DNA from: Deltaproteobacteria bacterium RIFOXYD12_FULL_56_24
GTDB taxonomy: Bacteria; Desulfobacterota; Desulfobulbia; Desulfobulbales; Desulfurivibrionaceae
Reading direction: 5' to 3'
NCBI GenBank assembly: GCA_001799285.1
Contig: MGTD01000041.1
Span: 520-60,006 of the forward strand
DNA length: 59,487 nt
Each line of letters starts with the position of its first letter. Within the stretch, counting starts at the first letter, position 1. This document shows, piece by piece, positions 1 to 59,487 of the stretch. Position numbers and translations under genes: made by a program. Under the pieces are notes generated by a model, which saw only the letters and a program-made list of their open reading frames with translations, was not told the origin of the DNA and did not search any database.

Positions 1-50
1 TCTGCTCTGCTCTGCTCTGCTCTGCTCTGCTCTGCTCTGCTCTGCTCTGC
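1..50. repeat. Pentanucleotide tandem repeat (TCTGC)x10
   Basis: Ten perfect copies of TCTGC occupy the left edge and may continue beyond it. In the third plus frame a TAA follows at 51-53, so a reading frame entering from the left could end here. A palindrome AATCATGATT follows at 52-61. A 5-nt unit is not a multiple of three, so copy-number change would shift any frame through it. Whether it lies in a gene cannot be decided. Confidence 0.9.
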
Positions 51-156
51 TAATCATGATTGGTGCCTTTCCTGTTTTGTCAAGTTTTATTATTGATGGT
101 GCTGTATGTTTCGTTTCGCATAACCAACAAATGAACACCCTGGATTGTTCCCTACT

Positions 157-696
157 CTACCTCCGCCTTTCCTCGATGATAGACCCCAATGGCCCCCTGG
201 AGTTTCCTTGAAAATTTAAGAATAGCCCAAGGTAGTTATCATGGATACCGCTTGTCCAAGGCTTACCGAAAAGACGGAACCCCAGCTTTTCAAGAATCCT
301 GACCATTGCGGGGTTGGCTGCTATCTCTGTCGATGCCATCAAGTTGCCAGGACCATAGGCATCCACAAGCAAGCGAGCGAGCGTCGATGCGATACCACGG
401 CCGCATTGATCTGCTTCCGTGTACAAATAACCCAACTCCCAATCAAATGCTTTTGCGAGATCGGGAATCCCCGCCTTCTCGTTTGAGAAGTCGGACTCTG
501 TTTTCTTCTTTATCCCGCCTATAGCTACCGCTGTGCCATCGAACCGTGCGATGCCTACTATTTTGCATCGATCCGCCTTCTTTGAGAAATCCCCTTGTAC
601 TTTTCCTTGTTTGCGAAGCAAAGTCGCGAACACATCTCTAATGGGGTCATCCAACTGTTCATTCTGAATAATTTCGTATTCAATTTTCATTGGCAT
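157..696 (-). CDS. GNAT family N-acetyltransferase
   Basis: A protein of about 180 residues with a GNAT-like acetyl-CoA binding stretch: hydrophobic strand WELGYLYT, then QCGRGIAS (the Q/RxxGxG/A loop), then helix LARLLVDAYG and later NPAMVRILEKLGF, typical of motif B. The family transfers acetyl from acetyl-CoA to an amine. The substrate is not predictable. The open frame runs upstream to 792, but the first 32 residues look like read-through. ATG at 696 or 690 begins the family-like part; neither has a clear Shine-Dalgarno. It stands alone in an AT-richer accessory stretch, which suggests transfer. Confidence 0.75.
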   Translation of the reverse strand: MPMKIEYEIIQNEQLDDPIRDVFATLLRKQGKVQGDFSKKADRCKIVGIARFDGTAVAIGGIKKKTESDFSNEKAGIPDLAKAFDWELGYLYTEADQCGRGIASTLARLLVDAYGPGNLMASTEIAANPAMVRILEKLGFRLFGKPWTSGIHDNYLGLFLNFQGNSRGPLGSIIEERRR

Positions 697-855
697 CCAT
701 TTTTGAATTCGGCGGGCTCGGGCTGAGCGCACATAACGGATAGACAGAATGGGCTGATATTGTGCTACACAGAAAAAGACAAAAACTATCAACCACAGAT
801 TTTCTCGCTTTCAAACTCAAGCGTTAAAAAAACTCCTCAAAATAATTCACTCCTT

Positions 856-1041
856 ATGAAACGTAAACGACAAGCAATTGCAAAAACATATCACGCGCCT
901 TATACAAAAATAAGCACCAACAAAAATGGGGATAGTGCCGTTATCTGCGCGTCTTATAACGGAGATAGTTTAATAACTTGCTGGCTTGTTATCCACAAAC
1001 TAACTGACCCCCAAGAACTTGCTCAGCTGATAGCAAGATGA
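856..1041 (+). CDS. Small hypothetical protein
   Basis: An open frame begins at 760, in the upstream read-through part of the GNAT frame. ATG 856 gives 61 residues starting MKRKRQAIAKTY and ending in a helical stretch TDPQELAQLIAR. No family is recognised and no ribosome binding site precedes it. Base composition is AT-rich like the GNAT gene. It could be a real small gene or chance. Confidence 0.25.
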   Translation: MKRKRQAIAKTYHAPYTKISTNKNGDSAVICASYNGDSLITCWLVIHKLTDPQELAQLIAR

Positions 1042-1059
1042 TGTATTTTATGACGGCTC

Positions 1060-2196
1060 CTACGGCAACATGTTCTTATTGAAAAATTTATCCGCCATAT
1101 TCGGATCAAGGGTCTTGAGCCGCTTGTACACCTCCATCACCTTGCCGGTCTGTCCGTTTAGCTTGTAGGCATTCCCCAGATTGCACCAGGCGCCTGCATC
1201 TTCCGGGTCGATCCTGATCGCCTGCTGGTAAGCTTCAATGGCTTTGGGGTATTGCTTGATCTCATCGTAGGCAATCCCCATGTCGTACCAGGCGTCTGGA
1301 TCTTCCGGGTTAATCTTGATCGCCTGCTGATATGCCTCAATGGCCTTGGGGTATTGCTTGATCTTTCTGTAAGCAGTCCCCAGGTCGTTGTAGGTAACCA
1401 CCAAGTCGTACCAGACGCATGCATCTTCGGGGTTGATCCTGATCAACTGCTGGTAGGCCTCAATGGCTTTGGGATATTTCCCCAATTTGTTGTAGGCTTC
1501 CCCCAGGTTGTGCCAGGCGCTTTCATATTCCGGGTCGATCCTGATCGCCTGCTGGCAGGCCTCGATGGCCTTGCCGGTCTGTCCGTTTAGCTCGTAGGCT
1601 TCCCCCAGGTTGTGCCAGGCGCTTGCATCTTCCGGGTCGATCCTGATCGACTGCTGACAGACCTCGATGGCCTCGGGGTATTGCTTCAAGGTGATGTAGG
1701 TTTCCCGCAGGCTGTCCCTGAAATCGGAAAAACCCGGGTTGATCCTGACCGCCTGCTGGTAGGCCTCAATGGCCTTGGGATATTGCTTGATAAGACAGTA
1801 TACATGCCCCAGGTTGTACCAGACGTCGGCATCTTCCGGGTTGATCCTGATCGCCTGCTGGTAAGCCTCAATGGCCTTGGGGTATTGCTTGATCTCATGG
1901 TAGGCAATTCCCATGGAGTACCAGGCTTCGGCATCCTCATGCATGGCTTGAGTCCAGCGGAGTGAATAATTCAGTAATCCTGGCCAGTCATTTTTATCCC
2001 AAAGCTCGCCAGCTTTCTTTAGCCATTCGGCTGAAGTTGTCTGTTCCGTTTTGAGAGCGGGATCATTCTGGACGGTCTGGGTTTGAGCTGACTGAATCCT
2101 TTTTAACAGCTTTTCGGTAATCGTAATCTGTCGAGTAACAGACACAACAACCCCACGCTGCCCAAGAGGTACTATGGCGCGACTGTTATCACTCAT
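1060..2196 (-). CDS. Tetratricopeptide repeat (TPR) protein
   Basis: A 378-residue protein made mostly of about eight 34-residue TPR units of the form AWYxLGxAYxxIKQYPKAIEAYQQAIRI, beginning near residue 80 after an N-terminal basic and helical segment. Several units are nearly identical at DNA level, so unit gain or loss by recombination is likely. TPR arrays bind peptides or partner proteins. No signal peptide is seen. Its ATG overlaps the stop of the upstream phospholipase-D-like gene by 4 nt, and GGAGG lies 11 nt upstream inside that gene. Translation is therefore probably coupled and the two products may work together. Confidence 0.85.
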   Translation of the reverse strand: MSDNSRAIVPLGQRGVVVSVTRQITITEKLLKRIQSAQTQTVQNDPALKTEQTTSAEWLKKAGELWDKNDWPGLLNYSLRWTQAMHEDAEAWYSMGIAYHEIKQYPKAIEAYQQAIRINPEDADVWYNLGHVYCLIKQYPKAIEAYQQAVRINPGFSDFRDSLRETYITLKQYPEAIEVCQQSIRIDPEDASAWHNLGEAYELNGQTGKAIEACQQAIRIDPEYESAWHNLGEAYNKLGKYPKAIEAYQQLIRINPEDACVWYDLVVTYNDLGTAYRKIKQYPKAIEAYQQAIKINPEDPDAWYDMGIAYDEIKQYPKAIEAYQQAIRIDPEDAGAWCNLGNAYKLNGQTGKVMEVYKRLKTLDPNMADKFFNKNMLP

Positions 2197-3506
2197 TCCA
2201 CGACTGCCTCCAAACTCTCCAATTCCGCCTGAAGCTGTTGCTTGAGTTTGGTGAAGTATTCATCCCAATCCTCAATGGCAACTACCTTGCGGTAGGCGTC
2301 GGTGGTTCTGAGGGCAGAAATCGCAACAGCCAGATCCTTCACCTTACCGCGTATCCTGACAACCTGTCCGTGCAGCTTCTGGGCATCGCTGACCGTGGCG
2401 CTCATCGGCGCGAATATCCCTTTTTGCAGTTGTTCGTAAATGGCCTTTACCGCTGGGATATCGTTCTTTCCATTGGCCTCGCATAGCCTGGCAAAAAGTT
2501 GTGACGCTTCGGCCTTGAACCCCTGGGCAACCACGTCTGGATGGCATATCTTGGAGCAGGCCCGGAAGGTGGCTTTCAACACCTGCTGTTCCGCCTCGGT
2601 TACCTTAAAAAGCTCCTGTTTGCTTGTCTCCTGAAAGTCCTGGTCGTACTCTTCATAATCCTGCTGGGCTTCCTGATATTCCTCTTCCTTGTCTGCATCC
2701 TGTTTGGCTTTAACCTTCAACTTCTCGCGCCGTAAGAGCAGAATCCGTCGGATGATTTCGCCAACCTGTAGTTCCAGGGCTTTTAACTCCAGAGTCAGTT
2801 CCGGGATTTCCGGGTCAACATAAACGGCAATCTGTTTGCGGGAATGGACAAAAGTCTTGATAGCGGCAATTGCCTGATCAAGCTGATCATCCTCTATCTG
2901 AGCAACGATCTTTTCCACTTCGTCATACTCGTTGCCACCTGAAAGAAGTTTTTTCAGTTTGGCAAGCTGAAGCTCAATATCATCCTCATCGTCCAACTCA
3001 ATGACAAGATGCAGTGCCTCAAGCCTGGCCATAATCTTGCCAAAGTCGGCCCCGCTCACACCCTTGCCGGAATGACGTTCAACAAGAGAATCAAATTCTT
3101 CAATAAACTGTCGTGCCAATTCGGGATGATCAGAGATGACGGTGATGTTCTCGCTGTTCTGCTGAGCTTTTCGGCTCCAGTTATAGGAACCGGTGATGAC
3201 GGTTGCGCTGTCGATTACGCAGAACTTGTTGTGCATAATGGTAGAGTTTTTTTTATCATCCCCAACCATCATGAACATGCCACCTAAGTCACGCAAGTTC
3301 TTATACTGGAGACCACTCTTGCGGTTAATCGAATCGTTGATGACAAGCAACTCTACCCGTACACCGGAACCAGCTTTCTGGCAAAGTTGTTCAAATAGCT
3401 CCGGATCGGTAAACCAAGCCACCGCAATATGAATTGACGAGGTCGCCTTGCGGAGTTCGTGCAGGATATGAAGCTGGATATCGTCAAAATAGGCTTGGGT
3501 TTGCAT
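2193..3506 (-). CDS. Phospholipase D-like protein with C-terminal J-like HPD region
   Basis: A 437-residue protein. Residues 1-140 form a single PLD-type domain with one HKD motif (H92, K94, D99 in MHNKFCVID, then TGSYNWS), as in PLD-family nucleases that dimerise to build the active site. An acidic and lysine-rich coiled coil follows (about 240-300). A second segment, about 300-360, contains ACSKICHPD with HPD at 322-324, which resembles the J-domain loop that stimulates Hsp70. ATG 3506 (MQTQAYFDDIQ) matches the usual start of such PLD proteins. An upstream ATG at 3566 adds 20 residues that look non-conserved. It lies immediately upstream of the coupled TPR gene. Whether it acts as a nuclease, lipase or effector is unknown. 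Confidence 0.8.
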   Translation of the reverse strand: MQTQAYFDDIQLHILHELRKATSSIHIAVAWFTDPELFEQLCQKAGSGVRVELLVINDSINRKSGLQYKNLRDLGGMFMMVGDDKKNSTIMHNKFCVIDSATVITGSYNWSRKAQQNSENITVISDHPELARQFIEEFDSLVERHSGKGVSGADFGKIMARLEALHLVIELDDEDDIELQLAKLKKLLSGGNEYDEVEKIVAQIEDDQLDQAIAAIKTFVHSRKQIAVYVDPEIPELTLELKALELQVGEIIRRILLLRREKLKVKAKQDADKEEEYQEAQQDYEEYDQDFQETSKQELFKVTEAEQQVLKATFRACSKICHPDVVAQGFKAEASQLFARLCEANGKNDIPAVKAIYEQLQKGIFAPMSATVSDAQKLHGQVVRIRGKVKDLAVAISALRTTDAYRKVVAIEDWDEYFTKLKQQLQAELESLEAVVE

Positions 3507-3537
3507 GGGTGGATTTTTCTCTACAGGGGGGTGCAAG

Positions 3538-3696
3538 GGTGTAAAATAGTTTGTGTAAATGGCCATTCAGGGGTAGGTCAAGCCCCCACTCTAAAAAGGA
3601 GCTCGTATAGCCACCGAAAAAGAACTGCTGGACCGTCTACTTGCCGACTGCAATTGCATGATAGACAATCGGGGACAGACCAGAATGGCACTATAG
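3538..3696 (+). pseudogene. Remnant of an IS256-type insertion sequence (end plus transposase N-terminus)
   Basis: A short frame at 3607-3696 reads ATEKELLDRLLAD and then degenerates to a stop. This resembles the N-terminus of IS256-family transposases. A ribosome binding site AAAAAGGAG lies just upstream, but the start codon position reads ATA. At 3538-3564 the string GTGTAAAATAGTTTGTGT resembles the terminal repeat of that family. No catalytic DDE region is present, so the copy is dead. The identification is from memory of the family, not a search. Confidence 0.5.
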
Positions 3697-3762
3697 TTTA
3701 AGCGATTCCAGCATGATATCTGCCCCGATGCGGAATCTCTTTCATTTTATGTCTCGGCGAGG

Positions 3763-4113
3763 TCAACAACTGGTAATTTTTGGGAGAGGCCGATGGTCAG
3801 GTTTTGAAAAGCCACATTTTTTCTTCTCATTACCAAAAGCGACCTTGAAGTTCTCCAGCTCACCTGCCTGTCTGAAACCTTCAGCAATTAAAATTACCAC
3901 GATCATCACTATCCGGCATGAAGTTTTTTGCTGGGCTTCATATTCCACCTTCCCGAATTGGCCAGCTTCCGTGTGCGGATGGACGGTTGCCCGAAACTCC
4001 AACCCAAGCCCGAAGTTTTTAAAAAGCTGATTTTTCAGACCTGATTTTCCAGGCATGGCCCCACTTATCCCGAATATATTCAACCCCTTCCATCGCTCAC
4101 TCAACTCGGGCAA
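3763..4113 (-). CDS. Possible hypothetical protein downstream of the zinc-ribbon gene
   Basis: An open frame of 116 codons starting at TTG (4113), with a first ATG at 4057. It overlaps the end of the upstream zinc-ribbon gene by 13 nt. It has one hydrophobic stretch (RIVMIVVILIAEGF) and a basic tail. No family is recognised. A plus-strand frame (3713-4030) also covers the region and looks no better. It may be a decayed gene next to the IS remnant. Confidence 0.3.
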   Translation of the reverse strand: MPELSERWKGLNIFGISGAMPGKSGLKNQLFKNFGLGLEFRATVHPHTEAGQFGKVEYEAQQKTSCRIVMIVVILIAEGFRQAGELENFKVAFGNEKKKCGFSKPDHRPLPKITSC

Positions 4114-4628
4114 AGCCGGTGTCCTTCAGGGTCAAGCGCTATCACCACTGGCTTGTAGAATAAGCGAGTCGCATCCCGGTCCTCTGGGACACCATAGAGA
4201 CGACGCCCGCATGAATGCACGATGTCCGATATGCCGTTTTCATCAAATGCGAGCGTGTGCACAGGGGCATTACCACATCGAAGGCAACGGGGTGGAGACC
4301 GTCTCATCTGAGCCAACAAGAGTTTCGCTGTTAGTTTGTCGCGCTCCTCTCGCCAAGCGTCTCCACCACCAAGCACCTTTTTCAAAATGCGTGTGAAGAA
4401 TCCCAGGTGGCTGGAGTTGATCGAGTCGATTTCGGCTTGAATTGTTGCGGGTTCCAGCGACTTTTCTGCTTCTGTTACATCCCCACAGGATGAACACCAC
4501 GCAGATCGTCGATAACCTTCGACGATCTGCCCATTCGGTAAATGATACTGGAGTATGGTTGGGCTGTGATGTATAACGCCTTTGAAATCACAGCCGTGAC
4601 ATCTAATGTGGCTACACGATGTTGACAT
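4101..4628 (-). CDS. Cysteine-rich zinc-ribbon-like hypothetical protein
   Basis: A 175-residue protein with paired metal-binding cysteines: CSHIRCHGC near the N-terminus, CSSCG around residue 45, CLRCG around residue 115 and HSCG about 25 residues later. The pattern suggests two zinc ribbons separated by a helical segment. A strong ribosome binding site (GGAGGT, 5 nt from ATG) supports the start. No family name is recognised. It lies between the IS remnant and the toxin-antitoxin island. Confidence 0.65.
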   Translation of the reverse strand: MSTSCSHIRCHGCDFKGVIHHSPTILQYHLPNGQIVEGYRRSAWCSSCGDVTEAEKSLEPATIQAEIDSINSSHLGFFTRILKKVLGGGDAWREERDKLTAKLLLAQMRRSPPRCLRCGNAPVHTLAFDENGISDIVHSCGRRLYGVPEDRDATRLFYKPVVIALDPEGHRLCPS

Positions 4629-4669
4629 ATCTACCTCCGTAGGCCTCGGAATTAAGCGGATATCCCATA

Positions 4670-4805
4670 AAGTTACAAGCTAACTCTGGTGGGGCCACGT
4701 GGCCAAGCAACCCCAAGTTGCCAAACATCAAGTTGGAGAACTCCGGGACAGAGCGCTTTCGGTTAAAGGAAAAACTCCGGGACGTTGATTAACAGAGTGC
4801 TTTAG
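4670..4805 (+). repeat. Left copy of a direct repeat flanking hicBA
   Basis: Contains CTAACTC then GGTGGGGCC and, further on, AACTCCGGGACGTTGATTA followed by CAGAGTGCTTT. There is also a partial internal duplicate (AACTCCGGGACAGAGCGC at 4740). The same ordered blocks recur at 5570-5660 on the other side of hicBA. Arrangement and spacing are imperfect. Confidence 0.6.
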
Positions 4806-4841
4806 AGAAAAACCTGGATAACCAGAATAATGCCACTTCGG

Positions 4842-5072
4842 TCAACACTGTGCCAGAAGCTCGAAATACCGCTCCCGGTTCATGTCGGCGGTGCGCATCA
4901 GCGAAGTGATGATGTCCAGCCCCACTGATTTGTATGTGGGGATGATCAGCGGTCTGATAATGCCGGCCTTGGAATACGCCCGGTGATCGCCTTTTTGTCT
5001 GGAGAATTCGAAGTCATCTTTCATGAAGATGCATTCGAGCACTTCCCAGGAGACACTGGTTATGCGTGGCAT
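4842..5072 (-). CDS. hicA: HicA family toxin (mRNA interferase)
   Basis: A 76-residue protein with the full HicA pattern: VSWEVLECIF at the N-terminus, then the signature FSRQKGDHRAYSK with the catalytic histidine, and RPLIIPTYKSV with a C-terminal RTADMNRERYFELL. HicA folds as a dsRNA-binding-like domain and cleaves mRNA. The start overlaps the hicB end by 13 nt, so antitoxin and toxin are translationally coupled with the antitoxin first. No truncation is seen. Confidence 0.88.
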   Translation of the reverse strand: MPRITSVSWEVLECIFMKDDFEFSRQKGDHRAYSKAGIIRPLIIPTYKSVGLDIITSLMRTADMNRERYFELLAQC

Positions 5073-5383
5073 TTGTTGAGGATGTTGTTGTGGTTCGCGC
5101 AGATAAAGGGGAGGGGGATGTCAACGTATTTTCCATGCGGGCTGAGCGGAGCGACGCTATTCTTTTCCGGCTTGAATCCGCAGGCGTTCAACACCTGCTC
5201 AAGCGTTCCCATTTCGGCGCACATGGAAAGAAAAAGATCAAGGGCTTCGATAATGTTCTGCTCCGCATTGGCCATGGTCGTGCCCTGCGTGAAAACATCC
5301 AGCGGCTTGCAAGAGGCAATGAATACCCCCTCTTTTTCCTCAATATCCACAGGAACATTGATCTTGATTGTGATTCTTTCCAT
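5060..5383 (-). CDS. hicB: HicB family antitoxin
   Basis: A 107-residue protein with the HicB partial-RNase-H-like core: GVFIASCKPLDVFTQGTTMANAEQNIIEAL, here in two parts around DVFTQG, then TLEQVLNACGF and a terminal YVDIPLPF strand. HicB neutralises HicA and usually represses its own operon. A GGAG site lies 9 nt upstream of the ATG. No obvious RHH or HTH segment is seen at the C-terminus, so direct DNA binding is uncertain even though two palindromes lie upstream. Confidence 0.85.
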   Translation of the reverse strand: MERITIKINVPVDIEEKEGVFIASCKPLDVFTQGTTMANAEQNIIEALDLFLSMCAEMGTLEQVLNACGFKPEKNSVAPLSPHGKYVDIPLPFICANHNNILNKCHA

Positions 5384-5433
5384 GGCATTTCTCCAGGGCG
5401 TTGCTCTCTGGTCTCAATATAAGCATATCGGAT

Positions 5434-5459
5434 TTTTCCGGGAAATCACACCCGGAAAA
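5434..5459. promoter_or_regulatory. Palindrome upstream of hicB
   Basis: TTTTCCGGG (5434-5442), an 8-nt spacer, then CCCGGAAAA (5451-5459), perfectly complementary. It lies 51 nt upstream of the hicB start and may be an operator for autoregulation or a transcript hairpin. Confidence 0.5.
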
Positions 5460-5485
5460 TGCGTGACGGGTTCAGAGCGTACTAT

Positions 5486-5507
5486 TGTTGACTACCCTTT
5501 GTCAACA
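5486..5507. promoter_or_regulatory. Second palindrome and possible promoter upstream of hicB
   Basis: TGTTGAC (5486-5492), 8 nt, then GTCAACA (5501-5507). On the minus strand the right arm contains TTGACA, a plausible -35 element for hicBA. Symmetry overlapping a -35 is a common operator arrangement. Confidence 0.45.
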
Positions 5508-5569
5508 GGCGTTATATGGCGGGCTGTGAAACCTCATCTGTAAAAAAAGGTCAATTTCGGCAGAGTAGT

Positions 5570-5660
5570 CACCAGCTAAGTCACACCACCCGAAGGTGGG
5601 GCCTTGATTTTCCCAGGATTAAGAACTCCGGAACGTTGATTCACAGAGCGCTTTCGGTTG
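5570..5660 (+). repeat. Right copy of the direct repeat flanking hicBA
   Basis: Contains CAGCTAAGTC, GGTGGGGCC and AACTCCGGAACGTTGATT followed by CACAGAGCGCTTTCGGTT. These blocks match those at 4670-4805 in the same order and orientation. The pair brackets hicBA. The 5384-5725 stretch holds only these repeats and the two hicB palindromes. Confidence 0.6.
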
Positions 5661-5725
5661 ACAATACCGAGCAACTTAATGGGGGGTATGTGGCTCGACA
5701 ACTCCATGTTTTCCGAGAAGCCCGG

Positions 5726-5959
5726 TCAGGCGGTTCTGACCTTGTTGAGCAGATCGGGGTGACGATCCAGCACCTTGAGCAGCTTCACCAAGGCCAGCGA
5801 CGGCTTTGTCTTACCATTCTCGTAGCGGGAAAAGGCATTAATGCCGCAGCCGAAGATTTCGGCGGCTTCGCGCTGGTCAAGCGCGAGCTTCTTGCGCACG
5901 CCGGCGATGAAGGCGGGATCGACGGTGGCCGCATTCACCTGCTTGGAGAAGGCGCGCAT
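5726..5959 (-). CDS. MqsA-type HTH antitoxin, C-terminal domain only
   Basis: A 77-residue protein starting MRAFSKQVNAATVDPAFIAG, followed by a helix-turn-helix VRKKLALDQREAAEIFGCGI, NAFSRYENGKTKPS and LLKVLDRHPDLL. This is the DNA-binding half of MqsA (YgiT). The zinc-binding, toxin-neutralising N-terminal half is missing. ATG 5959 follows GGGGGAG with good spacing. ATG 5971 is possible but adds four residues that are this ribosome binding site. It directly follows the BrnA-like gene and probably shares its operon. Confidence 0.7.
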   Translation of the reverse strand: MRAFSKQVNAATVDPAFIAGVRKKLALDQREAAEIFGCGINAFSRYENGKTKPSLALVKLLKVLDRHPDLLNKVRTA

Positions 5960-5971
5960 TACTCCCCCCAT

Positions 5972-6253
5972 TCATGCCGGGTTATGTTCCTTGAGCCAGT
6001 CGTGAAGGGCCTCGTTTACGCGGGATTGCCAACCACGACCAGTAGCGCGAAAGGCAGCAATGATGGTTTCGTCTAGACGTATGGAAACCGGCGACTTTCG
6101 TGGTGTTTTCTGGGGGCCACGCGCTCGCGGAGGCATGTCTGGATGTGCCTCATGGACCGGCTTCATTCCGCTGAGGAATGATTCTGTGAGTGGTGGCGAT
6201 TCGGCAGCATCCCAATCTTGTTGGGAAATATTTTCAGGCTTGCGTTTTTTCAT
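5972..6253 (-). CDS. BrnA-type antitoxin
   Basis: A 93-residue protein with a proline-rich basic middle (RARGPQKTPRKSPVS) and the BrnA signature SIRLDETIIAAFRATGRGWQ followed by SRVNEALHDWLKEH, a ribbon-helix-helix-like DNA-binding end. BrnA normally neutralises BrnT, but no BrnT gene precedes it: only 80 nt separate it from mqsA. An AGAGGA site precedes the ATG. It may be an orphan, or may cooperate with the downstream half-MqsA. Confidence 0.75.
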   Translation of the reverse strand: MKKRKPENISQQDWDAAESPPLTESFLSGMKPVHEAHPDMPPRARGPQKTPRKSPVSIRLDETIIAAFRATGRGWQSRVNEALHDWLKEHNPA

Positions 6254-6302
6254 AGTATTTCCTCTCGCGGCTGTTTGCCAGACGTAGGCTGATCAGGCGA
6301 CT

Positions 6303-6316
6303 TGGCATGTATGCAA
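6303..6316. promoter_or_regulatory. Palindrome upstream of the brnA-like gene
   Basis: GCATGTATGC (6305-6314) is a 4-bp arm palindrome inside TTGGCATGTATGCAA. It lies about 50 nt upstream of the BrnA-like start and is a candidate operator. Confidence 0.35.
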
Positions 6317-6334
6317 AGGACAAGAAGAAGGTGT

Positions 6335-6748
6335 TCAAGCAGCCTTCCCGTGAGCCTTCAGCACCGACAATGCCTCCGGGGCATGATCCAGCAAGACCAG
6401 AGCGCTGCTGACAGCACGGCTGGGCAACAAGCTGCCGCTTTCGTATTTCTGGAAAGCCCGCGGGCCACCGCCGATCAGGATGCCTGCCGCTTCCTGGGAG
6501 AGATGAAGTTTCTTCCGGATACGACGAATTTCCTCCGGCTCAAGCAGCCCTTCACTTCGGGTCTTGAGGAGATTCAACATCCGGTCGGAAACCTTCATAT
6601 CCTCCCCGGTATGAACACTCTCCTCTGATTGGTCACAATACCAGCCAGGCATATCGAAAGTAATGCTCTTCTCTTTGTAGGTAAGAGTCATGGGGCGTAC
6701 TCCGCGATACATCGGCGCCCCTGTTTCCGGACAAACGGGATTAGGCAT
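6335..6748 (-). CDS. mqsA: MqsA-like antitoxin
   Basis: A 137-residue protein with an N-terminal zinc-ribbon-like part (CPETGAPMYRG, then WYC about 25 residues later) and a C-terminal HTH (IRRIRKKLHLSQEAAGILIG, FQKYESGSLLPS). MqsA binds the MqsR toxin through the N-terminal domain and its own promoter through the HTH. The first metal site shows CxxxG rather than the usual CxxC, so the zinc site may be altered. Its start overlaps the mqsR end by 8 nt. Confidence 0.85.
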   Translation of the reverse strand: MPNPVCPETGAPMYRGVRPMTLTYKEKSITFDMPGWYCDQSEESVHTGEDMKVSDRMLNLLKTRSEGLLEPEEIRRIRKKLHLSQEAAGILIGGGPRAFQKYESGSLLPSRAVSSALVLLDHAPEALSVLKAHGKAA

Positions 6749-7058
6749 GGTTTTTCTCCTTGAACGACAGCAGCAAAAACTCGGTTACGGCATCGGCGGT
6801 AAACTTCACATACAGCAGACCCACCGGAGACGGGACATGGTACACGTCCTGCCATAAGCGAGAATCAGCATAAGCAGTCATCGATTTATAGAAATGGCCT
6901 CGTTGCATCATCTGGATTGTGGCCACAATCTCGGCGCGTCCGTAGCCAAGCGCGGTTGCACTGCGAAGCGCTGTGCCTGTGACGGCAAGCCTTTCCGTAC
7001 TGGCAAAGGTGGTCTTAAACGCTTCAAGATCGTAGGTCGGTTTCCGTTTTTCGGCCAT
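6741..7058 (-). CDS. mqsR: MqsR-type mRNA interferase toxin
   Basis: A 105-residue protein with the conserved MqsR block GHFYKSMTAYADSRLWQDVY, then VGLLYVKFT and a terminal FLLLSFKEKNHA. MqsR is a RelE-like ribosome-independent ribonuclease cutting at GC-containing sites. The lysine and tyrosine of KSMTAY and the WQDVY block are intact. The toxin gene comes first, as in E. coli mqsRA. A symmetric site overlaps the promoter region just upstream. Confidence 0.88.
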   Translation of the reverse strand: MAEKRKPTYDLEAFKTTFASTERLAVTGTALRSATALGYGRAEIVATIQMMQRGHFYKSMTAYADSRLWQDVYHVPSPVGLLYVKFTADAVTEFLLLSFKEKNHA

Positions 7059-7068
7059 GATAATTTTT

Positions 7069-7083
7069 ACACCTTAATGGTGT
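7069..7083. promoter_or_regulatory. Candidate MqsA operator
   Basis: ACACCTTAATGGTGT is a perfect 5-bp arm palindrome with a 5-nt AT spacer, 11 nt upstream of the mqsR start. The geometry resembles the E. coli MqsA operator (AACCT-N3-AGGTT). Autorepression is inferred. Confidence 0.55.
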
Positions 7084-7183
7084 TGATTGCAAGCCAAATG
7101 TCCTCCAAACCTCAAAACCGGCAAAGCAGGTCAGGTTGCCTGCAATCGGGGACATCCATAATTGTCCACGATTGTCTCTCTGT

Positions 7184-7582
7184 TCACACATGAGGAAAGT
7201 CCGGGTTATGGGCGATTTCCCAGAGAAACCCGTCAAGGTCAGTGAAATATCCAGAGTAACCACCCCAGTCCGTAGGTTGTCCAGGCTTGGTTACTTTGGC
7301 CCCGCAGGCGGCAACGCGTGCCAGCAAACCATCTACCTCCGCAGGCGAGCGGACGTTATGGGCAAGGGCGAAGCCGCGAAAACCGGCGCCCTCAGCGGAA
7401 AGGCCGGCGTCAGCGGCCAGGCTTTCCCATGGCCAAAGAGCCAGCCATGTTTTCCCAAGCTCAAAGAAGGTAATGGACGGTGGCGTCTCAAGGCGAGGGA
7501 GGCCAAGGCATTCCTCGTAGAACCGGGTAGCTCTCTCAAGGTCCGATACGCCGAGGGTGATAAGGCTTATGCGGGGTTCCAT
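7184..7582 (-). CDS. VOC (glyoxalase/bleomycin-resistance fold) family protein
   Basis: A 132-residue protein. It begins MEPRISLITLGVSDLERATR with the standard beta-alpha start, continues with FYEECLG, and ends GGYSGYFTDLDGFLWEIA, which carries the terminal metal-ligand glutamate of VOC folds. The protein binds a divalent metal and may be a small lyase, isomerase or resistance protein; the substrate is not predictable. AGGAGAG precedes the ATG. It is a single gene between the toxin-antitoxin island and the lipoprotein cluster. Confidence 0.85.
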   Translation of the reverse strand: MEPRISLITLGVSDLERATRFYEECLGLPRLETPPSITFFELGKTWLALWPWESLAADAGLSAEGAGFRGFALAHNVRSPAEVDGLLARVAACGAKVTKPGQPTDWGGYSGYFTDLDGFLWEIAHNPDFPHV

Positions 7583-7756
7583 GGCGCTCTCCTGCGGATG
7601 CCGCGCCGGGGATCAGAAAAAATGAGCCAAGATGGGGCGCGGAAATTTCTGCATCTTGCTTATTGGTGATGTTGCACGTTCTCTTAAGATTTTATGCAGA
7701 AGCAAGATGGGGAGGCAACTAAAAAGCGGGCAGTGGCTCTTCCGGGGAGGGCAGAC

Positions 7757-7785
7757 GGTGAGATTGCCCCAATGGCAATCTCACC
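7757..7785. terminator. Perfect hairpin downstream of the lipoprotein gene
   Basis: GGTGAGATTGCC, 5-nt loop, GGCAATCTCACC: 12 perfect base pairs. It lies 80 nt past the stop of the minus-strand lipoprotein gene. No T-run follows, so it may be a Rho-independent terminator variant or an mRNA-stabilising stem. The rest of 7583-7864 shows nothing. Confidence 0.5.
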
Positions 7786-7864
7786 GCAGTTCGAGCTGTT
7801 TGGTGTGGCGTCGGCCGCGGCCACGAAATATGTGGGTCGACAGGTCAGGTCATCATGAGGCCTG

Positions 7865-9145
7865 TTACCTGAAGCGATTGCCCATAGCCATATTTGCTGC
7901 GGAGATGTTCGCCGCAGTCATGCCTCCCGGCATGTTCTGGGCTTGGGTCTGGGCCATCGAGGTGTAGGGGGTAATCTCCAGACCTGTGGCAGGGGTGTTG
8001 TTCGCAAGGGAGGACATTACGGCGGTCATCGGGGTGCCCGTGGATGTCCCCTCGTTTGCCCGAAACATGATTGGTCCGGTATAGGCGCCGAGAGGCAGGG
8101 TGAAATTTCCCTCGGCATCCGCTATCCCACTCGCAAGTTGGCCGCCAATAGTGCCATTCATGAGGGCATAGGCCGCCACCATGCTCCCTTGGCTGGCGGT
8201 GCCGCTGAAGGTGTTGCCGGCGGATGTTTCTGCATTTGCCGAGAGTTGTCCGGTCGAGGTGCGCAACTGGCTCATTAGAGTCTGCATCTCGGCAACAGTC
8301 ACCCCCGAGCGGTTCATCGGCGATTGGGCGAAGTTGGTCATGGCGTCAGCCAGGCCGCTCCTTGCCGCGGCGTTCGGCATCGTTGTTCCTCCGCCATTCA
8401 TCTCGATCGCTCTGCTGCCCAGCATGCCGTCCAGGGTTCCGTCCGCCGCGTCATTCATCATGGCGGGGACGATGCCGGCCGACGAGTGCAGGCCCATTTC
8501 ATTGGCATACTGCGACATGGCGGCCAAGGCGATGCCGTAGTTCCGGCTTTCCGGAGAGGCCCCGGTTCTGGAGCCGAAAATCAGCGGATTCATTGGTGGA
8601 ATAGTCAGGATATCTCCGACCATGAAATAATGGGTTATCGCACCATTTGCGATCGTAATGTTCGCGACGGTCATCCCGCCCGGCATGTTCTGGGCCATGG
8701 CCTGGGCCATGGAGGTAAGCGGGGTAATATTGGTGTTGGCGATTGTCCCGGTCGAGGGGAGCGACGGCATGACCGCGGTCATCACTTCTCCTTCGGCCAT
8801 GGATACCGGCTGCCCGGTCGCTTCGTCGGTGTAGCTGCCGCCGCTCATCTGGAGCAGGACCGGCCCGGTATAATCGGACAAGGGCATGGTGAAATTACCT
8901 TGGGCATCGGTCGTGGCACTGCCGAGCTGCGCTCCCATCGCGCCGTTTTCAATGGCGAAAGCCGTCACCGTCGCCCCGCTCACTGGGCCTTTGACCGCCG
9001 CTCCTTGCAGCGTGGAGGCGGAATCCGGGGTGGAGCCGCTGCTGTCCGAGAAGCTGCTGGTGCCGCCGCCGCTGCCGCAGCCACCCAGGCCGATGGTCAA
9101 CAGCAGGGCAGCCGCTAGTACGTAAGTCTTTTTTGTATCTTTCAT
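7865..9145 (-). CDS. Lipoprotein with duplicated carboxypeptidase-regulatory-like domain
   Basis: A 426-residue precursor with a signal peptide and lipobox LGGCGS (cleavage before C23), then a glycine/serine linker. A beta-sandwich-like unit (VKGPVSGATVTAF, TDAQGNFTMPLSDYTGPVLL) is followed by a conserved segment with TPLTSMAQAMAQNMPGGMT. After about 200 residues the same two elements recur (ADAEGNFTLPLGAYTGPIMF, TPYTSMAQTQAQNMPGGMT), so the protein is an internal duplication whose second copy ends soon after the motif. It is probably anchored to the outer membrane. A GAGGA site precedes the ATG. Function unknown. Confidence 0.75.
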   Translation of the reverse strand: MKDTKKTYVLAAALLLTIGLGGCGSGGGTSSFSDSSGSTPDSASTLQGAAVKGPVSGATVTAFAIENGAMGAQLGSATTDAQGNFTMPLSDYTGPVLLQMSGGSYTDEATGQPVSMAEGEVMTAVMPSLPSTGTIANTNITPLTSMAQAMAQNMPGGMTVANITIANGAITHYFMVGDILTIPPMNPLIFGSRTGASPESRNYGIALAAMSQYANEMGLHSSAGIVPAMMNDAADGTLDGMLGSRAIEMNGGGTTMPNAAARSGLADAMTNFAQSPMNRSGVTVAEMQTLMSQLRTSTGQLSANAETSAGNTFSGTASQGSMVAAYALMNGTIGGQLASGIADAEGNFTLPLGAYTGPIMFRANEGTSTGTPMTAVMSSLANNTPATGLEITPYTSMAQTQAQNMPGGMTAANISAANMAMGNRFR

Positions 9146-9243
9146 GATTCGTCCTCAATGGTTGATTATGGACGGCACCAGGGTGACATGGTATAAGAAG
9201 TCTCCGTGATGTTCGTCCGATAGGGGGATGGCCATACCGGAAT

Positions 9244-9275
9244 CTGTCCGGCAGGGTGCACGCCCTGCCGGACAG
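9244..9275. terminator. Hairpin between DUF5666 and lipoprotein genes
   Basis: CTGTCCGGCAGGG, 6-nt loop, CCCTGCCGGACAG: 13 perfect base pairs, lying between two minus-strand genes. It could end or attenuate transcription from the DUF6502-DUF5666 pair. No T-run follows on the minus strand. Confidence 0.45.
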
Positions 9276-9373
9276 AACTTTTGGTGGCCACGTCAGTCGT
9301 AACGCCCTTGACGCAGCCATCCGTTCGTCTGTTTCCGGAAGATTTATCCTGTTCGACAATCGAGTCTTCGCTG

Positions 9374-10432
9374 CTACTCTGTTAACGAAATTTCCAGGGC
9401 GGTCAGCGTGCCCATGGACATGCTGCCTTTCACCCTTACTCCCGCCCCCGGTATCAGGTCGGCGGCAGTACCGCCCGTGAAAACGGTCCCCTGGTTTGCC
9501 AGCACGGTCATGAAGCCCATCGGAGTTATTACGGTGAAGCTGCCGGGCGTGGCGGTCTGGATGTATCCGGCAAGCTGCATCTGACGGGTTCCCTCGGAGA
9601 AGGGCCCCATTATCCGGAGATAATCGGCGATCAGGATCCCATTGTCGTCGAGAGACCCTCTTACTTCCACAACCTCGCCGTTCTGTGGGCTGTTGCTGTT
9701 CATATTGGACATGTGTCCGCCTTGCGAGATCCCGAAGAAATTGACGGTAAGATTATTGATCCGAAAAGTTGTCCCTGTAAGGTTGCTGACCGGGCCGCTG
9801 ATTTGCATGGTCTCCCCGGTGGATCCCTGACTGATCCTGGTGGCTTGAATCGAACCATCGGCACCGGACAGACCACTGACTTTGATGATGTCGTCAAGGC
9901 CCAGACCTGCAAAGCCGGGGATGGCGGAGCCGGTATCGAAGACGGTTCCCTGATAAGTATGGATCGTCTGTCCCAGCACCGTAAAGCTCCCGGTGAGCTG
10001 ATTAATGGCGCTGATCGGCCCATGGAGGTTGTCGCCATACACTACCGAGGTTGCTACACCGGTGCGGCCATCCTCATTAACGGTGCCTTCCACCGTAACC
10101 ACCATGCCGACCTTAAGCATGCCGGCATTGGTGGTTGCCCCGTTGAGTTCAACCACAGCTTGGTCGGTATTGAATTCAATGCCGTTGACAAAGATGGAGC
10201 CAAGGGCGGAGATTGGGCCAACGCTGATGGTGCCGGTGCCGCCGATCCCGCCGCTCGCTACGCTGTCGTCACCTTCGGTACTGCCGCTACAGGAGGCCAG
10301 GGTCAAAAGAGCAAGAAGCGCCAGGGCGCAGAAGCTGATTTTTCCGACCGCCGTCAGCAGCCAACCGGAGAGTCTCCGGCAATTTGTCGCGGTTGCCTCA
10401 GGAATCCTGTGGCCGTGTCTTGTCATGCTCAT
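9374..10432 (-). CDS. DUF5666 domain lipoprotein
   Basis: About 352 residues. A basic N-terminus and hydrophobic segment end in LASCSGS (lipobox). Repeated small beta units of the DUF5666 type follow, with GPISALGSIFVNGIEFNT, VGMVVTVEGTV, LGQTIHTYQGTVF, EVVEVRGSLDDNG and AGVRVKGS. DUF5666 has no established role and is found in secreted proteins. ATG 10432 is chosen because GAGGAGGA lies 4-5 nt upstream; the frame also has a TTG at 10447. It overlaps the end of the DUF6502 gene by about 35 nt, so the two form one transcript. Confidence 0.8.
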   Translation of the reverse strand: MSMTRHGHRIPEATATNCRRLSGWLLTAVGKISFCALALLALLTLASCSGSTEGDDSVASGGIGGTGTISVGPISALGSIFVNGIEFNTDQAVVELNGATTNAGMLKVGMVVTVEGTVNEDGRTGVATSVVYGDNLHGPISAINQLTGSFTVLGQTIHTYQGTVFDTGSAIPGFAGLGLDDIIKVSGLSGADGSIQATRISQGSTGETMQISGPVSNLTGTTFRINNLTVNFFGISQGGHMSNMNSNSPQNGEVVEVRGSLDDNGILIADYLRIMGPFSEGTRQMQLAGYIQTATPGSFTVITPMGFMTVLANQGTVFTGGTAADLIPGAGVRVKGSMSMGTLTALEISLTE

Positions 10433-11243
10433 GAAAATCCTCCTCAAAATAATAGATACCTATGCCTACTCGTTTTCTGCCCGTCCCCTGCTGGTGCGGA
10501 TTAAGATCGCGATCATGTGCCGCCAGCCAGCCATCAAATTTCTCCAGCAGCTCCTGAGCCTGGCTGGCGCTGATCCGGCGAAAATCCGGCAAGACCTCGG
10601 CCGGGACGTTATCGTAGAAGACCTTGCGTTGAAACAGCGGCGCAGTCGAATCCTTGCGCAGATTTTTACCGATGGTGGTGATCAGATCAGCGACGTCCGT
10701 TCCCAGGATGTCAAGTTTTTCAGAGATAAGGGTCTTCGGAATATAGGCTCTGGCTACAGGAATGATGGTCCCGTCTTCCTGTTTGTCTACCGCGCCGGCA
10801 TGGAGCAGCTCGTCAAGAATGGCCCGGGCCGGGATGTCGCCGCTGTATTTTTTGACCAGAGCGGTGAAAGATGGTTCTCCGCTGTCAAAGGCAAGAGGCA
10901 GAGGAAGGCCGTTATTGTTTGCGAAGGTCTGGTCGCGATGCCAGCCGCTGATTACCCGGGCGGCCCGATTGTACCGTGCGCTGCTTTCCGGCGACTGCGG
11001 TACGGTTGTATCCTTGAGGCGTTGCACCTCTTTGCGGGACAGGCCGGTAAGGATCGCCAGGCGCGAGTTGGAAAGTTTGCGCCCTGGAATTTCGCCTTCC
11101 CGGGCGGCAGTATCCACATAAAGCCAGCGGGTCAGCTCCTCCAGCACCCCGCACGGGACTCCGTTGCGCAGCAGGATGCGGATCAGGGGGCGAAGAATTT
11201 TTATCAGTGCCACGAGAAGGACACTATTGCTCTTATCTGTCAT
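10398..11243 (-). CDS. DUF6502 family protein
   Basis: About 281 residues beginning MTDKSNSVLLVALIKILRPL. The N-terminal 110 residues contain an HTH-like segment (RLAILTGLSRKEVQRLKD), and the rest is alpha-helical with HAGAVDKQEDGTIIPVARAY. DUF6502 proteins commonly neighbour DUF5666 lipoproteins, as here. A transcriptional role is inferred from the HTH. ATG 11243 is preferred to a TTG at 11279. A 10-bp arm palindrome covers the start and leader, suggesting autoregulation. Confidence 0.75.
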   Translation of the reverse strand: MTDKSNSVLLVALIKILRPLIRILLRNGVPCGVLEELTRWLYVDTAAREGEIPGRKLSNSRLAILTGLSRKEVQRLKDTTVPQSPESSARYNRAARVISGWHRDQTFANNNGLPLPLAFDSGEPSFTALVKKYSGDIPARAILDELLHAGAVDKQEDGTIIPVARAYIPKTLISEKLDILGTDVADLITTIGKNLRKDSTAPLFQRKVFYDNVPAEVLPDFRRISASQAQELLEKFDGWLAAHDRDLNPHQQGTGRKRVGIGIYYFEEDFHEHDKTRPQDS

Positions 11244-11267
11244 ATTTGGGATTATATTCCCAAATAT
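11242..11267. promoter_or_regulatory. Palindromic candidate operator over the DUF6502 start
   Basis: ATATTTGGGA (11242-11251), 6-nt spacer, TCCCAAATAT (11258-11267), perfectly complementary. It overlaps the start codon and leader of the DUF6502 gene. A binding site for its own HTH product is a natural guess. Confidence 0.55.
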
Positions 11268-11397
11268 TAACAGGGGCAAGTATTTTTTGGGGGGTCAGCG
11301 GCGGACCACGGAGTGGTTATGGGAGGCAAAGCCAGCGAATTGTTTTACCTCTCACAGCCCTTCACTTCGGGCCTTACGATGTCAACCGGCATGTCCG

Positions 11398-11506
11398 TAA
11401 GCGGTCACAGGGCACCACATCTTGCGACGATCGGTCCGGCTCACGTACAAAAGTACGCATCGCCGTCCCGCTTGCCGCAACCTGCACCACCCTGTGGCCG
11501 CTTTTA
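11398..11506 (-). repeat. Structured repeat family A, copy 1
   Basis: Outer arms TAAGCGGTCACAGGG and CCCTGTGGCCGCTTTTA pair. The inner core has CTTGCG, CGATCGGTCCGGC, a small hairpin CGTAC-AAAA-GTACG, then TTGCCGCAA. A C element (11505-11558) and an E tail ATTCCGTGGTTATTTGAC (11558-11575) follow directly, giving an A-C-E composite in the spacer downstream of xthA. Confidence 0.85.
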
Positions 11507-11558
11507 GCTGAGTTGAGCAGCTTGTCTGCTCAAAACGAAACTTATACCCGAAGGGGGA
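11505..11558 (-). repeat. 54-bp repeat family C, copy 1
   Basis: Reverse orientation. Reading the minus strand: a CCCTTCGGG-type small stem, GTATAAGTTTCGTTTTGAG, stem GAGCAG-ACAAG-CTGCTC, then CAACTCAGCTA. It abuts A copy 1. Confidence 0.85.
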
Positions 11559-11612
11559 TTCCGTGGTTATTTGACTTCCGGGGCACCCTCCCGCCACCGT
11601 CGGCTTTGTCCC

Positions 11613-12374
11613 TTACGCAAAATCCAGGCTCACCGGGCAATGGTCCGAACCCAACACCTCCGGCAGAATCGCCGCCGCCTTCACCCTCTCGGCGCTCTTT
11701 GCATCCACGCAGAAATAATCGATCCGCCAGCCGATGTTCCTCTCCCTGGCGTTAAAGCGGTAGCTCCACCAGGTGTACTGGCCCGAGTTCTGGTTGAACA
11801 TCCGGAAGGTGTCCACGAACCCGGCCGCGAGAAACTCATCCATCCAGGCCCGTTCCTCCGGGGCAAAACCGGGATTCTTCTCGTTCTGCTTGGGGTTGGT
11901 CAGGTCGATTTCCTTGTGCGCCACGTTGAAATCTCCACAGATCACCACCGTTTTATTGGCGGCCAGGGTTTGGGCAAAGGCCAGCAGGTCGTGGTTGAAG
12001 CGGAGCTTGTAGTCCATGCGCAGCAGGCCGTGCTGGGAGTTGGGGAAGTAGGCGTTGACGAAGAAGAAATCGTTGAATTCCAGGGTCAGCACCCGTCCCT
12101 CATAATCATGGTCGTGGTGGTCGATGCCGTAGATTACCGAAAGGGGCAGCTCTTTGCTGTAGGTCGCCACCCCGGCGTAGCCCTTTTTCTGGGCGGAAAA
12201 CCAGTAGGAAGTATAGCCGGGGATGTTTTGGACTGCTTCCGAAAGCTGCTCCGGTAACGCCTTGATCTCCTGGAGCGCCACCAGATCGGCGTTCAAGTCG
12301 GTGATGATCTCGACAAAGCCCTTTTTCTCCACGGCCCGCAGGCCGTTGACATTCCAGGATACGAATCTCCGCAT
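11613..12374 (-). CDS. xthA: Exodeoxyribonuclease III (AP endonuclease)
   Basis: A 253-residue, full-length ExoIII. Visible family motifs are SWNVNGLRA at the N-terminus, LQEIKA with the metal-binding glutamate, NAYFPNSQ, GDFNVAHKEIDL, IDYFCVD and the terminal GSDHCPVSL with the catalytic histidine. It cuts DNA 5' of abasic sites and has 3' repair activity in base excision repair. A GAGGA site precedes the ATG. It lies 11 nt downstream of nth and probably shares its transcript, pairing glycosylase/lyase with AP endonuclease. Confidence 0.95.
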   Translation of the reverse strand: MRRFVSWNVNGLRAVEKKGFVEIITDLNADLVALQEIKALPEQLSEAVQNIPGYTSYWFSAQKKGYAGVATYSKELPLSVIYGIDHHDHDYEGRVLTLEFNDFFFVNAYFPNSQHGLLRMDYKLRFNHDLLAFAQTLAANKTVVICGDFNVAHKEIDLTNPKQNEKNPGFAPEERAWMDEFLAAGFVDTFRMFNQNSGQYTWWSYRFNARERNIGWRIDYFCVDAKSAERVKAAAILPEVLGSDHCPVSLDFA

Positions 12375-12385
12375 ACCGTCCTCGG

Positions 12386-13063
12386 TCAGTTTTTTTTGCT
12401 TTGGCCCGGCATCTTTCGCGGTTTAACCCCGATCTGCGGGCAATAGCGGAGGATGACGCAGCGGTCGCAGTGGGGGGCCACCGGTTTGCAGGTGCCTTGG
12501 CCAAAGGCCACCAGGGTGGAGTTGATGGTCAGCCAGTACTTGGGCGGCAGCTTTTTTCGGAGCGCCATCTCGGTTTCCAGCGGACTCTTGGTTTTCACGT
12601 AGCCCCAGATGTTCATGATCCGATGGACATGGGTGTCCACGCAGATCGCCGGCTTTTTAAAGGCTACCGCCACCACGAGATTGGCGGTTTTCCGGCCCAC
12701 GCCCGGTAACCGGGTGAGGGCTTCGACCTCGTCGGGGATTTGGTTGTTGAACTCGCCGGCCAGCACGCCGGGCAGCCGGGCGAGAAACGCGGCCTTGTTC
12801 TTGTAAAAGCCCACCGGAAAGACCAACTCGGCCAGCCGCTCTTCAGTGAGTGTTGCAAGTGCGGCCAGGTCCGGCGCCTCCGCAAACAGTCTGGCCGCAG
12901 CCTTGGCCGTGGTTTCATCCTTGGTCCGGGCCGAGAGGATGGTGGCTACCAGAATCTTGTATGGGTCGTTGGTCTGCACGGCAATGAGATCGACAATGGG
13001 CACGGCATAGCCGGCGACCTCCTTGCAGAGTATCTGTAAAACCTTTGGCAGGGGAAATTCCAT
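12386..13063 (-). CDS. nth: Endonuclease III
   Basis: A 225-residue DNA glycosylase/AP lyase. The helix-hairpin-helix LPGVGRKTANLVV is followed by the VDTHVHRI region with the catalytic aspartate. A C-terminal iron-sulfur loop has C-x6-C-x2-C-x5-C spacing (CKPVAPHCDRCVILRYC). It removes oxidised pyrimidines. The start codon is ATG 13063 with a weak ribosome binding site. It is first gene of the nth-xthA pair. Confidence 0.95.
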   Translation of the reverse strand: MEFPLPKVLQILCKEVAGYAVPIVDLIAVQTNDPYKILVATILSARTKDETTAKAAARLFAEAPDLAALATLTEERLAELVFPVGFYKNKAAFLARLPGVLAGEFNNQIPDEVEALTRLPGVGRKTANLVVAVAFKKPAICVDTHVHRIMNIWGYVKTKSPLETEMALRKKLPPKYWLTINSTLVAFGQGTCKPVAPHCDRCVILRYCPQIGVKPRKMPGQSKKN

Positions 13064-13083
13064 GGTTTATGCCTGAATAAATG

Positions 13084-13146
13084 TTGCACAATGCAGCGTA
13101 TGGGTATGATTACGCAGCATTTTTTACTGATGATGCGTAATGCAAC
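13084..13146. promoter_or_regulatory. Nested inverted repeat between nth and the TSUP gene
   Basis: GTTGCA (13084-13089) pairs with TGCAAC (13141-13146). Inside it, ATTACGCA (13109-13116) pairs with TGCGTAAT (13134-13141). It lies in the divergent promoter region of nth and the TSUP gene. Farther right, TTGACA near 13177 is a possible -35 for the TSUP gene. The rest of 13064-13370 shows nothing clear. Confidence 0.4.
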
Positions 13147-13370
13147 GGCCATGTTTCATAGAGGAACAGTTTTTCCTTGACAGCACATTTTGCGAGCAGT
13201 AAGCATACCGAAAATTTTTATAAATAGCCATCGTCAGGGAACAGGAAAGAGGCCTGTCTGCTCCCTTCAGCGAGGGTGTCCCTCCGGTTGTACGCACACG
13301 TTCACAGTGCTGGTTTATTCTTTATATATTCTTTTATTTTTGCATTAGGAAAAACAGGGAGGAAACAAGG

Positions 13371-14357
13371 ATGCAAGGAAACATCAAGGAGAAGGTGGGG
13401 ATGCTGTTCGTCTCCCTCATATGCGCCATCATGTTGAGCCCGGCCTGGGCTCTGGCCAGCGAAGTGGTTGCCATGGATCAGATTCCCGCCGCCGGTGATC
13501 CGGGCTGGTGGAAGTGGCCGGTTATTCTCCTCTTCGTCACCTTTGTCATGGGCATCATCGCGGTGCTTGGCGGGGTGGGCGGCGGGGTGCTGTTCGTGCC
13601 CATCATCGGCGGGTTTTTTCCGTTTCACCTTGATTTTGTTCGCGGCGCCGGTCTGCTCGTTGCCCTGTGCGGCGCCCTGGCCGCGGGCCCCGGCCTGCTG
13701 AAGGCCAACCTCGCCAGCCTGCGTCTGGCCATGCCGGTGGCGCTCATCGCCTCCACCATGGCCATTGTCGGCGCCATGGTCGGCCTGGCCCTGCCCACCC
13801 ATATTGTCCAGCTTGCCCTGGGCGGCACCATCCTCGGCATCGTGGCCATCATGCTCTCCGCCAAGAAGTCAACGGTCCCCCATGTCCCTCATGCGGATGC
13901 GCTTTCTTCCGCCCTGCGGATTACCGGGGTTTTTTATGAGCCGACCACCAAGGAAGAGATCAACTGGAAGATCCATCGCACCATCCCCGGCCTGCTGACC
14001 TTTATCATCATCGGCTTCATGGCCGGGATGTTCGGTCTGGGCGCTGGTTGGGCCAACGTGCCGGTGCTGAACCTGATGATGGGCGCGCCGCTCAAGATCA
14101 GCGTGGCCACCTCCAAGTTTTTGCTCTCCATCACCGACACCTCCGCCGCCTGGATTTACCTGAACAAGGGCTGTGTGATCCCCATGATGGTGGTGCCGTC
14201 GCTCATCGGCATCATGCTGGGTTCCTTCGTCGGGGTCCGCTTGCTCAAGGTGGCCAAGCCGACCTTTATCCGCTGGATGGTTATCGTAATTCTTCTCTTT
14301 GCCGGTCTGAAGGCGGTGCAAAAGGGCTTGAGCACCATGGGTTACAACCTGTTCTAG
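13371..14357 (+). CDS. TSUP family (TauE/SafE) membrane exporter
   Basis: A 328-residue protein with a cleavable-looking N-terminal signal and about eight membrane segments. Two family half-repeats each carry a glycine-rich motif: GVGGGVLFVPIIGGFF early and GLGAGWANVPVLNLMM later. TSUP proteins export or import sulfur oxyanions and organosulfonates such as sulfite or sulfoacetate. GAGGAAACAAGG precedes the ATG. It is followed by DUF1634, a known partner in many genomes, with a C repeat in the 116-nt gap. Confidence 0.88.
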   Translation: MQGNIKEKVGMLFVSLICAIMLSPAWALASEVVAMDQIPAAGDPGWWKWPVILLFVTFVMGIIAVLGGVGGGVLFVPIIGGFFPFHLDFVRGAGLLVALCGALAAGPGLLKANLASLRLAMPVALIASTMAIVGAMVGLALPTHIVQLALGGTILGIVAIMLSAKKSTVPHVPHADALSSALRITGVFYEPTTKEEINWKIHRTIPGLLTFIIIGFMAGMFGLGAGWANVPVLNLMMGAPLKISVATSKFLLSITDTSAAWIYLNKGCVIPMMVVPSLIGIMLGSFVGVRLLKVAKPTFIRWMVIVILLFAGLKAVQKGLSTMGYNLF

Positions 14358-14391
14358 GCGCCTAAGCGATAACGGTCTTAAGGGAACGATC

Positions 14392-14445
14392 TACACCCAG
14401 AGGGCATAAGTTTCGTTTGATCAGACAAGCTGCTCAACTCAGCTA
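14392..14445 (+). repeat. 54-bp repeat family C, copy 2
   Basis: TACACCCAGAGGGCATAAG, TTTCGTTTGATCAG-ACAAG-CTGCTCAA, ACTCAGCTA: full length, with one mismatch in the main stem. It sits between the TSUP and DUF1634 genes. Confidence 0.85.
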
Positions 14446-14473
14446 AATAGTTTATTTTACGGAGGATTGTATC

Positions 14474-14917
14474 ATGACACAACATACTACCCAAGCAACC
14501 GAGGAACAGGTGCAGTACGCCGCCATTCTTGAAAAAGGCATGTACTTCGGCCTGGCCCTCATGGTGATCACCTTTGCCCTGTATGTGCTGGGCATCATGC
14601 CGTCGATCGTGCCGCTGAGCGAAATCTCCATCTACTGGAGCATGCCGGTGCATGACTATCTGGTGGCGATCAACACCAATTTTATCCATGGGGAACACCT
14701 GCCCACCGGCTGGTCCTGGTTGAAGCTCATCGGCTATGGCGATTTCCTGAACTTCGTGCCGGTGACCATCCTTTCCGGGGTGACCATTCTCTGCTACATG
14801 GTCATTACCCCTGGGCTGTTTCGCCGGGGCGACAAGGCCATGGCGATCATGGCCGTGGCCGAGGTGCTGATTCTGACTCTGGCGGCGAGTGGCCTGCTTT
14901 CTGTCGGCGCGCATTGA
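14474..14917 (+). CDS. DUF1634 domain membrane protein
   Basis: A 147-residue protein with three clear membrane segments (ILEKGMYFGLALMVITFALY, FVPVTILSGVTILCYMVI, AIMAVAEVLILTLAASGLL). DUF1634 proteins typically accompany TauE/SafE exporters and may be an accessory subunit. A GGAGG site precedes the ATG. It probably shares a transcript with the TSUP gene unless the C repeat intervenes as a terminator. Confidence 0.85.
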   Translation: MTQHTTQATEEQVQYAAILEKGMYFGLALMVITFALYVLGIMPSIVPLSEISIYWSMPVHDYLVAINTNFIHGEHLPTGWSWLKLIGYGDFLNFVPVTILSGVTILCYMVITPGLFRRGDKAMAIMAVAEVLILTLAASGLLSVGAH

Positions 14918-14997
14918 GCCGGAGTAGCTTGTTCAGTCAGTAGTCTGTCAGGGGCTGCGTAAAGAACTGCTCAAGCAGCCTCGCGCCTGCCCATTCA

Positions 14998-15030
14998 AAA
15001 AGCCATCCTGCCTTGCGCGGGGTGGCTTTT
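14998..15030. terminator. Bidirectional Rho-independent terminator
   Basis: AAAAGCCATCC (14998-15008), 11-nt loop, GGGTGGCTTTT (15020-15030): 11 pairs with one wobble, A-run on one side and T-run on the other. It lies between convergent DUF1634 and receiver genes. Confidence 0.85.
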
Positions 15031-15035
15031 ATGTT

Positions 15036-15422
15036 TCAGGCCCCTGGGGGTCGGCTTTCCCGGTGGGCGATGGCGATTTTTTCCACCAGGGCCTCCAGGT
15101 CGATGGGTTTGAGGCAGTAGTCGCTGGCTCCGCATTCCAGGCCGTGCAGCCCGGTTTCCATGCTGGCGTGACCGGTCAGCAGAATGACGGGCAGGGTCGG
15201 CCATTTCTCTTTGATCTCCCGCAGGCAGTCCATGCCGTCCCGGTCCGGGAGCATTACATCCAGGACCACCACCTCGGGCCAGCCCGAGGCGATAATCGCC
15301 AGCCCCGCAGCGCAGGTGAGGGCGGTTTTTGCCGAGTGGCCCCGCCGGATTAATCGTTTCCCGGTTGTTTCCACGAAATCAATTTCATCGTCAATAAGCA
15401 GGATCTTGAGTGGCTGTGGCAT
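15036..15422 (-). CDS. Single-domain response regulator (receiver)
   Basis: A 128-residue CheY-like receiver: acidic pair IDDEIDF, phospho-aspartate in VVLDVMLPD, switch threonine in LTGHASM and the conserved lysine in CLKPIDL. There is no output domain. A GGAGGG site lies inside the end of the upstream pyruvate-phosphate-dikinase-like gene, 1 nt away, so translation is coupled. It may modulate or receive phosphate within that partnership. Confidence 0.9.
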   Translation of the reverse strand: MPQPLKILLIDDEIDFVETTGKRLIRRGHSAKTALTCAAGLAIIASGWPEVVVLDVMLPDRDGMDCLREIKEKWPTLPVILLTGHASMETGLHGLECGASDYCLKPIDLEALVEKIAIAHRESRPPGA

Positions 15423-15423
15423 G

Positions 15424-18012
15424 TCATCCCTCCGTTGCTGGGGTGTCGAGCAGGGTGTGCAGGTCGGCCATGATTTTTTGCTGGTAGTTTGCGGCCATGC
15501 CCTGGTCCGCCATGACCATGTCGATCTGGCGGGTATGGATCAGCAGATAGCCGAGAATCCTTAATCGTTCCAGCAGATAGGGGGGGGGCTTTTTTTCGAT
15601 CCGGGCCGTCATGGCGTCCACCTTCTGTTCCACCCGGAAGCCGAATTCGCTTAAGATCTCGCTGATCAGTTGGATGCGCAGCAGGCGGCGGTTCTGGTCC
15701 GCAGCTCCTCCCTTGAACTGGAAGCTCACATAGTTTTCCGTAAGAAACTCCCCCAGATTCGCCTCAACCAGGGCAAAATGATAGCCGAGTCGGACGCTCA
15801 GGTTGCAGAAGTTTTTTGAGATGAGAAAGTAGTTTTTGGCGGCCATGGCCGAGCGCACCGCCGGGTCGAGATTGGGGTTTCGCGTGGACTGGAAGATGAT
15901 GGAGCCGAAGCCGCCCAGGCTGACCGGCGGCGGCCCACCCCAGGGAAAGGCGGTCATTCCCTGCCAGATGGCCTGCATGGGCACGGAGGTGATATGGGCG
16001 AGATCGACATAGCGGCTTTCCGGGTCGAAATCCGGGGTAAAGCCGTCGTCGAGATCGATCACCCACCACTGGGCCGGAGAATTTTCCACCACCAGTTGCT
16101 TGGCCGCCTTGTCGTTGAAACCGTACCGCTCGCCAAAGGTGAACATCTCCACCACCGCCTTTTCGTGGCAGAAGCGGGTGAGATCGTGCAGGGTTTTGCA
16201 GGTGTCGGCCCGGAAAAACGGGGAGGCCGGGTCGGTCAGGTTGAGCGGGGTGATGTGGGCCAGGGCCTCGGTGAGGATCTTGTATACCGGACTGCCGGCC
16301 ATGAGATTGGGTTTGGGCGCGGCCAGGGCCAGGAGAGATTCCACCCGGCCGTCATAGACCTTGCCCGCGGTGGCATCCACCGTGACCAGGCTGTCGTTGG
16401 CAAGGGCTGTCAAGGCCCCGGCCAAGCCGAATATCGCCGGGATCCTGAATTCGCGGGCCACGGTGGCAAGGTGGGCTGCGGGCTGGCCGGTTTCGCTGAC
16501 CACGGCTACGGCCCGGTTGAGGAGGCTGGCCCAGTCCGGATACGGCGTCTCGATGACCAGCACCGCGCCCTTGGGAAAGCGCAAGAGGTCGAGGCTGGAG
16601 CGCACCGTGTACACCGGGCCGCAGCCTACCCCCTGGCTGGCGCTCATCCCTCCGGCCAGAAGCTGAATGGGCAGCGCATCCCCGCCGACATCGTGCTTGC
16701 CGGTGTCCTGGTCCTCTCCAGCGGTCGAGAGACCAAGGGGCCGGGATTGCAGAATGTAGAGCAGGCCGGCACGGTCAAAAGACCATTCGATATCCTGGGG
16801 GGCGCCGAAATGTTTTTCCAGCCGTACTCCGGCGGCGGCCAGCTCGGCAGCCTGGGCCTCGCTTAAGGTCGCCTGGGATTTCGGGGTTGGCTGCCGGTCG
16901 AGAATCGAGTGGGGTGCAGTCCGGCTGACCAGTAACTGCTCGGTGGTCCCGCTGCCGTCCACCACTGTGGCGGCCAGGCCCGGTGCCGCCTGGATAATGA
17001 CAAAAGGGCTGCGCGGGTCATCCGGCGCCCGGGAATAGAGTACCCCGCTTATGGCCGCATCCACCATGCGCAGGCAGCCGACGCACATCTGGACGTCCTG
17101 GTGCCGGTAGCCCCGTTGCTGCCGGTAGACAATGGCCTGGCTTTTGTACTTGCCGGCGACGATCTCTTTGTAGGTCTGGGTGACAAATTCGCGGCTGACA
17201 TTGAGTTGGGTCCGGTACTGGCCGGCAAAGGAAACATTGCTGCTGTCCTCGCCCAGGGCACTGGAGCGCAGGGCGACCAGCAGTTCTTCGGCGTTGGGGC
17301 CGGCGGCGAGCTGCTGGTGGTGGGTCAGGATCGCCTCTTCCAGTTCCTTGGGCAGGAGGGCTTTGCTGATCAGGCCTTGAATTCCCGCGCTGACCGTGTA
17401 GAGCTCTTCCAGGTTGTCAAGATCCAACCCTTTCAGGCGGCGGTTGATCTCAATCTGCAGATTGTTAGCCTCGATAAATTGTCGAGCCGCTGTTGCCGTA
17501 ATGACAAAACCATCCGGGGTTCTCAGGCCGACCCGGTTTCGAACCTCGCCCAGATTGGCCATCTTTTCCCCCACCTGATCCACGGTGTTCGCGTTCACCT
17601 CCGCCATGGGGAGGATGAATGCTCCTTCCGTGCCGGGGGAACGGCTGGCGATGACCTGTTCGAGCTGTCTGGTAATGGCCCGGAATGGGTGGTCCAATTC
17701 GGTATAGCGGCCATCGGCCAGTCTGGTCAGGTGCTGAATCATTTTATAGATATTGACGGAAAGCGCGGTGCAGTTGCCCCGGACAAAAGTCATGCCAAAG
17801 GGGTGGCCTGTGGTGAGGGCCTGTTCCATTTCGGCCATCAGCTCCAGGGCGTTGTTGTTGGCGGTGAGCAGGGCGCGGAACTCTTTGTAATGACTGCGGA
17901 AGGCGGCCTGCAATTCGGCGGGCGTCAGCCTGGGTTTGCCATGGAAAAACGAGGTCAGTCGATCAAGAAAGAAGGTCATGGCATGGTCGCCTGAGTTTAT
18001 GCTAGTGTTCAT
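15424..18012 (-). CDS. PEP/pyruvate-binding (PPDK-like) phosphohistidine protein with novel C-terminus
   Basis: An 862-residue protein. Residues about 150-445 form an ATP-grasp PPDK_N domain with VALRSSALGEDSSNVSFAGQ and QDIEWSFDRAGLLYILQSRP. Residues about 470-575 are the swivelling domain with GQPAAHLATVAREFRIPAIF, retaining the histidine that is phosphorylated. The PEP/pyruvate TIM barrel of true PPDK or PEP synthase is absent. Instead a C-terminal region of about 280 residues of unrecognised type follows (FGERYGFNDKAA, GGFGSIIFQSTRNPN). A further N-terminal region (1-150) is helical. The alternative start is ATG 17979. The downstream receiver gene is coupled. Confidence 0.8.
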   Translation of the reverse strand: MNTSINSGDHAMTFFLDRLTSFFHGKPRLTPAELQAAFRSHYKEFRALLTANNNALELMAEMEQALTTGHPFGMTFVRGNCTALSVNIYKMIQHLTRLADGRYTELDHPFRAITRQLEQVIASRSPGTEGAFILPMAEVNANTVDQVGEKMANLGEVRNRVGLRTPDGFVITATAARQFIEANNLQIEINRRLKGLDLDNLEELYTVSAGIQGLISKALLPKELEEAILTHHQQLAAGPNAEELLVALRSSALGEDSSNVSFAGQYRTQLNVSREFVTQTYKEIVAGKYKSQAIVYRQQRGYRHQDVQMCVGCLRMVDAAISGVLYSRAPDDPRSPFVIIQAAPGLAATVVDGSGTTEQLLVSRTAPHSILDRQPTPKSQATLSEAQAAELAAAGVRLEKHFGAPQDIEWSFDRAGLLYILQSRPLGLSTAGEDQDTGKHDVGGDALPIQLLAGGMSASQGVGCGPVYTVRSSLDLLRFPKGAVLVIETPYPDWASLLNRAVAVVSETGQPAAHLATVAREFRIPAIFGLAGALTALANDSLVTVDATAGKVYDGRVESLLALAAPKPNLMAGSPVYKILTEALAHITPLNLTDPASPFFRADTCKTLHDLTRFCHEKAVVEMFTFGERYGFNDKAAKQLVVENSPAQWWVIDLDDGFTPDFDPESRYVDLAHITSVPMQAIWQGMTAFPWGGPPPVSLGGFGSIIFQSTRNPNLDPAVRSAMAAKNYFLISKNFCNLSVRLGYHFALVEANLGEFLTENYVSFQFKGGAADQNRRLLRIQLISEILSEFGFRVEQKVDAMTARIEKKPPPYLLERLRILGYLLIHTRQIDMVMADQGMAANYQQKIMADLHTLLDTPATEG

Positions 18013-18122
18013 CCGGAAACTCTCTTTCCAGATGAACGCGGTCAGCTATCAGAAATCAGCTTTCAGCATAATGGAAGCAGGCCCGGCGAGGGAATAAAAA
18101 AAGCGGGCTGTGTGGCAAAAAT

Positions 18123-18160
18123 CCGCTTGTTCCGGGCGGCGAACCACCCGGAACAAGCGG
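18123..18160 (-). terminator. Strong hairpin with T-run, minus strand
   Basis: CCGCTTGTTCCGGG (18123-18136) and CCCGGAACAAGCGG (18147-18160) form 14 perfect pairs. On the minus strand ATTTTTG follows. It probably ends transcription downstream of the TSUP and membrane genes. The right arm overlaps the edge of A copy 2. Confidence 0.7.
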
Positions 18161-18260
18161 TCACAGGGTGCCGCAGGTTGCGGCAAGCGGGACGGCGATG
18201 CGTACTTTTGTACGTGAGCCGGACCGATCGCCGCAAGATGTGGTGCCCTGTGATCGCTTA
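18155..18260 (+). repeat. Structured repeat family A, copy 2
   Basis: AAGCGGTCACAGGGTGCCGC at one end and GTGCCCTGTGATCGCTTA at the other, with inner hairpin CGTAC-TTTT-GTACG. It starts 3 nt beyond the stop codon of the minus-strand membrane gene. Confidence 0.85.
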
Positions 18261-18263
18261 CGT

Positions 18264-18962
18264 TTAATGTTCAAGCTTGAGGCCCCAGCCTTCAAACATG
18301 AAGAGGATGGAAAACCCGAACCACATGGTGTAGATCACATAGCCCACCAGGGAGGCGATCACCAGGACGGCCTTGTCCTTGATGCTTTGCGCCTCTATTC
18401 CGTAATAGTTGTAGGCCGGTTCCACGGTTTTGGTCCGTGCCTGATAGAAGATCTTTGACTCCTTGAATTTCTTCTGTTTGGTCAGGCTTTTTTCCATGGA
18501 TTTCAGGGCATTGTACCAATCAAACATTACCTGTTTTTCGGCGACGCCATACTTGGCGCTGACCGCCTCTCCGTCGTTGGCGAACATGGCGTCCGCGTCC
18601 GTGATAACCGCGGTGAGGATTGCGCCGAGATCGCCGCTGATCTTGATCTCCTTGTCTCCTGCTTGCACCACTGCCCCGGCCTGCTGCATCAGGTTGGTCA
18701 GCCGTGCGGCGGAGAGAGTCTCATCGGTTTTAATGTTCAGGGTAATGATATTTCCCTTGTAGGCCTCGGCTTTTTCCCTGATAGCAGGAACATAGTAGGA
18801 CGATTTCTTGGAAATGGAGTTGTACATGTTGTCCATGTAATCCAGCATATTCACCTTTTTGCCCTGACCGGGATAAAGCGGCGAGAGCAGCAGGGTGAAA
18901 ACGATCCAGAAGCCGACCATCATCACCAGGCCGCCACCGAATTCTTTTTTATTGGCAATCAT
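18264..18962 (-). CDS. Membrane protein of unknown function in the TSUP operon
   Basis: A 232-residue protein with an N-terminal membrane segment (GGLVMMVGFWIVFTLLLSPL), an approximately 160-residue hydrophilic domain with helices and conserved-looking lysines, and a C-terminal segment (AVLVIASLVGYVIYTMWFGF). The hydrophilic part probably faces the periplasm. No named family is recognised. An AAGGAGG site precedes the ATG, which overlaps the TSUP gene end by 4 nt, so it may be an accessory subunit of that exporter. Confidence 0.7.
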   Translation of the reverse strand: MIANKKEFGGGLVMMVGFWIVFTLLLSPLYPGQGKKVNMLDYMDNMYNSISKKSSYYVPAIREKAEAYKGNIITLNIKTDETLSAARLTNLMQQAGAVVQAGDKEIKISGDLGAILTAVITDADAMFANDGEAVSAKYGVAEKQVMFDWYNALKSMEKSLTKQKKFKESKIFYQARTKTVEPAYNYYGIEAQSIKDKAVLVIASLVGYVIYTMWFGFSILFMFEGWGLKLEH

Positions 18963-20272
18963 GAGTGTGCCTCCTTGGTGGTATGCGCATCACCCTCTCC
19001 TTTGAGGGTTTTGATATTGGTAAAAAAGATGTAGAAAACCCAGATAGCGAAGGTGATAAGCACCGCAAAGAAGATGTAGGTGCCCACAGTTTCGAGCAGC
19101 TTGCCGGTTTCTTTGGACATGGAGATTATATCCATGCTCGCCAGTTTCGAGGGCAGGGCAAAGACCCGGTTGATAAAGCCGGCGGAGGTGGCGATGGCGT
19201 AAAGCCCGCAAATGGTGACGCCGCTTACTACCTTGGTGATCAGGGAGCCGATCTGGATGCCGACCAGAGAGCCCAGGAGCATGCCCATGGCCAGGGTGTA
19301 GAAGATGAAGCCGTAGACTGCATACTGGCTCAAGCCCGCATAACCGGCGGTGAAGATGATCTGAAAGATGTCGGTACCCACGGTGGTGGCCGAGGAAACG
19401 CCCAGCACATAGACGAAGATGGGGAAGGTTAAAAAGCCGCCGCCCACGCCCATGATGGCTGCGGCCAGCCCGACGATGAAGCCGCTGAGCACCAGGAAGA
19501 GCCAGGAGATCCTGCGGCCACCCGGGGTAACGCCTTCGTCAAACTGGATCATGGGGGGAAGGCTGACCCCCTGGACTTTCTGGGCCAGATTGGTCATGCC
19601 TGAGGTGTTGACTGCCGCAGTGCTGGAACCTGCCTTGGATGGGGCTTTCTTGCGGGTTTGGCGGAAGAAATCCATTAACGCGTAGGAGCAGAGAAAGCCC
19701 AGCATCAGAACATAGATGGTGGTGATGAAGGCGTCGCTCAGCACAGGGTTTTTGTCGTACAGGGTGCGGTTGACCCAGCCGCCGATGGTGGCGCCGCCGA
19801 TGGAGCCGAGCAGGAAAACGCCGGCCAGGGCCACGGAGACATTGCCAAGTTTGCGGTGCAGAACGCTGCCCATGATGGCCTTGGCAAAGATGTGGAACAG
19901 GTCGGTGCCCACCGCCAGGATGCCCTTAACCCCGACGCTCATCAGGGCCGGAGCGATGATGAAGCCGCCGCCCGCGCCGATGCAGCCGGTGATCAGGCCG
20001 GCGACGATGCCGACCCCGATGGAGGCGAAGAAGATGGTGGGGGTGTAGAAGGCCGGGGCATAGGCGTTTTTACCGCCGAGCATGCCGGGCAGCTGGCCGA
20101 TTACCTCATCGGCAAAGGCTATGCCGCCGATGAGGATGGGGATGAGCAGCAGGCCGAGAATGGCCAGCCGCCTGCGGTCCCGCAGGATGGTGTTTGAGAT
20201 GTCCATTTCCCATTTCGCGTGGGCGCGGGCGCCCGCCATCATGAAATGGTGCAATTGACTGAAAAACTTCAT
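18959..20272 (-). CDS. TSUP family (TauE/SafE) membrane exporter, larger type
   Basis: A 437-residue protein with a basic N-terminus and multiple membrane segments. Its two family motifs are GCIGAGGGFIIAPALMSVG and GVGGGFLTFPIFVYVLGVSS, both followed by TVGTD/AVGTD. A hydrophilic loop of about 50 residues separates the halves. ATG 20272 follows GGGAGGAG; an earlier in-frame ATG at 20353 reads through an A repeat and is rejected. Likely substrates are sulfur oxyanions. It is cotranscribed with the small membrane protein. Confidence 0.88.
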   Translation of the reverse strand: MKFFSQLHHFMMAGARAHAKWEMDISNTILRDRRRLAILGLLLIPILIGGIAFADEVIGQLPGMLGGKNAYAPAFYTPTIFFASIGVGIVAGLITGCIGAGGGFIIAPALMSVGVKGILAVGTDLFHIFAKAIMGSVLHRKLGNVSVALAGVFLLGSIGGATIGGWVNRTLYDKNPVLSDAFITTIYVLMLGFLCSYALMDFFRQTRKKAPSKAGSSTAAVNTSGMTNLAQKVQGVSLPPMIQFDEGVTPGGRRISWLFLVLSGFIVGLAAAIMGVGGGFLTFPIFVYVLGVSSATTVGTDIFQIIFTAGYAGLSQYAVYGFIFYTLAMGMLLGSLVGIQIGSLITKVVSGVTICGLYAIATSAGFINRVFALPSKLASMDIISMSKETGKLLETVGTYIFFAVLITFAIWVFYIFFTNIKTLKGEGDAHTTKEAHS

Positions 20273-20306
20273 AATTGTACTCCTCCCTTGTTGAATGATA
20301 AAAAAA

Positions 20307-20414
20307 GTAACTATCCAGCAGCACCCCATCTTGCGGCGATCGGCCCGGCTCACGTACTCGATGTACGCTTCGCCGTCCCGCTTACCGCAACCTGGGGCAC
20401 TGCTGAATAGTTAC
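20307..20414 (-). repeat. Structured repeat family A, copy 3 (GTAAC-type ends)
   Basis: Ends GTAACTATCCAGCAG and CTGCTGAATAGTTAC pair with one mismatch, around the usual A core with inner hairpin CGTAC-TCGA-TGTACG. The core is nearly the same as copies 1, 2, 4 and 5, but the outer arms are wholly different. Confidence 0.85.
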
Positions 20415-20427
20415 GAGTTGGTGGTTT

Positions 20428-20459
20428 GAGTCATTTTCGGCATTGAGCTGGATAGTTAC
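20428..20459 (-). repeat. Solo terminus repeat F, copy 1
   Basis: The minus strand reads GTAACTATCCAGC, then TCAATGCCGAAAATG. The first 13 nt equal the ends of the GTAAC-type A and B elements. It lies beside A copy 3. Confidence 0.6.
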
Positions 20460-20508
20460 AAAAAAAAACCTCTGGTTCCCTTGGTTACAGTGTTTACGAA
20501 TGGTTGGC

Positions 20509-20880
20509 CTATGGACCGCAATCCTTGGCTGCTTCAAGTTTTTCCAGCAGGGTTTCAAATTCCACCGGCTTGAGCAGGTAGTCGAAGGCGCCGTTCTTGA
20601 GGCCCTCTTCTCCTTCGCTGGCCGAGGCGTGGCCGGTGAGGATCAGTACCCGGCTTGCGGGGCGGATTTTTTTTATCTCCTGCAGAACCTGGCCGCCGTC
20701 CATGTCCGGGAGACGCATATCCAGCAAAATCACGGGAAAGTCGCCGGCCGCGACCCGGGTTATGGCCGCGCCGCCGGTCAATACCCCTTCGCTGGCCCAG
20801 CCCCGCTTGCGCAAGCGGTGTACCAGGGTGTTGACAAAGTCTTCTTCATCATCAACAACCAAAATGGAAAATTCGCCCAT
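20509..20880 (-). CDS. Single-domain response regulator (receiver)
   Basis: A 123-residue receiver starting MGEFSILVVDDEEDF, with phospho-aspartate in ILLDMRLPDMDG, LTGHAS and LLKPVEF. ATG 20880 follows GGAG. The open frame extends upstream to 21063 through the end of the kinase gene, but that part is antisense-like filler. It directly follows the Cache histidine kinase and is its likely partner. Confidence 0.9.
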   Translation of the reverse strand: MGEFSILVVDDEEDFVNTLVHRLRKRGWASEGVLTGGAAITRVAAGDFPVILLDMRLPDMDGGQVLQEIKKIRPASRVLILTGHASASEGEEGLKNGAFDYLLKPVEFETLLEKLEAAKDCGP

Positions 20881-20902
20881 TTCTGTTCTCCGGCTTCTTT
20901 GT

Positions 20903-22585
20903 TTACCGGCCCGCGACCGGAAGGTTGACCCGGAAAACGCAGCCGCCCTGCCTGCCGTTGCGCACTTCGATGCTGCCTCCCAGCCGTTCCATAATGCTGT
21001 AGGAAATGGCCAGGCCGATCCCGGTGCCGCTTCCCGCTTTTTTGGTGGTGAAAAACGGTTCAAAGATCTTTTTTAAGACCTCTTCCGGCAATCCCGGCCC
21101 GCTGTCGGCAAATTCCACGGACAGCTGTCTGTTGTCGAGACTGGTGCTGATGGTGACCGAGCCGTCGTTGCCGATGGCGTCGAAGGCGTTGTTCAGAATG
21201 TTGAGAAAGACCTGCTGCACCTGGGTGGAGTCGGTGGTGATCTTCGGCAGGCTTTGCTCCAGATTGCGCCGGATGGTGATCCGGTGATTGTTCGCCTCCT
21301 TTTCCAGAAAAGAGACGGTTTCCTCTATCAGGGTGTTGACGTCGATTGCCGATTTCAAGCCCTCGGTGCTGCGGGAAAAGCCCAAAAGCCGATGGGTGAT
21401 GGTGCTGGCCCGCTTGACCTGAGTTTTGATCTTGGCAAAAGCGGCCCGGTATTCGTCGGTGTTTTTCAGTCGGTCCAGCTCTTCCTCGTTGAGCAGTTCA
21501 TCCAGCCAGCCCGCCTGATCGCCGATGATTTGCAGGGGGTTGTTGATTTCATGGGCCACATTGGCTGCCATTCTGCCGATCAGGGCCATCTTTTCCGAAT
21601 AGCGGATGCGGTCATAGAGCAGCATTCTTTGCTGATCCGCGCCTTCCACCTTGTTCATCATGGAGCGGACCAGGGTAGTGGAAACGGCAAGGATGAGCAG
21701 GGCGGCTCCGGCAATGATCAGGTGGTCGCGCTGCCGAGCCCGGTAAAAATCAGCAAGCGAGGTGGCGATGTCGGTTTTCAGCACCAGGGTCCAGGCGTTG
21801 TTTTTCATCCCGGTGGTGGCGTACAGGGCTTCTGGGGACCGGTGTATGGTCAGGCCGCCCCCCGTGGCGAGCAGACTCTTTTCTCCGGCGGGAAGAGCGG
21901 TGAGTCCCAACCGGCTTGGCGTCTGCAATTCGCCCTGCCGGTTGAGGATAAAGGCATCCCCGCCGGGTCCGACCTCGGCGCTGGCCAGCATGGCGTTGAA
22001 CAGCTCGGAGTTGATCGTGGCCCGAAGAACCCAGGAGCGGCTTGGGTCGGTAACCGCGACAATAAAATGGGGCACCCCCCGGTAGCCGGTGAATACATCG
22101 CTGATGTATCTGCCATTTTCGATGACCTCCGCGAACCAGCGGGCCTCGGCGTAATTTTTGTCCTTCAGGTTCTCGGCAAAGGGGCCGGTGTAGTTGCGGT
22201 GGCTGCCATCCCGGGCGATGAGGCCCAGATCGACGATGACGCCCTGGTGGTTCATGGCCTTGAAAATCTTTTCCAGATTGCCAGGGGTACTCAGCCAGGC
22301 AAAGTCATAGAGCTCCGCGTATCCGGCCAGGGTATTTTCCTGGTTGTCGAGGAAGAGATCAATGATTTCCCTGCGGCTGTTTGCCAGGCTGGTCAGCTCA
22401 ACGGTGGTTTTGTCCAGCCATGATTTCTGATAGAAATGTGAAGAGGTCCAGCTGATGAACAGGAGGGGAATGATGGCCATCAGAATGACCAGCAAAACAA
22501 AAAGCTGTTTCTGTCGCGCGTAATAAGATTCACGAGAGCGAACTTTCAGGGCGCTGCCGGGGATGGTGGCGGTGTACATCTTCAT
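20903..22585 (-). CDS. Cache-domain sensor histidine kinase
   Basis: About 560 residues. A membrane segment near residue 25-45 ([19 protein letters not shown]) is followed by a periplasmic double-Cache-type sensor (about 50-290) and a second membrane segment ([19 protein letters not shown]). HisKA carries H in [13 protein letters not shown]. HATPase_c carries [36 protein letters not shown] 22585 starts 2 nt after the Fis-type gene, so translation is probably coupled. It senses an extracytoplasmic small molecule, unknown here. Confidence 0.9.
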
Positions 22586-22587
22586 GG

Positions 22588-22884
22588 TTACTCGGTATAT
22601 CCCTGAAGAGGCGCGGCAGCGGAGGGGGCGAGATTTTCCAATTTTTTCAGCTTTCGCCACAGGGAAACCCTGTCTATGCCGAGAACCTGGGCGGCCCGTG
22701 ATTTGTTGCCCGCAACATGGAACAGTACCTTTTGCACATATTCCCGCTCCAGTTCCAGCAAGGTCGGGAATCTGCCTTCCGGCGGATACTCCTCAAGCAG
22801 GTCTGTCCCGGCAAGGGGGCGGATTTCAATGCTTTCGCCGCTGACGATGAAATGGCGGTTTATGGCTACGGTCTGTTTAGGCAT
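22588..22884 (-). CDS. Stand-alone Fis-type HTH protein
   Basis: A 98-residue protein whose C-terminal half is a Fis HTH: EYVQKVLFHVAGNKSRAAQV followed by LGIDRVSLWRKLKKL, as at the end of NtrC-type activators. It lacks AAA+ and receiver domains. A separate receiver gene lies upstream, so the pair looks like a split regulator. It may bind enhancer sites or compete with the activator encoded at 24920. Confidence 0.8.
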   Translation of the reverse strand: MPKQTVAINRHFIVSGESIEIRPLAGTDLLEEYPPEGRFPTLLELEREYVQKVLFHVAGNKSRAAQVLGIDRVSLWRKLKKLENLAPSAAAPLQGYTE

Positions 22885-22921
22885 TTATTTCTGGTTTCCG
22901 GCACTGAGTTTGGATAGTTAC
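22885..22921 (-). repeat. Solo terminus repeat F, copy 2
   Basis: The minus strand reads GTAACTATCC-AAACTCAGTGCCGGAAA. It lies 1 nt after the TAG stop of the receiver gene at 22923 and forms the leader of the Fis-type gene. Confidence 0.55.
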
Positions 22922-22922
22922 C

Positions 22923-23375
22923 CTATCGTTTCAGCAGATCCCTGGCGGTCTCATATTCGCCTGCTTCGGCAAAGGCCGCGGCGGTGGCGGAGCTGTCCAG
23001 CAGTTTCTTTTTAGCTTGATGAGCAGCCTTGATTCGTTCCACCAGGATCTCGATATCAACGGGTTTTTTCAGATAATCAAACACTCCGAGCCGTCTCGCT
23101 TCCGCCTCGTCAAGGTCGTTGCCATGCCCGGTCTGGATAATGACCTGGATATTAGGGTAGATTTTGCGGACCCGCCGTAGTACCTCCATGCCATCGATGC
23201 CGGGCATCTTCAGGTCGAGGACCATGACATCCGGCTCTTTTTCCCCTACATAGCCCAGAGCTTGTTCGCCGTTGAGCGCGGTCTTGCTGCCGAGATCCCG
23301 CAGGTCAAGGCGCTCGGAGAGGGTTCTGATGAAATCTTCCTCGTCGTCTACCAGTAGAATTTTGATGTCATCCAT
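22923..23375 (-). CDS. Receiver-domain response regulator with C-terminal FAEAGE motif
   Basis: A 150-residue protein. The receiver has VDDEEDF, MVLDLKMPG, QTGHG and LKKPVDI. After it, residues 128-150 form a short tail TAAAFAEAGEYETARDLL. The same tail occurs in the next two proteins upstream. A GAGGA site precedes the ATG. It sits between the pseudo-receiver and the lone Fis HTH. Confidence 0.88.
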   Translation of the reverse strand: MDDIKILLVDDEEDFIRTLSERLDLRDLGSKTALNGEQALGYVGEKEPDVMVLDLKMPGIDGMEVLRRVRKIYPNIQVIIQTGHGNDLDEAEARRLGVFDYLKKPVDIEILVERIKAAHQAKKKLLDSSATAAAFAEAGEYETARDLLKR

Positions 23376-23417
23376 AATGTCCTCATGCTCGGTTTAAGAC
23401 AGCGCTGGGCAACTGTC

Positions 23418-23927
23418 CTATGGTTCTTTTCGGCCGGGGGGATGTGGTTCATCCTTTTCGCCGTCCAGCATGGCGATGGCGGTGTCAAATTCTCCGGCCT
23501 GGGCAAAGGTCGCCGCGGCCATGGCCTCTCCAAATCGCCGAAGCAGCGATTTTTTCCCCTGCCGTTTATTTCGCCGGCGAAGGGCTGCGGAAATGGTGTT
23601 TTTCAGGGTGCTGGTGTCAAACGGGGCAATGAGTTCATCTGCCGCTCCGGCCTGCATACCGGCGATGGACAGCGGGATATTGTCCGGCCTGTTGATGAGA
23701 ATGATCTCGGCTGCGGGCATTTTCTTCTTGATGGCTAGAAGAAGTTCAAGTCCACGGCTGTCGGCCTGGCGAAGGTCGAGTAGGACAATCGCCGCCTCCG
23801 TCCCGATGGACATCGGGGTTGGCGAGCCGCCGGACAAGTAGACCGCTAAATCCCAACCCTGCAGCCGCGCCTTCATCGTTTCCGCAAAGCTTTCGTCGCT
23901 GGAAACAATCAGCGCGGTTGCCTGCAT
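23418..23927 (-). CDS. Degenerate receiver (pseudo-receiver) with FAxAGE motif
   Basis: A 169-residue protein with the receiver fold. An aspartate is retained at the phospho-site (VLLDLRQAD), but the acidic pair is replaced by SSDES and the switch region reads LINRPDN and LIAPFDT without the invariant lysine. Phosphorylation is therefore doubtful. A basic linker (RRRNKRQGKKSLLRR) leads to AAATFAQAGEFDTAIAMLDG, the local motif. ATG 23927 has a weak ribosome binding site. Function unknown; a scaffold role is conceivable. Confidence 0.75.
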   Translation of the reverse strand: MQATALIVSSDESFAETMKARLQGWDLAVYLSGGSPTPMSIGTEAAIVLLDLRQADSRGLELLLAIKKKMPAAEIILINRPDNIPLSIAGMQAGAADELIAPFDTSTLKNTISAALRRRNKRQGKKSLLRRFGEAMAAATFAQAGEFDTAIAMLDGEKDEPHPPGRKEP

Positions 23928-23947
23928 GGTCGCGCCCAGGTCTTGCC

Positions 23948-24250
23948 CTATCGGGTGGACTCTGTGGCGAAAACGCCGTAGGTCATGCGGATTCCGCCCA
24001 AGCCCATTGAGCGGAGGAAATCATCAGAGGTGTCAGGGCGCGCCTGGAGGTTGGGGCCTTCGCTCAGGCGGACGGCCTCGGCATGGAGACCTTCTTCGGC
24101 AAAAGCCGCCGCCATGAAAATTTTCTGGAATTGATTGATTGCCCAGCTCGGGAGACTGACCGGTGCCATATTTTCAGCAGTTTCCCATTCGCCGGCCTCG
24201 GCAAAGGTAATGGCCGTCATCCATTTGTGAAAGGTGTTGAGTTTTTTCAT
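23948..24250 (-). CDS. Small protein with two FAEAGE-type motifs
   Basis: A 100-residue protein beginning MKKLNTFHKWMTAITFAEAG, with EWETAENMAP following. A second related unit MAAAFAEEGLHAEAVRL comes in the middle. ATG 24250 follows GGAGGT. It is the first gene after a strong sigma-54 promoter and heads the minus-strand series. No named family is recognised. The paired helices suggest a protein-binding helical hairpin. Confidence 0.75.
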   Translation of the reverse strand: MKKLNTFHKWMTAITFAEAGEWETAENMAPVSLPSWAINQFQKIFMAAAFAEEGLHAEAVRLSEGPNLQARPDTSDDFLRSMGLGGIRMTYGVFATESTR

Positions 24251-24320
24251 GGCAACCTCCGCAACTATTGAGATATTTTTCCGCGCCCAGGCATGGACGA
24301 ACGATGTTGTCCTGTAGTAA

Positions 24321-24336
24321 TACAAGGATCGTGCCA
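24321..24336 (-). promoter_or_regulatory. Sigma-54 promoter
   Basis: The minus strand reads TGGCAC (-24), GATCC, TTGTA (-12), a near-perfect fit to TGGCAC-N5-TTGCW. The start point would lie about 12 nt downstream, some 60 nt before the FAEAGE gene start. The divergent gene at 24920 encodes a sigma-54 activator. Confidence 0.8.
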
Positions 24337-24400
24337 CACACATATTTATAATAAATACGGGGTGTTGCTTGAATTGCCAGCTCTTGCTAAAGGTGTTGCC

Positions 24401-24606
24401 GAACATTATGAAACGAAAAGGAACATCTGGTTGTCAGAAGATGAAACAGGTAAGTGCCTGAGAAAGACTTTGTTCTGACCTCGGGGGGGGGGGCGGTAGA
24501 GAGTGAGGTTGCACCTCCTGCCCCTGTCTTGCGGGGAACATTGCCTGTTCTCGAAGTTGCAAAAAAAGGATTGACGTTTTCGGCAAAGGTGTTGTATTTG
24601 GAACAT
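24401..24606. promoter_or_regulatory. Cluster of GAACAT motifs, candidate activator sites
   Basis: GAACAT occurs at 24401, 24421, 24536 and 24601. The third is part of a palindrome GAACA-TTGCC-TGTTC (24536-24550). The spacing from the sigma-54 promoter (about 80-280 nt upstream of it) suits enhancer sites. Binding is inferred. Confidence 0.35.
24483..24493. repeat. Run of eleven G
   Basis: A homopolymer of 11 G in the leader of the sigma-54 activator gene. It is prone to slippage and to sequencing error. No reading frame is clearly affected. Confidence 0.8.
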
Positions 24607-24623
24607 GTGGGGACAATGTGAAA

Positions 24624-24731
24624 CATGATGCGCTCGCAAAAAAAGGAAAAAGGGCACAGGATCGCAACACAGAATCAACAAATTACCAACGAATACCCGT
24701 TGTAATCGCGGCTTTTTGCGATTTCAACAAA
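24624..24731 (+). repeat. Repeat family D, tandem copy 1
   Basis: A 108-nt unit: CATGATGCGCTCGCAAAAA, GGCACAGGATCGCAACACAG, AATCAACAAATTACCAACG, CGGCTTTTTGCGATTTCAAC. TCGCAAAAA and TTTTTGCGA make a 9-bp terminal inverted repeat. The unit is directly repeated in copy 2. Confidence 0.85.
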
Positions 24732-24866
24732 CATGATGCACTCGAAAAAAAAGGAAAAAGTTCACAGGATCGCAACACAGAATCAACAAATTACCAACGA
24801 ATACCCGTTGTGATGTCGGCACTGCTGCCGACGACTGACACGCGGCTTTTTGCGATTTCAACAAAC
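24732..24866 (+). repeat. Repeat family D, tandem copy 2, with a 27-nt insertion
   Basis: Same unit as copy 1 apart from a 27-nt insertion at 24815-24841 (GTCGGCACTGCTGCCGAC, then GACTGACAC) just before CGGCTTTTTGCGA. The inserted unit also occurs inside B copy 3 (47605-47632, reverse orientation). Confidence 0.85.
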
Positions 24867-24919
24867 GTTGTGGGTTCGTGGTCTGTATTTCCTGAATTAT
24901 TGGCAATGGTCCGAGGTCA

Positions 24920-26314
24920 ATGTCCGAAAACGAAAAAATCAACTGCTTTAGTCCGGATCTTCTTGAGGTTCTCAATGGAGTGCCGCACGGTATCGCCCTT
25001 GTTGATCGGGATCTCCGGCTAATCATGATGAACCGTTTCCTTGAAGCGCTTACCGGGTATTCCGGCGAGGAGGCCTGCGGCCTCTACTGCGATTATGTGT
25101 TGCACAGCAGCTTCGGCAGAAACATGCCGGTGCTGCGCCAAGCCGTGGAGAGCGGGGTTGCTTGCAGTGGCGAGGGCGATATCATCGGTCTGAACCGCAA
25201 GAAGATCCCCATGCGTTTTACCGCCACTCCGGTTGTGGAGCCCAATAATGGCCGGCAGGCGCTGGTTCTGGTTCTGGAAGACGTCACCGCTTTTCAGGAG
25301 ATCGATCGCATAAAGGAGATGGGGCCGGCCAAGGGTCTACTCGGGCATAGCCCGAAGATGCAGGAGATCTTTGAACTCCTGCCGATTCTCGCTCACACCG
25401 ATTCTTCGGTGCTGATCACCGGCGAGACCGGCACCGGCAAGGATCTTCTGGCCGAGGCTGTCCATCAGGCCTCCAAGCGCAGCAAGTATCCTTTTATCAA
25501 GGTGAACTGCGGGGCGCTGCCGGAAAGCCTGCTCGAATCCGAGCTGTTCGGCCATATGCGGGGCGCCTTCACCGGCGCCCATGCCGATAAGCACGGGATG
25601 TTCCAGCTTGCCCAGGGCGGCACCATTTTTCTCACCGAGATCGGTGACTTGCCCCTGCCGCTTCAGGTAAAGTTGCTCACTGTTCTTGACGACCGGGAAT
25701 TCTTTCCCCTGGGCAGCCAGAAGAAGGTCAAGGTTGATGTCCGCCTGATCACCGGCACCCACCGCGATCTGCGACAGCTGGTTCAGGAGGGTAAATTTCG
25801 GGAAGACCTGTTTTTTCGGCTCAATGTCCTGCGGGTGCATCTGCCGTCCTTGCGTGAGCGGGATGGTGATGTGCGGCTGCTCATCGATCATTTTCTTCAG
25901 ATGTTTGCCGCCAGCTTCGGCAAAAAAGCGAAAAGGCTTTCCGCCCAGGCCTTGCGCTTATTAGGCAGCTATGCTTATCCCGGCAATATTCGCGAGCTGC
26001 GCAATATCATTGAATACGGGGTGAATATTTGCCGGGGCGAGGTTATCGAGGTTGAGCATCTCCCCCCCTATCTGCTTGCCGAGGCAGGCAAGAAGCCCCA
26101 TGCGAAGGTTGTTCCGGAGCCGTTTGCCGCAGGGAGCAATACCACGGTGGGGGAAGTGATCCCGGATAATGCTTCGAGCTGGAGCGCCATTGAAAAGAAG
26201 AAGATTCTCACCGCGCTCATGCAAACCGGCGGCAGCCGCGCCGCAGCGGCAAAGGCCCTTGGCTGGGGGCGCACCACCCTGTGGCGGAAGATGAGAGAAT
26301 ATGACCTTGGGTAA
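24920..26314 (+). CDS. Sigma-54-dependent Fis-family activator with PAS domain
   Basis: A 464-residue protein. A PAS domain covers about 10-120. The AAA+ core has Walker A GETGTGKD, the sigma-54-contact loop GAFTGA, LTEIGDLPLPLQ, and a sensor region with FREDLFFRLNVLRVHLPSLR. The C-terminal Fis HTH is GGSRAAAAKALGWGRTTLWR. There is no receiver, so control probably comes through PAS or a partner. A GAGGT site precedes the ATG. It is divergent from the sigma-54 promoter at 24321-24336 and is the best candidate activator of that promoter. Confidence 0.93.
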   Translation: MSENEKINCFSPDLLEVLNGVPHGIALVDRDLRLIMMNRFLEALTGYSGEEACGLYCDYVLHSSFGRNMPVLRQAVESGVACSGEGDIIGLNRKKIPMRFTATPVVEPNNGRQALVLVLEDVTAFQEIDRIKEMGPAKGLLGHSPKMQEIFELLPILAHTDSSVLITGETGTGKDLLAEAVHQASKRSKYPFIKVNCGALPESLLESELFGHMRGAFTGAHADKHGMFQLAQGGTIFLTEIGDLPLPLQVKLLTVLDDREFFPLGSQKKVKVDVRLITGTHRDLRQLVQEGKFREDLFFRLNVLRVHLPSLRERDGDVRLLIDHFLQMFAASFGKKAKRLSAQALRLLGSYAYPGNIRELRNIIEYGVNICRGEVIEVEHLPPYLLAEAGKKPHAKVVPEPFAAGSNTTVGEVIPDNASSWSAIEKKKILTALMQTGGSRAAAAKALGWGRTTLWRKMREYDLG

Positions 26315-26323
26315 TAAAATAGA

Positions 26324-26680
26324 ATGAAAATCCTGGCAACCCTGCAGAATAATGATATTGCGCCGCGTTTCGATCTGGCCACGGAGGTTCTTATCGCCAA
26401 AATAGTCCGGGGGAAAATTTCCGGGGAGCCGCGGACTGTCCTCCTGCCGGGGCCGGGGAGCGATGCGCTGTGCAGTCTGGTTATCCGGGAAGAAGCTTCC
26501 CTGGTGATCTGCGGCGGGATTGAGGAGGCGCATTTTCAGTATCTGGTCTGGAAAAAAATCGAGGTGATCGACAGGGTGATCGGCCCGGCACCCCAGGCTA
26601 TCGCCCTGGCCATTGCCAAACAATTGCGACCGGGGGAGATTGTCCGGCCTACTATCCGATTGGAAACCGAGAGGAGGTAA
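26324..26680 (+). CDS. NifX/NifB-like (dinitrogenase iron-molybdenum cofactor family) protein
   Basis: A 118-residue single domain beginning MKILATLQNNDIAPRFDLAT, with ASLVICGGIEEAHFQYLVWK, typical of the DINM family. Members bind iron-sulfur or FeMo-type clusters, but many stand-alone copies lie in other contexts. It follows the activator gene by 9 nt. Its stop TAA is also the first three bases of A copy 4, so the repeat may have supplied the stop. Confidence 0.8.
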   Translation: MKILATLQNNDIAPRFDLATEVLIAKIVRGKISGEPRTVLLPGPGSDALCSLVIREEASLVICGGIEEAHFQYLVWKKIEVIDRVIGPAPQAIALAIAKQLRPGEIVRPTIRLETERR

Positions 26681-26784
26681 GCGGTCACAGGGCACCACAT
26701 CTTGCGGCGATCGGTCCGGCTCACGTACAAAAGTACGTATCGCCATCCCGCTTGCCGCAACCTGCGGCACCCTGTGGCCGCTTG
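26678..26784 (-). repeat. Structured repeat family A, copy 4, plus E tail
   Basis: TAAGCGGTCACAGGG and CCCTGTGGCCGCTTG ends around the A core, with hairpin CGTAC-AAAA-GTACG. It is followed directly by the E tail TTCCGTGGTTATTTGAC (26785-26801) without a C element between, unlike copy 1. Confidence 0.85.
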
Positions 26785-26847
26785 TTCCGTGGTTATTTGA
26801 CTTTCGGGGGCCTACCCCGTGCTTGGTTATGAGAGGAGTGTACCGTC

Positions 26848-28602
26848 ATGAGCAAACGCCTTTTTCGTGCCGCCAATTACCCGTTGTTCTGCGGTCTGTC
26901 CGACAGGGATCTTTGTCCCAAGGCGCGGTACCGGTGCATGCGCAACAGCCTGCTCATCGTGATGCTGGCCATTACCCTGATTCCCCTGGCGATTACCTCG
27001 GGCCTTAACTTTATCCAGTACCAGCAGCTTTTGCGGGATGATTCCCAGGCCAACGCCCGCTGGAACGCGGAAAGCGCCAGGGCGACCATCACCGCCTATC
27101 TGGAAAAACTTGAGGCGGCGATCACCGTGGTTATTGACACCCATAGCTTCGAGGATCTCTCCGACAACAAGAGGCTTGAGCACATATTCAGGCAGCTCAA
27201 GAAGGAGCATCAGGGGCTGGTCGATCTGAGCGTGGTCGGCCCGGATGGTATCCAGAGCGCCTATGTCGGTCCTTATAGCCTTGCGGGCAAGGATTACAGC
27301 GACAGCCTCTGGTTCCATAAGGCCCTGGCTCGGCGGATGTATGTCAGTGAGGTGTTCACCGGTTTCCGCAATGTTCCCCATTTCGTGGTGGCCGCCAGCA
27401 AGAAAGACCCTTATTCGGAACAGTATTGGGTACTCCGGGCGAGCATCGATACCGAGACCCTGGATAGGTTTCTGGCCCTGGCGGATACCGAGGCTCTGGA
27501 GGACATCTTTCTCCTCAGCGACAGCGGCATCTTGCAAAGCGGTTCCCGCTACCACGGCGGGGCTCTGAAAAATTTTCAGCTCGCCCGCAAGCCCAAACAG
27601 AATGACATCCTCATTTTTGAGGAAGTGATTGGCGACAGCAACTTTTACCGGGCGGTGAGCAGGATTCCTAATACTCCCTGGCTGCTGGTTCTTGACCAGC
27701 AAGGAGCCGAGGCGCGGAAGATCTGGCGGATCTTCAAAGAGCGGCTGCTGCTAACGCTGATCATCTGTTTTCTTGCTTCGGGCGGGGTGGTTATCTGGCT
27801 CTCCCGGTTCCTGGCGGGCCGATTCCGGGAGGCCGATGAAACCAGGGACGCAATCCTTAGCGAAACCGAACATTCGAACAAGCTTGCTTCCATCGGGCGG
27901 CTGGCTGCGGGAGTTGCCCATGAGATCAACAATCCGCTGGCAATCATCGGCGAAAAGGCCGGGTTGATGCAGGATCTGGTCGGGTTGGACCAGGATTTCC
28001 GCCACCGGGATAAGTTTCTCGACCAACTGGTTTCCCTGCAAAACGCGGTGGTCAGGGCGAGAACCATTACCCATCGACTCCTTGGTTTTGCCCGGCGGAT
28101 GGAAACCTCCCTGACCCTGGTGCAGCTCAACGAAATCATTCAGGAGGTTTTGAGTTTCCTGGAAAAAGACGCGGTCTACCGCAACATCCATATTTTCCTG
28201 CAACTCCAGGCGGACCTTCCGGTTATCCGAGCGGACCATGGCCAGTTGCAGCAGGTGTTTCTTAACGTGATCAACAATGCCATTGATGCGATCCGCAGCG
28301 ATGGCGAGATCCATATCACCTCGCGCCGGGAAAACCAGAAAACGGTCATGGTGGCAATCTCCGACACTGGGCCTGGGATTGCCCCGGAGATTCTGAAGAA
28401 TATCTTCGAGCCTTTTTTCACCACCAAGGGCAATGAGGAGAAAAAGGGCACCGGCCTTGGGTTGTCCATCACCTATGGTCTAGTGCAGAAAATGGGTGGT
28501 AGGATTGAGGTGAGCAGCGAGGTTGGCGGCGGCACCACCTTTATCATCACCTTCCCCGTTTACCACGAAGGCAGCGAGGGTGAAATTAATGGCCGCGCAT
28601 AG
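26848..28602 (+). CDS. Cache-domain sensor histidine kinase
   Basis: A 584-residue protein. Membrane segment LLIVMLAITLIPLAITSGL (about 33-52), a periplasmic Cache sensor to about residue 295, then a second segment LLLTLIICFLASGGVVIWL. HisKA has [18 protein letters not shown]. HATPase_c has NNAIDAI, DTGPGIAPE and [19 protein letters not shown]. It is homologous in design to the kinase at 20903. GAGGAG precedes the ATG. Its end overlaps the receiver gene by 14 nt. Confidence 0.92.
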   Translation: MSKRLFRAANYPLFCGLSDRDLCPKARYRCMRNSLLIVMLAITLIPLAITSGLNFIQYQQLLRDDSQANARWNAESARATITAYLEKLEAAITVVIDTHSFEDLSDNKRLEHIFRQLKKEHQGLVDLSVVGPDGIQSAYVGPYSLAGKDYSDSLWFHKALARRMYVSEVFTGFRNVPHFVVAASKKDPYSEQYWVLRASIDTETLDRFLALADTEALEDIFLLSDSGILQSGSRYHGGALKNFQLARKPKQNDILIFEEVIGDSNFYRAVSRIPNTPWLLVLDQQGAEARKIWRIFKERLLLTLIICFLASGGVVIWLSRFLAGRFREADETRDAILSETEHSNKLASIGRLAAGVAHEINNPLAIIGEKAGLMQDLVGLDQDFRHRDKFLDQLVSLQNAVVRARTITHRLLGFARRMETSLTLVQLNEIIQEVLSFLEKDAVYRNIHIFLQLQADLPVIRADHGQLQQVFLNVINNAIDAIRSDGEIHITSRRENQKTVMVAISDTGPGIAPEILKNIFEPFFTTKGNEEKKGTGLGLSITYGLVQKMGGRIEVSSEVGGGTTFIITFPVYHEGSEGEINGRA

Positions 28603-28957
28603 AATCATGATTGTTGACGATGAGCTTGATTTCGGGACAACCCTGGCGGAGCGTTTGGAGTTGCGGGGTTTTGCCGCCAAAGCCGTGGGCGGCGCCGAGG
28701 AAGCCATGGCGGCGCTTGCTGCCGACTGGCGGCCGGACGTGGTCCTTCTTGATCTGATGATGCCGGGGGTCGATGGCCTTGCCACCCTGGATCTGATCAA
28801 GCAGCGCGACCCCGGGATTCAGGTGATTATTCTTACCGGGCATGGCTCAACGGAGAGCGGCATCATCGGCATGCAACGTGGCCTTTTCGATTACCTGATG
28901 AAACCGGTGGATATCGGCGAACTGGTCGCCAGGATCAACGAGGCCGGGGACAGGTGA
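28589..28957 (+). CDS. Single-domain response regulator (receiver)
   Basis: A 122-residue receiver starting MAAHRIMIVDDELDF, with VLLDLMMPGVDG, LTGHGS and YLMKPVDI. ATG 28589 follows GAGGG and overlaps the kinase end, so it is coupled to it and is its likely partner. No output domain is present. The signal may pass on to the activator or to the stand-alone Fis protein. Confidence 0.9.
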   Translation: MAAHRIMIVDDELDFGTTLAERLELRGFAAKAVGGAEEAMAALAADWRPDVVLLDLMMPGVDGLATLDLIKQRDPGIQVIILTGHGSTESGIIGMQRGLFDYLMKPVDIGELVARINEAGDR

Positions 28958-29170
28958 GGCCGATTATTCTTGACCGGGGAGGGGTTTTTGGTATGGTTGG
29001 GCATGGATTATTCAGCCAATCCTGGATCATTTCGTTTCGGCTCCTTATGCCGTTCGCGGGATAACAATCGTTCAAGTTATTTTTTAACGACGGCTTAAAA
29101 CTTTGCTACGTTGCGCCTCTGCGTTAAACAATGAGTTGTTACGAGTCCATCAATCAATAAAGGATAAATC

Positions 29171-30322
29171 GTGAAAAAGCGTATTAACCTGCTCCGGGAA
29201 TTTTCGGTCCCGCTGCTTTCCGGGGTGGTGGTCGCCCTGATCTGGGCGAATCTGGCGCCGGAAGGCTACCACCAATTCCTTCAGGCGCCCCGGCTCGGGC
29301 CGCTCAGCTTTCATTTTCTTACCAATGAATTGTTCATGGTGCTGTTTTTCGGCATGGCCGCCTCGGAAATTACCCAGAGCTGCCTGCCGGGCGGAGATCT
29401 CCATCCCCTGCGCAAGGCGATTAACCCCCTGCTGGCAACCTTTGGCGGAGTAGTAGGCCCGGTGCTCGTCTATCTGGGGCTCAACTCGCTGATCGGCTCC
29501 CCCTCGCTGCGGGGGGGATGGGGCATTCCCACCGCCACCGATATTGCTCTGGCCTGGCTGGTGGCCAGCCTGGTTTTCGGCAGACGGCATCCAGCCATCT
29601 CTTTTTTGCTGCTGCTGGCCATAGCCGACGACGCCATCGGCCTGGGGATAATCGCGGTTTTCTACCCTGATCCATTGCATCCCGTGGCGCCGCAATGGCT
29701 GGGACTTACCCTTGCCGGTATGGCCTTTGCGTTTCTTTTGCGACGGTACAAGGGTGCCAGCAGCTACTGGCCCTATCTCCTGATCGGCGGCACGCTCAGC
29801 TGGGCCGGTCTGTTCAAGGCTCATATCCATCCCGCTCTGGCGCTGGTTTTCATCGTTCCCTTTCTCCCTCATCCCCTAGTTGAACACAAGCATCTCTTCG
29901 AAGAAGACCCCCGCGATTTGACCCCTCTTGCCAGCTTTGAGCACGAGTGGAAGGTGGTGGTGGATTTCGGGCTGTTCATGTTCGGTCTGGCCAATGCGGG
30001 CGTAGAGTTCGCGGTCATTGGCACCGCAACATGGCTGGTCTTTGCTTCTCTGGCGGTCGGCAAGACCTGCGGCATTTTCGGCATGGGCCTGCTGGGCAGG
30101 AAGCTCGGCTATCCGCTGCCTTCCCATGTAGGGAAAAAGGAGCTGCTGCTGATCGGCCTCATTGCGGGGCTCGGCTTGACCGTGGCCTTGTTTGTGGCGG
30201 GAGAGGCCTTCACCGACCCGCTCATCCAGGGGGCGGCCAAGATGGGTGCTTTATTCAGTGCCGGCTGTGGCCTTCTCGCTATCATCGGCGGGAGGTTGAT
30301 GCAGGTGCGGCGTAAACCATAA
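29171..30322 (+). CDS. nhaA: Na+/H+ antiporter NhaA
   Basis: A 383-residue protein starting at GTG with AAAGGA upstream. About 11-12 membrane segments. The family motifs are WGIPTATDIALAW and LLAIADDAIGLGI, the latter with the two transport aspartates, followed later by the GLTVALFVAGEAF segment. It exchanges two protons for one sodium ion to hold internal pH and salt. It is a monocistronic-looking gene after the signalling cluster. Confidence 0.93.
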   Translation: MKKRINLLREFSVPLLSGVVVALIWANLAPEGYHQFLQAPRLGPLSFHFLTNELFMVLFFGMAASEITQSCLPGGDLHPLRKAINPLLATFGGVVGPVLVYLGLNSLIGSPSLRGGWGIPTATDIALAWLVASLVFGRRHPAISFLLLLAIADDAIGLGIIAVFYPDPLHPVAPQWLGLTLAGMAFAFLLRRYKGASSYWPYLLIGGTLSWAGLFKAHIHPALALVFIVPFLPHPLVEHKHLFEEDPRDLTPLASFEHEWKVVVDFGLFMFGLANAGVEFAVIGTATWLVFASLAVGKTCGIFGMGLLGRKLGYPLPSHVGKKELLLIGLIAGLGLTVALFVAGEAFTDPLIQGAAKMGALFSAGCGLLAIIGGRLMQVRRKP

Positions 30323-30387
30323 TGGCTTAGGCGTTACCGGTCATTTTTTTACAATTTCAACAGGGATAATTTTAGCTGGTAGAACCC

Positions 30388-30816
30388 ATGTCAATGGAAG
30401 TAAAAAACCTGAAAAAACAACGGGGGTTTTCCCTGCTTGAACTGCTGATTATCATTATTATTCTTTTACTGCTCGGCTCCCTGGTCGGGCCCAAGTTTTT
30501 TGGCAGAGAGGACAAAGTCCGGCAGAAGGCGGCCAGAACCCAGATTGAAAGGCTAATGGTGGCACTCGAGGCCTTCCGGCTTGATGTGGGCCGTTATCCC
30601 ACCCAGCAGGAAGGGTTGGCCGCCTTGGTGACCAATACGGGCATAAAAAAATGGAAAGGCGCTTATCTGAAAAAGGCCGTGCCTAACGACCCGTGGGGAA
30701 AGCCCTATCACTACCGCAACCCCGGCGAGCATGGCGCGGTGGATATCTATTCCTACGGGCAGGATAACCAGCCCGGCGGAAAAAAAGAAAACGCCGATCT
30801 CGGCAGCTGGGAATGA
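30388..30816 (+). CDS. gspG: Type II secretion major pseudopilin, GspG type
   Basis: A 142-residue protein with a prepilin leader ending in RG before FSLLELL, and a hydrophobic N-terminal helix (IIIIILLLLGSLVGP). The GspG domain contains VGRYPTQQEGLAALV, PNDPWGKPYHYRNPG and YSYGQDNQPGG. No other gsp genes are nearby, so it is an orphan that may serve a system encoded elsewhere or a minimal pseudopilus. The ribosome binding site is weak. Confidence 0.88.
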   Translation: MSMEVKNLKKQRGFSLLELLIIIIILLLLGSLVGPKFFGREDKVRQKAARTQIERLMVALEAFRLDVGRYPTQQEGLAALVTNTGIKKWKGAYLKKAVPNDPWGKPYHYRNPGEHGAVDIYSYGQDNQPGGKKENADLGSWE

Positions 30817-30819
30817 GCT

Positions 30820-30863
30820 AAGGCGAAAGGGAAAAGATCCTTCTCCCTTTCACCTTGCTTTTT
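30820..30863 (+). terminator. Rho-independent terminator after the pseudopilin gene
   Basis: AAGGCGAAAGGGA and TCCCTTTCACCTT pair over 13 positions with one mismatch, followed by GCTTTTT. It lies directly after the pseudopilin gene stop and just before the end of convergent htpG. Confidence 0.8.
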
Positions 30864-30867
30864 GCTC

Positions 30868-32757
30868 TTATTTCCCCACCAGCCTTTCTAAAATCTTGTA
30901 GCTCCGCGCCACCATGTTCCGGGGCTCCACCATGAGTCCGGCCTGGATCATGGCGTTGTCGAAAATTTGCTCCACCACGCTTTGCGCCACCTCCCCATCC
31001 TTCTCTTTCAGCCCGGCCAAGCCCTTGATCAGGGGATGACTGGTGTTGATCTCCAGGTTCTTGCCGCCAAACTGCTGGAGCCCCCCTTGGCCAGAAGCGC
31101 GCATGATCCGTTCCATGCTGCTGGTGACAAAGCCATCGGGGTTGACCACCATGGCCGGGCTGTCGGTGAGGCGCTTTGAGGCGATGACCTCTTTCACCTG
31201 CTCACCCAGCACCTCTTTCATCCAGGTGGTCAGGGCCACGGAGTCCGGGGCGGCCATGGCCTCGCTCTGCCCTTTTTCCTTGTCAGCCTCGGTTTCCGTC
31301 ACTGCTTCGGGAAGGTCGAGATCGCCGCGGTCGGCGGAGACCAGCTTTTTCTCGGCAAACGCGCCCAGGTGGCTCATGGCGAAATCATCGATGGGCTCCA
31401 GGGTGTAGATTACTTCCAGATTGCGTTTCTTGAAGGCCTCGATATAGGGGCCGTTTTCAATGGCCTCGCGGCTGGGACCGTTGATGTAAAAGATCTCCTT
31501 CTGCCCCTCTGGCATCCGCTCCACATATTCGGCCAGGGAGGTGAAGATGCCTGCCTCGGTCTTGGAAGACTCGAAGCGCAGGAGCTTGGCCGCTTCCTCG
31601 CGGTAGGCATAGTCCGAGATCACCCCTTCCTTGATGAACATGCCGAAATTCTTCCAGAACTCCGTGTACTTTTCCGGTTCGCTCCTGGCCAGCTCTTCCA
31701 AAAATTTAAGCAGCCGCTTGGTCACCACCTTGTTGATCTTGGCGACCAGGGCACTGTCCTGCAGGGCCTGGCGGGAGATATTGAGCGGCAGGTCTTCGCT
31801 GTCGATGACCCCGCGCAAAAAACGCAGCCACTCCGGGAGGATGGTCTTGCTGTGCTGCTCGATCAGCACCCGCTGGCAGTAGAGGTTGACCCCCGGGTCC
31901 ATGCGGCCGAACCCCATACTCTCGAAATTTTCCTTGGGGATAAAGAGCAGGGTCTTAATGGCCAGGGGGGCGTCCGCGGAAAAATGGAGCCGGGCCAGGG
32001 GCTCGTCATAAGCATTGGCGATGAACTTGTAAAATTCGGTGTAGGCCTCTTCAGTGACCTCGCTCTTGCCCAGGGTCCAGATGGCCTGCACCGTGTTGAT
32101 TGGTTCGCCCTTGAGTTTGATGGGGAAGGGAACAAAATTGGAATACTGCTTGATGATCCGGCGGATGGTCTGTTCGTCGGCATACTCCTTGGCCTCGTCG
32201 GTTAGTTCCAGGACGATGCTGGTGCCGCGCCGGATGCCGGGACACATGGCGATGGTAAAGGTGCCGCCGCCGTCGGAGATCCATTCGTGGCCCATGTCAT
32301 CCAGGCGGAAGGAGCGCGATTTTACGCTGACTTTCTTGGCGACCATGAAGGCGGCATAGAAACCCACGCCGAACTGGCCGATCAGGTTGACCTCCTTGCG
32401 GTCGGTCTCGGAAAGCTTGCTGAAAAAGGTCTTGGAGCCGGAATGGGCGATGGTGCCCAGGTTGGCCTCCAGTTCACCCCGATCCATGCCGATGCCGGTA
32501 TCGGTGATGGTGAGGGTGTTTGCTTTTTCGTCAAACTCGATGCCGATCTCCAGCGGCACATGGCTGTCGAAGACCTCCTCCTCCATCACACTCTGGTGCC
32601 GGAATTTTTCCAGGGCATCGGCGGCGTTGGAGATCAGTTCGCGCAGGAAGATCTCCTTTTCCGTGTAGAGCGAATGGATCACGATATCGAGCATCTTTTT
32701 TACTTCGGCCTGAAATTCCTTGGTCTCTGTCTGGCTGGCGGTTTTTTGGGGACTCAT
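30868..32757 (-). CDS. htpG: Molecular chaperone HtpG (Hsp90)
   Basis: A 629-residue protein. The N-terminal GHKL ATPase carries ELISNAADALEKFR, DTGIGM, GTIAHSGSKTF and GQFGVGFYAAFMVA. The middle domain has IDSEDLPLNISRQ, and a C-terminal dimerisation domain follows. Size matches the family. ATG 32757 is chosen; the frame extends upstream to 32853 with unlikely sequence. A D repeat lies about 110 nt upstream of the start, in the promoter region. Confidence 0.95.
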   Translation of the reverse strand: MSPQKTASQTETKEFQAEVKKMLDIVIHSLYTEKEIFLRELISNAADALEKFRHQSVMEEEVFDSHVPLEIGIEFDEKANTLTITDTGIGMDRGELEANLGTIAHSGSKTFFSKLSETDRKEVNLIGQFGVGFYAAFMVAKKVSVKSRSFRLDDMGHEWISDGGGTFTIAMCPGIRRGTSIVLELTDEAKEYADEQTIRRIIKQYSNFVPFPIKLKGEPINTVQAIWTLGKSEVTEEAYTEFYKFIANAYDEPLARLHFSADAPLAIKTLLFIPKENFESMGFGRMDPGVNLYCQRVLIEQHSKTILPEWLRFLRGVIDSEDLPLNISRQALQDSALVAKINKVVTKRLLKFLEELARSEPEKYTEFWKNFGMFIKEGVISDYAYREEAAKLLRFESSKTEAGIFTSLAEYVERMPEGQKEIFYINGPSREAIENGPYIEAFKKRNLEVIYTLEPIDDFAMSHLGAFAEKKLVSADRGDLDLPEAVTETEADKEKGQSEAMAAPDSVALTTWMKEVLGEQVKEVIASKRLTDSPAMVVNPDGFVTSSMERIMRASGQGGLQQFGGKNLEINTSHPLIKGLAGLKEKDGEVAQSVVEQIFDNAMIQAGLMVEPRNMVARSYKILERLVGK

Positions 32758-32865
32758 TTTTTCTCTCTCGGAAGTTGATTCGTTGTGGTGTTGCAGGCGT
32801 TTGTGCTTGCGGCCCAGGCCCATGGATGGTTGTCCTTTTGCCGAAAACGGCAAGGTGCGTCAAAA

Positions 32866-32972
32866 ATGATGGTCTCGTAAAAAGGAAAAAAGGTCACAGG
32901 TCCGAGACACAAAATCAAATGGTTACGCAGCGACAACCGTTGTAATCGCGGCTTTTTGCGATTTCAACAAAA
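32866..32972 (+). repeat. Repeat family D, copy 3
   Basis: ATGATGGTCTCGTAAAAAGG, GGTCACAGG, AACCGTTGTAATCGCGGC, TTTTTGCGATTTCAACAAA: a diverged D unit whose left end is TCGTAAAAA. It sits upstream of htpG and is a plausible part of its promoter region. Confidence 0.8.
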
Positions 32973-33115
32973 ATAATCATCCGGAAGGCGCTGTCAAGAT
33001 CAATGTCATACCAGCGTTTCGAAACAATAGCTTGCCTGGCCTTGGAATAAATGGTCAATTAGTGCGCAACCTCGGACCATTACCCACATAAATTTACCTG
33101 CGCAGCCCCCAGCTC

Positions 33116-33685
33116 ATGGAATTTTCCACTATCCTGCTCATCGCCCTGGCCCTGGCCGTGGATGCTTTTGCCGTGGCCCTGGCCGCCGGGGTCAGCCTGT
33201 GCCAAGTCAATGCCCGGCAGGTTTTCCGGCTGGCCTTCCATTTCGGCGTTTTTCAGGCAGGGATGAATGTCCTCGGCTGGCTGGGCGGGCTCACGGTCCG
33301 CTCGCTGATCGAGAGCTTTGACCACTGGCTCGCCTTTGGCCTGCTTGCCTTTGTGGGGCTAAAGATGATCTGGGAAGCGATCCGGGAGGCAAAGGAGGAA
33401 GGGGAAGGAGCGGACCCAACCAGGGGGCGGATGCTTATCACCCTTTCGGTCGCCACCAGCATCGATTCCCTGGCCGTGGGCTTGAGTTTTGCCGTGCTGG
33501 AGATCAGCGTCTGGCTTCCGGCCCTGCTTATCGGCCTGGTCGCCTCGGCTCTCACTGCAATCGGTCTGCGGCTGGGCTGCCTGCTGGGCTCGGCTTCGCG
33601 CCTGGGTTCCCGGGCCGAGATTGTCGGCGGCCTGGTTCTTATCGCCATCGGCCTCAAAATTCTCCATGAACACGGGGCGTTATAG
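33116..33685 (+). CDS. mntP: Manganese efflux pump MntP
   Basis: A 189-residue protein with six membrane segments and the paired acidic motifs ALAVDAFAVALAAG and SVATSIDSLAVGLSFAV, which line the metal path in MntP (DUF204). It exports Mn2+. No ribosome binding site is obvious, and no yybP-ykoY riboswitch was recognised in the 140 nt upstream. Confidence 0.92.
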   Translation: MEFSTILLIALALAVDAFAVALAAGVSLCQVNARQVFRLAFHFGVFQAGMNVLGWLGGLTVRSLIESFDHWLAFGLLAFVGLKMIWEAIREAKEEGEGADPTRGRMLITLSVATSIDSLAVGLSFAVLEISVWLPALLIGLVASALTAIGLRLGCLLGSASRLGSRAEIVGGLVLIAIGLKILHEHGAL

Positions 33686-33766
33686 TCATCCCTCTCTTGT
33701 CTTCCCATACATTTACATTGCATTCTAAAAAGGGCGCTGGTATGTTTTTCCCTCTTAAACTTCCTT

Positions 33767-33820
33767 TGCACCCAGGGGGTATAAGTTTCGTTTGAGCAGA
33801 CGAGCTGCTCAACTCAGCTT
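33767..33820 (+). repeat. 54-bp repeat family C, copy 3
   Basis: TGCACCCAGGGGGTATAAG, TTTGAGCAG-ACGAG-CTGCTCAA, ACTCAGCTT. It is the first of a head-to-tail pair upstream of thiC. Confidence 0.85.
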
Positions 33821-33874
33821 TTCGCCAAAAGGGCATAAGTTTCGTTTGAGCAGACGAGCTGCTCAACTCAGCTT
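33821..33874 (+). repeat. 54-bp repeat family C, copy 4
   Basis: Immediately adjacent second copy, with a diverged left end (CGCCAAAAGGGCATAAG) and the same stem TTGAGCAG-ACGAG-CTGCTCAA. The two copies occupy the leader of thiC, where a thiamine riboswitch would be expected. Confidence 0.85.
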
Positions 33875-33929
33875 TATTTCTACTGTCAAAATCAGGCGGC
33901 CTGCGCTGTCTGTTACCGGAGAACCTGTG

Positions 33930-35231
33930 ATGAGTATTCGAGAAGAGGCGATCAGCGGCACATGCACCCCCATTTTTGAAAATTGTGCCGTCAACGAAAA
34001 TATTACGGTCCAGGCCCTGATGCAAGGGGTGGCTGAGGGGACGATCTGCATCCCCAAGAACAAAAACCACCAGTTCGACCGGATCATGGCGGTGGGCAAG
34101 GGCTTGTCCACCAAGGTAAACGCCAATATCGGCGCCTCCAAGGATTATCCCGAGGTGAGTCAGGAGCTGCAGAAGCTCTGCGTCTGCCTCAAGGCCGGGG
34201 CTGACACGGTGATGGATCTTTCCATGGGCGGCGAGCTTGACGCCATCCGGCGGGAGATTCTGCAAAGCTGCCCCATCCCCTTGGGGACCGTGCCCATTTA
34301 TCAGTCCATTGCCGAGGTGGTGGAAAAGCAGAAGAAAAAGATCGGTGAGGTCACGGTGGATCACATGTTCAAGGTGATCGAGCAGCAGGCCCAGGACGGG
34401 GTTGACTTCATGACCATCCATTCCGGCATCACCAGGAGCACCCTGGAGAGGCTCCGCAATCATCAGCGGCTCATGGGTGTGGTCAGCCGGGGCGGCTCCT
34501 TCACCATCGAGTGGATGAGCTACAACGGCAAGGAAAACCCGATGTACGAGCATTTCGACGACCTGCTGGCCATCCTCAAGGAGCATGAGGTCACCCTGAG
34601 CCTGGGTGACGGCATCCGGCCGGGCTGTCTGGCCGACGCCACCGACCGGGGCCAGGTCCAGGAGCTGATCCATCTGGGCGAGTTGACCCAGCGCGCCTGG
34701 GAGGCCGGGGTGCAGGTGATGGTCGAGGGGCCTGGCCACATGCCGATCAACCAGATTCAGGCCAATATCCTGCTCCAGAAGCAGCTTTGCCACGGGGCGC
34801 CGTTTTATGTTCTGGGCCCCCTGGTAACGGACATCGCGCCGGGCTACGACCATATCACCGGCGCCATCGGCGGGGCCATTGCCGGGGCGGCGGGCGCCGA
34901 TTTTCTCTGCTATGTCACCCCGGCCGAGCATCTCAAGCTGCCCAGCGCCGAGGATGTGCATGAGGGGGTCATGGCCTCCCGCATCGCCGCCCATGCCGCG
35001 GATATCGCCAAGGGGCTGCCCGGCGCCCTCGACAAGGACATCGCCATGGCCAGGTGCCGCAACAATCTGGACTGGAAAGGCCAGATCGAGCTGTCCATCG
35101 ATCCGGCAAAGGCCCGGCGTTTCCGGGAAGAGGGAAGTTCCTACAAGGGCGATGCCTGCAGCATGTGCGGTTCCTACTGCGCCATCAAGGTATACAAGCA
35201 GGCCACCGCGCCGGATCGACAGCCGAAGTAA
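33930..35231 (+). CDS. thiC: Phosphomethylpyrimidine synthase ThiC
   Basis: A 433-residue radical-SAM-like enzyme that makes the thiamine pyrimidine (HMP-P) from aminoimidazole ribotide. Visible motifs include KVNANIGASKDYP, GADTVMDLSMGG, VEGPGHMPINQIQ, FLCYVTPAEHL, and the C-terminal iron-sulfur motif CSMCGSYCAIKV. It is the shorter anaerobic type. ATG 33930 follows GGAGAAC; the upstream open frame reads through two C repeats and is rejected. No other thi genes adjoin. Confidence 0.95.
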   Translation: MSIREEAISGTCTPIFENCAVNENITVQALMQGVAEGTICIPKNKNHQFDRIMAVGKGLSTKVNANIGASKDYPEVSQELQKLCVCLKAGADTVMDLSMGGELDAIRREILQSCPIPLGTVPIYQSIAEVVEKQKKKIGEVTVDHMFKVIEQQAQDGVDFMTIHSGITRSTLERLRNHQRLMGVVSRGGSFTIEWMSYNGKENPMYEHFDDLLAILKEHEVTLSLGDGIRPGCLADATDRGQVQELIHLGELTQRAWEAGVQVMVEGPGHMPINQIQANILLQKQLCHGAPFYVLGPLVTDIAPGYDHITGAIGGAIAGAAGADFLCYVTPAEHLKLPSAEDVHEGVMASRIAAHAADIAKGLPGALDKDIAMARCRNNLDWKGQIELSIDPAKARRFREEGSSYKGDACSMCGSYCAIKVYKQATAPDRQPK

Positions 35232-35235
35232 TTTC

Positions 35236-35270
35236 GTAACTATCCAGCGTTAAGGCCGGAAACAAACAAA
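35236..35270 (+). repeat. Solo terminus repeat F, copy 3
   Basis: GTAACTATCCAGC, then GTTAAGGCCGGAAACAAAC. It starts 4 nt after the thiC stop and 13 nt before B copy 1. Confidence 0.6.
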
Positions 35271-35282
35271 AACACCCCAACC

Positions 35283-35442
35283 GTAACTATTCAGCAGTGC
35301 CGTGCACCCAAAGGGTATAAGTTTCGTTTGGGCAGGCAAGCTGCCCAACTCAGCTATAGCTGCTAGGCAGAAGCCTGCGACGTGTGCTGGTGCCCATGAG
35401 CAGGCTGATAACAACGCAGATGCGGTGCTGCTGGATAGTTAC
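35283..35442 (-). repeat. Structured repeat family B, copy 1, with C inserted
   Basis: Ends GTAACTATTCAGCAG and CTGCTGGATAGTTAC pair with one mismatch; inner GCAGATGCGGTG block and GTGTGCTGGTGCC. A complete C element (35303-35356) is inserted between GCAGTGCCG and TAGCTGCTA near the left end. The element fills the spacer between thiC and the next gene. Confidence 0.85.
35303..35356 (+). repeat. 54-bp repeat family C, copy 5 (nested in B copy 1)
   Basis: TGCACCCAAAGGGTATAAG, stem TTGGGCAG-GCAAG-CTGCCCAA, ACTCAGCTA. The stem has GGGC/GCCC where copies 3 and 4 have GAGC/GCTC, a compensated change. Confidence 0.88.
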
Positions 35443-35479
35443 ATAATGTCGTAATCACCACAGAGGAGGACCCACCGCC

Positions 35480-35812
35480 ATGAGTGAATTTCTGGGGAAG
35501 ATTATCGATTTTTTCAACAGTACCAATGTGCCGCAACAGTTCCGCGATACAGATTTAAAGGCTCTTTTTACCAACCCTTGGTTCCTGGTGCCGTTTATCG
35601 CCTTTATCTGCTACAATCTTTACAAGCAGGCGACCAACACCCTGGTCATGACCGCTCTCGGGTTCGGCCTCTGGGTTTTTAGCGGGAGTCGCTACATGGA
35701 AGGGCTGGTGGTGAACGGCTTTCTTCAGCTGGGCAAAGTCTTGCCGGTGGCCGGGGTTTTCCTCGGGGCCATTGGCATTGCCATCTATTTCCTCTTCATG
35801 CGTAGCGACTGA
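35480..35812 (+). CDS. Small membrane protein of unknown function
   Basis: A 110-residue protein with an N-terminal amphipathic part and three membrane segments (PWFLVPFIAFICYNLY, TLVMTALGFGLWVF, LPVAGVFLGAIGIAIYFLF). GAGGAGGA lies 11 nt upstream of ATG. It ends 8 nt before the glycosylase gene and may share its transcript. No family is recognised. Confidence 0.65.
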   Translation: MSEFLGKIIDFFNSTNVPQQFRDTDLKALFTNPWFLVPFIAFICYNLYKQATNTLVMTALGFGLWVFSGSRYMEGLVVNGFLQLGKVLPVAGVFLGAIGIAIYFLFMRSD

Positions 35813-35820
35813 TTTTTCTC

Positions 35821-36471
35821 TTGGGCGCAACAACCGTGACCAACAGGATTCAGGAAATCCATTCCCGTCTTTTTGCCCTTTTTGGCCCCCAGCACTGGTG
35901 GCCAGGCGAAACCCCCTTCGAGATCATGCTCGGCGCGGTACTTACCCAGAATACCAGCTGGCGCAATGTGAGCCGGGTCATTGAGGACTTGCGCCGGGAC
36001 GGGCTCCTCTCCTTTGCGTCCCTGGAAGCTTTGCCCACCGAGTTGCTGGCCGAAAAAATCCGGCCTTCCGGATATTACAACCAGAAGGCCAGGCGGCTCA
36101 AGGGCCTCTTTGCCGCCATCCGGGCAGACAGCGGGAGCCTGGAGGATTTTTTCAGCCAAGACACCCATGTCCTCCGGGAAAAGCTGCTGGCGGTCAAGGG
36201 GATCGGCCCGGAAACTGCCGATTCCATCAGCCTCTATGCCGCAGGCAAGCCGGTGTTCGTGGTGGATGCCTATACCTACCGCATCCTGCTCCGGCATGAC
36301 CTCATTGCCGAAGATGCCGGTTATGAAGAGATCCAGGAGTTGTTTCTCGGCAAGCTGCCCAGCGAAGTCCAGCTTTTCAACGAGTACCATGCCCTTCTTG
36401 TCCGACTCGCCAAGGAATACTGCAAAAAAAACAGCCCCCTCTGCGCCGTTTGCCCCCTGCAGGGCCTCTAG
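35821..36471 (+). CDS. HhH-GPD family DNA glycosylase (endonuclease III-like)
   Basis: A 216-residue protein with GAVLTQNTSWRNV near the N-terminus, the helix-hairpin-helix VKGIGPETADSI, VVDAYTYRI with the catalytic aspartate, and a terminal CKKNSPLCAVC whose cysteines fit an iron-sulfur loop. It is a base-excision glycosylase different from nth in this window; the substrate is unknown. The start could be TTG 35821 or GTG 35836; no ribosome binding site decides. Confidence 0.88.
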   Translation: MGATTVTNRIQEIHSRLFALFGPQHWWPGETPFEIMLGAVLTQNTSWRNVSRVIEDLRRDGLLSFASLEALPTELLAEKIRPSGYYNQKARRLKGLFAAIRADSGSLEDFFSQDTHVLREKLLAVKGIGPETADSISLYAAGKPVFVVDAYTYRILLRHDLIAEDAGYEEIQELFLGKLPSEVQLFNEYHALLVRLAKEYCKKNSPLCAVCPLQGL

Positions 36472-36518
36472 CCGCAGCCCGCTTCCGTCAACCTTCGCGG
36501 TCATGTTTGGCAACAGGT

Positions 36519-36550
36519 GGGCAAGAACCCGGCGGCCTCTGTTCTTGCCC
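36519..36550 (+). terminator. Hairpin downstream of the glycosylase gene
   Basis: GGGCAAGAAC (36519-36528), 12-nt loop, GTTCTTGCCC (36541-36550): 10 perfect pairs, 48 nt after the stop. No strong T-run follows. The rest of 36472-36799 contains only the corA leader with GGAGG. Confidence 0.5.
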
Positions 36551-36799
36551 TTGCAGCTTCTACTCCTCTCTGGGTGCGCAGTTTTTCGATTGACAGAGGT
36601 TTCTAAAACAAAGTAAAGAGCTTTTGTCGGTTTGAATTGTGTCGGGGCGGTGCTGACCCCTGATTTTCTTGTCACCCTTCCCTTTTTTCTCCCCCCTTCA
36701 ACCCAGCCAACTAACTGTTATGTTTCGGAGTTGCCTCCGGTCGTCCCGCAATAATAAGGCGCGCCGGATAAACCAGTCCCGGACAGGAGGCGTACTGAC

Positions 36800-37756
36800 A
36801 TGCTTACCGTGTACAAGCGCTTTGATCATAAGTTGCAGATCCTTCCGGACAGCAGGCCGGTGCCCCGCTCCTGGATCCGCATGGTTAACCCGACTTCGGA
36901 GGAAATCAGTACGGTTTCCCAGTCCACCGGAGTTCCGGAAGACTTGCTCCGGGCCGCCCTGGACTCGGAAGAACGGTCCCGTATCGAAATCGAAGACAAC
37001 TGCATGCTGGTGCTGACCAATTTCCCGATGCTGCGCGGGCCGGACATGTACGACACCCTGCCGCTGGGCATTATCCTGACCCCGGACCAGGTCATTACTG
37101 TCTCTCTGGAAGAAACCGAGATCCTGCCCGGCAACATCGTCGGCCCAGGGGCGCCGGCCTATTACAACACCGGCAAGCGGACCCGTTTCCTCTTTCAGAT
37201 TCTTTACAAGACCGCCAAGGTCTATCTGCGCTTTATCCATCAGATCAATCGCCAGACCGACGAAATTGAGCGGCATCTGCGGAAATCGATGAACAATGCG
37301 GAAGTTTTCCAGCTTCTCGACATGGAAAAAGGCCTCACCTACTTCACCGTGGCCCTGCGTTCCAACGGACTGGTTCTGGAGCGGCTGCTGCGTCTCAGAA
37401 AGAGCAGCGCCCTGCAACACCTGCTGCCCCAGTACGAAGAGGATGAGGATATCCTTGAGGACGCCATTATTGAAAACCGGCAGGCGTTGGAGATGGTGCA
37501 GATGTATTCCGACATCTTAAGCGGGATGATGGATGCTTTCACCTCGGTTATCTCCAACAATCTCAACCAGGTGATGAAGCTGCTCGCCTCCGTTACCATC
37601 CTTCTCTCCATCCCGACCATGATCGCCAGTTTCTGGGGCATGAACGTGGGGGTGCCTTTTCTGGATCAGCAGCTTGGTTTCTGGTCCGTGCTGGTTTTTT
37701 CGATGGTCCTTACCGGCCTGGCTGGTTTTGTTCTTTGGCGGAAGCGCATGTTTTAG
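36800..37756 (+). CDS. corA: CorA-type magnesium/cobalt transporter
   Basis: A 318-residue protein with a long cytoplasmic alpha/beta and helical domain, then two C-terminal membrane segments separated by the signature loop ASFWGMNVGVPF, a GMN motif as in CorA. It moves Mg2+ (or Co2+/Ni2+) into the cell as a pentamer. GGAGG lies 9 nt upstream. Its 3' end overlaps the convergent trmJ gene by 47 nt. Confidence 0.9.
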   Translation: MLTVYKRFDHKLQILPDSRPVPRSWIRMVNPTSEEISTVSQSTGVPEDLLRAALDSEERSRIEIEDNCMLVLTNFPMLRGPDMYDTLPLGIILTPDQVITVSLEETEILPGNIVGPGAPAYYNTGKRTRFLFQILYKTAKVYLRFIHQINRQTDEIERHLRKSMNNAEVFQLLDMEKGLTYFTVALRSNGLVLERLLRLRKSSALQHLLPQYEEDEDILEDAIIENRQALEMVQMYSDILSGMMDAFTSVISNNLNQVMKLLASVTILLSIPTMIASFWGMNVGVPFLDQQLGFWSVLVFSMVLTGLAGFVLWRKRMF

Positions 37757-38516
37757 GGTCGTGCCCGTCCCGCCAGAGCAGCTGCCGACAAACCCCCCGG
37801 ATGATCTTGATTTCTTTGGACTTCAGGCCAAGCCTGCCGAGAAACCGGCGGATGCTTTTCATCCAGTAATCATCCTCCCCGCCTTTCAAAAAGCCGATGG
37901 TCGTAAGCACCTCTTCCACATGGCCGAACATCGCCTCCAGCTCCTGTTTGTTTCCCTGCCTGGGAACCGGCTTGGGAAAGGCCTCCCGGTTCACCGCCTC
38001 CAGGACGCTGTAATGGAGTTCATGACAGAGGATGGCCACGGCCTGGGCCAGGTTGAGGGAGGAAAAATCCACGGTCGGGATGGTGGTGATCTGGTTGCAG
38101 TAACGGAGTTCTTCGTTGGCCAAGCCGCGGTCTTCCGGGCCGAAGAGAAGGGCAACCCGGTTGTTTTTGAGCTGGGGCAGGATTTCGCCCATGAGCTGCC
38201 TGGGGCTGTTGACCGTGGTCCGCTTTCTCCCCTGACGGGCCGAGGTGCCCAGCACCCAGCTAAAGGGGGCCAGGGCCTCGGCCAATTCCTGGTGGTGTTC
38301 CAGATTATCGATGAGAGGGGCCGCCTTGGCGGTGGCGAGCCGGAGCATCTTCTCGCGGTCGGGCATTTCCCGGCAGACAAGAATGAGTTGCCCGATCCCC
38401 ATGTTCGCCGCGGTTCTAGCCGCCGAACCGATGTTTTCCGCAAACTTGGGGGAGACCAGGACGATGGTCGCCTGGGCCATCAGCTCTCGGACCGTATCCT
38501 GCAATGGTTGAGTCAT
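37710..38516 (-). CDS. trmJ: TrmJ-type tRNA 2'-O-methyltransferase (SpoU/TrmH family)
   Basis: A 268-residue protein. The SPOUT knot has VSPKFAENIGSAARTAANMG, ALLFGPEDRGLANEEL and FSSLNLAQAVAILCHEL, the three family motifs. The C-terminal extension of about 90 residues is typical of TrmJ, which methylates position 32 of tRNA using SAM. The start is ATG 38516, which lies 10 nt past the rnr stop, so the two may be cotranscribed. Confidence 0.88.
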   Translation of the reverse strand: MTQPLQDTVRELMAQATIVLVSPKFAENIGSAARTAANMGIGQLILVCREMPDREKMLRLATAKAAPLIDNLEHHQELAEALAPFSWVLGTSARQGRKRTTVNSPRQLMGEILPQLKNNRVALLFGPEDRGLANEELRYCNQITTIPTVDFSSLNLAQAVAILCHELHYSVLEAVNREAFPKPVPRQGNKQELEAMFGHVEEVLTTIGFLKGGEDDYWMKSIRRFLGRLGLKSKEIKIIRGVCRQLLWRDGHDPKTCASAKEQNQPGR

Positions 38517-38526
38517 TAGCTGTCAG

Positions 38527-40809
38527 CTATAAGCTATCAGTTGCCCGCTTTTTGCGGGCCTTGCAGCGTTTAACTGGGGCAGCCTGCGCCAAATCCGTGG
38601 CCCGGGCCAATTTTTCCTCCACGCTGAAATTGATCCGCCGCCGGGGAATCTCCACACTGGTGAGGCGCACCCGCACCAGATCGCCGATCTGGTAGACGGT
38701 CTTGCTCCTTTGCCCGATGAGCCGGTGGCGGCCCTGCTCCAGTTCGTAATAATCATCGCGCATCTCGGTGATGGGCACGGCGCCGTTGACAAAGACCTCG
38801 GTCAGCTCGACGAACAACCCGAAGGCGGTGACCCCGGAGATAATGGCCTCAAAGGTCTCGTCGATCTTGTCGGCCATGAAGTGAACCTGGAGCCGCTCTA
38901 CCATCTCCCGGTCGGCCTCCACCGCCACCCGCTCCCGCTTGGAGAGAAACCCGCCAGCCTCTTCGCTGGATACCGGTTCTCCGGCCAGCTTCCCCTTTCC
39001 CTTTTTTTGCAGGCTGGCGGCCAGGGCCCGGTGGACCATGAGATCCGGGTACCGCCGGATGGGGGAGGTGAAATGGGTGTAGTGGGTGGCGGCCAGGCCG
39101 AAATGGCCGAGATTGAGGGGGGAGTAGCGGGCCTGCTGCATGGTGCGCAGCAGGAGGTTGCTGATGATGTACTCCTGGGGGGTGCTGGCCGCCATGGCCA
39201 GCACCTTGCCGAACCACTTTGGCGAGCCGCCGTCATCATCGACCTTGAGCCCCATGCTCTGGGCAAACTCGGTGAACTCGGCCACCTTGAGCGGGTCGGG
39301 CGCTTCGTGGATTCGGTAGAGGCTGTCGATCCTGCCCTCCTCCAGCGCCTCGGCCACCGCCTCGTTGGCGGCAAGCATGAACTCCTCTATGAGCTTGTGG
39401 GCCTGATTGCGCTCGCTCCGCTTGATGGTCTGCACGGTGTTGTCCTCGCCCAGCACCACCAGGGGCTCGGGGAGTTCAAAGCCGATACTCCCCCGCTTGC
39501 CCCGCTGGTTTTCCAGGCTCAGAGCCAGGCGCCCCATGCGTTCGAGATCCGCCACCATGTCACCGTATTGGCTACGCACCGTGGCATCCTGGTCCGTCAA
39601 AATCTGTTTGACGATGGTGTAGGTGAGGCGATGCCGACTGCGGATGATGCTTTTCATAAAGCGTTTGGCCAGCCGGTTGCCGTGTTCGTCAAAATCAAGC
39701 ACGGCGGTGAAGGTGTAACGGTCCTCGCCCGGCACCAGGCTGCAAAGGTTGTTGGACAGCCGCTCCGGCAGCATGGGGATGACCCGGGTGGGGAAATAGA
39801 CGCTGGTGCCGCGCTGGTAGGCCTCGACATCCACCGGGGTTTGCGGCCGCACGTAATGGCTGACGTCGGCGATGGAGACATAGAGGCGAAAACCATTTTT
39901 CAGCGGCTCGATAGCCACGGCGTCGTCGAAGTCGCGGGCCGTTTCCCCGTCGATGGTCACATGGACTACCCTACGCAGGTCGGTGCGGGAGGCGGACATC
40001 TTCACCCCTGGGTCCAACCCCTCCACCTGCGCGGTCACTTCCTGGGTAAAGAGATGGGGCAGGTCGAACTTGCGGATGACCATCTCGGTCTGCACCTGGA
40101 TATCCTTTGGATTGCCCAGCACCTCGAGGATGACGCCGTCCAGGTTCCGCTGGCCGGCGGCAAAGGAGGTGACCTCGGCCAGGACCGCGTCGCCGTTCTT
40201 GGCCCCCCGGCTGTCCTCTTTGCGGATGATCAGATTGTAGGGGAAGCGGGCATCCTCCGGGGTTACCAGGCCGGTATGGCCCCCGGCCATGTAAACCCCC
40301 ACCAGCCGGGTGGTGGCCCTGCTCAGGACCGCGAGCACCCGTCCCTCGAAACGGCCCTGGCGTCGGCCGGTCAAGAGAACCAGCACCCTGTCGCTGTGGG
40401 CGGAGCCGCCCAGCATGCCGGGCGGGATAAAGACATCCTGGTCGATCTCCAGGTCGGCCGGGGCCTCGGCGAAAGCGACAAAGCCAAAGCCCTTGGGATT
40501 GACGCTGATCGGGCCGGCAAACACCTCCACGCTCTTGCGCAGGGCAAAGGTGTCCCGCTTGCAGGAAAGAACCTTGCGCCGGCAGAGATCATCCAGCACC
40601 CCCAGCACCTCCTGCCGGTGGTTTTTGCTCAACCCCAGCGCCGCAAGCAGCTCCGGCGCGGAAAGCGGTATCTCCGCAGTGTAGAGGCGGCCTAAGATCT
40701 CGCTTTCAAAGCGGGCTTCCTGGTGGTGGCGCACCACCCTGCCTCCTTCGTGCTGTCGTTTTCCCGGACGACTCTGTTTGCTGTGGGGAATTCTTCTTTG
40801 GTGGGTCAC
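38527..40809 (-). CDS. rnr: Ribonuclease R
   Basis: A 760-residue exoribonuclease. An N-terminal winged helix (ELLAALGLSKNHRQEVLGVL) and cold-shock-like parts are followed by the RNB domain with DGETARDFDDAVAIE, which carries the catalytic aspartates, and HYTHFTSPIRRYPDLMVHRA. The C-terminal S1 domain (GVTAFGLFVELTE) precedes a basic tail KRCKARKKRAT. It degrades structured RNA 3' to 5'. GTG start with AAAGAGG upstream. Confidence 0.93.
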   Translation of the reverse strand: MTHQRRIPHSKQSRPGKRQHEGGRVVRHHQEARFESEILGRLYTAEIPLSAPELLAALGLSKNHRQEVLGVLDDLCRRKVLSCKRDTFALRKSVEVFAGPISVNPKGFGFVAFAEAPADLEIDQDVFIPPGMLGGSAHSDRVLVLLTGRRQGRFEGRVLAVLSRATTRLVGVYMAGGHTGLVTPEDARFPYNLIIRKEDSRGAKNGDAVLAEVTSFAAGQRNLDGVILEVLGNPKDIQVQTEMVIRKFDLPHLFTQEVTAQVEGLDPGVKMSASRTDLRRVVHVTIDGETARDFDDAVAIEPLKNGFRLYVSIADVSHYVRPQTPVDVEAYQRGTSVYFPTRVIPMLPERLSNNLCSLVPGEDRYTFTAVLDFDEHGNRLAKRFMKSIIRSRHRLTYTIVKQILTDQDATVRSQYGDMVADLERMGRLALSLENQRGKRGSIGFELPEPLVVLGEDNTVQTIKRSERNQAHKLIEEFMLAANEAVAEALEEGRIDSLYRIHEAPDPLKVAEFTEFAQSMGLKVDDDGGSPKWFGKVLAMAASTPQEYIISNLLLRTMQQARYSPLNLGHFGLAATHYTHFTSPIRRYPDLMVHRALAASLQKKGKGKLAGEPVSSEEAGGFLSKRERVAVEADREMVERLQVHFMADKIDETFEAIISGVTAFGLFVELTEVFVNGAVPITEMRDDYYELEQGRHRLIGQRSKTVYQIGDLVRVRLTSVEIPRRRINFSVEEKLARATDLAQAAPVKRCKARKKRATDSL

Positions 40810-40983
40810 GGGCTGGCCTCTTTCCGGCTATTTTTTTGCAGAAATGGAAAATCATTGCACAAGGGCTGAGAACGAAATACCCTTACTGAACAACCTGATA
40901 CTAATTATAGTGATTGTACCTTATTTACTGCTACAGAGCATCCAATTTACCCGGATCCCGGAACAGAAGAACCGCGACCAGCC

Positions 40984-43098
40984 ATGGCCCCAGCCCAAAA
41001 GTTTAACATAGCCGCCTATTGCGAGAGCATGGAGCAGATCCTCGGTGGGCAGGAAGGGTCGGCCAAGGTCTTCTGGGAGGCGCTGTCCTTTGCCGTTTCC
41101 GCCCATCAGGACCAGCGGCGCAAGTCCGGCGAGGTCTATGTCAGCCATCCTCTCCAAGTGGCTAAAATCCTGGCGGAGGAGCTTGAGATTCGCGACCCGG
41201 AGCTGCTGGCCGCCGCGGTGCTTCACGACACGGTCGAGGATGTGCCCGAGGTGACCAGCGAGGTGATCGGCGAGATATTTGGCAAGAACATCGAGATCAT
41301 CGTTGATGGTTGCACCAAGATCGCCAATTTTTCCGGAGACAAACAGACCTTTTACAAGCTGGTTCACCGTAAGCTCTTCTCCGGGGCCGCGGCTCATCTT
41401 GAGGTTCTCTTGATCAAGCTGGCCGACCGTTTGCACAACCTGCGGACCATGGACTCCATGCCCAAGGACAGACGGCAGAAAATCGCCGAGGAAACCCTGG
41501 ACATCTATGCGCCCCTGGCCAAGATCATGGGCCTGAACTCCATCAAACGCGAACTCTATACCCTGGCCCTGAAGTATAAATTCCCGCGCCAGAGCCAGAA
41601 GGTGCTGGCAGCCATCAAGCGGCTGCAGACGAGCGAAGAGGTACTGGCCATCAAGCGCACCCTTGAGGAACGGATGAAAGAGGCGTGGATCACCAATGAG
41701 ATCCGCCTCAATCCCAAGGGGCTATGGGCCTACTTTGCTCCGACCCAGAAGGTTTTGAATAAAACCGTGGCCAACCCCATGGAATTCATCATCGTCACCA
41801 ATGACATCCAGACCTGTTACCGGGTTCTCGGGATCATTCATCAGAATTACCCGCCCATTCCTAGAACCATCAGGGATTTTATAGCCAACCCCAAGGCCAC
41901 CGGCTACCAGAGCCTGCATACCCGGGCCAATATCAAGGGGTGCAACTACCTGTTCAAGATCCGCACCGCCGAGATGACCACCTCTTCCCGCACCGGCCTG
42001 GTGCGGGAATGGTTTGTCCACAAGAAGGTGCCTTCCAGTTTTGAGGTGGAGCTGCGGGAGATGCTGGATATTCTGGGGACAGAGGGGGATCTCTCCTACC
42101 GGGATATGATCGCGGTAAGTGGCAAAAAGGCCATCTACACCTACACCCCCAAGGGCGACCCGGTTGAACTGCCAGCCCGCAGCATCGTGCTGGATTTTGC
42201 CTTCAAGGTGCATACCGATGTGGGCAAGCGTTGCATCAAGGCCAGGATCGGCAAGCGGCAGGTGGAGCCGGGCGCCCTTCTTGAAGACGGCGATCAGGTG
42301 GAGATTATCTGCCAGAAAGAACCGGTGCGTTTCGAGCCGGAAATTCAGCTACTCTGTCAGACCCCCAGGGCCCGGGCGGAGCTCTCCAAACTGTTCCGCC
42401 AGCGGCGCGAGGCTCTGGCCGGCATGATCGGCGAGAGCCTCCTCCGCCAGGAACTCAAACATTACGGACTGCCCTATGATCTTCTGGAAAAACCGGGCAT
42501 GGCAACCATCATGGCACCGCTCGGAGCAATGGAGCTGCCGGAGCTTTTTCTTGGTCTGGGCGAGGGCAGATTTCGGTTGCGGGAACTAATCAGCGAGATC
42601 AAAGGCCGGCTGTATGCTGACCGGGAAACCCTGCTGCCGCCAACCGGCAGCCTGAACCGCATTGAGCTTGCTACCCTGGATCCGGTCTGCATCAAATTTT
42701 CCCGCTGCTGCAATCCGGTGCCCACGGAAAACTGGCTGTACGGCCTGCTCAGCGAGCGGGGGCTTTCCATCCATCAGAAGGAGTGCGCCACCATCACCTC
42801 CCTGCACGCCCAGCGGGAGGATGTGGTGGAGGTGCGCTGGCGGCTAAAGGAAACGATGCTGCCCAAGATGCAGACCATCCTCATTCTGGAGGCGCCGTCC
42901 CGCAACCGCGTTCTGATGATGCTGGGCGTGGCCCCGGAAGAGATGAAGATCAGCGAGATCGAGCTGCTTTCCAGCCAGCCATCGCGCACCTCGTCCTGGC
43001 AGATAAACTTTCAGGTTGATACCTTGCAAGGGCTCAAGAATATCCTTGTCCACCTGGGCAAGACCGGGATGGCCTTTGAGTTCGGCCTGGAACAGTAA
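40984..43098 (+). CDS. RelA/SpoT homologue with intact hydrolase and degenerate synthetase
   Basis: A 704-residue protein. The HD hydrolase (about 30-165) has VSHPLQVAKIL, LLAAAVLHDTVED and KLADRLHNLRTM intact. The synthetase region (about 215-335) keeps CYRVLGIIHQNYPPIP and NPKATGYQSLHT, but the RxK-type substrate loop reads IRLNPKGLWAYFAP and the catalytic Glu strand reads YLFKIRT instead of xExQIRT. TGS domain with YTPKGDPVELPA follows, then a C-terminal ACT-like region. It is most likely a (p)ppGpp hydrolase. Its stop overlaps the edge of B copy 2. Confidence 0.85.
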   Translation: MAPAQKFNIAAYCESMEQILGGQEGSAKVFWEALSFAVSAHQDQRRKSGEVYVSHPLQVAKILAEELEIRDPELLAAAVLHDTVEDVPEVTSEVIGEIFGKNIEIIVDGCTKIANFSGDKQTFYKLVHRKLFSGAAAHLEVLLIKLADRLHNLRTMDSMPKDRRQKIAEETLDIYAPLAKIMGLNSIKRELYTLALKYKFPRQSQKVLAAIKRLQTSEEVLAIKRTLEERMKEAWITNEIRLNPKGLWAYFAPTQKVLNKTVANPMEFIIVTNDIQTCYRVLGIIHQNYPPIPRTIRDFIANPKATGYQSLHTRANIKGCNYLFKIRTAEMTTSSRTGLVREWFVHKKVPSSFEVELREMLDILGTEGDLSYRDMIAVSGKKAIYTYTPKGDPVELPARSIVLDFAFKVHTDVGKRCIKARIGKRQVEPGALLEDGDQVEIICQKEPVRFEPEIQLLCQTPRARAELSKLFRQRREALAGMIGESLLRQELKHYGLPYDLLEKPGMATIMAPLGAMELPELFLGLGEGRFRLRELISEIKGRLYADRETLLPPTGSLNRIELATLDPVCIKFSRCCNPVPTENWLYGLLSERGLSIHQKECATITSLHAQREDVVEVRWRLKETMLPKMQTILILEAPSRNRVLMMLGVAPEEMKISEIELLSSQPSRTSSWQINFQVDTLQGLKNILVHLGKTGMAFEFGLEQ

Positions 43099-43200
43099 AC
43101 TGTCCAGCAGCACCACATCTGCGTTGTCATCGGCCCGCTCGTGTGCGACAGCACACTTCGCAGACCTCTTCCTAGCATCTGCGGCACTGCTGAACAGTTT
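43097..43200 (+). repeat. Structured repeat family B, copy 2
   Basis: Ends AAACTGTCCAGCAG and CTGCTGAACAGTTT, with inner hairpin GTGTGC-GACA-GCACAC and flanks CATCTGCG and CATCTGCGGC. No C insertion. The left edge contains the TAA stop of the RelA/SpoT homologue. Confidence 0.85.
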
Positions 43201-43247
43201 CCTCCATTTTCAACACCAAGCAGATCGTTTGCTTGCCTTTTCCTCGT

Positions 43248-43928
43248 CTACAGTTTTTCCCCCATGGCCAGATCCTCAAGGCCGTCGCGGTCCAGAATGG
43301 TGATCTGCGCCCCATCGCTGCTGATCAACCCCTGTTTGGCGAGTTTGCCAAGGATCCGGGAAAGGGTTTCCGGGATGGTGCCCAGCAGGCTGGCCAATTG
43401 AGCTTTGCCGATGTTGAGCTTTACGGTATCCCTGTCCCCCTGCTGGGTGCTGAGATAAAGGAGATGGGCGGCCACCCGGCCCGGCACTTCCTTGAGCGAG
43501 AGATCTTCGATCAGGTGGGCAAACTTTTTGAGCCGCATGGACAGGGCCGCCAGCATGTTCATGGCCAGGGCCGGATTGGTCTGGATCAGGTCGATAAAGG
43601 CGCGGCGCGGGAGGAAGATGGTCCGACTTTTCTCCAGAGCCATGGCGTGGGCCGGGAAGGTCGAGCCCATAAAGACGGCGGCTTCGGCAAAGGGCTCGCC
43701 CGGTCCAAAAATATGGAGGATCTGTTCTTTGCCCTCCAGGGAAAGTTTGTAGATCTTGACCAACCCTTCCATGACTATATAAAATCCGGTTCCCTCGTCG
43801 CCTTCGGCAAAGATGGTCTGGCCGCGGTCATAGTCCTGAAGGGTGATGATCATGGCCAGCTCGTCATACTGCCCGTGGGTCAGGCCGCTGAACAGCGGTA
43901 CCTGTTTGAGAAAAGACATGAGTTCCAT
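43248..43928 (-). CDS. Crp/Fnr family transcription regulator
   Basis: A 226-residue protein. A cyclic-nucleotide-binding-type beta-barrel (GQTIFAEGDEGTGFYIVMEG, FGPGEPFAEAAVF) is followed by a dimer helix and a winged HTH (IGKAQLASLLGTIPETLSRI, then LGKLAKQGLI). Cysteines of an Fnr iron-sulfur cluster are not seen, so the effector is not oxygen via that cluster. ATG 43928 with AAGGAG upstream; the open frame continues to 44165 through repeats and is rejected. Target genes unknown. Confidence 0.88.
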   Translation of the reverse strand: MELMSFLKQVPLFSGLTHGQYDELAMIITLQDYDRGQTIFAEGDEGTGFYIVMEGLVKIYKLSLEGKEQILHIFGPGEPFAEAAVFMGSTFPAHAMALEKSRTIFLPRRAFIDLIQTNPALAMNMLAALSMRLKKFAHLIEDLSLKEVPGRVAAHLLYLSTQQGDRDTVKLNIGKAQLASLLGTIPETLSRILGKLAKQGLISSDGAQITILDRDGLEDLAMGEKL

Positions 43929-43957
43929 GTGGCTACTCCTTGATTTTTGAAAGCAAA

Positions 43958-43976
43958 CCCCCGGCTTTGCCGGGGG
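43958..43976. repeat. GC hairpin in the crp leader
   Basis: CCCCCGGC-TTT-GCCGGGGG, an 8-bp perfect stem, 30 nt upstream of the regulator start. It may be a leader stem or the end of another transcript. Confidence 0.55.
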
Positions 43977-44021
43977 GCTAATAAATGGTGATGGTTCCGG
44001 AAAAGTTTTTCGTGCTTGTCT

Positions 44022-44092
44022 CGTCACCTCGGCGAAGGCCGTGGTCCAGAAAAAGCAAACTACCCTGGATTCCGGCCTTCGCCGGAATGACG
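44022..44092. repeat. CGTCATTCCGGCGAAGGCCGG-type inverted repeat
   Basis: Left arm 44022-44049 and right arm 44065-44092 are imperfect complements around a 15-nt loop. The right arm reads CTGGATTCCGGCCTTCGCC then GGAATGACG, a sequence family I recall as common in deltaproteobacterial intergenic regions. Confidence 0.7.
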
Positions 44093-44251
44093 GTAAGGGC
44101 GCAGAGGTGATGTATTTATCGGTTACGATCAGGCCTCTTTGAGAGGCTAGCCGTCCGGCCAGCATTCTTCAAAAATAGCCTGGGCAAACGCCATTTTTTT
44201 CTCCTGTTGTAAAAATCCTTGCTCTGGGCCGCAAGCCGTTGGTAAAAAACG

Positions 44252-44406
44252 GTAACCGTTCAGCAGCACCACATCTTCGGACGATCGGCCCGGCTTACGT
44301 ACACGAGGTACGCAGCGCCGATCCGCTTGTCCAAATCTGCGGCACTGCTGAACGGTTACAGTCCGGCGGTTTTGGTACTTTGGTGACCGCTCCGGTGAAC
44401 GGTTAC
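44252..44406 (+). repeat. Structured repeat family A, copy 6, long form
   Basis: GTAACCGTTCAGCAG and CTGCTGAACGGTTAC ends (44252-44359), inner hairpin CGTAC-ACGA-GGTACG. A 47-nt extension AGTCCGGCGGTTTTGGTAC follows, ending again in GGTGAACGGTTAC. Copy 7 at 47804 has the same extension. Confidence 0.85.
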
Positions 44407-44473
44407 AAAAAACGACGTAATTATTCCGCTAAGTTTTGCAAGCATTGACAACCAGAGCCTCAGGGAAACAACC

Positions 44474-45046
44474 ATGACCGCAATTGATTTCGGCGCCATC
44501 GCCATAGTTCTCATCTTTCTTGCCCGGGGCATCTGGATAGGGTTTATTCGCCAGATGGCCTCCCTGTTCGCGCTCGTTCTCGGCTATCTCTTTGCCGGCC
44601 GTTATTATGAGCAGATAAGCCCCCGCCTTCATCCATTGATTTCTTCGCCGCAACTTCGTTTTCTCGTGACTTACGCCCTGCTTTTTCTCGCGGTTTTTTT
44701 AGGGGTTCTGGCTTTGGGTTTTGTGCTGAAAAAGGTCATGAGCCTTTCACTCCTTGGTTGGTTTGACCGGCTTACGGGCGGAATTTTCGGTCTGCTCAAG
44801 GCGGCGGTGGTTATTACCGTGCTCTTCATGGTGCTGTCCGGGCTGCTGGCGGATGCCAACCCCCTGATGACCGGCTCCCTTACCGCGCCATACCTGCGCA
44901 AAAGTTCCGGGTTTCTCCTTTCCTTTATCCCCGATCAGACTCTGCACCATCTCCTGCTTCCCAAGGAACCCGCCATTGATCTCCCAGCCCCCGTAATACC
45001 AGCGGGCAAGTCGGTCAGGATTGAGCCCGCAAAAAAAACCAAGTAA
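44474..45046 (+). CDS. cvpA: CvpA family membrane protein
   Basis: A 190-residue protein with four membrane segments in the CvpA pattern: GAIAIVLIFLARGIWIGFIR, YALLFLAVFLGVLALGFVL, DRLTGGIFGLLKAAVVITVL. CvpA proteins are linked to colicin V production and envelope stress resistance. AGGGAAA precedes the ATG. Its last 300 nt are antisense to the glycosyltransferase frame at 44747-45685. Confidence 0.88.
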   Translation: MTAIDFGAIAIVLIFLARGIWIGFIRQMASLFALVLGYLFAGRYYEQISPRLHPLISSPQLRFLVTYALLFLAVFLGVLALGFVLKKVMSLSLLGWFDRLTGGIFGLLKAAVVITVLFMVLSGLLADANPLMTGSLTAPYLRKSSGFLLSFIPDQTLHHLLLPKEPAIDLPAPVIPAGKSVRIEPAKKTK

Positions 45047-45685
45047 GATAATTTGATTAACCATGGTGGTGCGGGCCAGCCCCAACTGTTGCCAGCGTCT
45101 GGCCGAGGTAAGGGCTGGAGTCTTGAGCAGGGCCAGGCGGCCGACTTTTCGCAAGCGCAGCACCAGCTCAAGATCCTCCAGCAGGGCAATCTCCATAAAG
45201 CCTCCCAGGCTTTGAAACCGGGCGGCGGACAGAAACAGCGCCTGATCGCCATAGGGCAGGCCAAGCCAGGCGGCCCGCCAATTGGCGCCCTGCTCAAGGA
45301 GTCGGAAGCGCCAGCCTTTGGCGGCAATGGCGAAGCGGAAGGCCCCGGCCACGATACCAGGCCGGGCCAAGGCTGCGCGGATTTGCGCCGCAAACCCTTC
45401 CGGCAGCAGGGTGTCGGCATGAAGAAAAAGCAACACCCTGCCTTGTGCCATCTGTGCTCCGGCATTTTGCTGGCTTCCTCTCCCGGCGGGAGCGGAAAAG
45501 ACCTTGGCTCCTGCAGCCGCAGCCAGAGCCGGGGTCCGGTCGCTGCTGCCGCCATCGGCCACAATCACCTCAACGCCCGGTTGATCGACCAGCCCGGCCA
45601 CGGTCTGGCTGATGCAAGCCGCCTCATTGAGAGTAGGGATGATAATCGATATGTCGCAGATCCTCGGGTCGGTCAACATCGGCAA
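44747..45685 (-). CDS. TIGR04283-type arsenosugar biosynthesis glycosyltransferase
   Basis: A 312-residue frame. A GT2 domain begins ISIIIPTLNEAACI, with VIVADGGSSDRT, GRGSQQNAGA, VLLFLHADTLLP and the terminal HLP-type LLEDLELVLRLRKVG. The conserved part ends near residue 231; the remaining 80 residues lie opposite cvpA and look like read-through, with no stop until 44747. Start overlaps the upstream TIGR04282 gene by 62 nt. The pair usually accompanies the radical-SAM gene arsS, not present in the window. Confidence 0.85.
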   Translation of the reverse strand: MPMLTDPRICDISIIIPTLNEAACISQTVAGLVDQPGVEVIVADGGSSDRTPALAAAAGAKVFSAPAGRGSQQNAGAQMAQGRVLLFLHADTLLPEGFAAQIRAALARPGIVAGAFRFAIAAKGWRFRLLEQGANWRAAWLGLPYGDQALFLSAARFQSLGGFMEIALLEDLELVLRLRKVGRLALLKTPALTSARRWQQLGLARTTMVNQIILLGFFCGLNPDRLARWYYGGWEINGGFLGKQEMVQSLIGDKGKEKPGTFAQVWRGKGAGHQGVGIRQQPGQHHEEHGNNHRRLEQTENSARKPVKPTKE

Positions 45686-46253
45686 GGGTTTCCAGAAGAT
45701 GGGTGGAAAGATTCAGGGTCTGCGCCTGTTTCAGGGTTGCGGCCAGCACCTCACCGCTGCCCCAGGGGATTTCCGCAAATAGAGCAGGGCGCGGCCGGGT
45801 AAGGCCAACAAGATAATAGCCGCCGTCCCTGGCCGGGCCAAGCACCAGCTCCTGGGTGGCCAGGGCGGTAAAGGCCTGGGCAAAGAGGGGCGGGGTCAGG
45901 GTGGGGCAATCGGCGCCGATTGCCACCACCGCCTGGGCGTCCTGGGCAAAAGCCTGGGCAAAGGCCCGATGCAGGCGGTCGCCTAAATTACCCTCGCCCT
46001 GGTCCAGACAGGGGATGTCGGTGGCAAGCCAGGCTGCCATGCCTTGCCGGCTCCCGCCGGCATAGCGAATCTCCAGGCTCGCCGGATACTGGGTTGCAAA
46101 CCGTTCCATTTGGTCGACAAGAGCCTCGCTCATCCGCCGCTGGAGCGCTGCTGCGCCTTCGGCTCCCAGAGCCGGAATCAGCCGGGTTTTTGTCCGGCCC
46201 GGCTCGGGGTACCTGGTAAAAAGAATGAGCCGCGCCCGCCTGTCTATGTTCAT
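45624..46253 (-). CDS. TIGR04282-type arsenosugar biosynthesis glycosyltransferase (DUF2064)
   Basis: About 209 residues starting MNIDRRARLILFTRYPEPGR, with TKTRLIPALG, QGEGNLGDRLHRAF, VAIGADCPTL and GPARDGGYYLVGL, all as in DUF2064 sugar-nucleotide-type transferases. ATG 46253 is chosen; an in-frame start at 46349 would add residues encoded by a C repeat. Probably makes or transfers a sugar group in arsenosugar or a related pathway together with its downstream partner. Confidence 0.85.
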   Translation of the reverse strand: MNIDRRARLILFTRYPEPGRTKTRLIPALGAEGAAALQRRMSEALVDQMERFATQYPASLEIRYAGGSRQGMAAWLATDIPCLDQGEGNLGDRLHRAFAQAFAQDAQAVVAIGADCPTLTPPLFAQAFTALATQELVLGPARDGGYYLVGLTRPRPALFAEIPWGSGEVLAATLKQAQTLNLSTHLLETLADVDRPEDLRHIDYHPYSQ

Positions 46254-46303
46254 TTTTTGTAACCAATCATGGGGTAAGCCACAAAACAGGAAAAACCACT
46301 GAA

Positions 46304-46357
46304 TCACCCTTCGGGTATAAGTTTCGTTTTGCGCAGGCAAGCTGCTCAACTCAGCTA
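46304..46357 (+). repeat. 54-bp repeat family C, copy 6
   Basis: TCACCCTTCGGGTATAAG, TTTCGTTTTGCGCAG-GCAAG-CTGCTCAA, ACTCAGCTA. It is joined directly to A copy 5, a C-A composite upstream of the glycosyltransferase genes. Confidence 0.85.
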
Positions 46358-46358
46358 A

Positions 46359-46465
46359 AAGCGGTCACAGGGTGCCGCAGGTTGCGGCAAGCGGGACGGC
46401 GATGCGTACATCGGGTACGTGAGCCGGACCGATCGCTGCAAGATGTGGTGCCCTGTGACCGCTTA
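46359..46465 (+). repeat. Structured repeat family A, copy 5
   Basis: AAGCGGTCACAGGGTGCCGC and GTGCCCTGTGACCGCTTA ends, inner hairpin CGTAC-ATCG-GGTACG. Full length. Confidence 0.85.
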
Positions 46466-46587
46466 CCATTTTCCGTCTGCTCTCCGGGCGGGGGGAATGA
46501 GCGGAACATCCTTGCCGCTTGTTTCCTTCTCCGCTATAATGCTGTTAATCTCCTACTCCGCAACCGATCACGGGGCAAACCCATAAA

Positions 46588-46682
46588 GGTCAAATAACCA
46601 CGGAATCACCCTTCGGGTATAAGTTTCGTTTTGAGAGCAGGCAAGCTGCTCAACTCAGCTAAAAGCGCCCTGTGATCGCTTA
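46588..46682 (+). repeat. Composite E-C with a deleted A remnant
   Basis: GGTCAAATAACCACGGAA (E, 46588-46605), then C copy 7 (46606-46661, with a 2-nt insertion TTGAGAGCAG), then GCGCCCTGTGATCGCTTA, the last 18 nt or so of an A element. The order matches the A-C-E block at 11398-11575 read from the other strand, with nearly all of A missing. An apparent GTG start for the next gene at 46672 lies in this remnant. Confidence 0.8.
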
Positions 46683-46719
46683 CCCTACCCCAACAACCTT
46701 TTACCATACCAGCCATCCC

Positions 46720-47490
46720 GTGACCGTCAAAAGAAAAAAGAAACGCCCTGACCCCTGTTCATACCAGCAGAGAACTTATCGGAACCTTGTTGAGCCTGGC
46801 GGGTTGGTCGGCTTTGAGGTGCGGCTCAAGGAAACCGACCTGCAGATTCTTGCCGGCAAAGACCTGCGCGTTGCAGCCTTCGAGGCGGTATTCAAGTATC
46901 GCAGCCAGCTGGAAAACTACATCGCCCGCCATCCTGAATTTGTCGCCGCGCTCACCCCTCTGCCCGCCGACCTTACGGCGCCGCCGATTGTCAAGACCAT
47001 GCTTGCTGCGGGACTGGCTGCGGAGGTAGGGCCCATGGCCGCGGTGGCCGGGGCCGTCGCCGAATACGTCGGGAAGGTGCTTCTGGCCGAAGGGGCAGGC
47101 GAGGTGGTGGTGGAAAACGGCGGCGACATCTATTTCTGCCGCAGGCAGGCGAGCGTGGTCGGTATCTTTGCCGGAGCCTCGCCGCTCAGCAACCGGGTGG
47201 GGTTGAAGATTGCCGCCGGCCTCATGCCTCTTGGCATCTGCACCTCTTCCGGCACCGTGGGCCATTCCTTAAGCCTGGGCGAGGCCGATTCCGTAACGGT
47301 GCTGGCCAGGGATACCGCCCTGGCCGATGCCGTGGCCACTCTGGTCGGCAATGCGGTGCAGCCCGGCCAGAGCCTTGAGCCGGCACTGGCCAGGGCTCGC
47401 GCCGTTACAGGGATTCTGGGCGTGGTCATCATCCGGGGCGAAGAGCTGGGCGCCTGGGGCGAGGTGGAACTGGTGGAACTGGGCAAGTAA
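46720..47490 (+). CDS. UPF0280 family protein (ApbE-like fold)
   Basis: About 256 residues. The N-terminal part is basic (VKRKKKRPDPCSYQQRTYRN). The core has GPMAAVAGAVAEYVGKVLLA, EVVVENGGDIYF and GICTSSGTVGHSLSLGEAD, as in UPF0280 proteins, which resemble ApbE flavin transferases. The GTG at 46720 is preferred because the earlier GTG at 46672 lies in a repeat remnant. Function unknown. It stands alone between repeat-rich spacers. Confidence 0.8.
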   Translation: MTVKRKKKRPDPCSYQQRTYRNLVEPGGLVGFEVRLKETDLQILAGKDLRVAAFEAVFKYRSQLENYIARHPEFVAALTPLPADLTAPPIVKTMLAAGLAAEVGPMAAVAGAVAEYVGKVLLAEGAGEVVVENGGDIYFCRRQASVVGIFAGASPLSNRVGLKIAAGLMPLGICTSSGTVGHSLSLGEADSVTVLARDTALADAVATLVGNAVQPGQSLEPALARARAVTGILGVVIIRGEELGAWGEVELVELGK

Positions 47491-47530
47491 GGGTACAATT
47501 TTTTGGCGGAGCACTTATCTGCCGGTTTTT

Positions 47531-47566
47531 GTAACTATTCAGCTTGATGCCGGAATTAAACAAAAG
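47531..47566 (+). repeat. Solo terminus repeat F, copy 4
   Basis: GTAACTATTCAGC, then TTGATGCCGGAATTAAACAA. It lies 41 nt after the UPF0280 stop and 9 nt before B copy 3. Confidence 0.6.
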
Positions 47567-47575
47567 CCACGGAAT

Positions 47576-47709
47576 GTAACTGCTCCGCAGTGCCGCAGAT
47601 GCGCGTGTCAGTCGTCGGCAGAAGTGTCCGACCAAGAGGCCTGCGAAGTGTGCTGTTCGCACATGAGCAGGCCGATGACAAAGCAGATGTGGTGCTGCGG
47701 AGCAGTTAC
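47576..47709 (-). repeat. Structured repeat family B, copy 3, with 28-nt insertion
   Basis: Ends GTAACTGCTCCGCAG and CTGCGGAGCAGTTAC are perfectly complementary and differ from every other copy. A 28-nt unit at 47605-47632 interrupts the usual B sequence between GCGC and CAAGAGGC; it matches the insertion in D copy 2. Confidence 0.85.
47605..47632 (-). repeat. Unit G (28 nt) nested in B copy 3
   Basis: GTGTCAGTCGTCGGCAG then AAGTGTCCGAC on the plus strand. The same unit, 27 nt and reverse oriented, is inserted in D copy 2 at 24815-24841. GTCGG and CCGAC form an internal stem. Confidence 0.75.
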
Positions 47710-47803
47710 CGGTTTTTTTTTATCTTTGTCGGCGTGAATGATGATGTTATCATAAAACCTTAATATTCTTTACTGCCACGGCCGGATGGCGGTCCGATTT
47801 TTC

Positions 47804-47958
47804 GTAATCGTTTAGCAGCACCACATCTTTGGACGATCGGCCCGGCCTACGTACACGAGGTACGCAGCGCCGGTCCGCTTATCCAAATCTGCGGCAATGC
47901 TGAACGGTTACAGTCCGGTGGTTTTGGTACTTTAACGACCGTCCCGGTGAACGGTTAC
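47804..47958 (+). repeat. Structured repeat family A, copy 7, long form
   Basis: GTAATCGTTTAGCAG and TGCTGAACGGTTAC ends (two mismatches, the least paired copy), inner hairpin CGTAC-ACGA-GGTACG. The 47-nt extension AGTCCGGTGGTTTTGGTAC ends in GGTGAACGGTTAC, as in copy 6. It lies 29 nt upstream of the ethylene-receptor-like kinase gene. Confidence 0.82.
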
Positions 47959-47987
47959 GATTTTCCTGTCAGCAACGGGATGTCAGC

Positions 47988-50006
47988 ATGCGTGCATTTC
48001 TGGAGAGATTTTCCCAGGCAACGGATTTACTGCCCCACGGTTACTGTCTGGTCTGGGATCCGTTGCTGCTCTGGCTACACGTCGGCGCGGATATTGTCAC
48101 TGGGCTTTCCTATTTTCTGATCGCGGCCGCACTTTTTTATCTGGTTAACAAGCGGCGGGATCTGCCTTATTTCTGGTTGTTTTATCTTTTTGCCGCTTTT
48201 ATTGCCGCCTGCGGCGTGACGCATTTTTTCGCGGTCTGGACCATCTATGTGTCTTCCTACTGGGCCGAGGGGATAGTCAAGGCGGTAACCGCCATCATCT
48301 CAATCAGCACGGCCCTGCTGCTGGTTCCTTTTCTGCCAAAAATCATGTTGTTGCCAAATCTTTCCCGCGCCCTGGAGGAAAACCGGCGTCTTAACCTAGA
48401 GCTGGAGAGCCAACTTGTTTTGTTGCGGAAATCAGAAGCGCGCTTGCGTTCCCTGGTCGAGGGAACGCAAGACGGCATTGTCATCGGCGATGAGCAGGGA
48501 AACATTATCTCGGTCAACCGGGCGGCGACCGAGATGTTCGGCTACGAAAAAGATGGGCTCAAAGGCCAGCCGCTGACCATTCTCATGCCGGAACGTTACC
48601 AGGCAAGGCATCTTGAGGGGCTGCACGGCTTTATTGCAACGGGCAACTCCCGGTATCTGGGCAAGCATCTGGCTTTTTGGGGCCGGCGACGGAACGGCGG
48701 TGAATTTCCCTTGGAATTGAATATCTCAAGCTGGGTTGCCGAGGGAAAGATTAATTTTGGCGGGATTATCAGAGATGTCAGCGAGCGAGTCCGGCTGGAA
48801 GAGGAAAAGACTAATCTGGAAAGGCAGCTCCGCACCACCCAGAAGATGGAGGCCATTGGCACTCTGGCCGGCGGCATAGCTCATGACTTCAACAATATCC
48901 TGGTGCCGATCATTTCCTATACCGAAATGGTTGCGGCCAAGGAGGCCGCGGGCAGCGAAAACCGGCAGAACCTGCAGGCGGTGCTGCAAGCCGCCCACCG
49001 GGCCAGGGACCTGGTCAAGCAGATCCTTGCCTTCAGCCGGGAGCGGGAGCATGAGGCAACCCCGGTCCAGATTGTGCCGCTGGTCAAGGAATCCCTCAAA
49101 CTGCTCCAGTCCTCGCTGCCCAGCACCATAGAGGTCGTCCAGCAGCTCGAGGGCGATGGGGTCACCATTCTTGCGGACCCGACCCAGATTCACCAGGTTG
49201 TCATGAATCTTTGCACCAATGCTTACTATGCCATGCGGGAACAGGGCGGGGTTCTGGAGGTGACTCTGGCCGAGGTGAAAATCGGCCCAGTTGATCCTGT
49301 CGTGCACGGCCTGGCCCCTGGCGCGTATGTGGTTTTGAGCGTGAGCGACACCGGGGCAGGCATGGACCAGGCGACGATGGAGCGAATTTTTGATCCGTAT
49401 TTCACCACAAGAAAATTTGGCGAGGGAACCGGACTCGGCCTTGCCGTGGTGCATGGAATCGTGAAAAAATACGGGGGCGACCTCAGGGTTTACAGCGAAC
49501 CGGGCCAGGGGGCGTCGTTTCAGGTTTATTTCCCCGTGGTTGGCAAAGCCGAGCAAGGCCCGGATTTTATTATCGGCACGCTTCTGGCGAAAGGCGATGA
49601 ACGGATTCTTCTGGTGGATGATGAGTTGCCTATTGCTTACTCTATGCAGAAGATGCTGGAATTTCATGGCTATCAGGTTGTTATGAAAACAAGCAGCGTT
49701 GAGGCCTTGGCGTCTTTCCGTCTAGCGCCCCGGGATTTTGATCTGGTCATCACCGACCAGACCATGCCGGAGCTTACCGGCGAGCAGCTGGTGCTGGCAT
49801 TGAAAAAAATAAGGCCGGAGATTCCGGTCATTCTCTGTACCGGGTTCAGCGCCACGATTGATGAAACAAAAGCCCGGGATTTGGGCATTGACGCCTTTTT
49901 CATGAAACCGGTGCTGATTAAAGAGATAACCGAAACAATCAGGAGCCTCCTCGATAAAAGCAAGGTTGCTGGGGTGGCCAAAAGGGAAAAGTCCACGGGT
50001 TCGTAA
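47988..50006 (+). CDS. Ethylene-receptor-like hybrid histidine kinase
   Basis: A 672-residue protein. Residues 20-125 are three membrane segments matching the plant ETR1 ethylene-binding domain: D35, Y42, C75 and H79 keep the ETR1 spacing (D25, Y32, C65, H69), with C and H in ACGVTHFFAVW as copper ligands; ETR1 P36 is A46 here. Then a PAS domain (about 150-265), HisKA with GGIAHDFNNILVPI, HATPase_c with TGAGMD and GEGTGLGLAVVHG, and a C-terminal receiver with VITDQTMPEL. First gene of a signalling operon. Confidence 0.9.
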   Translation: MRAFLERFSQATDLLPHGYCLVWDPLLLWLHVGADIVTGLSYFLIAAALFYLVNKRRDLPYFWLFYLFAAFIAACGVTHFFAVWTIYVSSYWAEGIVKAVTAIISISTALLLVPFLPKIMLLPNLSRALEENRRLNLELESQLVLLRKSEARLRSLVEGTQDGIVIGDEQGNIISVNRAATEMFGYEKDGLKGQPLTILMPERYQARHLEGLHGFIATGNSRYLGKHLAFWGRRRNGGEFPLELNISSWVAEGKINFGGIIRDVSERVRLEEEKTNLERQLRTTQKMEAIGTLAGGIAHDFNNILVPIISYTEMVAAKEAAGSENRQNLQAVLQAAHRARDLVKQILAFSREREHEATPVQIVPLVKESLKLLQSSLPSTIEVVQQLEGDGVTILADPTQIHQVVMNLCTNAYYAMREQGGVLEVTLAEVKIGPVDPVVHGLAPGAYVVLSVSDTGAGMDQATMERIFDPYFTTRKFGEGTGLGLAVVHGIVKKYGGDLRVYSEPGQGASFQVYFPVVGKAEQGPDFIIGTLLAKGDERILLVDDELPIAYSMQKMLEFHGYQVVMKTSSVEALASFRLAPRDFDLVITDQTMPELTGEQLVLALKKIRPEIPVILCTGFSATIDETKARDLGIDAFFMKPVLIKEITETIRSLLDKSKVAGVAKREKSTGS

Positions 50007-50035
50007 CCCCGGCAGGCGACGGACGAAGGGTGAAC

Positions 50036-52171
50036 ATGGAAAATTTCAGCAAAGTTTCGTGGTCGAACGAAGAGTCGTTGCGAATTGGCGCGGCAATCAT
50101 GGATAATATCCGCGACGCGGTGATCATCACCGATCTTGCGTCCAAGATCCTTGCCGTTAATCCGGCCTTTACCGAGATAACCGGCTATACCGAGGCCGAG
50201 GTTCTTGGCGAAAATCCGCGCCTATTGCGCTCCGGGCGGCACGATCAGGCGTTTTACCAGGACATGTGGACGAGTCTGCGGGAAACCGGGCAATGGCGGG
50301 GTGAAATATGGAACCGGCGCAAAGACGGGGAGATTTATCCCGAGCTGCTCACCATCTCTACCGTCCGTAACGAACAGGGAGAGCCTGTCTATTGCCTCGG
50401 CGTGGCTACCGACCTCAGTCAACTCAGGCGGGACGAAGAGCGCTTCCAGCAGTTGGTTCATTATGACCCCCTTACCGGCCTGCCAAACCGGTTGCTTCTG
50501 GAGGCACGGTTGCAACACACTTTGGAACGAGCGAGTCGCGAGGGGAATAAGGCCGCGGTGCTGGTTATCGATCTGGACCAGTTCAAGGTCATCAACGACA
50601 GCCATGGGCATGCCGCGGGCGACGCCCTGCTGATCGCGGTGATTCACCGGCTGCGCAGCAGATTGCGTCAGGCGGATACCCTGTCGCGTCTGGCCGGGGA
50701 CCAGTTCGTTCTGGTGCTGGAATCGCTGCATGAGTATCAGGAAGCGGAGATCATGGCGGGCAGTATCCAGGCCGCCATGGAGGAGCCATTCATTCTGCCG
50801 GACGGTGGCAAGGCCTATGTCCGGGCCAGCGTTGGCATCAGCGTCTATCCTCAGGATGGTGCTACGGCCCAGGCCCTGCTGATCGGCGCCGATGCCGCTG
50901 TGCACCGGGCCAAGCAGCTGGGCGGCAAACAGTTCTGTTACTACACCAGCGAGCTTAATGTTCTGGCCCGTGCCAGTCTGGAAATGGAGGAGGCGTTGTG
51001 TCTGGCTTTGCAGCGGGAGGAATTTGTTCTCTATTACCAGCCCAAGGTCGATCTGCGCAGCGGCCGGGTCGCGAGCGCCGAGGCCCTGGTCCGCTGGCAG
51101 CGCCCTGATTTTGGCCTGGTGCCGCCGCTGGAGTTCATCCCGGTCGCCGAGAAAAACGGCCTGATCGAGGCCATCGGCACCTGGGTAATTCAGGAAGCCT
51201 GCCGGCAGATGCGTGCCTGGCGGGAGGCGGGACTGGGGGAGATCAAGGTGGCGGTAAATGTTTCAGCCCGTCAGTTCCGGGGCGGCGGCCTGGAAGAGGT
51301 GATCGCGAAGGCCCTGACCTGTTATGGGATTGAGCCATCACACCTGATGCTGGAACTGACCGAAAGCATGCTGATGGCAGAGCCGGAAGAAGCGGTGTTG
51401 CGGATGACCGCCTTGAAGCGCTTAGGCGTCCGACTTTCCCTGGACGACTTCGGCACCGGCTATTCCAGCCTCGCTTATTTGAGCCGTTTCCCCATCGACC
51501 AGTTGAAGATCGACCGCTCCTTTGTCAACGACATCACCACCGATCCAGGGGCCGCGACCATTGCCACTTCGGTTATCGCTCTGGCCCATCGGATGCGGCT
51601 TAGCGTAGTAGCCGAAGGCGTCGAGACCGAGGGGCAGCTCGGTTATCTGCGGCAACACCACTGCGATGAGCTGCAGGGATATTTGTTCAGCAAACCTTTG
51701 CCGGCCGGGGAGTTTGCCGAGTTGTTGCGGGAGGGCCGGAACCTGCCGGTGCCGGAAGCCTCCCTGCAAGCGCGGACCTTGCTTATCGTTGACGATGAAC
51801 GGCCTATCCTTACCGCCCTCCAGCGGATGCTGGCTGATGAAGGATACAGGATTTTTACTGCTGCCAGCGCTGGCGAAGGGCTGGAAATTCTGGCAAGAAA
51901 TGTGGTGCAGGTGATTCTTTCCGACCAGCGGATGCCGGAGATGAGCGGCTCCGAATTCCTTTCCCGTGCCAAGGTTCTCTATCCCGACACCGTGCGGATG
52001 ATTCTCTCCGGCTATGCCGAGTTGGATACCGTTATTCAGGCGGTCAATGAGGGCGCCATCTATAAATTTTTCAGTAAACCATTCGACATGGAGCAATTGC
52101 GCAGCCAGATTCGTGATGCCTTCCTGTATTACGAAGGAGTCATAACGCCGCAGAGGAGAGAGAATGGCTGA
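50036..52171 (+). CDS. PAS-GGDEF(degenerate)-EAL-receiver protein, likely c-di-GMP phosphodiesterase
   Basis: About 711 residues. PAS (about 15-130), a GGDEF domain whose signature is AGDQF, so cyclase activity is unlikely, and an EAL domain with EALVRW, NVSARQF, LELTES, LDDFGTGYSSLAY, LKIDRSFV and AEGVET, all required residues present. A C-terminal receiver has IVDDERPI, ILSDQRMPEM, and ends FSKPFDME. ATG 50036 after AAGGG is preferred to GTG 50030. It ends overlapping the next gene by 8 nt. Confidence 0.9.
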   Translation: MENFSKVSWSNEESLRIGAAIMDNIRDAVIITDLASKILAVNPAFTEITGYTEAEVLGENPRLLRSGRHDQAFYQDMWTSLRETGQWRGEIWNRRKDGEIYPELLTISTVRNEQGEPVYCLGVATDLSQLRRDEERFQQLVHYDPLTGLPNRLLLEARLQHTLERASREGNKAAVLVIDLDQFKVINDSHGHAAGDALLIAVIHRLRSRLRQADTLSRLAGDQFVLVLESLHEYQEAEIMAGSIQAAMEEPFILPDGGKAYVRASVGISVYPQDGATAQALLIGADAAVHRAKQLGGKQFCYYTSELNVLARASLEMEEALCLALQREEFVLYYQPKVDLRSGRVASAEALVRWQRPDFGLVPPLEFIPVAEKNGLIEAIGTWVIQEACRQMRAWREAGLGEIKVAVNVSARQFRGGGLEEVIAKALTCYGIEPSHLMLELTESMLMAEPEEAVLRMTALKRLGVRLSLDDFGTGYSSLAYLSRFPIDQLKIDRSFVNDITTDPGAATIATSVIALAHRMRLSVVAEGVETEGQLGYLRQHHCDELQGYLFSKPLPAGEFAELLREGRNLPVPEASLQARTLLIVDDERPILTALQRMLADEGYRIFTAASAGEGLEILARNVVQVILSDQRMPEMSGSEFLSRAKVLYPDTVRMILSGYAELDTVIQAVNEGAIYKFFSKPFDMEQLRSQIRDAFLYYEGVITPQRRENG

Positions 52172-53834
52172 CGAAAAGCCCGGGATATTGCCGGAAGATC
52201 CCAGGAATTCGTGGCAAGCGGAAAATTCTACCAGGGCCGGCAGCCCGGACGGGTTGGTGCCGCAGCAGGAGCATGAGGCGCTGAAGCGACTTTTTGCCCT
52301 GGTCAAGCGGGCCAAGGACGAATGGACCATGGCCATGGACGTGGTTTCCGACCTGGTCTTGCTGGTTGACGAAGCAGGGAATGTGCAACGCTGCAACAAG
52401 GCGGTGAGCGATCTTTTTACGAAGCCGTATCCGGAGATCCTTGGCCGAAACTGGGAAGAGCTTTTTCGGGAAGCGGGGTTGCATCAGGATTCGGGGCAGA
52501 GTCTCGGTTATTCGGAGGAGTTGTTGCATGCCCCAAGCCAAAGGGTTTTTCATCAGATCTGTTATCTTTCTAAAATAACCAGTGAAGTAACACAGCGGAT
52601 TATCACCCTTCATGATGTCTCCGATCGCAAGCAGATTCAGAAAAATATCGAGAATAACCGGAAAAGGCTCGAAGTCGCCCTGGAAGAAATTTCCTCCATG
52701 ATCCAACGGGTCACGACAGGAAACATGGGGGAGTTTTTCCCCACCTTGCCTCACGATTATGAACCGTGCTGGAAGATGATCCGCTGCGGTCAGAAAGCGT
52801 GTCCCTGTTTCGGGCGGGAGCCCCTGCAATGCTGGGCCATTACCGGAACTCTCTGCAATAAGGTGAAGGGGGCGGCCGGGGCCGCTCAAAAGATAGAAGA
52901 CTGCCTGGCCTGTGATTTTTATCAGGAGGCCTCCGATGACGCAGTGGTGCGGATTGGTATCCAGTTCAGCCAGATGATACGAATCATAGAGAAGAAGAAC
53001 AGTGAGCTGCAGCACGCTTATGATGAACTGAAAGCAGCCCAGTCCCAGTTTGTCCAGCAGGAAAAAATGGCCTCCATCGGTCAGCTGGCCGCAGGCGTAG
53101 CCCATGAGATCAACAACCCCATCGGCTTTGTCACCAGCAACCTGGGCACTCTGAAAAAATATCTGGGCCGGATAACGGAGTTTTTTCAGAAGCAGGCGGA
53201 GATTTATCCCCAGGAGGCCGGTGATGACCGCGCCGGTCGCCTTGCCGCAATCCGCGGCCAGCTAAAGATCGAAGCTGTTCTCGAAGACCTGCCCTCCTTG
53301 ATTTCCGAATCCCTGGATGGGGTGGAACGGGTTCGAAAAATCGTCCAGAACCTGAAAAGCTTTTCCAGGATTGATCAGTCCGACTACAGCATGGCCGATA
53401 TCAATCAGTGTCTGGATGATACCCTGAACATCATCTGGAATGAGCTCAAATACAAGTGTACCGTAAAAAAAGAGTATGGCGAGCTGCCCCAGACCAAATG
53501 CTACCCGCAGCAGCTCAATCAGGTATTCATGAATCTGCTGGTCAATGCGGCGCAGGCCATTGCTGACCAGGGCGAGATCGTGATCACCACCCGGGCGAGC
53601 GAAGCGGAGATAACCATTGCCATTGCCGACTCCGGCTCCGGTATCCCCCCGGAAAACCTGCACAGGATTTTTGAGCCGTTTTTCACCACCAAGGAGGTGG
53701 GCAAGGGAACCGGACTGGGCTTAAGCATAACCTACGATATCGTGACCAAGAAGCATGGCGGCAAGATTGAGGTGACCAGTGAGCTGGGTAAGGGGACGAC
53801 CTTTGTCGTGACCTTGCCGGTGATAACGGAGTGA
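52164..53834 (+). CDS. Histidine kinase with PAS and two-CW cysteine domain
   Basis: A 556-residue cytoplasmic protein. PAS (about 55-155). A cysteine-rich segment at about 207-256 has [25 protein letters not shown] and CLACDFY, the arrangement known as a two-CW domain. HisKA has [16 protein letters not shown], HATPase_c has [17 protein letters not shown] and [17 protein letters not shown]. No membrane segment. The cysteines may bind metal or sense redox state. GAGGAGAGAG precedes the ATG. Confidence 0.9.
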
Positions 53835-53844
53835 GGGCTGCGGC

Positions 53845-54678
53845 ATGACGGAAAATGTAACAATTCTCTGCGTGGATGACGAGGCAAACGTCTTGAGGTC
53901 CCTTAAACGACTTTTTCTCGATGAGGACTATGAAATCGTCACTGCGGAATCAGGCAGCGAGGGGCTGAACATTCTGCAACAGCGCCAGCCGGTGCAGGTG
54001 GTGATCTCCGACTACCGGATGCCGGGGATGGACGGGGTTGATTTTTTAAGGCAGGTGCATGAGCGCTGGCCCGAGACCATCCGGATCGTGCTTTCCGGTT
54101 ATGCCGACACCGCCGCGGTGGTGTCGGCGATCAATGAAGGCCAGATTTACAAGTTCATTCCCAAGCCATGGAACGACGATGAACTCAAGATGACCATTGC
54201 CAAGGCGGTGGAGCGGTATTTTTTGATCAAAGCAAATCGGGAACTCAATGAAGAGTTGCGGGAGGCCAATGACGAACTTTCCCGCATTGCCGTGCAGCTT
54301 GAAGAGAAGGTGGCGGAGCGCACGGAAGAGCTGTTGTTTCAGAACAAGGCGCTCAGGCACAGTCAGGTTATCCTGAATACCCTGCCCGTGGGGGTGGTTG
54401 GTTTTGACCGGGGAGGGACGCTGGTGCAGAGAAATCGCCTTGCCGAAGAGATGCTGCGGAATTTCCGCCACTCCAATTTGGGCGAGCCGGCGGCGGCGGT
54501 TCTGCCGCCGGAGTGGGTTGCCCTGCTGGCGGAGGTGCGGGGGGGCAAGGTTGTCAGAAAGGAACTTGTGCTTGGCGGAAAGCAGTGCTGCGTACAGGGG
54601 GGTATGATGAATGAACCGGACGGCCAGGCCGGGATGGTGCTGGTATTTGCTTGCGAAAATTGCGGGGAAGAGCAATGA
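53845..54678 (+). CDS. Receiver plus PAS protein
   Basis: A 277-residue protein. The receiver (1-125) has CVDDEANVL, VISDYRMPGMDG, LSGYAD and IPKPWNDDELK. A coiled coil (NELREANDELSRIAVQLEEK-like, about 130-165) leads to a C-terminal PAS-like domain starting near LNTLPVGVVGFDR. The C-terminus contains CENCGEEQ. There is no catalytic output. GAGGG precedes the ATG and its stop overlaps the HD-GYP gene start (ATGA). Confidence 0.85.
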   Translation: MTENVTILCVDDEANVLRSLKRLFLDEDYEIVTAESGSEGLNILQQRQPVQVVISDYRMPGMDGVDFLRQVHERWPETIRIVLSGYADTAAVVSAINEGQIYKFIPKPWNDDELKMTIAKAVERYFLIKANRELNEELREANDELSRIAVQLEEKVAERTEELLFQNKALRHSQVILNTLPVGVVGFDRGGTLVQRNRLAEEMLRNFRHSNLGEPAAAVLPPEWVALLAEVRGGKVVRKELVLGGKQCCVQGGMMNEPDGQAGMVLVFACENCGEEQ

Positions 54679-56003
54679 CCGAGATTTCAGGCCCTGTATC
54701 TTCGAAAAAGGGGAAGATTCTTTTTGTTGACGATGAGGAAAATATCCTCCGCTCCCTGCGCCGTCTTTTTCTGGATGAAGAAGTCGAGGTCTTCACCGCC
54801 TCTTCCGGCGCACAGGGGTTGGAAATCCTGGCCAGGGAAGAGGGCGTCGGGGTCATCGTTTCCGACCAGAGGATGCCGGAGATGACCGGGGTTGATTTTC
54901 TGGAAAAATCCAAGGCGGTTTCCCCCAGCTCCATGAGGATTCTGCTCACCGGCTATGCCGATGTCAACGCGGCCATCGACGCCATCAACCGGGGCGGCGC
55001 CTTTCGTTACCTGAACAAGCCCTGGAATGACGAGGAGCTGGTCCAGACAGTCAAAAGTGCGTTGCACACCAATCATCTGCTTACCGAAAACAAACGGTTG
55101 GCCGCCATAGTCAAGCAACAGAACGCCGAATTGCAGAAATGGAACACGGAACTGGAGGGCATTGTTCAGGAACAGACCATGGAACTCCAGAAGAGCTACG
55201 ATAGCCTGCGGGCGGTCAACAGTAAGCTGCGGGGTAATTTCAAGAACACCATCGTTGCTTTTTCCGGGCTTATCGAGCTGCGCGACAAACGGATGCGGAC
55301 CCATTCCCGCAATGTCGCGGAGGTCTCGGTGAATGTCGCCAAGCAGCTTGGCCTTCAGAGCGAGGAGCGGGAAACAATCATGGTGGCGGCGCTGCTCCAT
55401 GATCTTGGCAAGATAGGTATCCCTGATTTTATGCTGGCGCGGGAGACCGAACAGATGAATTTCGCGGAGCGGGAAGAGTATTTACTGCATCCGGTGCGCG
55501 GCCAGGCGGCCATTGCTCGAATTGACGAGTTGCAGGAGGCGGGGCGGATCATCCGCGCCCATCATGAAAATTATGACGGCAGCGGATTCCCCGATGGGTT
55601 GAAAAGGGCGGCTATTCCTCTGGGCGCCCGGATCATCATCCTGGCCGATTATATCGACAAAAAAATCCGTAAAGCTTCGGCAGCCACCGGGTTTGAAGCA
55701 GTGCGTAATGAAGTGTTTCTGATGAAGAGAACATTTTTCGACCCTAATTTGATCCCGGTGGTGCTTGAGCAGGCAGAGGCCTTTTATAAGAAAAATCGGC
55801 ACAGGACAGACTCTGCCGAGATTGAATTATTGCCCAACGATCTGGAGGAGGGGATGGAGGCCAGTCGGGATGTGTTCAGCGGCACCGGGATTCTCTTGCT
55901 CACCAAGGGGAGCGTGCTCACCAAGCCCAGCATCATGCTGCTGAAACGGTATTATGATCTGGACCCGGCAAACCAGGGGGTTTTTGTCAGCGTCAAGGGG
56001 TGA
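54675..56003 (+). CDS. Receiver-HD-GYP c-di-GMP phosphodiesterase
   Basis: A 442-residue protein. Receiver (1-130) with FVDDEENIL, VSDQRMPEMTG, LTGYAD and LNKPWNDEEL, then a coiled coil, then an HD-GYP domain with LLHDLGKIGIPD and AHHENYDGSGFPDGL (the GYP position reads GFP). HD-GYP proteins hydrolyse c-di-GMP to GMP. The C-terminal part (about 350-442) is an HD-GYP-associated extension. ATG 54675 overlaps the previous stop. Confidence 0.9.
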   Translation: MTEISGPVSSKKGKILFVDDEENILRSLRRLFLDEEVEVFTASSGAQGLEILAREEGVGVIVSDQRMPEMTGVDFLEKSKAVSPSSMRILLTGYADVNAAIDAINRGGAFRYLNKPWNDEELVQTVKSALHTNHLLTENKRLAAIVKQQNAELQKWNTELEGIVQEQTMELQKSYDSLRAVNSKLRGNFKNTIVAFSGLIELRDKRMRTHSRNVAEVSVNVAKQLGLQSEERETIMVAALLHDLGKIGIPDFMLARETEQMNFAEREEYLLHPVRGQAAIARIDELQEAGRIIRAHHENYDGSGFPDGLKRAAIPLGARIIILADYIDKKIRKASAATGFEAVRNEVFLMKRTFFDPNLIPVVLEQAEAFYKKNRHRTDSAEIELLPNDLEEGMEASRDVFSGTGILLLTKGSVLTKPSIMLLKRYYDLDPANQGVFVSVKG

Positions 56004-56022
56004 AGGCTGAAGGCTAAAGGCT
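56002..56022 (+). repeat. Heptanucleotide repeat after the HD-GYP gene
   Basis: GAAGGCT, GAAGGCT, AAAGGCT: three near-identical 7-nt units right after the stop codon. Similar AGCTATCAG-type short repeats occur at 18043-18070 and 38519-38540. Confidence 0.6.
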
Positions 56023-56041
56023 AAATGGCAAAAATCACAGC

Positions 56042-56908
56042 TCATAATGACCAGGGTTCAAGGCATTTGGCGTATTCATTTTTTATCTGTGGAATAATCT
56101 CGCCAAGCATCTGGGTGCTGAGCCCCATGTTTTTCAGGTCATGCGGCGTCACCATAGCCATGTGGTGGTCCGTGCTTTCGCCGAGATGCAATGCCTTGGC
56201 GATTTTATTGCCCAGGTAAACCGCCCTGACCAGGGCGGCTACTTCGGGATCCCCGATGGCGGCGGCAGAGGGAGTGTGGTGCAGCCTGATGACGGTCTGG
56301 TAACTTTCCGGAAAGTTCCAGGAGGCTGCCATGACCTGTCCGGCTTTTTGGTGATTGAAGCCGAGGATGTTTTTTTCAATTTCGTGCTGGACGATGGGCC
56401 CGTTTCTGGTTTGCTTGAGGATCTCGGCCATCTCGGCGGGCAGATTCTGGGCAAAGGCGATTTTGCCTATGTCGTGCAGGATGCCGCAGACAAAGGCTTG
56501 CTCCGGCAGGGTTTTGTTCGCAGCCAAGATCGAACTGTGCAGGACAAGATGTTTTGCCGCAAGACCAACCCCGAGGGAATGATACCAGAGACCTTTAAGG
56601 TCAAGGCTCTGCCCCTCCCGGTTTTTGAAAACATGAAAAACAGAGATGGTCAGGGCCAGATTCTTGATGGTGTCAAAGCCGAGAATGGTAATGGCCCGTT
56701 CGAGGCTGGCAATTTCGCGGGGCATTCCGTAATAGGCGGAGTTGGCGAGTTTCAGGACCGCGGCGGTGAGGGCGGGATCGCGAGCAATAATCGGCCCAAG
56801 CGATTTCGCGTTGAGTGAGTCATTTTTGTCGAGGGTATTGATCTCGCTGGCCACTGCGGAAATGGTCGGCAGCTCTTTAATTTTTCTCAGAAAATCGCGC
56901 AGGTTCAT
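56042..56908 (-). CDS. HDOD domain protein
   Basis: About 288 residues. An HDOD domain contains LPTISAVASEIN, DPALTAAVLKLANSAYYG and FVCGILHDIGKIAFA, followed by NHQKAGQVMAASWNFPESYQ. HDOD proteins are signal-output or regulatory domains related to HD phosphohydrolases. The catalytic HD pair is retained in LHDIGK. ATG 56908 is chosen; a GTG at 56914 is also in frame. It is convergent with the HD-GYP gene. Confidence 0.88.
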   Translation of the reverse strand: MNLRDFLRKIKELPTISAVASEINTLDKNDSLNAKSLGPIIARDPALTAAVLKLANSAYYGMPREIASLERAITILGFDTIKNLALTISVFHVFKNREGQSLDLKGLWYHSLGVGLAAKHLVLHSSILAANKTLPEQAFVCGILHDIGKIAFAQNLPAEMAEILKQTRNGPIVQHEIEKNILGFNHQKAGQVMAASWNFPESYQTVIRLHHTPSAAAIGDPEVAALVRAVYLGNKIAKALHLGESTDHHMAMVTPHDLKNMGLSTQMLGEIIPQIKNEYAKCLEPWSL

Positions 56909-57109
56909 AATCACAGATTACGTTAAATCAGGTAAAGAGGCAAAGATAAATTATAGCTGCCGGTCAGCTGGATAGTCTGCAGATGTTTAGTATTTTGGTA
57001 GCAGAGAAACATCAGCAAGCTCTGAATAGTAACCTTTTTTTAAACTTTTTCCCCCAAAAAGCCGAAGCGTACCCTGAAGAGAAACTTCTTTTCTCGGGAG
57101 GCTTTCGCC

Positions 57110-58177
57110 ATGAAAATCGCCACTGCCGCTGTCAGCCTGGCAAGCACCCACGCACTTCGTGAAGAACAGACCAGGGAAGAATCGCTTCGCCTATGGGTGG
57201 GTAATGAACGGCCTGTCTTTGCGGGGGAAGAAGCTGAAGCCGCCGTGCAGGTACGGATCTCTCCGGAGGGCCGCCAGCTCCAGCAGGTCGCCGCCCAGCC
57301 GCTGGTGTCCGCTGCTGCCGACGCGGCTACTCCGTCGGAAGACTTTGCGGAAGACCCGAAATTGACCGTCATGCGTCTCATATTGGAAGCGCTTACCGGC
57401 AAGGCTATCCACATTGCCGGTTTCGAGCCGGTCTCCCCTGAAAATGCGATCCCCAATCCTGATGTCGAGCAAGGGGTGGAATCGGCGGACCAGCCGCCTG
57501 CCCGCCAGGGCTGGGGGCTCGAATATGATCTGCAGGAAACGACAAGCGAGCAGGAATCCATGACTTTTTCCGCCACCGGCCAGGTTGTCACCGCTGATGG
57601 GCAGACCATTGCCTTTAAGCTTCAGCTCTCCATGCAGCGGGAATTCACGGCCACCAACACTGTGCAGATCAGGGCTGGAGATGCCCAGCTGGTTGATCCG
57701 CTGGTTATCAATTTCAACGGCCAGGCGGCGGAGTTGAGCGATATGCGTTTCGCTTTTGATCTTGATGCGGATGGAACGACGGAGCAGATTGCTGCTCTTG
57801 CCCCGGGCAGCGGCTTTCTCGCTTTTGACCGGAATCGGGACGGAAAAATCAACAACGGCCTGGAGCTGTTCGGCCCGGCGACCGGCCAGGGCTTTGGCGA
57901 ACTGAACCAACTTGACAGCGACGGCAACGGCTGGCTTGACGAGAATGACCCGCTGTATGCCGAGCTGCAGGTTTGGATGCGGGACGAGGCCGGTAATGAG
58001 TCGCTGAGCAGTCTTGCCCAAAACAAGGTAGGCGCCATTTTTCTCGGCCCGGTCAAAACAGCCTTCGCCCTTAAAGGCAGTGGCAATGAGTTACTTGGCC
58101 AGCTTCGGGAAAGTTCGATTTTTCTGGGGGAAAAAGGCGGCGCGGGAACGGTGCAGGAGATTGATCTGGCCGTCTAA
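57110..58177 (+). CDS. Protein with three calcium-binding-type loops, unknown function
   Basis: A 355-residue hydrophilic protein without signal peptide. The C-terminal third has three D-rich loops: DLDADGTTE, DRNRDGKINNGLELF and DSDGNGWLDEND, which resemble EF-hand or VCBS-type Ca2+ loops. An N-terminal segment (1-100) is alpha-helical. The middle has KLQLSMQREFTA. GGGAGG precedes the ATG, and a stem GAGAAA-CTTC-TTTCTC lies in the leader. No family is assigned. B copy 4 starts 13 nt after the stop. Confidence 0.75.
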   Translation: MKIATAAVSLASTHALREEQTREESLRLWVGNERPVFAGEEAEAAVQVRISPEGRQLQQVAAQPLVSAAADAATPSEDFAEDPKLTVMRLILEALTGKAIHIAGFEPVSPENAIPNPDVEQGVESADQPPARQGWGLEYDLQETTSEQESMTFSATGQVVTADGQTIAFKLQLSMQREFTATNTVQIRAGDAQLVDPLVINFNGQAAELSDMRFAFDLDADGTTEQIAALAPGSGFLAFDRNRDGKINNGLELFGPATGQGFGELNQLDSDGNGWLDENDPLYAELQVWMRDEAGNESLSSLAQNKVGAIFLGPVKTAFALKGSGNELLGQLRESSIFLGEKGGAGTVQEIDLAV

Positions 58178-58190
58178 GCCATGAAATAGC

Positions 58191-58350
58191 GTAACTATCC
58201 AGCAGCATCGCATCTGCGTTGTTGCACCCAAAGGGCATAAGTTTCGTTTGGGCAGACAAGCTGCCCAACTCAGCTATATCAGCCTGCTCATGGGCACCAG
58301 CACACTTCGCAGACTTCTGCCTAGCAGCTACGGCACTGCTGGATAGTTAC
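58191..58350 (+). repeat. Structured repeat family B, copy 4, with C inserted
   Basis: GTAACTATCCAGCAG and CTGCTGGATAGTTAC ends, perfectly complementary. A complete C (58223-58276) lies between GCGTTGT and TATCAGCC, a different site from that in B copy 1. Confidence 0.88.
58223..58276 (+). repeat. 54-bp repeat family C, copy 8 (nested in B copy 4)
   Basis: TGCACCCAAAGGGCATAAG, stem TTGGGCAG-ACAAG-CTGCCCAA, ACTCAGCTA. It is nearly the same as copy 5. The adjoining TA on the right is host sequence. Confidence 0.88.
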
Positions 58351-58369
58351 GAAATAGCTTTAACTTTAA

Positions 58370-58795
58370 TCAGTGCAGCTCCTCGCCGGTGGTGGTCATA
58401 ACCAAACGGCCATGCTTGACCCCTTTCACCCCGATGAGTTCATCGGCGATCCGTTTCACCTCTCCCACCGGCCCCCGGACCACCAGAACCTCCAGGCAGT
58501 TATGCGCATCGAGATGCACATGCAGCGCCGAAATAACCCGGTCGTGGTGGGTGTGCTGGTGCTCGGTCAGCTTGTCGGAAAGGTCCCGGACATGGTGGTT
58601 GTACACCAGGGTAACGGTGCCGACCATTTCTGCGCCTGCGTCCCCGGCATCCCATTTCTCTTCTACTAAGGCGGAACGGATCAGGTCGCGGATCGCCTCG
58701 GAGCGGTTCATGTAGCCCTTGCTCTCGATAAGCTGGTCATAGCTGGTCAGCAGGTTTTCATCGAGCGAAATCCCAAAACGGATGGTTTTCCCCAT
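58370..58795 (-). CDS. nikR: Nickel-responsive regulator NikR
   Basis: A 141-residue protein. The N-terminal ribbon-helix-helix is [16 protein letters not shown], followed by [17 protein letters not shown]. The C-terminal ACT-type nickel domain has the ligands H and C in [23 protein letters not shown] 58795 follows AAGGAGG and replaces an in-frame TTG at 58813. It is divergent from an outer-membrane protein gene and may regulate it. Confidence 0.93.
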
Positions 58796-58853
58796 GTATT
58801 TTCCTCCTTGCAAAAAAGTGTTGACACCCGTTTACGGATATTATACCTAATTA

Positions 58854-58880
58854 GTGTTACTAAATTAAATGTCGTGCTAC
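58854..58880. promoter_or_regulatory. Candidate NikR half-sites in the nikR/porin spacer
   Basis: GTGTTAC (58854-58860) and GTGCTAC (58874-58880) are separated by 13 nt. GTGTTAC is a half-site I recall as proposed for deltaproteobacterial NikR. TAATTAGT and ACTAAATTA surround the first. A TTGACA lies at 58821. The orientation is a direct rather than an inverted repeat, which is unlike E. coli. Confidence 0.45.
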
Positions 58881-58911
58881 TTATTCATCTAACACCGCAG
58901 GAGCACATGAA

Positions 58912-59487
58912 ATGAAATTATCCCCTGTCTCACGTATGCAACACCTGTCTGCCCCCCTTGTAATCTTCGGCATCCTCTCCTCCGCGACTGTCGCTTTTGC
59001 TGCTCACCCGTTGATCACGGACGATGCCGGCACCATGGGCACTGGCAAGTTCCAGCTCGAACTGACCGGCGAATATGGGCATGACAAGGAAGAGGGGATT
59101 ACCACCAAAACAAGACAGGGAGACGTGTCCTTTACCTATGGGCTAAGCGAAGCGGTGGATTTTGTTATTGGCCTCCCTTATCTGCAGGTCAGAACCAGCG
59201 ACGACACAACTAATATAACCGAAAATGGCTTCTCCGACACCTCCCTCGCCATGAAGTGGAGGTTCTATGAGCATGACGGCTTAAGTCTTGCCCTCAAACC
59301 AGGGCTTACTCTGCCCACCGGGGACGACGAAGAAGGGTTGGGCGCGGGCAAGGCAACCTATAGCCTCTTTTTTATCACCTCCAAGGAAATGGAGCCGTGG
59401 GCTTTCCATCTGAATCTCGGCTATATCAGAAACGAGAATAAACTGGATGAAGAAAAGGGCCTTTGGCATGCATCCATCGCGGCCACG
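58912..59487 (+). CDS. Outer-membrane transporter-like protein, N-terminal part (truncated by window end)
   Basis: An open frame of 192 codons running off the right end. It begins MKLSPVSRMQHLSAPLVIFG, with a signal peptide ending ATVAFA, then HPLITDDAGTMGTGKFQLE and repeated beta strands (FVIGLPYLQV, LKPGLTLPTGDD, HLNLGYIRNENK). This resembles the MetA-pathway-of-phenol-degradation/transporter group of predicted outer-membrane barrels. ATG 58912 follows AGGAG at 58899-58903 with about 8 nt spacing; ATG 58908 gives an immediate stop. Confidence 0.8.
   Translation, partial: MKLSPVSRMQHLSAPLVIFGILSSATVAFAAHPLITDDAGTMGTGKFQLELTGEYGHDKEEGITTKTRQGDVSFTYGLSEAVDFVIGLPYLQVRTSDDTTNITENGFSDTSLAMKWRFYEHDGLSLALKPGLTLPTGDDEEGLGAGKATYSLFFITSKEMEPWAFHLNLGYIRNENKLDEEKGLWHASIAAT

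Follow-up and report, generated by a model that had tools for sequence, protein, structure and literature searches.

A widespread PPDK-like protein family with a conserved C-terminal domain in place of the PEP/pyruvate barrel is linked to stand-alone receivers and TSUP permeases

The window analysed here is a stretch of 59,487 nucleotides from Deltaproteobacteria bacterium RIFOXYD12_FULL_56_24 (contig MGTD01000041.1). Its minus strand, on which all features of the locus lie, carries an open reading frame for an 862-amino-acid protein (15424..18012), in which Pfam recognises a PPDK_N and a PEP-utilizers domain and for which homologues suggest M12 (~17979) as the true start. As the initial annotation had stated, a receiver gene follows after a gap of only 1 nt (15036..15422; PF00072, 2.8e-24); it codes for a stand-alone receiver of 128 amino acids with residues D11, D12, D55, T83 and K105. 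Upstream of the PPDK-like gene are found the genes for a 232-amino-acid protein with two predicted membrane helices and no Pfam family (18264..18962), for a TauE/SafE (TSUP) permease (18959..20353; PF01925, 3.1e-33), to which the 232-amino-acid protein is assigned as a partner by synteny, for a second stand-alone receiver (20509..21063; PF00072, 5e-23), whose true start is probably at ~20880, and for a dCache histidine kinase with HisKA, HATPase_c and dCache_1 domains (20903..22660). An intrinsic terminator with a 17-bp stem and a T-run (18123..18160) separates the permease pair from the PPDK-like gene, and a terminator-like hairpin sequence is present in the same gap of several relatives. With this strong terminator upstream of the PPDK-like gene, the gene and that of the receiver after it are probably transcribed as a unit of their own, separate from the kinase and permease genes, even though the synteny of all of these is kept.

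Three parts of the PPDK-like protein precede its C-terminal domain. The N-terminal helical region (residues 30-128; 17629..17925) has no Pfam match and is the least conserved part of the family, with a value of 0.45 in an alignment of 117 non-identical members, on which the conservation figures for this protein are based. We considered whether these helices could be an HPt domain and rejected this, as they lack a Pfam match and H94 is found in only 41/117 members. The ATP-grasp domain (residues 133-427; 16732..17616; PF01326, 6e-76) and the phospho-His swivel domain (residues 448-562; 16327..16671; PF00391 (PEP-utilizers), 1.6e-16) match the corresponding domains of PEP synthase with 100% and 99.8%, respectively, when hhalign profiles of the 117 family members and of 14 PEP synthases are compared. 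The initial annotation had described the signature residues of both domains as intact and had placed the phospho-His in GQPAAHLATVARE, and the family alignment bears this out: the motif is there, with its His at residue 514 (codon 16471..16473), and a His occupies this position in 114/117 members. The ATP-grasp residues K150, R249, E255, D256, D407, E409, Q422 and R424 are present in the window protein and in 96-100% of the members; R249, R424, R520 and E521 are the same in all members, and conservation is 96-99% at K150, E255, D256, D407, E409 and Q422. Judged by these residues, the family is not degenerate, and the window protein would be an active dikinase. In three members (L057:3890-6637, L115:2229 onward and L128:8042 onward) the position of His514 is taken by Arg or Gln and the remaining domain is kept; these proteins are possible pseudo-enzymes.

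The remaining C-terminal domain (residues 563-862; 15427..16326) could not be assigned to any known family. Even at E=10, no Pfam or PDB relative was found for these residues, the single PDB hit, at 0.12, being a chance match, and in a Pfam scan of the whole protein PEP-utilizers_C was absent, with one sub-threshold chance match only past residue 550. With the same Pfam library, the true PEP synthase encoded in the same genome gave PEP-utilizers_C at 7.9e-57. In a profile comparison of the family C-terminus with the PEP-synthase barrel, hhalign returned 0.1%, whereas the ATP-grasp and swivel domains served as positive controls. A comparison of the C-terminal profile with the RPH-like substrate domain also gave 0.1%, the template in this case being a single sequence. 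The initial annotation had claimed that the barrel is missing and that about 280 residues of unrecognised sequence stand in its place, and had suggested fold and profile searches of this part. The sequence comparisons confirm that the PEP/pyruvate barrel is absent and that the protein is not a PEP synthase, and about 290 residues are without a Pfam or PDB family; none of the searches gave a barrel match. Foldseek returned nothing at E<0.001 with an AlphaFold model of the C-terminus whose mean pLDDT was 53, which, like the value of 52.7 for the full protein, is too poor for reading. The domain is nevertheless conserved: H609, D610, H616, G769, R779 and D831 are invariant in the family, R613, R741, H745, D799, R828 and Q829 are each kept in ~95% or more of the 117 members, and its mean conservation of 0.55 equals that of the ATP-grasp domain (0.55). 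This is how a domain that binds a ligand or carries out catalysis is expected to look.

With PEP synthase and PPDK the window protein shares an ATP-grasp domain followed by a phospho-His swivel domain, at ~30% identity, and PEP synthase matches to it are confined to residues 128-590. In contrast to these enzymes, it lacks the PEP/pyruvate barrel and has an extra N-terminal helical region, and the Thr that is found two residues before the His in PEP synthase and PPDK is an Ala in the window protein and a Thr in only 41/117 members. The NCBIfam models for PEP synthase and RPH remained far below their cut-offs (for the RPH model NF041857, 170 bits versus a cut-off of 999). In dikinases, the His is phosphorylated by ATP, and the phosphate travels on the swivel domain to an acceptor domain (PMC4844700, PMC12167813). 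Acceptor-domain swaps have precedents in RPH (PMC4844700) and HpeHI (PMC12167813), and in RPH and the two-component dikinases HpeHI, CreHI and PpsAB the dikinase chemistry is re-used with another acceptor domain (PMC4844700, PMC12167813), as we propose for the PPDK-like family. The domain order is different from that of RPH, in which the ATP-grasp domain is followed by the substrate domain and the His domain is the last one, whereas it is central in the window protein.

The C-terminal domain was found in 107/297 sampled genomes of the phylum, and the full PPDK-like protein in 125/179 sampled genomes of a family that we call Desulfovibrionaceae-like, a label inferred from flavodoxin matches. 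The protein is also encoded in one record labelled Nitrospirae (L024). Among the matches listed there are plasmid records, in which the alignment is limited to the ATP-grasp and swivel parts and most of which are annotated as PEP synthase. The source genome has four copies, namely the one in the window and three tandem paralogues on another contig (C63; L074:127-10000), where they are accompanied by a receiver and a histidine kinase, without a TauE permease. A 1,838-amino-acid reading frame at L096 was considered as a possible fusion and rejected, because a histidine kinase is encoded on the opposite strand within this frame. PADLOC gave no defence link for the PPDK-like protein.

In close relatives, the gene order is kinase, receiver, TauE permease, 232-amino-acid membrane protein, PPDK-like protein and receiver; in wider relatives the same parts are rearranged, and there are often between one and three stand-alone receivers. 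For the 75 loci with at least 4 kb of sequence on both sides, a stand-alone receiver is encoded within 4 kb at 59, a kinase at 52 and a TauE permease at 50. When only one locus was counted for each of 48 clusters formed at 60% identity, the same 4-kb neighbourhood contained a receiver in 38/48, a kinase in 35/48, a TauE permease in 27/48 and any two-component gene in 44/48. As a control, 20 arbitrary 20-kb regions (400 kb) from the same genomes were searched in the same way and contained no stand-alone receiver, no TauE permease and two kinases; from the absence of receivers, a Poisson estimate places the upper limit for a chance receiver at such a distance at ~6%. The neighbouring receivers keep D11, D12, D55 and K105 in 69/69 cases, and, depending on the lineage, they are encoded upstream or downstream of the PPDK-like gene, in most cases no more than 45 nt away. 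The association with receivers, and with it the two-component linkage, thus holds family-wide, although some members have no neighbouring receiver or permease. A membrane-bound sigma-54 activator takes the place of the receiver as the immediate partner in some Desulfovibrionaceae-like genomes; at L111-L114, L120, L122 and L124, the PPDK-like gene often follows such an activator and is divergent from the TauE permease gene, which is in turn followed by a gene for a DUF4881 lipoprotein at several of these loci.

A similar gene cluster has been described in Desulfovibrio. According to Korte 2014 (PMC4001038), this poorly annotated 'nitrate cluster' encodes the TauE-like permease DVU0251, a hypothetical protein, a PtxB-like protein and a kinase, together with DVU0247, a receiver of a single domain, and the PPDK-like DVU0246, for which the annotation given there names only ATP-grasp and mobile domains. 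As at the window locus, a TauE permease, a small hypothetical protein, a histidine kinase, a stand-alone receiver and a PPDK-like protein are encoded together (DVU0251-DVU0245 and Dde_0597-0605); in contrast to the window locus, the cluster also includes genes for a PtxB-like periplasmic protein and a phosphatase, and DVU0246 is ~744 codons long (PMC4001038). By annotation and gene order, DVU0246 likely belongs to the PPDK-like family; a near-identical copy of the D. vulgaris flavodoxin was not found among 288 family genomes. The same study reports that transposon mutants in DVU0246, DVU0247, DVU0250 and DVU0251 grew in 100 mM nitrate as they did without nitrate, that the PPDK-like gene of D. 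vulgaris is dispensable on lactate-sulfate and its loss mimics the loss of the permease, and that its authors propose a non-specific entry of nitrate via a leaky thiosulfate transporter (PMC4001038). As dissimilar genes give one phenotype, the receiver and the PPDK-like protein seem to be needed for the function or production of the permease, with polar insertion effects a possible contribution in the mutants as reported there. A literature search for the PPDK-like family under signalling terms returned nothing beyond this study (PMC4001038).

We propose, with a probability of roughly 0.5, that the window protein is an active dikinase, a member of the PPDK/PEP-synthase superfamily whose acceptor domain is new, and that it belongs to a two-component module by which an anion permease is enabled. 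The ATP bound in the ATP-grasp domain would phosphorylate H514, with AMP and Pi as the expected products, and the swivel domain would then take the phosphate to an acceptor that is held by the C-terminal domain and is other than barrel-bound pyruvate. The module would comprise a dCache histidine kinase and stand-alone receivers that have no DNA-binding domain, frequently joined by a TSUP anion permease. We infer that a receiver gates the enzyme, most likely by protein contact, and that the permease depends on the enzyme's product for its expression or activity. The initial annotation had left open whether phosphate moves to or from the receiver or onto some other acceptor. Its premises (no barrel, intact phosphotransfer residues and a recurrent link to active-type receivers) hold, and the second of its alternatives fits best, because the C-terminal domain is as well conserved as the catalytic domain and has invariant polar residues of its own.

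The first of these alternatives, a direct phosphorelay in which the H514 phosphate is passed to, or taken from, Asp55 of the coupled receiver, would make the protein an unusual phospho-His donor or sink. Such a relay is favoured by the tight coupling, throughout the family, to active-type receivers encoded on the same strand, and most of the neighbouring receivers have no output domain, so that their partner must be a protein. However, the conserved C-terminal domain, which has invariant residues of its own, points to a distinct acceptor site, the His is kept in members without neighbouring receivers, most loci already have an ordinary histidine kinase, and in known dikinases the His delivers phosphate to a bound small molecule (PMC4844700, PMC12167813). 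We therefore consider a relay unlikely. Just as doubtful is the corollary that an ATP-grasp dikinase exchanging phospho-His phosphate with stand-alone receivers would be a phosphate source or sink for two-component signalling with no relation to histidine kinases or HPt proteins, through which the energy state of the cell (ATP/AMP) would be coupled to the control of an anion permease; should phosphate reach the receiver, two-component signalling would have a new point of entry.

It is also conceivable, and to us improbable to a similar degree, that the protein is a metabolic kinase acting on a small molecule, which the TSUP permease might import, and that the role of the two-component genes is limited to the control of expression. 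This would agree with the small-molecule substrates of characterised relatives with swapped acceptor domains (PMC4844700, PMC12167813), with the permease found within 4 kb in 27/48 clusters and with the Arg/His-rich invariant set of the C-terminal domain. Yet most of the neighbouring receivers are single-domain proteins that cannot themselves bind DNA, many loci, including that of the three C63 paralogues, have a kinase and a receiver and no permease, and the D. vulgaris gene, which is dispensable on lactate-sulfate, gives a phenotype like that of permease loss when it is lost (PMC4001038). A catalytically dead scaffold or sensor is very unlikely; the loss of the His in three paralogues would be consistent with it, but the His and the ATP-grasp catalytic residues are kept in 114/117 members. 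Finally, a PEP synthase whose barrel has diverged beyond recognition would account for the similar length and domain order (ATP-grasp, His, C-terminal domain) but is largely refuted by the profile-profile value of 0.1% for the barrel, against 100% and 99.8% for the controls, and by the true PEP synthase encoded elsewhere in the same genome.

The dikinase with a putative new acceptor domain that we prefer would thus stand for a large and conserved family that is associated with two-component genes and apparently uncharacterised. Its members are easily annotated as PEP synthase from their first two domains, and the family appears to act in signalling rather than in carbon metabolism. Two questions would become testable: how many 'PEP synthases' of sulfur bacteria are something else, and why Desulfovibrio shows one and the same nitrate resistance whether it loses the PPDK-like protein, the receiver or TauE, a matter of relevance to the nitrate treatment of oil-field souring.

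Some further elements of the window were observed. A strongly palindromic dispersed repeat of 118 bp is located at 18142-18262 (fold z of the region, -8.7); it has no Rfam match and looks like a MITE or REP-type element inserted between the gene for the 232-amino-acid protein and the terminator. Further copies lie at ~11396-11503, 20321-20400 (partial), 26677-26794 and 46359-46466, and at least ~39 other copies with 94-100% identity were scored in the genome, with more candidates beyond these. At 13371-14917, the opposite strand encodes a second TauE/SafE permease and a hydrophobic protein of 147 amino acids; their genes converge with the PPDK-like unit, and the arrangement is kept in close relatives. 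At 47988-50006, next to a GGDEF-EAL-receiver protein, a hybrid histidine kinase is encoded whose N-terminal domain is of the ethylene-receptor type (PF25487).
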